A DNA stretch of 15,959 bases, from positions 1-15,959 of the forward strand of contig WJIO01000448.1 in assembly GCA_014730235.1 (NCBI GenBank), read 5' to 3'. Made by a program: the position numbers and the translations under genes. Below are positions 1 through 15,959 of the stretch, piece by piece (within the stretch, counting starts at the first letter, position 1; the number at the start of each line of letters is the position of its first letter). The notes under the pieces were generated by a model, which saw only the letters and a list, made by a program, of their open reading frames with translations, was not told the origin of the DNA and did no database searches. The stretch comes from Candidatus Poribacteria bacterium (lineage in GTDB: Bacteria > Poribacteria > DTPJ01 > WJIO01).

Positions 1-66
1 ACTATATAGACACCAAAAAAGGCAAAAGTGTGACAAAAAATGACGATTTTTTTACTATTTTTTGGC

Positions 67-85
67 GGTGGTCACCTTTTTTTTT
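67..85 (+). terminator. Weak candidate terminator of an upstream plus-strand gene
   Basis: A short GGTG/CACC inverted repeat is followed directly by nine T residues on the plus strand. The stem is only 3-4 bp with a tiny loop, so this is weak. It would end a plus-strand transcript entering from the left, outside the window. The first 113 bases hold no gene that I can support. Confidence 0.25.
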
Positions 86-113
86 GAAAGTTTTGAAAAA
101 CCAAGTTGTTTTG

Positions 114-566
114 TTAGCCCTCAATCTCAACAATAACTTCAATTTCTACGGGAATTCCGCCTGGAAGCTGATACATGCCTATGGCAGCTCGGGCATGTTT
201 TCCTTTATCACCAAAAATCTCAACAAATAAATCCGATGCACCGTTGACTACTTTTGGTTGATCTTTAAAATCCTCAGAGCAGTTGACAAAACCTGTAAGT
301 TTTACAATCCGTTTAACTTTATCCAAGTCACCGATTGTATTTTTTATTGTGCTAACAAGACAAAGGGCTGTATTTCTGGCTGCTTCGTAACCCTGTTTCA
401 GAGTTAAGTCAGACCCGACTTTTCCGTTAGGTATGTTTTTTTCAGGACCGTGACCGGATAAAAACAAAAGGTTACCTGTTCTTACTGCCGGAACATAATT
501 GGCAACAGGTTTTGGAATTTCTGGAAGATTAATACCCATTTCTTTGATTTTTTCCTCTATTTTCAT
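114..566 (-). CDS. RidA family protein (YjgF/YER057c/UK114), longer subfamily
   Basis: This 150-residue protein belongs to the RidA/YjgF family. Founding members hydrolyse reactive enamine/imine intermediates from PLP enzymes in the cytoplasm, usually as trimers. The family signature is visible: TGNLLFLSGHGP near residues 30-41, then the C-terminal HARAAIGMYQLPGGIPVEIE block. R126 matches the substrate-binding Arg of RidA, and E141 matches the conserved Glu of the VEIE motif. At 150 residues it is longer than E. coli RidA (about 128), with an extra N-terminal segment (EEKIKEMGINLPEIPKP) typical of the longer bacterial subgroup, whose substrates are mostly unknown. The start is supported by AGGAGG 5 nt upstream (572-577). 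No signal peptide is present. It is transcribed divergently from the surface-protein cluster, so no joint function is implied. The family call is secure; the substrate is not known. Confidence 0.93.
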   Translation of the reverse strand: MKIEEKIKEMGINLPEIPKPVANYVPAVRTGNLLFLSGHGPEKNIPNGKVGSDLTLKQGYEAARNTALCLVSTIKNTIGDLDKVKRIVKLTGFVNCSEDFKDQPKVVNGASDLFVEIFGDKGKHARAAIGMYQLPGGIPVEIEVIVEIEG

Positions 567-587
567 CTTTTCCTCCTAAATTTCTAC

Positions 588-616
588 TTGATTAGAGTTT
601 TTGACAATGCTATAAT
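588..616 (+). promoter_or_regulatory. Sigma70-type promoter candidate for the surface-protein cluster
   Basis: TTGATT (588-593) and TATAAT (611-616) are separated by exactly 17 nt, and TGC precedes the -10 box (extended -10). Transcription would begin near 623, leaving a leader of about 100 nt before the ATG at 723. A weaker alternative is TTGCTT (656-661), 18 nt, TAGAAT (680-685). Neither is experimentally supported. Confidence 0.5.
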
Positions 617-680
617 AGGCAGGATCAATAAGCTGTTTTTACTACTTTCCCAAAATTGCTTTAGTATGCAGTATAAGGAT

Positions 681-709
681 AGAATAACATTCCAAAAGTT
701 TTTGTTCAA
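681..709 (-). promoter_or_regulatory. Sigma70-type promoter candidate for the RidA-family gene
   Basis: Read on the minus strand, TTGAAC (704-709) and TATTCT (681-686) are separated by 17 nt, with TGT just before the -10 box. It would fire leftwards with a start near 674, about 108 nt upstream of the RidA ATG. It lies inside the leader of the opposing plus-strand promoter candidate, so the two would face each other. Confidence 0.4.
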
Positions 710-722
710 GGCTTAAATTACC

Positions 723-3700
723 ATGCGTATTAAATCAGTCAATTTCCTTTGGATCAAATCTACGTTAATTTTTATTTCTGTTTCCCTTTTGCTGTTATTG
801 GTCAATAATTCCTATGGTTTTGGTATCCCTCAACCTTATTATACCCTTTGGGGGAGAGCATACGTTGATAATGTGCAACTCACCAGGGAAGATGATCAAT
901 ATGTTGTTTCTCTCAAAGTTAATGATCAGAAAATTGTTTCTTATGAAATGGGTGATGTCACAATAAATCAGGATTACTATGTTTTGAGAATACCCATGAG
1001 TACAGGGCAAAGGATTGAGGGAACAGCACAAGCTGGAGATATAGCCATTATTTTTATAAATGACATACCTATCAATGATATGTATGTTGGGCAATTTCAC
1101 GAAAAACTATCTTTTCCTTTTATTATTGGTGAACCAGGGGAAACAAAGCAACTGGATATATATGCGCAAATCCCCCCGGCATCTATAACAAATTTGTCAG
1201 CATCTACAGGCGTTAATGAAGGTGAAGTTCTTCTCACCTGGATTGCTCCCGGTGATGATATGTATCTTGGAACAGCCACAGGGTATGTGGTTAAATATTC
1301 ATCTCAGCCTATAACCAACCAGACTGAATTTGATAATGCTGATACATATTCACAATCATGGATGCCAAAATCATCAGGTGAAGGTGAAGAACACACAATT
1401 ACAGGTCTTCTTGGTGGAAAAAACTATTATTTTGCAGTTGAAGCCTATGATGACTCAACATTACAGGCCAGTATATCAAATAATCCGGTATATGCTGTAA
1501 CTGCGGATAGAACACCACCCTATGCCGCTGGACATAATCCCGAACCCTCATCTATAGTTTCAGTTGATGTAAACATTTATATTGAGTTGAAAGATGACGG
1601 ATTGGGAGTATATCAAAATACCATACAAATGTTTGTGAATGGAGTTAATGTATTACCCCAGATATCGGCAATTGTAGATGGATATTCACTAACCTACAAT
1701 CCTCCGGAAAACTTTCAGTATGACCAGGAAATTACTGTGTCTGTTTTTGCTTCAGATACAGCTATTCCACCTAATTTAATGGATATACATACATATTCCT
1801 TTCAGACAACTTCAGGAAATGCACCCTGGGTCAGCAATTTGACCATTACTCCAGAGAATCCTACAGGTAACGATAGTCTAACTGGAAGCTATGAATACCA
1901 TGACCCGGAGGAAAATCCTGAAAGCGAACTTACTGAAATAAAGTGGTATAAAAACGGTGCAGTTCAAACGAATTACAATAACGTTTTAATTATTCCATCG
2001 GAGTCTGTAGCCAAAGGAGATGAATGGCTTTTTACCGTTAAACCTCATGATGGCTACAACTACGGACAGGTTCAGGCTTCAGGAACTTTAGTTATAGGTA
2101 ATATACCGCCCGCGGCTGATAACCTCAAAATATCCCCTGATGTTCCTTTTACTTACGATGAATTGATAGCTGGATATGATTTTAGCGATGAAGACGGTGA
2201 TTCAGAAGGAGTTTCCATAATAAACTGGTATAAGGATGGTCAGATTCAGAATGATCATGATAACAAAATTACAATTTTGCCGGTTTATACAGCCAAAACA
2301 CAGGTATGGTATTTTACTGTAAAACCTTATGATGGATCAGGTTATGGTGAGATAAAGACTTCATCTTCTGTTACCATAAGGAACAGCTCTCCTGTAGCCA
2401 GTAACCCTTTAATTAACCCCTCCGTTCCTCTCACAAATGATAACCTTTCTGCCACATATAGCTACAGCGACGCGGATAATGATCCGGAATATGGCAGCAC
2501 TATAAGGTGGTATAAAAATGAGGTTATACAATCGTCATACAATAATAGCAAGATTTTGCCTTATAACGTTACATCCAAAGGACAGACGTGGCGTTTTGTG
2601 GTTAAACCCGGTGATGGAATAGAACTTGGGAGTTACCAATCTTCACCGGAAGTAGTAATCGGAAATACCCCTCCTGCTGTCAGCAACGTGGTTCTAACGC
2701 CAGCTTTACCTTCTTTGAGTGATAATTTACAGGTTGAGTATGATTACAGCGATCCTGATAGTGATCCTGAAAGCGGAACGGAAATTAAGTGGTATAAAAA
2801 TGGAATAATTCAGGATGTTTATGCAAACTCCCTTGTAATTCCATCTGCTGCCCTCGCAGAAGGTGACCAATGGTATTTCACTATTAAACCTAAAGATAAT
2901 TTTGATTTTGGAGAAATTGTTACATCCAATTCAGTGACTGTTATTGTTGGTAATACACCTCCTGTTGTCAGTGACCTGTCTATAACACCAGCTTCACCCA
3001 ATACACTCCAGGATTTTACAGCTTCCTACATTTATAATGATGTCGATGATGATCCTGAGAGTGAGTCTACAGAAATCAAATGGTTTAAAAACAATGAAGC
3101 TCAACCGGATTTTAATGATATACTTACTATATCCGCTGAATATACTAATAAAGATGATTTATGGTACTTCACTGTTAAACCTCACGATGGTAAAAATTTT
3201 GGAGAAATCAGGACAAGCTCGGTTGTTAAAGTTGTTAATACTCCTCCTGTAGCTACTGGATTAACTATATCCCCCGATTCTCCTCTTACTGGTGATAATT
3301 TAGTTGCCAGCTATGAATACAACGATATAGACGATGATATTGAATCCGGTTCAATAATAAGATGGTATAAAAATAACATACTTCAAGTGGAATACAATAA
3401 CCTAAAAACTGTTTATTCTACTACTACAGCAAAGGGGGATTTATGGTATTTTACCATAGCACCAAAAGATAATACTGCTTTTGGTGAGACCAAAAATTCT
3501 GGTGCGGTTATAATAGGCAACACACCACCTTCAGCAACTAATGCTGTTATAATTCCAGAACAACCAGTAACCAGTGATAATCTCAAAGCAAGCTATAATT
3601 ATAGCGATGTTGACGGCGATCCGGAAGAAGGCAGTACCATAAGATGGTATAAGAATAATAATATAGATTCGACATATAATGATGCCGAAATTTTGCCAGC

Positions 3701-4595
3701 AAGCGCAACCACCAAGGGTCAGGAATGGCGTTTTGTAATCAGACCCGGAGATGGTGCTACTTTGGGTACATATTTATCATCACCTGTTATTGTAATTGGT
3801 AATACACCACCAGTTGCAAATGCCGGTGAAATTTATGAAGCCAAACCCGGTGAAACAGTTTTTTTTAATGGCTCATCATCTTACGATGTGGACAATGATA
3901 TTCTGGAATACCACTGGGATTTTGGTGATGGTACAAAGGGTGTTGGTAAAACAATAACTCATATTTATGAAGACCAAGGTGTTTATAATGCTAGGTTAGT
4001 TGTAAATGATGGTTCTGTAGATTCATTAATATCCAAAGTTGACGTATATATTGGTACGGATCCCAGTTATGTTCAGCAAATGACTTTTGAATTAGCTGAG
4101 GGTTGGAACCTCATATCTTTCTTCGCTCAGTCTGCTGATAAAAGTCTGGAGGCAGTTCTTGAATCCATTGACGGTAATTATGAAGCTATATGGGGATATG
4201 ATTCTCTATCCGGTGAATGGCAAATATATGATCCGGACAATCCTCCTTTTCTAAACACCCTATGGGAAATTGAGATAGGAAAGGGATACTGGATTAAGAT
4301 GAAAACATCTGATACTCTTATTGTTCATGGAGTTAAGTTTTCATCACCTATATCATTAGAAGCCGGTTGGAATCTTGTGGGACATAATTCAGAAAACAAT
4401 CTTGATCTGGAATCCTTTATTAATCTTTTGGGAGAAATCTTTGTCTCTATATGGACTTATGACCCGTATGAAAAAAAGTGGGTAGGATATTCATCTGGTT
4501 GGCCTGACTTTCTGGAGCGGCTTGAATATTTATCACCGGGCAAAGGCTACTTGCTTAAGGTAAGTGCCAGCGGTGTGTTGAATATAGAAGAATGA
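723..4595 (+). CDS. Large secreted multi-domain protein: FN3, Ig-like repeats, PKD, two GWNLIS modules
   Basis: This 1290-residue exported protein has no visible catalytic domain. In order: Sec signal peptide (1 to about 32, hydrophobic core TLIFISVSLLLLLV); a head domain (about 35-150) shared with the next two genes; a fibronectin type III-like domain (about 151-262, with GYVVKYSSQP and NYYFAVEAYD); an Ig-like domain (about 263-366); seven tandem repeats of about 94 residues (367-1026); a PKD domain (1027-1115, with YHWDFGDGT); and two modules of about 80 residues, each opening with a GWNL motif (from about 1125 and 1213) and carrying IWxYD and GKGYW/L motifs. It lacks the FlgD-like sorting tail of the 2137-residue protein. 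The start has only a weak AAGG 11 nt upstream, but the signal peptide starts immediately, which favours this ATG. An adhesive or structural role at the cell surface is inference from architecture. Confidence 0.92.
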   Translation: MRIKSVNFLWIKSTLIFISVSLLLLLVNNSYGFGIPQPYYTLWGRAYVDNVQLTREDDQYVVSLKVNDQKIVSYEMGDVTINQDYYVLRIPMSTGQRIEGTAQAGDIAIIFINDIPINDMYVGQFHEKLSFPFIIGEPGETKQLDIYAQIPPASITNLSASTGVNEGEVLLTWIAPGDDMYLGTATGYVVKYSSQPITNQTEFDNADTYSQSWMPKSSGEGEEHTITGLLGGKNYYFAVEAYDDSTLQASISNNPVYAVTADRTPPYAAGHNPEPSSIVSVDVNIYIELKDDGLGVYQNTIQMFVNGVNVLPQISAIVDGYSLTYNPPENFQYDQEITVSVFASDTAIPPNLMDIHTYSFQTTSGNAPWVSNLTITPENPTGNDSLTGSYEYHDPEENPESELTEIKWYKNGAVQTNYNNVLIIPSESVAKGDEWLFTVKPHDGYNYGQVQASGTLVIGNIPPAADNLKISPDVPFTYDELIAGYDFSDEDGDSEGVSIINWYKDGQIQNDHDNKITILPVYTAKTQVWYFTVKPYDGSGYGEIKTSSSVTIRNSSPVASNPLINPSVPLTNDNLSATYSYSDADNDPEYGSTIRWYKNEVIQSSYNNSKILPYNVTSKGQTWRFVVKPGDGIELGSYQSSPEVVIGNTPPAVSNVVLTPALPSLSDNLQVEYDYSDPDSDPESGTEIKWYKNGIIQDVYANSLVIPSAALAEGDQWYFTIKPKDNFDFGEIVTSNSVTVIVGNTPPVVSDLSITPASPNTLQDFTASYIYNDVDDDPESESTEIKWFKNNEAQPDFNDILTISAEYTNKDDLWYFTVKPHDGKNFGEIRTSSVVKVVNTPPVATGLTISPDSPLTGDNLVASYEYNDIDDDIESGSIIRWYKNNILQVEYNNLKTVYSTTTAKGDLWYFTIAPKDNTAFGETKNSGAVIIGNTPPSATNAVIIPEQPVTSDNLKASYNYSDVDGDPEEGSTIRWYKNNNIDSTYNDAEILPASATTKGQEWRFVIRPGDGATLGTYLSSPVIVIGNTPPVANAGEIYEAKPGETVFFNGSSSYDVDNDILEYHWDFGDGTKGVGKTITHIYEDQGVYNARLVVNDGSVDSLISKVDVYIGTDPSYVQQMTFELAEGWNLISFFAQSADKSLEAVLESIDGNYEAIWGYDSLSGEWQIYDPDNPPFLNTLWEIEIGKGYWIKMKTSDTLIVHGVKFSSPISLEAGWNLVGHNSENNLDLESFINLLGEIFVSIWTYDPYEKKWVGYSSGWPDFLERLEYLSPGKGYLLKVSASGVLNIEE
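1821..3800 (+). repeat. Seven tandem repeats of about 94 codons
   Basis: The units begin at protein residues 367, 460, 554, 648, 744, 839 and 933, a period of 93-96 residues (about 282 nt). Most open with NTPPVxS/A, followed by a Y-x-Y-x-D-x-D-x-D-x-E acidic stretch, an IxWYKN motif, YNN, then WxFTVKPxDG near the end. The WYKN and KP-x-DG pattern suggests an Ig-like beta sandwich with a calcium-binding acidic loop. DNA identity between units is low, so the expansion is not recent. Confidence 0.85.
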
Positions 4596-4888
4596 CAATT
4601 TAACGACAGAAACCTGACGTTGTTCCCAAAAAATGACATTTTTTTAGTAATTTTAAGTTTTTTTTCTATTTCATGATTATTTTTCTATAGACATTGATGA
4701 AAATTTGTGTATAATTCAAGTTGATAATGTATTTTATTGTCAATTATTTATCTGAAATTTTATGTTGCATTGGTATTTGAAATGAGGTATACTATGCAAT
4801 AAGGAGAATTGTTGGATAATTAGGCAAATGTTAGTTTTGCGGTTTTTCATAGTGTATATCATTATATAATAGAATAGGGGGAGATATC
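4596..4888. other. Intergenic region, 293 bp, no gene
   Basis: This AT-rich gap between two plus-strand surface-protein genes holds no credible coding frame. Just after the upstream stop there is an A6/T7 inverted repeat (4628-4645) that could act as a weak terminator. Further on is a good promoter candidate (4765-4793). The second gene is therefore probably transcribed on its own rather than only by read-through. Confidence 0.6.
4765..4793 (+). promoter_or_regulatory. Sigma70-type promoter for the 426-residue protein gene
   Basis: TTGCAT (4765-4770), a 17-nt spacer and TATACT (4788-4793) form a near-consensus promoter. Transcription would start near 4800, giving a leader of about 89 nt before the TTG start at 4889. 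A second TATAAT at 4865-4870 is too close to the ribosome binding site and has no -35 box at the right distance. Confidence 0.55.
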
Positions 4889-6169
4889 TTGATTAGTAAT
4901 AGAAAAGGTATCGCATTATTTTTTTGTATCATTATAATTAGCCTTCTAACCCATGTAACTTTAGCTCAAGAACAGCTAACACCACCACCTTTCCCCTCAC
5001 ATCTTATTCATGGAAGTGCCACTATAGAAGGAACACAAGTGGCTGATAATGAAATGGTATCTGCTAAATTGGATCGACTATTAATTATCTTCATGGACAG
5101 TTTTGATTCCCAAGGAAAGATAAATAATATAATAAATGATCTGAATATTCAATCTGCTGCCTCTCTTAGTGTAGAAGTCAACGCACTTCAGTATTGTATT
5201 GATGAAGGTATTACGCTTCCTGCTGATGCCAATGTTGCTGATATTGACACCAATACCTGGCAGCTTACAGGAGGTGGTAGAGTTTATACCATAGTTGTCG
5301 AGAATATTGATGTCTGGAATGGGGCTGCATGGATAAACGGAAAGAAACTGGAAGTTTTTTTGCATAATGGTGTGATTGATAGATATATCATGGGATCTTA
5401 TGATACCAACGAATATATATTGGAGATCCCACTTTCATCTGACAAGGTTCTTGTAGGGACAATTGGTAATCAATATCTTTTAAGAGAACCCCTGAAAGCA
5501 ATACCTGGCGATAAAGTGTCATTCTATATTAGGGGTGTAAGAACCAATAATGTAAATGGTGAAGATGTTATCCCTGGTACTACTCTTCATGAAGTTACTG
5601 AAAAACCTATTGTTAATGTTAATATCGAAGCACCCAATGAAATACCATTCAGCATAGATCTAAAAGCTGGCTGGAACCTTATATCTATTCCTGTTTGGTT
5701 AACCAACACTAACCGTGACGCAGTTCTGGATACAATTTTAGATAGCTATATATCCATCTGGCAGTATATACCATCTCCTGTTAATGATTGGTTAACCTAT
5801 AATAATATCGACAAAGATGGTTTATTGGATACTGTTCAATCAGGAATTGGCTACTGGATAGAAATGGAAAATGATGATACTTTAACCGTTCTTGGACTTC
5901 CCATTGAAAATGGAAATATTGATTTACCGGCAGGCTGGAGTTTAGTTGGTTTTAATTCCTTGAAAAGTATTTCTTACGAAGATGCCTTAAATTCAGTTTT
6001 TAATTCATATAATTCCATTTGGACTTATATACCTTTTCCTGTTAATGATTGGATATCATATGAAAAAGGTGAAGATTATCCTGATCTGGACGTAACCCCT
6101 GGTTTTGGTTATTGGTTCGAAATGGATCAGGAGGACACCTGGGAAATTCAATGGCAAATGAGTGAATAA
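4889..6169 (+). CDS. Secreted protein with the shared head domain and two GWNLIS-type tail modules
   Basis: This 426-residue exported protein has a signal peptide (1-26, cleavage after THVTLA), a Pro-rich TPPPFP segment, and a head related to those of its two neighbours (about 35-245; MGSYDTNEYILEIPLSSD matches MGDVTINQDYYVLRIPMST of the upstream protein). An extra stretch of about 80 residues interrupts the head. The tail consists of two modules starting near residues 253 and 344, each with AGWxLxx, IWxYIPxPVNDW and GxGYWxEM motifs. It looks like the preceding 1290-residue protein with the FN3, Ig-like and PKD middle removed, so the two are probably paralogues. The start codon is TTG, chosen because GGGGGAG lies 6-8 nt upstream and the signal peptide follows at once. 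Biochemical function is unknown; I see no catalytic motif. Confidence 0.88.
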   Translation: MISNRKGIALFFCIIIISLLTHVTLAQEQLTPPPFPSHLIHGSATIEGTQVADNEMVSAKLDRLLIIFMDSFDSQGKINNIINDLNIQSAASLSVEVNALQYCIDEGITLPADANVADIDTNTWQLTGGGRVYTIVVENIDVWNGAAWINGKKLEVFLHNGVIDRYIMGSYDTNEYILEIPLSSDKVLVGTIGNQYLLREPLKAIPGDKVSFYIRGVRTNNVNGEDVIPGTTLHEVTEKPIVNVNIEAPNEIPFSIDLKAGWNLISIPVWLTNTNRDAVLDTILDSYISIWQYIPSPVNDWLTYNNIDKDGLLDTVQSGIGYWIEMENDDTLTVLGLPIENGNIDLPAGWSLVGFNSLKSISYEDALNSVFNSYNSIWTYIPFPVNDWISYEKGEDYPDLDVTPGFGYWFEMDQEDTWEIQWQMSE

Positions 6170-6234
6170 AGTGAATAATATGCTGGATGTTCACTTGATG
6201 TTTGAGATTTAATATTTTTAGGAGGGAGTACGCT

Positions 6235-9200
6235 ATGTTAAAACGTTTTACAATATTCCTGATTTGTTTTGGAATATTATCAATTTTTGTTGTTAGCAAT
6301 TTATTTGCTCAACAACCACCACCACCGCCAGAATACAAATTAGAAGGCGGTGTTTATCTTGGTAATCAGAAATTAACACCAACGACTAATACAGATCACC
6401 TTAAGTATACTGTAGAGTTAAGAAAAACATCTGACGGAACTTTAATTGCAGAACATAATATGGGAACAAAAATCGTTCCGTTTGGTGATAGTTATAGCTT
6501 TAGTGTATACCATACTTACGATCCTGATCCCGGAGTTCCTGCTCCAGAGGGCACAGAGATAGAGGTTGTAGCCTTTTATAATGGTGAGGAATTTCCTGCA
6601 TATTTCGGTAGTGGCGGAACAGCAACCAAGCTGGTAGGTACTGGAAAAGAAACTATTGATATATATTTCTTTACCAAACCCGGCACACCTCAAAGCCTGG
6701 AAACTCTTGTTGGCTCTGATGGAGCGCCTACCCTTAATAAACTGGATCTTAGCTGGATAGCACCCGGTAGTAATGTGGTCCCTGAATCACCAAATGGTAC
6801 AGGTACTGTAGGTGGATATGAAGTTAAGCTCCTGGAAGCAGGTACACCTCCCGGTGACTGGGGTACTGCTGGCGATTTAATTGCTAATATAAATGATTCA
6901 CTCCTTCCTATGGGTGAAACAGAAAATCGCACAGTTGATCTGGGTTCTCCCATGACTTACGGTAATTCTTACTATGTATCCGTAAGGGCCTTAAACAATA
7001 CTCTTGACCCAAATCCTGGATTTAATGGCTTTGCTACGGCCCAAGTCAATATGCCTCCAGAGGTTGAAAATGTTGCAATAGGTCCGGCTGATCCCAAGAC
7101 TACTGATGATCTGGTTCTTACCTATGACTATTCCGATCCTGATGGCGATGAAGAAAGCGGAACTGAAATTAAGTGGTATAAAGATGGCGTACATATGACT
7201 GAGTATGATGATATGATGGAAATACCAGCCGATGCCACTGCAAAAGATCAGACATGGAGTGTAGAGGTTGAACCAAAAGACGGTAAATCCTCTGGAAATG
7301 TAGGTCTAGCAGAAACCACAATACTGAATTCGCCACCTGTCGCCGAAGCTGATGGACCTTATGCTGGAAAAGTAGACCTGGAAGTGAATTTCAGCAGTGC
7401 AGGTACAATAGACGCTGATGACGATCCCTTAACATATCTGTGGGATTTTGGCAATGGAGATACCAGCGCCGAACCTAATCCCTCTTATACATACGCCGCC
7501 GATGGTGAATACAATGTAACTCTTGTCGTTAATGATGGTGAAGAAGATTCAGATCCTTCAGAAACGACAGCTACTATCACAGTAAATATACCACCTGTTG
7601 CCAATTTCTCCGTCTCAGATCCCCAGGATACACATTACATGAGGGGAGAAACTATTACTTTCGATGGTTCCTTATCGGTAGATGATGATGACGTCGTTCC
7701 TGACAATTTGATATTTACATGGGATTTTGGCGACGGATCTGACATAGTTGTCTCCGAGCGGGGTGATTCCACTGTAACTCATGTATATGAAATAGCAGGC
7801 ACTTATGAAGTTACGCTGACTGTTCAGGATTATCTGGATACATCAGAAGAATCAGAGCCTACACAGTTGACAATTAAAGTTGCGCCCGTAGCTATTGCTT
7901 ATCCCATGGAAGGCCCTGAAGGTGATCCACTTAGTTTTTACGGTGGTGACTCCACCGACGAAGATGGTGAAATCACCAGTTACGATTGGGATCTTGATGG
8001 CGATGGCGTGTTTGATGACGCTTCTGGTCCTAACATAGAGTATACATGGTATGACGATTTTTCAGGCACAATAGAGCTTCAGGTTACAGATAATGATGAA
8101 TTAACAAATACAACAGAGGTTCAGGTTACAATTACCAACGTAGCACCAACCGCTGTAGTAAACAATAACAGCCCAAAGGTTGAAGGTGAAGAGGTAACAG
8201 TAAACATAGTTGACATCTTTGATCCCGGTACTGAAGACACCCATACCTATGAAATTGACTGGGATTATGATGGTGAAACCTTTGTTGCTGATGAAACTGG
8301 TAATGTAGTTGCTGAAACCGTTGCGGTAACAAAGACATGGTATGACAATGATACTTTCAATGTTGGCGTAAAGATCGTTGATGATGATGGAGATTCCAAC
8401 ATATACGAAACTGAAGTCATAGTAGCGAACGCACTTCCTGATGCCGTAGCAACCAGCGATAGTCCTGTTGATGAAGGTTCTCCTGCTACTGTTACAATCA
8501 GTAATGTTACAGATCCCGGTACTGAAGACACCCATACTTATGAAATTGACTGGGATTACGATGGTGAAACCTTTGACGTTGATGAAGCTGGAAGTATAGT
8601 TGATGGAACAGCAATAGCCACAAAGACCTGGAATGATAATGGTATTAAAAATGTTGGGGTAAAGATTATAGATGATGATGGTGGTCCTGTAGTTTTAGAC
8701 CCATTGGAGATCATTGTAAATAACGTAGCTCCTACATTTGATTTAGCTGTTGTTGATGCACCTGAAGGCTCACCTGTTAATGTAAATATCAATAACGTTG
8801 CAGACCCGGGCACACTGGATACCCATACTTATGAAATCGATTGGTATTACGATGGTGAAACCTTTGATGCTGATGAGACCGGTGGCATAGTTGATGGAGC
8901 TGCAACAACGACCATGACATGGTATGACAATGATGATTATACCATTGGCATAAGGGTTATAGATGATGATGGTGATTATAGTATGGAAACTGAAGTTGTT
9001 GAAGTAGCAAATGTAGATCCTACCGCTACTGTAGACAACGACAGTCCAAAAGACGAGGGTGAAGAAGTAACTGTAGACATCAGCGAAATTGTAGATCCTG
9101 GTACAGATGATACTCATAGCTATGAAGTTGACTGGAATTGGGACGAAGTTGATGAGAACTTTGTCGCTGACGAAACTGGTGATATTGTTGATGGAACTGC

Positions 9201-12200
9201 AACAGTAACTCAAACCTGGTACGATAACAGCGATCCTGAAGAACCTTATGTTGTTGGTGTAAAAGTTATGGATGATGATGGTGGATTTAATATATATCCA
9301 ACATACGTTATCGTAAATAACGTAGCTCCCACAGCCGAAGTGACCAATGACAGCCCTCAAGAAGCTCCAAAATCCAGGGGTAAAGAAATAACTGTAACCC
9401 TCAGTGAAATTGCAGACCCGGGCACATTGGATACTCATACTTATGAAGTTGACTGGGATTATGACGGTGAAAACTTTGATGTTGATGAAACCGGAAGTAT
9501 AACCGAACAAATAGTTGACGGAAAAGTAGATATAACACACATATATGAAGAATACAAAGAAGAATACCTGGTTGGTGTAAAAATCAAGGACGACGATGAG
9601 GGTGAAAACCTCTATGATACAACAGTTTATCTTAGAGGGACTGAAATTGATGTCACTGAACTTGGTCCAAAACCTGAAGGTACACCTCTAGGTATAGTTG
9701 CAAAGGTTCTTAATCCAAATCCAATTGAAGAATATACCTACTTGTTTAAATGGAACGATGGTGAACCTGATACAGAATACAAAACTTCATCCGGAACCCA
9801 TACCGTCTATCATGTATGGTATGATGATAGCGGCGAAGGAACTGAGGAAGTTAAGGTAAAAGTTACAGATAGCGCAGGTAATGAAGATGAAGAAACAGTC
9901 TATCCTGTGATAACAAATGTAGCTCCTACAGCTACAGTAACTAACGACAGTCCAAAACCCGAAGGTGAAGAAGTAACAATAAGTATCAGCGATATTATTG
10001 ACCCGGGTACTCTTGATACTCATACCTATGCGGTTGACCTGGATTATGATGGTGAAAACTTTGATGCTGACGTTACTGGTGATGTAGTTGACGAAACTGT
10101 ATCAGTGACACATACATGGAACGATAACAATCCACTTGATGAAGAGGGTAACGTTATCCCCTATATTGTCGGTGTAAGAATTATGGATGACGATGGTGGT
10201 TCTTATATGGGTGAAACAGAAGTTATCATAACCAATGTCGCTCCTACAGCCACAATAGTCACTGAACCTGTTGATGAAGGTTCTCCCGCTACTATAAATG
10301 TAGAAGAACCTAATGAAGAAGAGCCTATTGATCCTGGAACTTCTGACATCATAACTTACTCCTTTGACCTTGACAATGACGGTGAATATGAAATTACCGG
10401 TGAGGATGCTTCTGCAACCAAAACATGGTACGAAGATGGTACATATCCTGTAAAAGTAAAGGTCGAAGATGACGATGAAGGGTCTAATGAATATACCGCT
10501 TCAGTTGTTGTTAATAACGTAGCTCCAATTGCTGTAATAACCAATGATAGTCCCAAGGCTGAAGGCAAAGAGGTAACTGTATACATAAGTAACGTTGAGG
10601 ATCCAGGTACAGAGGACACTCACACTTATGAGATCGATTGGGATTGGGATGGTATAGATGAGAACTTTGCAGCCGATGAAACCGGAGATATAGTCGAAGG
10701 ATCTGCATCAGCAACCATGACATGGGAAAATGATGGTGAATATGATGTGGGAGTAAAGATTATGGACGACGATGGCGGATTTAATATTTTCCTCACCGTT
10801 GTTGAAATTACCGACTCCGTACCTGCTGCCGCATTCTCATGGCTGCCTGAAATGCCAAAGGAAGGCTCAATCATTCAGTTCACCGATGAGTCTACTTCTC
10901 CATCTGATGAAATAGTTTCATGGGAATGGACTTTTGAACCTGAAAAGACTAGCGATTTACAGAATCCAAAGTATACCTATTTTGATGATGGTTCTTATCC
11001 AGTTACCCTGAAAGTAACCGATTCTGATGAAGATGCGGATACTGTTAAACATACTGTTGAGGTTGAAAATGTAGCTCCTGTTGTTAATGCTGGGCTTGAC
11101 CAGAAAACGAGCAGGGATAAACCAATAACAATCGTCGCTACATTTAACGATCCCGGTACTCTGGATACCCATACCGCCATGATTAACTGGGGCGATGGTA
11201 CAGAGACAGAGGGTACAGTCAACCAGGCTTTAAATACCGTTACAGGTACTCATACATATACAGCAAATGGTGAATATAATGTTACTATAACGGTAACAGA
11301 TGATGATGAAGGTGTCGGTACAGATGACCTTATGGTCGAAGTATCCGGTGTATCTCTCATAACTGCTATTTATGATGTAATGAGTACAACCCTTATACTG
11401 GAATTCAACAGTCCAATTGTACCACAACTTACATGCTTTGACTTTGTCGGTATGGAAGTTGACGATAGCGGAAATTGGGACTTCCAGTTATCAAAGAAAC
11501 AGGGACTGGTAGCAAAACTGGTTCCCGATCATCCAAATATAGTAACAGTAAACCTGAACAGGGCTATTGCAACATCAATTAACCTAGCTGTTGCTGCTCT
11601 TGGACCAAAACGTGATAAGGTTGATCTGCTGCTGAAACCGGGTGCTTTCTTTGATAATGATGGTGGAACTAATATTCCAGCAGATGTTATCCTTCAAATA
11701 TACATTGATGCCTTTAATCTAACCTACCAGGGTGATGTTGATGGTGATGGCAAAGTGAGTTCAACTGATGCTTTGATCATTCTGCAATCCACAGTCAGCA
11801 ATCCTGCGGATGTATTCCCCATATACGAAGCTGCCACCAGTGTTAATGAATGGTTTGCCGCTTATGGTAAAGATGTCGATGTATTGACTTCTCAGGCAGA
11901 CGTAAGTGGAAATGGTGAAATATCATCCTATGATGCAGCCCTGGTGTTAAGAAATGCTGTGGAATTACCAGCTTTAGCACCAAGTCTGGAAGTTGGCTCA
12001 AAGAAAGCTAAGCTGATGTTTGATGGTTATGATTCAGGCAGAATGAATGTATCAATAGCTGTTGACAATGTAACCAACGTCTACGCTACTGATATAGTCA
12101 TAAAATACAACCCCGATACGCTTTCCATTGCCGATGTGGCTGGAACATCCGCAGTATCCGATTGGGTACTTGCTGACAGCAATGAATCGGGTGAATTGAG

Positions 12201-12648
12201 AATATCCCTGGCTGGAACATCTCAACCTACAATGGATGGTTCATTGATTACAGTTACACTGGACGCTATTTCAGCAGACGCTATTAGGGATCTGGATATT
12301 GTGGATCTAACCGTAAATGACGGTATATCTAGAATAGCTATAGAGAATCTGCCCAAGTCTTTTGTACTTCACCAGAACTATCCTAACCCCTTCAATCCTG
12401 AAACATGGATTCCTTATGAGCTTTCAACACCGGCTGACGTGAGTATTGCCATCTATAACCTGAGTGGTCAGATGGTAAGACGTATTGAACTTGGCACAAA
12501 GATGCCAGGACAATATGTTGATAAATCACAGGCTGTATACTGGGACGGTAAAAACGAATCTGGCGAACTTGTATCCAGCGGCGTTTACTTCTACCAGTTG
12601 CAAGCCGGTAGGGATGTCTCAGTCAGAAAGATGATAGTGGTTAAATAA
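6235..12648 (+). CDS. Giant acidic surface protein: FN3, PKD repeats, dockerin, cohesin, type IX-like sorting domain
   Basis: This 2137-residue exported protein has a signal peptide (1-25, ending SNLFA), then QQPPPPPEY and the shared head (to about 148). FN3-like domain: 149-270. One 94-residue Ig-like repeat with IKWYKDG: about 272-364. Three PKD domains: 365-634 (LWDFGNGD, TWDFGDGS, DWDLDGDG). Acidic PKD-like repeats follow from 635 to 1525, then two further PKD domains (to about 1707), an unassigned module (about 1707-1828), a dockerin (about 1831-1915), a cohesin (about 1917-2040) and a FlgD-like/type IX-type C-terminal domain (2041-2137) starting FVLHQNYPNPFNPETW. The tail suggests secretion through the outer membrane and surface attachment. 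The start is the ATG at 6235 because AGGAGGGAG lies 6-7 nt upstream; a TTG at 6202 in frame has no such site. It lies 65 bp after the previous gene and probably shares its transcript. The very high Asp/Glu content suggests calcium binding. Confidence 0.93.
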   Translation: MLKRFTIFLICFGILSIFVVSNLFAQQPPPPPEYKLEGGVYLGNQKLTPTTNTDHLKYTVELRKTSDGTLIAEHNMGTKIVPFGDSYSFSVYHTYDPDPGVPAPEGTEIEVVAFYNGEEFPAYFGSGGTATKLVGTGKETIDIYFFTKPGTPQSLETLVGSDGAPTLNKLDLSWIAPGSNVVPESPNGTGTVGGYEVKLLEAGTPPGDWGTAGDLIANINDSLLPMGETENRTVDLGSPMTYGNSYYVSVRALNNTLDPNPGFNGFATAQVNMPPEVENVAIGPADPKTTDDLVLTYDYSDPDGDEESGTEIKWYKDGVHMTEYDDMMEIPADATAKDQTWSVEVEPKDGKSSGNVGLAETTILNSPPVAEADGPYAGKVDLEVNFSSAGTIDADDDPLTYLWDFGNGDTSAEPNPSYTYAADGEYNVTLVVNDGEEDSDPSETTATITVNIPPVANFSVSDPQDTHYMRGETITFDGSLSVDDDDVVPDNLIFTWDFGDGSDIVVSERGDSTVTHVYEIAGTYEVTLTVQDYLDTSEESEPTQLTIKVAPVAIAYPMEGPEGDPLSFYGGDSTDEDGEITSYDWDLDGDGVFDDASGPNIEYTWYDDFSGTIELQVTDNDELTNTTEVQVTITNVAPTAVVNNNSPKVEGEEVTVNIVDIFDPGTEDTHTYEIDWDYDGETFVADETGNVVAETVAVTKTWYDNDTFNVGVKIVDDDGDSNIYETEVIVANALPDAVATSDSPVDEGSPATVTISNVTDPGTEDTHTYEIDWDYDGETFDVDEAGSIVDGTAIATKTWNDNGIKNVGVKIIDDDGGPVVLDPLEIIVNNVAPTFDLAVVDAPEGSPVNVNINNVADPGTLDTHTYEIDWYYDGETFDADETGGIVDGAATTTMTWYDNDDYTIGIRVIDDDGDYSMETEVVEVANVDPTATVDNDSPKDEGEEVTVDISEIVDPGTDDTHSYEVDWNWDEVDENFVADETGDIVDGTATVTQTWYDNSDPEEPYVVGVKVMDDDGGFNIYPTYVIVNNVAPTAEVTNDSPQEAPKSRGKEITVTLSEIADPGTLDTHTYEVDWDYDGENFDVDETGSITEQIVDGKVDITHIYEEYKEEYLVGVKIKDDDEGENLYDTTVYLRGTEIDVTELGPKPEGTPLGIVAKVLNPNPIEEYTYLFKWNDGEPDTEYKTSSGTHTVYHVWYDDSGEGTEEVKVKVTDSAGNEDEETVYPVITNVAPTATVTNDSPKPEGEEVTISISDIIDPGTLDTHTYAVDLDYDGENFDADVTGDVVDETVSVTHTWNDNNPLDEEGNVIPYIVGVRIMDDDGGSYMGETEVIITNVAPTATIVTEPVDEGSPATINVEEPNEEEPIDPGTSDIITYSFDLDNDGEYEITGEDASATKTWYEDGTYPVKVKVEDDDEGSNEYTASVVVNNVAPIAVITNDSPKAEGKEVTVYISNVEDPGTEDTHTYEIDWDWDGIDENFAADETGDIVEGSASATMTWENDGEYDVGVKIMDDDGGFNIFLTVVEITDSVPAAAFSWLPEMPKEGSIIQFTDESTSPSDEIVSWEWTFEPEKTSDLQNPKYTYFDDGSYPVTLKVTDSDEDADTVKHTVEVENVAPVVNAGLDQKTSRDKPITIVATFNDPGTLDTHTAMINWGDGTETEGTVNQALNTVTGTHTYTANGEYNVTITVTDDDEGVGTDDLMVEVSGVSLITAIYDVMSTTLILEFNSPIVPQLTCFDFVGMEVDDSGNWDFQLSKKQGLVAKLVPDHPNIVTVNLNRAIATSINLAVAALGPKRDKVDLLLKPGAFFDNDGGTNIPADVILQIYIDAFNLTYQGDVDGDGKVSSTDALIILQSTVSNPADVFPIYEAATSVNEWFAAYGKDVDVLTSQADVSGNGEISSYDAALVLRNAVELPALAPSLEVGSKKAKLMFDGYDSGRMNVSIAVDNVTNVYATDIVIKYNPDTLSIADVAGTSAVSDWVLADSNESGELRISLAGTSQPTMDGSLITVTLDAISADAIRDLDIVDLTVNDGISRIAIENLPKSFVLHQNYPNPFNPETWIPYELSTPADVSIAIYNLSGQMVRRIELGTKMPGQYVDKSQAVYWDGKNESGELVSSGVYFYQLQAGRDVSVRKMIVVK
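8137..10809 (+). repeat. Array of about nine PKD-like repeats, period about 97 codons
   Basis: Units start at protein residues 635, 732, 830, 926, 1029, 1135 (divergent), 1228, 1334 and 1428. Typical units contain NVAPTAxVxNDSP, DPGTxDTHTYEIDWDYDGE, a TxTWYDN segment and VGVKIxDDDG. The first three are spaced by exactly 291 nt (the GATCCCGGTACTG-type core lies at 8221, 8512 and 8803). The first two are nearly identical across about 64 nt, which suggests recent duplication or gene conversion. The sixth unit lacks the DPGT core and is diverged. Confidence 0.88.
11722..12645 (+). other. Dockerin, cohesin and sorting-domain cassette at the C-terminus
   Basis: The dockerin has two calcium loops, DVDGDGKVSSTD and DVSGNGEISSYD, separated by an unusually long linker with DVFPIYEAATSVNEW. 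The cohesin follows, recognisable from VSIAVDNVTNVYATDIVIKY and DTLSIADV near its start and SLITVTLDAIS further on. The last 97 residues form a FlgD-like Ig fold ending GVYFYQLQAGRDVSVRKM, the usual pattern of type IX secretion sorting domains. Having both a dockerin and a cohesin makes the protein able in principle to bind in both directions. Confidence 0.8.
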
Positions 12649-12667
12649 CTAACCAATGCAATACTTC

Positions 12668-12700
12668 AAAAGGGGTATGATTAATAATCATACCCCTTTT
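12668..12700 (+). terminator. Perfect 15-bp hairpin between the giant gene and the cohesin-dockerin gene
   Basis: AAAAGGGGTATGATT (12668-12682) and its exact reverse complement (12686-12700) are separated by AAT. The right arm ends in CCCCTTTT and is followed by GTTTT, so it has the form of an intrinsic terminator for the giant gene. The ribosome binding site of the next gene (GGAG, 12706-12709) starts only 6 nt after the hairpin. No room is left for a separate promoter, so partial read-through is the likely arrangement. Confidence 0.8.
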
Positions 12701-12716
12701 GTTTTGGAGATTGGAA

Positions 12717-13361
12717 ATGAAACATGTATCCATTATCTTATTAATTTTTGCGATTTTTGGTCTTCCCATCTTTGCCCAGGAAGTAAAAGTAAGTATTCCA
12801 GATTCTGTAGGTATACCTGGAGAAATTTTAACTATACCTATCAAGCTAAATAATGTCAATGATGTCAGCTCAGCAGAAATTATAGTTGAATATAATCAAC
12901 AAATACTTGAATTTCTGGAAGTTAACATATCAGATTCTATAACAATCAGTTGGAACATGGTTACTGGTTTTAATGAAAATCAGATTACTATAAATATAAT
13001 TTTACTCCCTGATTTATCTGGAAGTACCGGTCTTGTGGATATTAGTTTTGAAGTAAAACCTACAGCACAGGTTGGAGAAACTACATTTATAAATTTTGTC
13101 CAGGCAAAACTGAATGATGATTTTATTCAAACTCAGGATGGCAAAATCACCATAGAAGATAGTAATGGGGGAAGTGGTATTCCAGGTGATGTAAATGGTG
13201 ATTTAGTTGTAGATCGTCAGGATTTGCTGGATTTGATAATTTCCTATAGAAAAAGATCAACTGATAACGCTTATAAACCCTCAGCCGATTTTAACAATGA
13301 TGGTAATGTTAATAGACAGGATTTGAATATATTAATTGAGAACTATGGCAGACGTGACTAA
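12717..13361 (+). CDS. Small secreted cohesin-dockerin protein
   Basis: This 214-residue exported protein consists of a signal peptide (1-20, ending LPIFA), a cohesin domain (about 22-147) and a type I-like dockerin (about 157-214). The cohesin is recognisable from VKVSIPDSVGIPGEILTIPI and SSAEIIVEYNQQILEF. The dockerin has two loops, DVNGDLVVDRQD (158-169) and DFNNDGNVNRQD (191-202), with the same RQ pair at the positions that set cohesin specificity in type I dockerins. Position 5 of both loops is Asp, consistent with calcium binding. Start: ATG at 12717, with GGAG 7 nt upstream; an in-frame TTG at 12699 would lie inside the terminator hairpin. It is the last gene of the plus-strand cluster. 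It probably serves as an adaptor between a dockerin partner and a cohesin partner, perhaps the giant protein next to it; that pairing is inference. Confidence 0.92.
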   Translation: MKHVSIILLIFAIFGLPIFAQEVKVSIPDSVGIPGEILTIPIKLNNVNDVSSAEIIVEYNQQILEFLEVNISDSITISWNMVTGFNENQITINIILLPDLSGSTGLVDISFEVKPTAQVGETTFINFVQAKLNDDFIQTQDGKITIEDSNGGSGIPGDVNGDLVVDRQDLLDLIISYRKRSTDNAYKPSADFNNDGNVNRQDLNILIENYGRRD

Positions 13362-13395
13362 TTCATTTATAAATTTATGGAAACAGTTTAATAAT

Positions 13396-13427
13396 AAGGA
13401 GCAACATAATAAAAAATGTCGCTCCTT
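13396..13427. terminator. Hairpin between convergent genes, probable shared terminator
   Basis: AAGGAGC (13396-13402) pairs with GCTCCTT (13421-13427), with a further ACAT/ATGT pairing inside and an 8-nt A-rich loop. It sits between the plus-strand cohesin-dockerin gene (ends 13361) and the minus-strand ceramidase-like gene (ends 13450). An alternative hairpin, GCTCC-TTC-GGAGC (13421-13433), overlaps it and cannot form at the same time. Neither side has a long T tract. Confidence 0.5.
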
Positions 13428-13449
13428 CGGAGCTAAGACAAAATCCTGA

Positions 13450-14817
13450 TTATTCATTATTATAGCATTTCTGCAAAGCCCTTAAAGCACTGTCAATAAG
13501 CACCTGATCTGACTGGGGTTCGATAAATATTCCATATAGGCTGGCCCTGGCATGTTGAATCTCATAGCCGCCCAGGGGGATTTGCTCTTCTGTTGGAACA
13601 TAACCTACCGCCCCGTTGGTGTGACTTATGGATATAGTGGTTTTAAAGGGCGATTTCTCAGCCACCTGCTTGCCTATATTTACAAATATCTCACCGGGCA
13701 TACCTACAATAGCCAGATCACCAATTGCAAGGGACTGAGTTTCCGCCGGTATAGTAAAACGTTCCCTGCCATTTTCCAGGTCTTCCACCAGAGCTTTTGC
13801 ACCGTTAAGGGATCGGGCTGTAAACCAGTTTAAAACTTTCTTTTCATCAACTGGTTTGCCTTCATTAGCTTGTTTCGCCTTTTCAATTTCCTCATTTGCT
13901 TTTTTCTGTATGCTGGCCAATTTGGCCTTGGCTTCTTCCAGAGTGGGTTTTTCAGCCAGATTAAATTCAAAATTATCAATAGCTACAGCGATTTTCGCCT
14001 CATCCACCGGATTTTCTATATTTATCGCAGCCTGAATAACCGCGCATCCAAGGCTTTTGCCGTGTTGTTCCACATATTTATAATCACTTCGGGGATATGG
14101 ATTAATATCGCCGCTGCAACCTGCTATGAACCCTGAGGTAACCCCGGGAATATTTCCATCAACAAATTGTTTTGCCCGACCGGGATAATCGGCTGTATAT
14201 TTGTAGTTATCGCCAGTCATTGTCGTTCCATGAGCGGCGCAACTAAAAATTATACTTATTGGATTACCGTTATCAAGACTGTTAATACAGATGACGTTGG
14301 TAACCGAGTCTACTGGGCCATGAGGGTTTTCTCCCAGGATTACAACTCCATCCTGGCGTTTTTCCCGTCTATTCATACCTACCGAGCAGTCCTGTTTAGC
14401 ATAGCCTATGCTTACAGGAACTGAATTTAACTTGGCTTCAGATAACGCACCGGCTATTTTATTCACAAGCACTCTAGCATAGGCGTTCATCAGATCATCT
14501 GAGGGATCACCTCTGCGGAGATTTGTCTGTGGGCCTCCATGAGTATGGGAGAAGGCCACCATTACATTTTCCGGAGGAACACCAGAAACGGCATTGCATG
14601 CTTCCCGCACTCTGGCTGTTCCCTCTCCGCTTATGCCGATTATATCGGCTGTAACCAGAGCCGCCTCTGTTTCACCATCGGTTATATAAAGAACCACCGT
14701 ATTAAGCTCATCCAGAATACCTACAGCCGGTGTTTTACGGGAGGCGTATCCTGACATCATCATGCCTACCGGCGGGGTGATATTAGCTTTTGCTATACCA
14801 GATTTTAAGTTTGCCAT
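13450..14817 (-). CDS. Neutral/alkaline non-lysosomal ceramidase-fold protein, probably not a true ceramidase
   Basis: This 455-residue protein matches the N-terminal domain of neutral ceramidases, zinc-dependent amidases. Zinc-site motifs can be aligned: SHTHGGP (H91, H93), CAAHGTTM (H196) and GMPGEIF (E376). The motif that carries the nucleophile in known ceramidases, GDVSPN, is here GDINPY (236-241), so Asn239 replaces the catalytic serine. The protein is also shorter than Pseudomonas ceramidase (about 650-670 residues), lacks its C-terminal domain and has no signal peptide. A charged helical insert rich in Lys and Glu lies at about 289-327. The substrate is therefore open; many bacterial family members of this length are uncharacterised. 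Start: ATG with AGGAG 7 nt upstream (14825-14829). It probably formed an operon with the upstream peroxiredoxin before a mobile element entered the 18-nt spacer between them. Confidence 0.88.
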   Translation of the reverse strand: MANLKSGIAKANITPPVGMMMSGYASRKTPAVGILDELNTVVLYITDGETEAALVTADIIGISGEGTARVREACNAVSGVPPENVMVAFSHTHGGPQTNLRRGDPSDDLMNAYARVLVNKIAGALSEAKLNSVPVSIGYAKQDCSVGMNRREKRQDGVVILGENPHGPVDSVTNVICINSLDNGNPISIIFSCAAHGTTMTGDNYKYTADYPGRAKQFVDGNIPGVTSGFIAGCSGDINPYPRSDYKYVEQHGKSLGCAVIQAAINIENPVDEAKIAVAIDNFEFNLAEKPTLEEAKAKLASIQKKANEEIEKAKQANEGKPVDEKKVLNWFTARSLNGAKALVEDLENGRERFTIPAETQSLAIGDLAIVGMPGEIFVNIGKQVAEKSPFKTTISISHTNGAVGYVPTEEQIPLGGYEIQHARASLYGIFIEPQSDQVLIDSALRALQKCYNNE

Positions 14818-14833
14818 ATCTAATCTCCTGATA

Positions 14834-14841
14834 TACTATTT
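14834..14841. repeat. Left target-site duplication of MITE-like element 1
   Basis: TACTATTT directly precedes the terminal GGTTCT of element 1 and is repeated exactly at 14964-14971 after its terminal AGAACC. Confidence 0.8.
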
Positions 14842-14963
14842 GGTTCTCCCGGGCTTAGAGTGTGGTAATAATTGAAAATGCTCTCAACCTGTCATTCCTC
14901 CGAAGGCAGGAATGACAGTATAAAGAAGTTTCTTATCTTTATCACACTAAACCGGGAAGAACC
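14842..14963. mobile_element. MITE-like element 1, 122 bp, with 8-bp target duplication
   Basis: The ends are imperfect terminal inverted repeats of about 25 bp: GGTTCTCCCGGGCTTAGAG on the left and, read inwards from the right, GGTTCTTCCCGGTTTAGTG. The centre is an almost perfect palindrome, GTCATTCCT...AGGAATGAC (14891-14916). It has no coding capacity. Exact TACTATTT duplications on both sides show that it arrived by transposition. GG-starting ends and an 8-bp duplication fit a non-autonomous derivative of an ISL3-type element, but that assignment is inference. It separates the peroxiredoxin and ceramidase-like genes and would add a hairpin to their shared transcript. Confidence 0.85.
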
Positions 14964-14971
14964 TACTATTT
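14964..14971. repeat. Right target-site duplication of MITE-like element 1
   Basis: An exact second copy of TACTATTT. It contains the complement of the TAG stop codon (14966-14968) of the minus-strand peroxiredoxin, so the insertion kept the reading frame's stop. Confidence 0.8.
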
Positions 14972-15511
14972 TTGGAGTTCTTTGAGTTTATTTAAGACCT
15001 CTTCACCATGATTGCTTACATTTACTTCATTAAAAATATAAGCGATTTTACCTCCGGGTGTTATAATAAATGTTTTTCTCTTAGCCGCAGTGCCTTTTTC
15101 ATTTAAAACATTAAAAGCCTTTGAAACTTTCTTTTCGCTGTCGCTGATAAGATCAAAAGGTAGGTCGAGTTCGTTTTTGAATTTTTTCTGGGTTTCAATG
15201 TCGTCAAGACTTACACCAATAACAATTGCTCCGGTTTCTTTTATATCTTTATAGCTGTCACGCAGCGCATTTGCTTCAGCAGTTCAGCCACCAGTGAAGG
15301 CCTTTGGGAAAAAATATAAGACTACCCAGGAATCCTTCAAACTTGAAAGACTAATATTTTTATCATTAGTTCCCGGAGCGCTAAATTCCGGTGCCGCTGT
15401 TTTCGCTTTCAGTTCCATTTCACTAATTCCTTTCCTATTTTTGCTGGAACAAGCGTTAAATATTAGTATTATGATGGATAAATACAATAGAATACACCTG
15501 AAAGATAACAT
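14966..15511 (-). CDS. bcp: Selenocysteine-containing Bcp-type peroxiredoxin, lipoprotein-like (TGA at codon 76 read as Sec)
   Basis: This 181-residue thiol- or selenol-dependent peroxidase belongs to the Bcp/PrxQ class. The frame opens with AGGAGG 6 nt upstream (15518-15523), a hydrophobic signal (CILLYLSIIILIFNA) and a candidate lipobox cysteine in IFNAC, so it is probably exported and membrane-anchored. Codon 76 is TGA (15284-15286) within FPKAFTGG-U-TAEANALRD. E. coli Bcp has PKAMTPGCTVQACGLRD here, so U76 falls on the peroxidatic cysteine. Past the TGA the same frame keeps full homology: GAIVIGVSLDDIETQKKF, LPFDLISDSEKKVSKAF, KRKTFIITPGGKI (conserved Arg) and NHGEEVLNKLKEL, ending at TAG. 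The second cysteine of E. coli Bcp is Ala here, so it is 1-Cys-like. A sequencing error turning TGC or TGT into TGA, or a nonsense pseudogene, are the alternatives; the exact catalytic position argues against both. Confidence 0.85.
15254..15280 (-). promoter_or_regulatory. Candidate bacterial SECIS hairpin downstream of the in-frame UGA
   Basis: Starting 4 nt after the UGA, the mRNA can pair GCUG (15277-15280) with CAGC (15254-15257), and inside that GCA with UGC around the apical loop AAUGCGC. The loop starts about 13 nt after the UGA and contains G residues, as bacterial SECIS loops do. The stem is short and interrupted, and the distance is slightly below the usual range, so folding must be tested. 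Confidence 0.4.
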
Positions 15512-15540
15512 CTTTATCCTCCTTTTAGTATATGTGGATT

Positions 15541-15705
15541 GTTTCTTCCAACTTGAGTGTGGAAATGTAAAAAATATCGTCTAATTAGTATCCAATGATT
15601 CTCTATGAATAAATTTAAAATCAAATTTTGTCATTCCTGCGAAATCAGGAATGACAACAGGTTGAGAGAATTCCAAATTATTACCGCACTAAACTCGGAA
15701 GAAGC
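15541..15705. mobile_element. MITE-like element 2, diverged mosaic copy upstream of the peroxiredoxin
   Basis: The right half (15630-15705) matches element 1 in inverted orientation: palindrome GTCATTCCT...AGGAATGAC (15630-15655), a CAGGTTGAGAG stretch, then ATTATTACCGCACTAAAC and the GGAAGAAGC end. The left end (15541-15561, GTTTCTTCCAACTTGAGTG) resembles the terminal repeat at about 16 of 21 positions. The stretch between left end and palindrome is unlike the other copies, and no target duplication is visible, so this is an old or recombined copy. It begins 30 bp upstream of the peroxiredoxin start codon and so occupies its promoter region, where I find no convincing promoter. Confidence 0.65.
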
Positions 15706-15853
15706 ATTTATTTTTATAGAATTTCAAAGGGTTTGCTATTTATAATCGGATTTTAACACAAACTCACAGCTAATTCAACTAATCATTTTCAGAACCAAGC
15801 ATAAATTTTACATCCCAGTGTTATTGCGAAGAACGGAGTAACAAATAAAGTTT
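15706..15853. other. Gene-free spacer between two MITE-like copies
   Basis: AT-rich spacer of 148 bp without coding frame or RNA gene. It contains a weak inverted repeat, TGTTATTGCG...GAGTAACA (about 15819-15843), that differs from the MITE palindrome. The last 8 bases (TAAAGTTT, 15846-15853) abut element 3 and are its predicted target duplication. Confidence 0.5.
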
Positions 15854-15959
15854 GGTTCTTCCGGGTTCAGTGTGTTAAAGATAAGAAACTTCTTTATACT
15901 GTCATTCCTGCGAAAGCAGGAATGACAAGCTGAGAAAATTTTCAAATTATTACCATACT
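15854..15959. mobile_element. MITE-like element 3, cut by the window end
   Basis: It starts GGTTCTTCCGGGTTCAGTG and continues as a close reverse-complement match to element 1: AAGATAAGAAACTTCTTTAT, then the perfect palindrome GTCATTCCT...AGGAATGAC (15901-15926), then ATTATTACCATACT at the window edge. About 15-20 bp, including the closing terminal repeat, lie beyond the window. Its orientation is opposite to element 1. Confidence 0.8.

Follow-up and report, generated by a model that had tools for sequence, protein, structure and literature searches.

Two adjacent genes of a poribacterial genome encode secreted proteins with complementary cohesin and dockerin modules, only one of which carries a C-terminal sorting tail for type IX secretion (T9SS). 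With about even confidence, we regard both as a non-cellulosomal surface pair, in which the small protein would be held by a cohesin-dockerin contact with its T9SS-delivered neighbour. Complementary neighbours of this kind recur in the same genome and in other Poribacteria, which suggests a mechanism for attaching additional proteins to the cell surface that is unrelated to the digestion of cellulose.

Results

Organization of the locus

The window, the stretch of 15,959 nucleotides that was analysed, comprises an entire contig (C401) of a 5.5-Mb draft genome that is 91.6% complete. Four of its plus-strand genes encode secreted proteins: a protein with fn3 and PKD domains (723-4595), a second secreted protein (4889-6169), a giant surface protein of 2137 residues combining a signal peptide, many PKD repeats, a dockerin, a cohesin and a T9SS sorting tail (6235-12648) and a small tail-less protein of 214 residues with a signal peptide (MKHVSIILLIFAIFGLPIFAQ), a cohesin and a dockerin (12717-13361). 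The small gene converges with a ceramidase-like gene on the minus strand (13450-14817), whose product of 455 residues covers only the N-terminal part of a neutral/alkaline ceramidase. The first two proteins (723-4595 and 4889-6169) contain no sorting tail and both have at their C-terminus a duplicated motif of the type 'GWNLIS...IW.Y...GKGYWI', which is possibly a second, unnamed surface domain. A C-terminus of the same kind is found in a cohesin protein on contig C74 (L048:5659-6990).

The giant and the small gene are separated by a terminator- or attenuator-like hairpin on the plus strand (about 12667-12707), recognized by its fold z-score and missed in the earlier description of the locus, in which a perfect stem of 16 bp is followed by a U tract. 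The 81-nt stretch containing this hairpin folds with -27.7 kcal/mol (z -6.7) and none of 200 shuffled sequences was equally stable; its absence from a terminator consensus scan results from the fact that the stem uses part of the T run. Since no space for a promoter is left between the hairpin and the start of the small gene, the latter is probably expressed by partial transcriptional readthrough or from a promoter located within the giant gene. In either case the small protein would be less abundant than the giant, and the separation of the two genes by the hairpin renders their equal co-transcription doubtful.

Identity of the cohesin, dockerin and sorting modules

The original prediction had placed a dockerin and a cohesin ahead of a surface-sorting tail in the giant protein, and a cohesin and a dockerin but nothing else in its neighbour. 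This arrangement was recovered in profile searches, where all modules of both proteins score above the curated cut-offs (22.9 bits for Dockerin_1, 24.1 bits for Cohesin and 23 bits for TIGR04183). The giant protein starts at the ATG at 6235, with AGGAGG upstream, and not at the TTG at 6202 given in the list of open reading frames. PKD_4 was found in eight stretches (E 7.6e-84) and the nearest named relatives, as judged by the C-terminus, belong to Candidatus Poribacteria. Its predicted type I dockerin (11731-11952, residues 1844-1916; PF00404, 31.3 bits in the protein and 37.3 bits in the genome search) contains two calcium-type loops (DVDGDGKVSSTD and DVSGNGEISSYD) with an insert of about 20 residues between them that had been overlooked. 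The cohesin follows at about 12031-12339 and matches PF00963 with 31.5 bits at 12046-12282 in a whole-genome search and a profile HMM built in the present analysis with 64 bits; in an hmmscan of the whole giant protein the Cohesin domain was not listed. The chain ends with a type A sorting tail (Por_Secre_tail, 12376-12645; TIGR04183, 34.3 bits), the C-terminal sorting domain that characterizes T9SS type A cargo and that is absent from the small protein.

The small gene starts at the ATG at 12717, with GGAG upstream, and its product consists, besides the signal peptide, of a cohesin (12783-13133; PF00963, 38.5 bits) and a predicted dockerin (13182-13340; PF00404, 35.6 bits in the protein and 39.1 bits in the genome search). 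In the loops of this dockerin (DVNGDLVVDRQD and DFNNDGNVNRQD), a leucine at position 6 of the first replaces the usual glycine, which had also escaped notice. In both proteins the PF00404 match spans the two calcium-loop/helix repeats that define type I dockerins. The small protein contains neither a lipobox nor a sorting tail and its chain stops seven residues past the dockerin. An origin from a tailed gene whose tail was lost by a nearby frameshift is ruled out by the mere 88 bp that are left before the convergent gene.

The folds of the modules were investigated in AlphaFold models of single proteins, with the small protein and a fragment of the giant each run as one chain. The model of the small protein is of high overall quality (mean pLDDT 86), with its cohesin predominantly in the range of 91-98. 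The best PDB matches of this domain are cohesins (Z 17-18), including the non-cellulosomal cohesin of Archaeoglobus fulgidus (2xdh, Z 17.7), which was also the first Foldseek match of the protein. The dockerin is modelled at lower confidence as two helices (pLDDT about 63-80) and its profile matches solved dockerins. In the fragment of the giant protein (pLDDT 77), the cohesin aligns to solved cohesins (Z 13.5, rmsd 2.3, 117 residues) and the tail (residues 211-307) to the C-terminal domain of PorU from P. gingivalis (Z 10.3, 90 residues). The predicted folds thus agree with the jelly-roll of cohesins in both proteins (Z 17-18 in the small protein and about 13 in the giant), which also match PF00963. 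For cohesins and tail, the agreement between Pfam, AlphaFold and PDB comparisons supports their assignment, whereas the dockerins were assigned from their sequence; structure searches were filled by the cohesin, and that they did not single out the dockerins is no evidence against the latter.

The presence of both modules within one chain might have a purely structural role, where cohesin and dockerin form a rigid calcium-stabilised stalk or bind each other in cis without engaging a trans partner. Such a role would be consistent with the wide distribution of the modules. Of 58 Poribacteria genomes, 53 encode relatives of the small cohesin-dockerin protein. The cassette of dockerin, cohesin and tail is also present, with short and rather constant linkers, in Ignavibacteriales, Neomarinimicrobiota, Zixibacteria, Gemmatimonadota and KSB1. 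However, neither AlphaFold model contains a confident orientation of cohesin and dockerin that would indicate docking in cis (pTM 0.71 and 0.58, with linkers of low confidence), and a structural role leaves unexplained why tail-less proteins with only a cohesin or only a dockerin are located beside complementary tailed ones (C88, C297, C365, G016:C45, L150 and L151). We thus consider it unlikely.

The same survey rejects the idea that the cohesin-dockerin tandem would be special to the window. An ortholog of the small protein was not found in the 58 Poribacteria genomes searched, where the best full-length matches share about 34% identity or less.

Recurrence of tail-less proteins beside tailed neighbours

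Four of the seven complete tail-less cohesin/dockerin proteins of the genome directly adjoin a tailed protein with a complementary module, with 3-35 bp between the stop-to-stop frames; the other three have no tailed neighbour. Besides the pair of the window, where the small cohesin-dockerin protein lies beside the dockerin-cohesin-tail giant, these include a cohesin protein of 394 residues after a cohesin-dockerin-cohesin-tail protein (C297), a 274-residue open reading frame with lipobox and cohesin before a PKD giant of 2245 residues with dockerin and tail (C88) and, as a mirror case, a dockerin protein of 331 residues after a cohesin-tail protein of 395 residues (C365). Elsewhere in Poribacteria, a cohesin-dockerin protein of 242 residues is located between two tailed cohesin/dockerin proteins (G040:C83), and further pairs are present on G016:C45, G016:C175, G016:C229, G057:C317 and G057:C361.

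In the four Poribacteria genomes together, 10 of 28 tail-less proteins are paired, compared to about 0.2 upon random placement, a count that is subject to ascertainment bias since three of the genomes (G016, G040 and G057) were taken up after examples had already been seen in each. Less open to this bias is a control confined to tail-less proteins beside any tailed gene, where 12 of 13 neighbours carry a cohesin or dockerin, as opposed to 64 of 173 tailed genes overall (binomial p 6e-5). Given that 84% of the tailed cohesin/dockerin proteins contain a dockerin, the complementarity of the modules adds little beyond adjacency. Across 80 loci, a cohesin neighbour is found downstream of 9 of 22 dockerin-tail genes but only of 4 of 86 others (p 5e-5), a difference for which tandem paralogues are partly responsible and which we count as support only. 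In two fresh genomes, the pattern was found for one of five proteins (G061), with a second pair below threshold in which a cohesin lipoprotein adjoins a tailed giant of 2192 residues with a dockerin-like stretch, and for none of five (G035), by which a universal adjacency is rejected. The layout is thus real in some lineages but not universal.

In a variant of this layout, the cohesin partner is a lipoprotein. Small cohesin lipoproteins are paired with dockerin-tail giants in genomes of Krumholzibacteriia (L150) and Neomarinimicrobiota (L151), and a lipobox was identified by eye in the cohesin partners of C88, G057:C371, G061:C46, L150 and L151, unlike in the small protein of the window. Such a lipoprotein could act as membrane receptor for the dockerin-bearing giant. 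Small lipobox cohesin proteins beside tailed giants were located at L035:382-1203, L150:8283-8804, L151:3152-3697, L202:7628-8428 and L262:7482-8351. Those of L202 and L262, which belong to different families, have by eye an Ig-like N-terminal part in common and may be orthologues. A different arrangement was observed in Ignavibacteriales and Balneolales (L084 and L087), where a dockerin-tail gene is directly followed by a tailed, scaffoldin-like protein with three cohesins.

Cohesins, dockerins and type IX secretion in the genome

The genome contains 47 sorting tails, a SprA_N match in a frame of 2300 residues (30.1 bits, just above the cut-off of 27) and 25 matches to the PorV/PorQ family (best 226 bits versus a cut-off of 90), and hence both the SprA translocon and the PorV-type shuttle by which a T9SS is recognized. 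The sorting tail of the giant protein is therefore very probably functional.

Profile searches of the genome, which extended to the survey of dockerins proposed in the original prediction, returned about 15 dockerin and 17 cohesin matches. A single enzyme was recognized among the dockerin proteins scanned, a heparinase II/III-like protein of 971 residues with a C-terminal dockerin (contig C400, L043:4375-7290), which has neither a sorting tail nor a cohesin neighbour. The statement that no carbohydrate enzyme is found nearby thus holds for the window, which encodes no dockerin-bearing or plant-polymer enzyme, but not for the genome. The other cohesin/dockerin proteins contain PKD, Ig-like, CARDB, LamG, SnoaL-like or PEGA domains, or nothing that was recognized. 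An unusual combination of a cohesin, four SnoaL-like domains and a sorting tail is found on contig C201 (L046:453-3605), and contig C112 (L045:11724-15491) encodes in a row a cohesin protein with degenerate tail, a PorV-family protein (C112:12683-13513) and a dockerin protein.

The heparinase II/III-like protein could indicate that the proteins are parts of a polysaccharide-degrading complex akin to a cellulosome, as could the example of 'Ca. Stygibacter' of the Cloacimonadota, which combines dockerin-bearing enzymes with a scaffoldin-like protein of 3,755 residues (PMC8542988). We find this explanation highly improbable, since no protein of the genome contains more than two cohesins, as would be expected for a classical scaffoldin, and no CBM family was reported in them, and since the one enzyme recognized among the dockerin proteins scanned, in a genome that is 91.6% complete, does not constitute a set of dockerin-bearing plant-polymer enzymes. 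The alternative of a non-cellulosomal surface assembly, which had been raised in the original prediction, is supported by the cohesin fold, the tail in conjunction with SprA- and PorV-like proteins, the lack of plant-polymer enzymes in the window and the recurring layout.

At the specificity positions, the dockerin of the giant protein has the dipeptides ST/SY and that of the small protein RQ/RQ, in agreement with the original prediction, where the difference was taken to allow directional pairing and a chain-forming adaptor was considered possible. Such dipeptides vary throughout the genome and their difference alone thus predicts nothing; directional pairing and a chain-forming adaptor would be conceivable. 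They do bear on the question of whether the small protein is part of a network instead of a pair, where it would serve as a free adaptor linking many surface proteins with cohesins and dockerins and its adjacency to the giant would be incidental. The number of both modules in the genome, the three tail-less proteins that stand without tailed neighbour and the near-identical dockerins of four proteins with SN/SN positions, which could use common partners, would all be compatible with such exchange. In contrast, RQ/RQ is unique among the aligned dockerins of the genome, which argues against general exchange, as do the complementary tailed neighbours of the remaining four tail-less proteins. A network is in our view a possible but less probable explanation.

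Discussion

A surface pair of the giant and the small protein offers a conceivable sequence of events. The signal peptide of the giant PKD protein would guide it across the inner membrane and its C-terminal tail would direct it through the outer membrane along a T9SS-like route, and the small protein would be retained by a cohesin-dockerin contact with the giant. Equipped with a signal peptide but with neither tail nor lipobox, the small protein would not reach the surface, or be kept there, unaided. With the order dockerin-cohesin in the giant and cohesin-dockerin in the small protein, the two could be joined by a single contact or by a two-point clamp. We infer that both proteins bind, that they do so mutually rather than with other partners and that this would happen either in the periplasm prior to export or outside the cell.

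A more far-reaching version, which we regard as speculative and rather unlikely, is that tail-less cohesin/dockerin proteins bind their tailed neighbour while still in the periplasm and traverse the outer-membrane pore of the T9SS together with it, or that the lipoprotein partner serves as a receptor in the membrane by which a cell retains its own dockerin-bearing giant. If true, type IX secretion in Poribacteria and related phyla would generally have the cohesin-dockerin interaction as an accessory.

Cohesins and dockerins are best known from cellulose-degrading complexes, and the layout described here addresses the question of what they do in the many non-cellulolytic organisms. The combination of a sorted with an unsorted partner leads to a testable role, namely that a neighbour secreted by the T9SS retains the unsorted protein at the surface or is exported together with it, and the exact protein pairs for such tests are named. 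In the literature searched, we found no published report of cohesins or dockerins in Poribacteria.

The modules of Archaeoglobus fulgidus are also found in two adjacent genes. As in the present pair, its cohesin and dockerin proteins, described as non-cellulosomal in the work of Bayer 1999 and Peer 2009 as cited in PMC9012536, occur outside a cellulosome, and its cohesin 2xdh is the closest Foldseek match to that of the small protein; unlike the present pair, they belong to an archaeon without outer membrane, T9SS, PKD giant or sorting tail. The clostridial cellulosome, with its type I cohesin-dockerin interaction, shares the cohesin fold and the dockerin family, whereas its scaffoldin, CBM and enzyme set were not found here, where the envelope is of the Gram-negative type. 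ANME archaea likewise contain many cohesin/dockerin proteins without using cellulose, for which an attachment of proteins to the outer layer was proposed, but they differ by S-layer anchoring, scaffoldin-like proteins with up to five cohesins and the absence of a sorting tail (PMC9012536). In Ca. Stygibacter, a T9SS-tailed cohesin protein also occurs together with dockerins on other secreted proteins; its scaffoldin-like protein combines repeated cohesins and CBMs with a C-terminal domain for surface attachment and carries GH18, GH57 and peptidase enzymes (PMC8542988), whereas in the present pair one cohesin and one dockerin reside on each of two non-enzymatic proteins. Non-cellulosomal cohesin-dockerin systems in archaea and bacteria (PMC9012536 and references therein) and a T9SS-tailed scaffoldin have thus already been described, and what is new here is the recurring complementary layout of tailed and tail-less proteins.

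Follow-up and report, generated by a model that had tools for sequence, protein, structure and literature searches.

Near the end of a Candidatus Poribacteria contig lies a minus-strand gene for a Bcp/PrxQ-type peroxiredoxin that carries an in-frame TGA codon at its catalytic site. The window, as we call the whole stretch of DNA that was analysed, is 15,959 nucleotides long and belongs to a metagenome-assembled genome (G000) of 5.53 Mb in 451 contigs (91.6% complete, 4.8% estimated contamination). The gene and the features around it are:

14966..15511, minus strand: Bcp/PrxQ-type peroxiredoxin gene, 181 residues, one predicted selenocysteine (Sec, UGA) codon
15509..15525, minus strand: Shine-Dalgarno AGGAGG and start codon
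15449..15511, minus strand: N-terminal hydrophobic leader MLSFRCILLYLSIIILIFNAC, a weak candidate for a lipoprotein signal or membrane anchor
15284..15286, minus strand: TGA, predicted to be read as selenocysteine (U76), at the peroxidatic position of PxxxTxxC/U; 77 Cys and 3 TGA in the homologue column, TGA also present in a paralogue (C141) and the nearest relative from another genome (L024)
15254..15266, minus strand: SECIS-like hairpin GCUG-CGUGA-CAGC, its stem beginning 17 nt and its apical loop 21 nt after the UGA
14839..14963, no strand assigned: REP/MITE-like repeat copy of roughly 120 bp with a hairpin, just downstream of the gene
15851..15959, no strand assigned: REP/MITE-like repeat copy in inverted orientation on the upstream side of the gene, with 87% complementarity across 92 nt

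Translated from 15511 to 14966 on the minus strand, the window gives a single frame of 181 codons that runs to a TAG stop at 14966 and holds only one TGA (15284-15286). A Shine-Dalgarno sequence (AAAGGAGGATAAAG, rated good/strong) lies 5' of the ATG at 15511, and the product reads MLSFRCILLYLSIIILIFNACSSK...VLYFFPKAFTGG-U-TAEANALRDS...LNKLKELQK before the TAG. The Pfam domain AhpC-TSA (PF00578) covers residues 38-159 and is unbroken across the TGA (130.8 bits, E 3.5e-38), and the frame stays open for 105 codons past it. The TGA is exactly at the peroxidatic position of the motif P69-K-A-F-T73-G-G-U76; in an alignment of 26 sequences P69..T73..U76 and the active-site R145 are invariant. The first-pass annotation had placed an in-frame TGA at the peroxidatic cysteine of a minus-strand Bcp peroxiredoxin, which the domain match on both sides of the codon confirms. 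It was also correct that standard gene calling would yield a 75-residue product, as ordinary reading stops after G75. Its statement that the second (resolving) cysteine is missing stands, but not the alanine that it gave as the replacement: the resolving position is the +5 of CTTEAC in Bcp, and the window protein has Asn there (U-T-A-E-A-N), while the Ala is at +4, the same as in ordinary Bcp. The protein is thus not of the 2-Cys Bcp/PrxQ type, which is defined by a resolving Cys at +5. Besides the U76 site, the only cysteines are C6 and C21, both in the N-terminal leader.

The window protein belongs to the PrxQ subfamily rather than to other peroxiredoxins. Its closest PDB matches, by sequence and by fold, are Bcp/PrxQ proteins, and among NCBIfam models NF006960 (Bcp) scores highest, at 111.1 bits, under its equivalog cut-off of 140. 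The predicted structure has a pLDDT of about 98 over the domain and places U76 near the N-end of the active-site helix (residues 74-92). The fold and active-site motif are shared with the Cys PrxQ/Bcp proteins (Sulfolobus Bcp1, 3drn; Xanthomonas PrxQ), which have Cys where the window protein has its predicted Sec and in which a resolving Cys at +5, absent here, is usual (detected in 52 of 80 homologues). The 1-Cys peroxiredoxin AhpE of M. tuberculosis (1xxu) is a structural match with a comparable scheme, a single catalytic residue resolved by an outside thiol, but it is a Cys enzyme and by sequence falls in another subfamily. PrxU of Eubacterium (Peptoclostridium) acidaminophilum, a member of the AhpC-like subfamily, resembles the window protein in having Sec at the peroxidatic site; it is nevertheless of a different peroxiredoxin subfamily, the window protein scoring 67.5 bits against NF040737, far under the cut-off of 270. 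Sec-containing Bcp-type peroxiredoxins (COG1225 / PF00578, motif TxxU) are listed as known prokaryotic selenoproteins (PMC9312934, PMC13188914) and were counted in earlier surveys (PMC1794560, PMC2398784). The window protein has the domain, the motif and the predicted Sec at the peroxidatic position in common with them, and differs in lacking a resolving Cys (Asn at +5), in its N-terminal hydrophobic leader and in that the nearest relatives of its clade are Cys proteins. It is strongly supported that the window gene is a genuine selenoprotein gene of this already known family, in an unusual evolutionary setting.

Cys and TGA alternate at this codon among homologues, as the orthologue alignment suggested in the first pass was meant to reveal. 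At the column of codon 76, Cys is present in 77 of 80 homologues from other genomes and TGA in the other three (Armatimonadetes SJ283, Acidobacteriota MAG_BO43 and a Poribacterium). A second TGA-PrxQ of the window assembly (FTPG-U-TTEAK, 52% identical to the window protein) is encoded at a contig edge, on C141; it begins MANLSKDG and has no leader. The nearest relative outside the assembly, L024 in genome G079, is 64% identical and keeps the TGA (FTSG-U-TLEAN). The TGA is at the peroxidatic Cys column and is kept in both relatives, and is therefore not there by chance. After the TGA, substitutions at codon positions 1/2/3 number 21/9/42 between the window gene and C141, and 29/15/61 between the window gene and L024; this third-position bias indicates that the downstream part is translated as a constrained protein. 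We found no relatives of the window gene in viral contigs. The end of contig C131 in the window assembly carries a near-copy (L153) of the C141 gene, in which small indels break the frame and which ends at the same base as C141; it may be strain variation, a misassembly or a pseudogene.

By gene content, the host decodes selenocysteine. The window assembly encodes a tRNA-Sec (79 bits; called tRNA-SeC with anticodon tca by ARAGORN), SelA (530 bits), SelB (367 bits) and SelD (394 bits), the last with an in-frame TGA of its own (HGAG-U-ACKIGP). The search for selA, selB, selC and selD thus bears out the proposal that the host uses selenocysteine, all four components being in the same assembly. 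Lower-scoring tRNA-Sec matches in this assembly were discarded, among them L002, which is a tRNA-Trp. Across the phylum Poribacteria, a tRNA-Sec match over the cut-off was detected in 74 of 84 genomes and SelA in 71 of 84. Besides PrxQ, the Sec proteins of the window assembly include SelD and an AhpC/PrxU type, with TGA at the redox-active position. The AhpC/PrxU-type gene (L155, G000:C337:15868-16272) is separate from the PrxQ genes and has its TGA at the peroxidatic site (FTFV-U-PTE). The assembly holds two SelA-like genes (L015 on G000:C246; L016 on G000:C64, 424 bits), one without about 67 N-terminal positions and the other complete in length, with a score below that in most Poribacteria; contamination or a second lineage may explain the pair.

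The hairpin core of the REP/MITE-like repeats that flank the gene (TGTCATTCCTGCNNNNGCAGGAATGACA) has 232 occurrences in the window assembly and none in the reversed control, and is also found on the selB contig (C31). That these repeats are common to both argues that the window contig and the selB contig belong together despite the 4.8% contamination. Further repeat sites were noted at window positions 15629-15690 and at L053 1970-2108. The rest of the window contains, on the plus strand, a row of large secreted-looking repeat proteins (723-4595, 4889-6169, 6202-12648 and 12699-13361), with what we take, from reading the sequence, to be PKD/fibronectin-like repeats, dockerin-like parts and a sorting-like tail (YPNPFNPETWI...KMIVVK).

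The published model of the bacterial SECIS element has a stem of 4-16 bp and a loop of 3-9 nt with a G in the first two loop bases, located 16-37 nt from the UGA; its energy is at most -7.5 kcal/mol (PMC13188914). A check for such an element, proposed in the first pass, gave a hairpin in a conserved register after the UGA, and the window hairpin has the published geometry. The codons CTG CGT GAC AGC and the preceding third-position G are identical in the window gene, C141 and L024, although residue +6 is Ala, Thr or Met; the majority of synonymous sites nearby are variable. Synonymous recoding of the window gene, repeated 400 times, never produced an equally strong hairpin of fitting geometry (2.5% of recodings did for C141 and 1.0% for L024), in a test in which the hairpin had been seen beforehand and the criteria were the published ones. 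By folding energy alone the window element does not stand out (z -0.3 versus synonymous recodings); hairpin geometry and codon conservation are the only features that set it apart. The window hairpin is likely a SECIS, and likely rather than demonstrated because alone (4 bp, -3.0 kcal/mol) it misses the published energy cut-off; a 62-nt stretch at this site reaches -7.8 kcal/mol, but as another fold.

The same register recurs in relatives. Stems of at least 4 bp lie there at 94% of 66 Sec sites (the SelD and PrxU sites of the window assembly itself being two that were left out) versus 38% of 77 Cys homologues, a difference due in part to common ancestry and to conservation of the L-R-D peptide. 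Nearly all Poribacterial TGA-peroxiredoxin sites have a hairpin in this register, with the loop CGUGA or CGGGA, and the 3' partner with which the stem pairs is shifted between families. Second domains of the tandem proteins described below combine CUC/GAG with CUCG/CGAG and a bulged U in their stem, family f3 first domains have CUCGCUC/GAGCGAG, and one gene of family f4 has GAGUUC/GAACUC around the same CGUGA loop. The f3 first-domain hairpins have an unpaired loop of 11 nt and are missed by the geometric scan (loop of at most 9 nt). Two f4 genes and the two Sec genes from other phyla have a different fold.

One base change turns a usual Cys codon into TGA, and the gene might accordingly be a decaying pseudogene in which TGC or TGT has mutated to a true nonsense codon; the garbled near-copy of the C141 paralogue on contig C131 would fit such decay. 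Against this, the frame is intact for the 105 codons beyond the TGA, where third positions account for most changes, the TGA is shared with the paralogue, with L024 and with others across Poribacteria, and the genome decodes Sec, which makes a nonsense mutation very improbable. A misreading of TGC or TGT as TGA during sequencing or assembly is conceivable for a single metagenome assembly, but would have to coincide with the independent occurrence of TGA at the same codon in C141, in G079 and at dozens more Poribacterial sites, with a conserved hairpin downstream; we give this explanation even less credence. Readthrough alone cannot tell Sec from other residues, so that a reassigned code, with UGA decoded as Trp or Cys, would also leave the frame open. 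However, the other long open reading frames of the window follow table 11, the tRNA-Sec with its tca anticodon is present together with SelA, SelB and SelD, and in PrxQ, AhpC/PrxU and SelD of this genome the TGA is at the redox-active position, as expected for Sec. Reassignment is about as improbable as gene decay.

We estimate at roughly 95% the probability that the window gene encodes a Bcp/PrxQ-type peroxiredoxin with selenocysteine as its peroxidatic residue, the UGA being read through to the TAG. A gene that looks broken is almost certainly intact, its internal stop read as selenocysteine at the active site. SelB would bring Sec-tRNA(Sec) to the in-frame UGA, the short hairpin 3' of the codon would help Sec insertion, and the ribosome would continue past it to the TAG. 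In the enzyme, the U76 selenolate would attack the peroxide and reduce it to water or alcohol, and an outside thiol would then reduce the selenenic acid so formed. Recycling by an outside thiol is suggested because the protein has no resolving Cys and its other cysteines are confined to the leader; the earlier view of a 1-Sec enzyme needing an external reductant is a reasonable one.

The lipoprotein-like signal proposed for the N-terminus fares less evenly. There is a hydrophobic leader, modelled as a helix over residues 4-21 (pLDDT about 65), but the lipobox is off-consensus and the leader is not conserved in L024. Compared by eye with [LVI][ASTVI][GAS]C, the sequence IFNAC has a fitting Ala at -1 but departs from the pattern at -2 (Asn) and -3 (Phe), and positive charges come after the lipobox-like cysteine. 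L024 begins MFIAINAC, only 8 residues before the same Cys, with no room for a signal peptide. A lipoprotein or otherwise membrane-anchored product is plausible but weakly indicated.

In a maximum-likelihood tree, the window protein, L024 and C141 form one clade (95/91). The supported group in which it lies (98/90) has five further members, all with Cys at the peroxidatic site and four with the resolving Cys as well. The residue at +5 in the window clade is Asn, Lys and Asn (window, C141 and L024, respectively), its Cys lost. Family f4 mixes Sec (G040, G055, G073) and Cys (G003, G078) forms, and two-domain proteins form a separate clade (100/98). Leaving lineage-to-lineage transfer aside, the simplest reading of the tree would be at least three Cys-to-Sec switches within the phylum Poribacteria. 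Less ordinary is that Sec appears to have been gained in the clade of the window protein, which lost the resolving Cys.

The tandem two-domain, two-Sec version is carried by most Poribacterial families. At the 20 f3 loci and the nine f5, f6 and f8 loci examined, a single frame of about 340 codons encodes a pair of peroxiredoxin domains. Both domains have a TGA at the peroxidatic site, and most of the proteins begin with a signal-like stretch. Examples are L026 (1444-2481) and L134-L142, which look exported. The second domain has Cys at +5 in every copy examined (GUT-x-x-VC), and the first varies (FTGGU-TAEL-C/Q/N/R, that is Cys, Gln, Asn or Arg at +5). A published selenoprotein table gives the peroxiredoxin one Sec (PMC13188914), and no NCBIfam model match describes the tandem form. 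Our literature search for selenoprotein peroxiredoxins in Poribacteria found nothing, though two papers naming Poribacteria and selenocysteine exist. On balance, we lean towards a history in which PrxQ underwent three or more Cys-to-Sec changes in Poribacteria, with the window clade and the f4 Sec forms lacking the +5 Cys, and in which other families duplicated the Sec domain into an exported-looking chain with two active sites, most with the same-register hairpin; the tandem form may be a new selenoprotein architecture.

Because standard annotation cuts the enzyme short, it understates the antioxidant capacity of uncultured Poribacteria. The family provides repeated natural replacements of Cys by Sec at a single catalytic site, in some cases accompanied by loss of the resolving Cys, which make it directly testable whether Sec removes the need for a resolving Cys. 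The tandem two-Sec relatives offer a test of how one mRNA would decode two UGAs, each with its own element.
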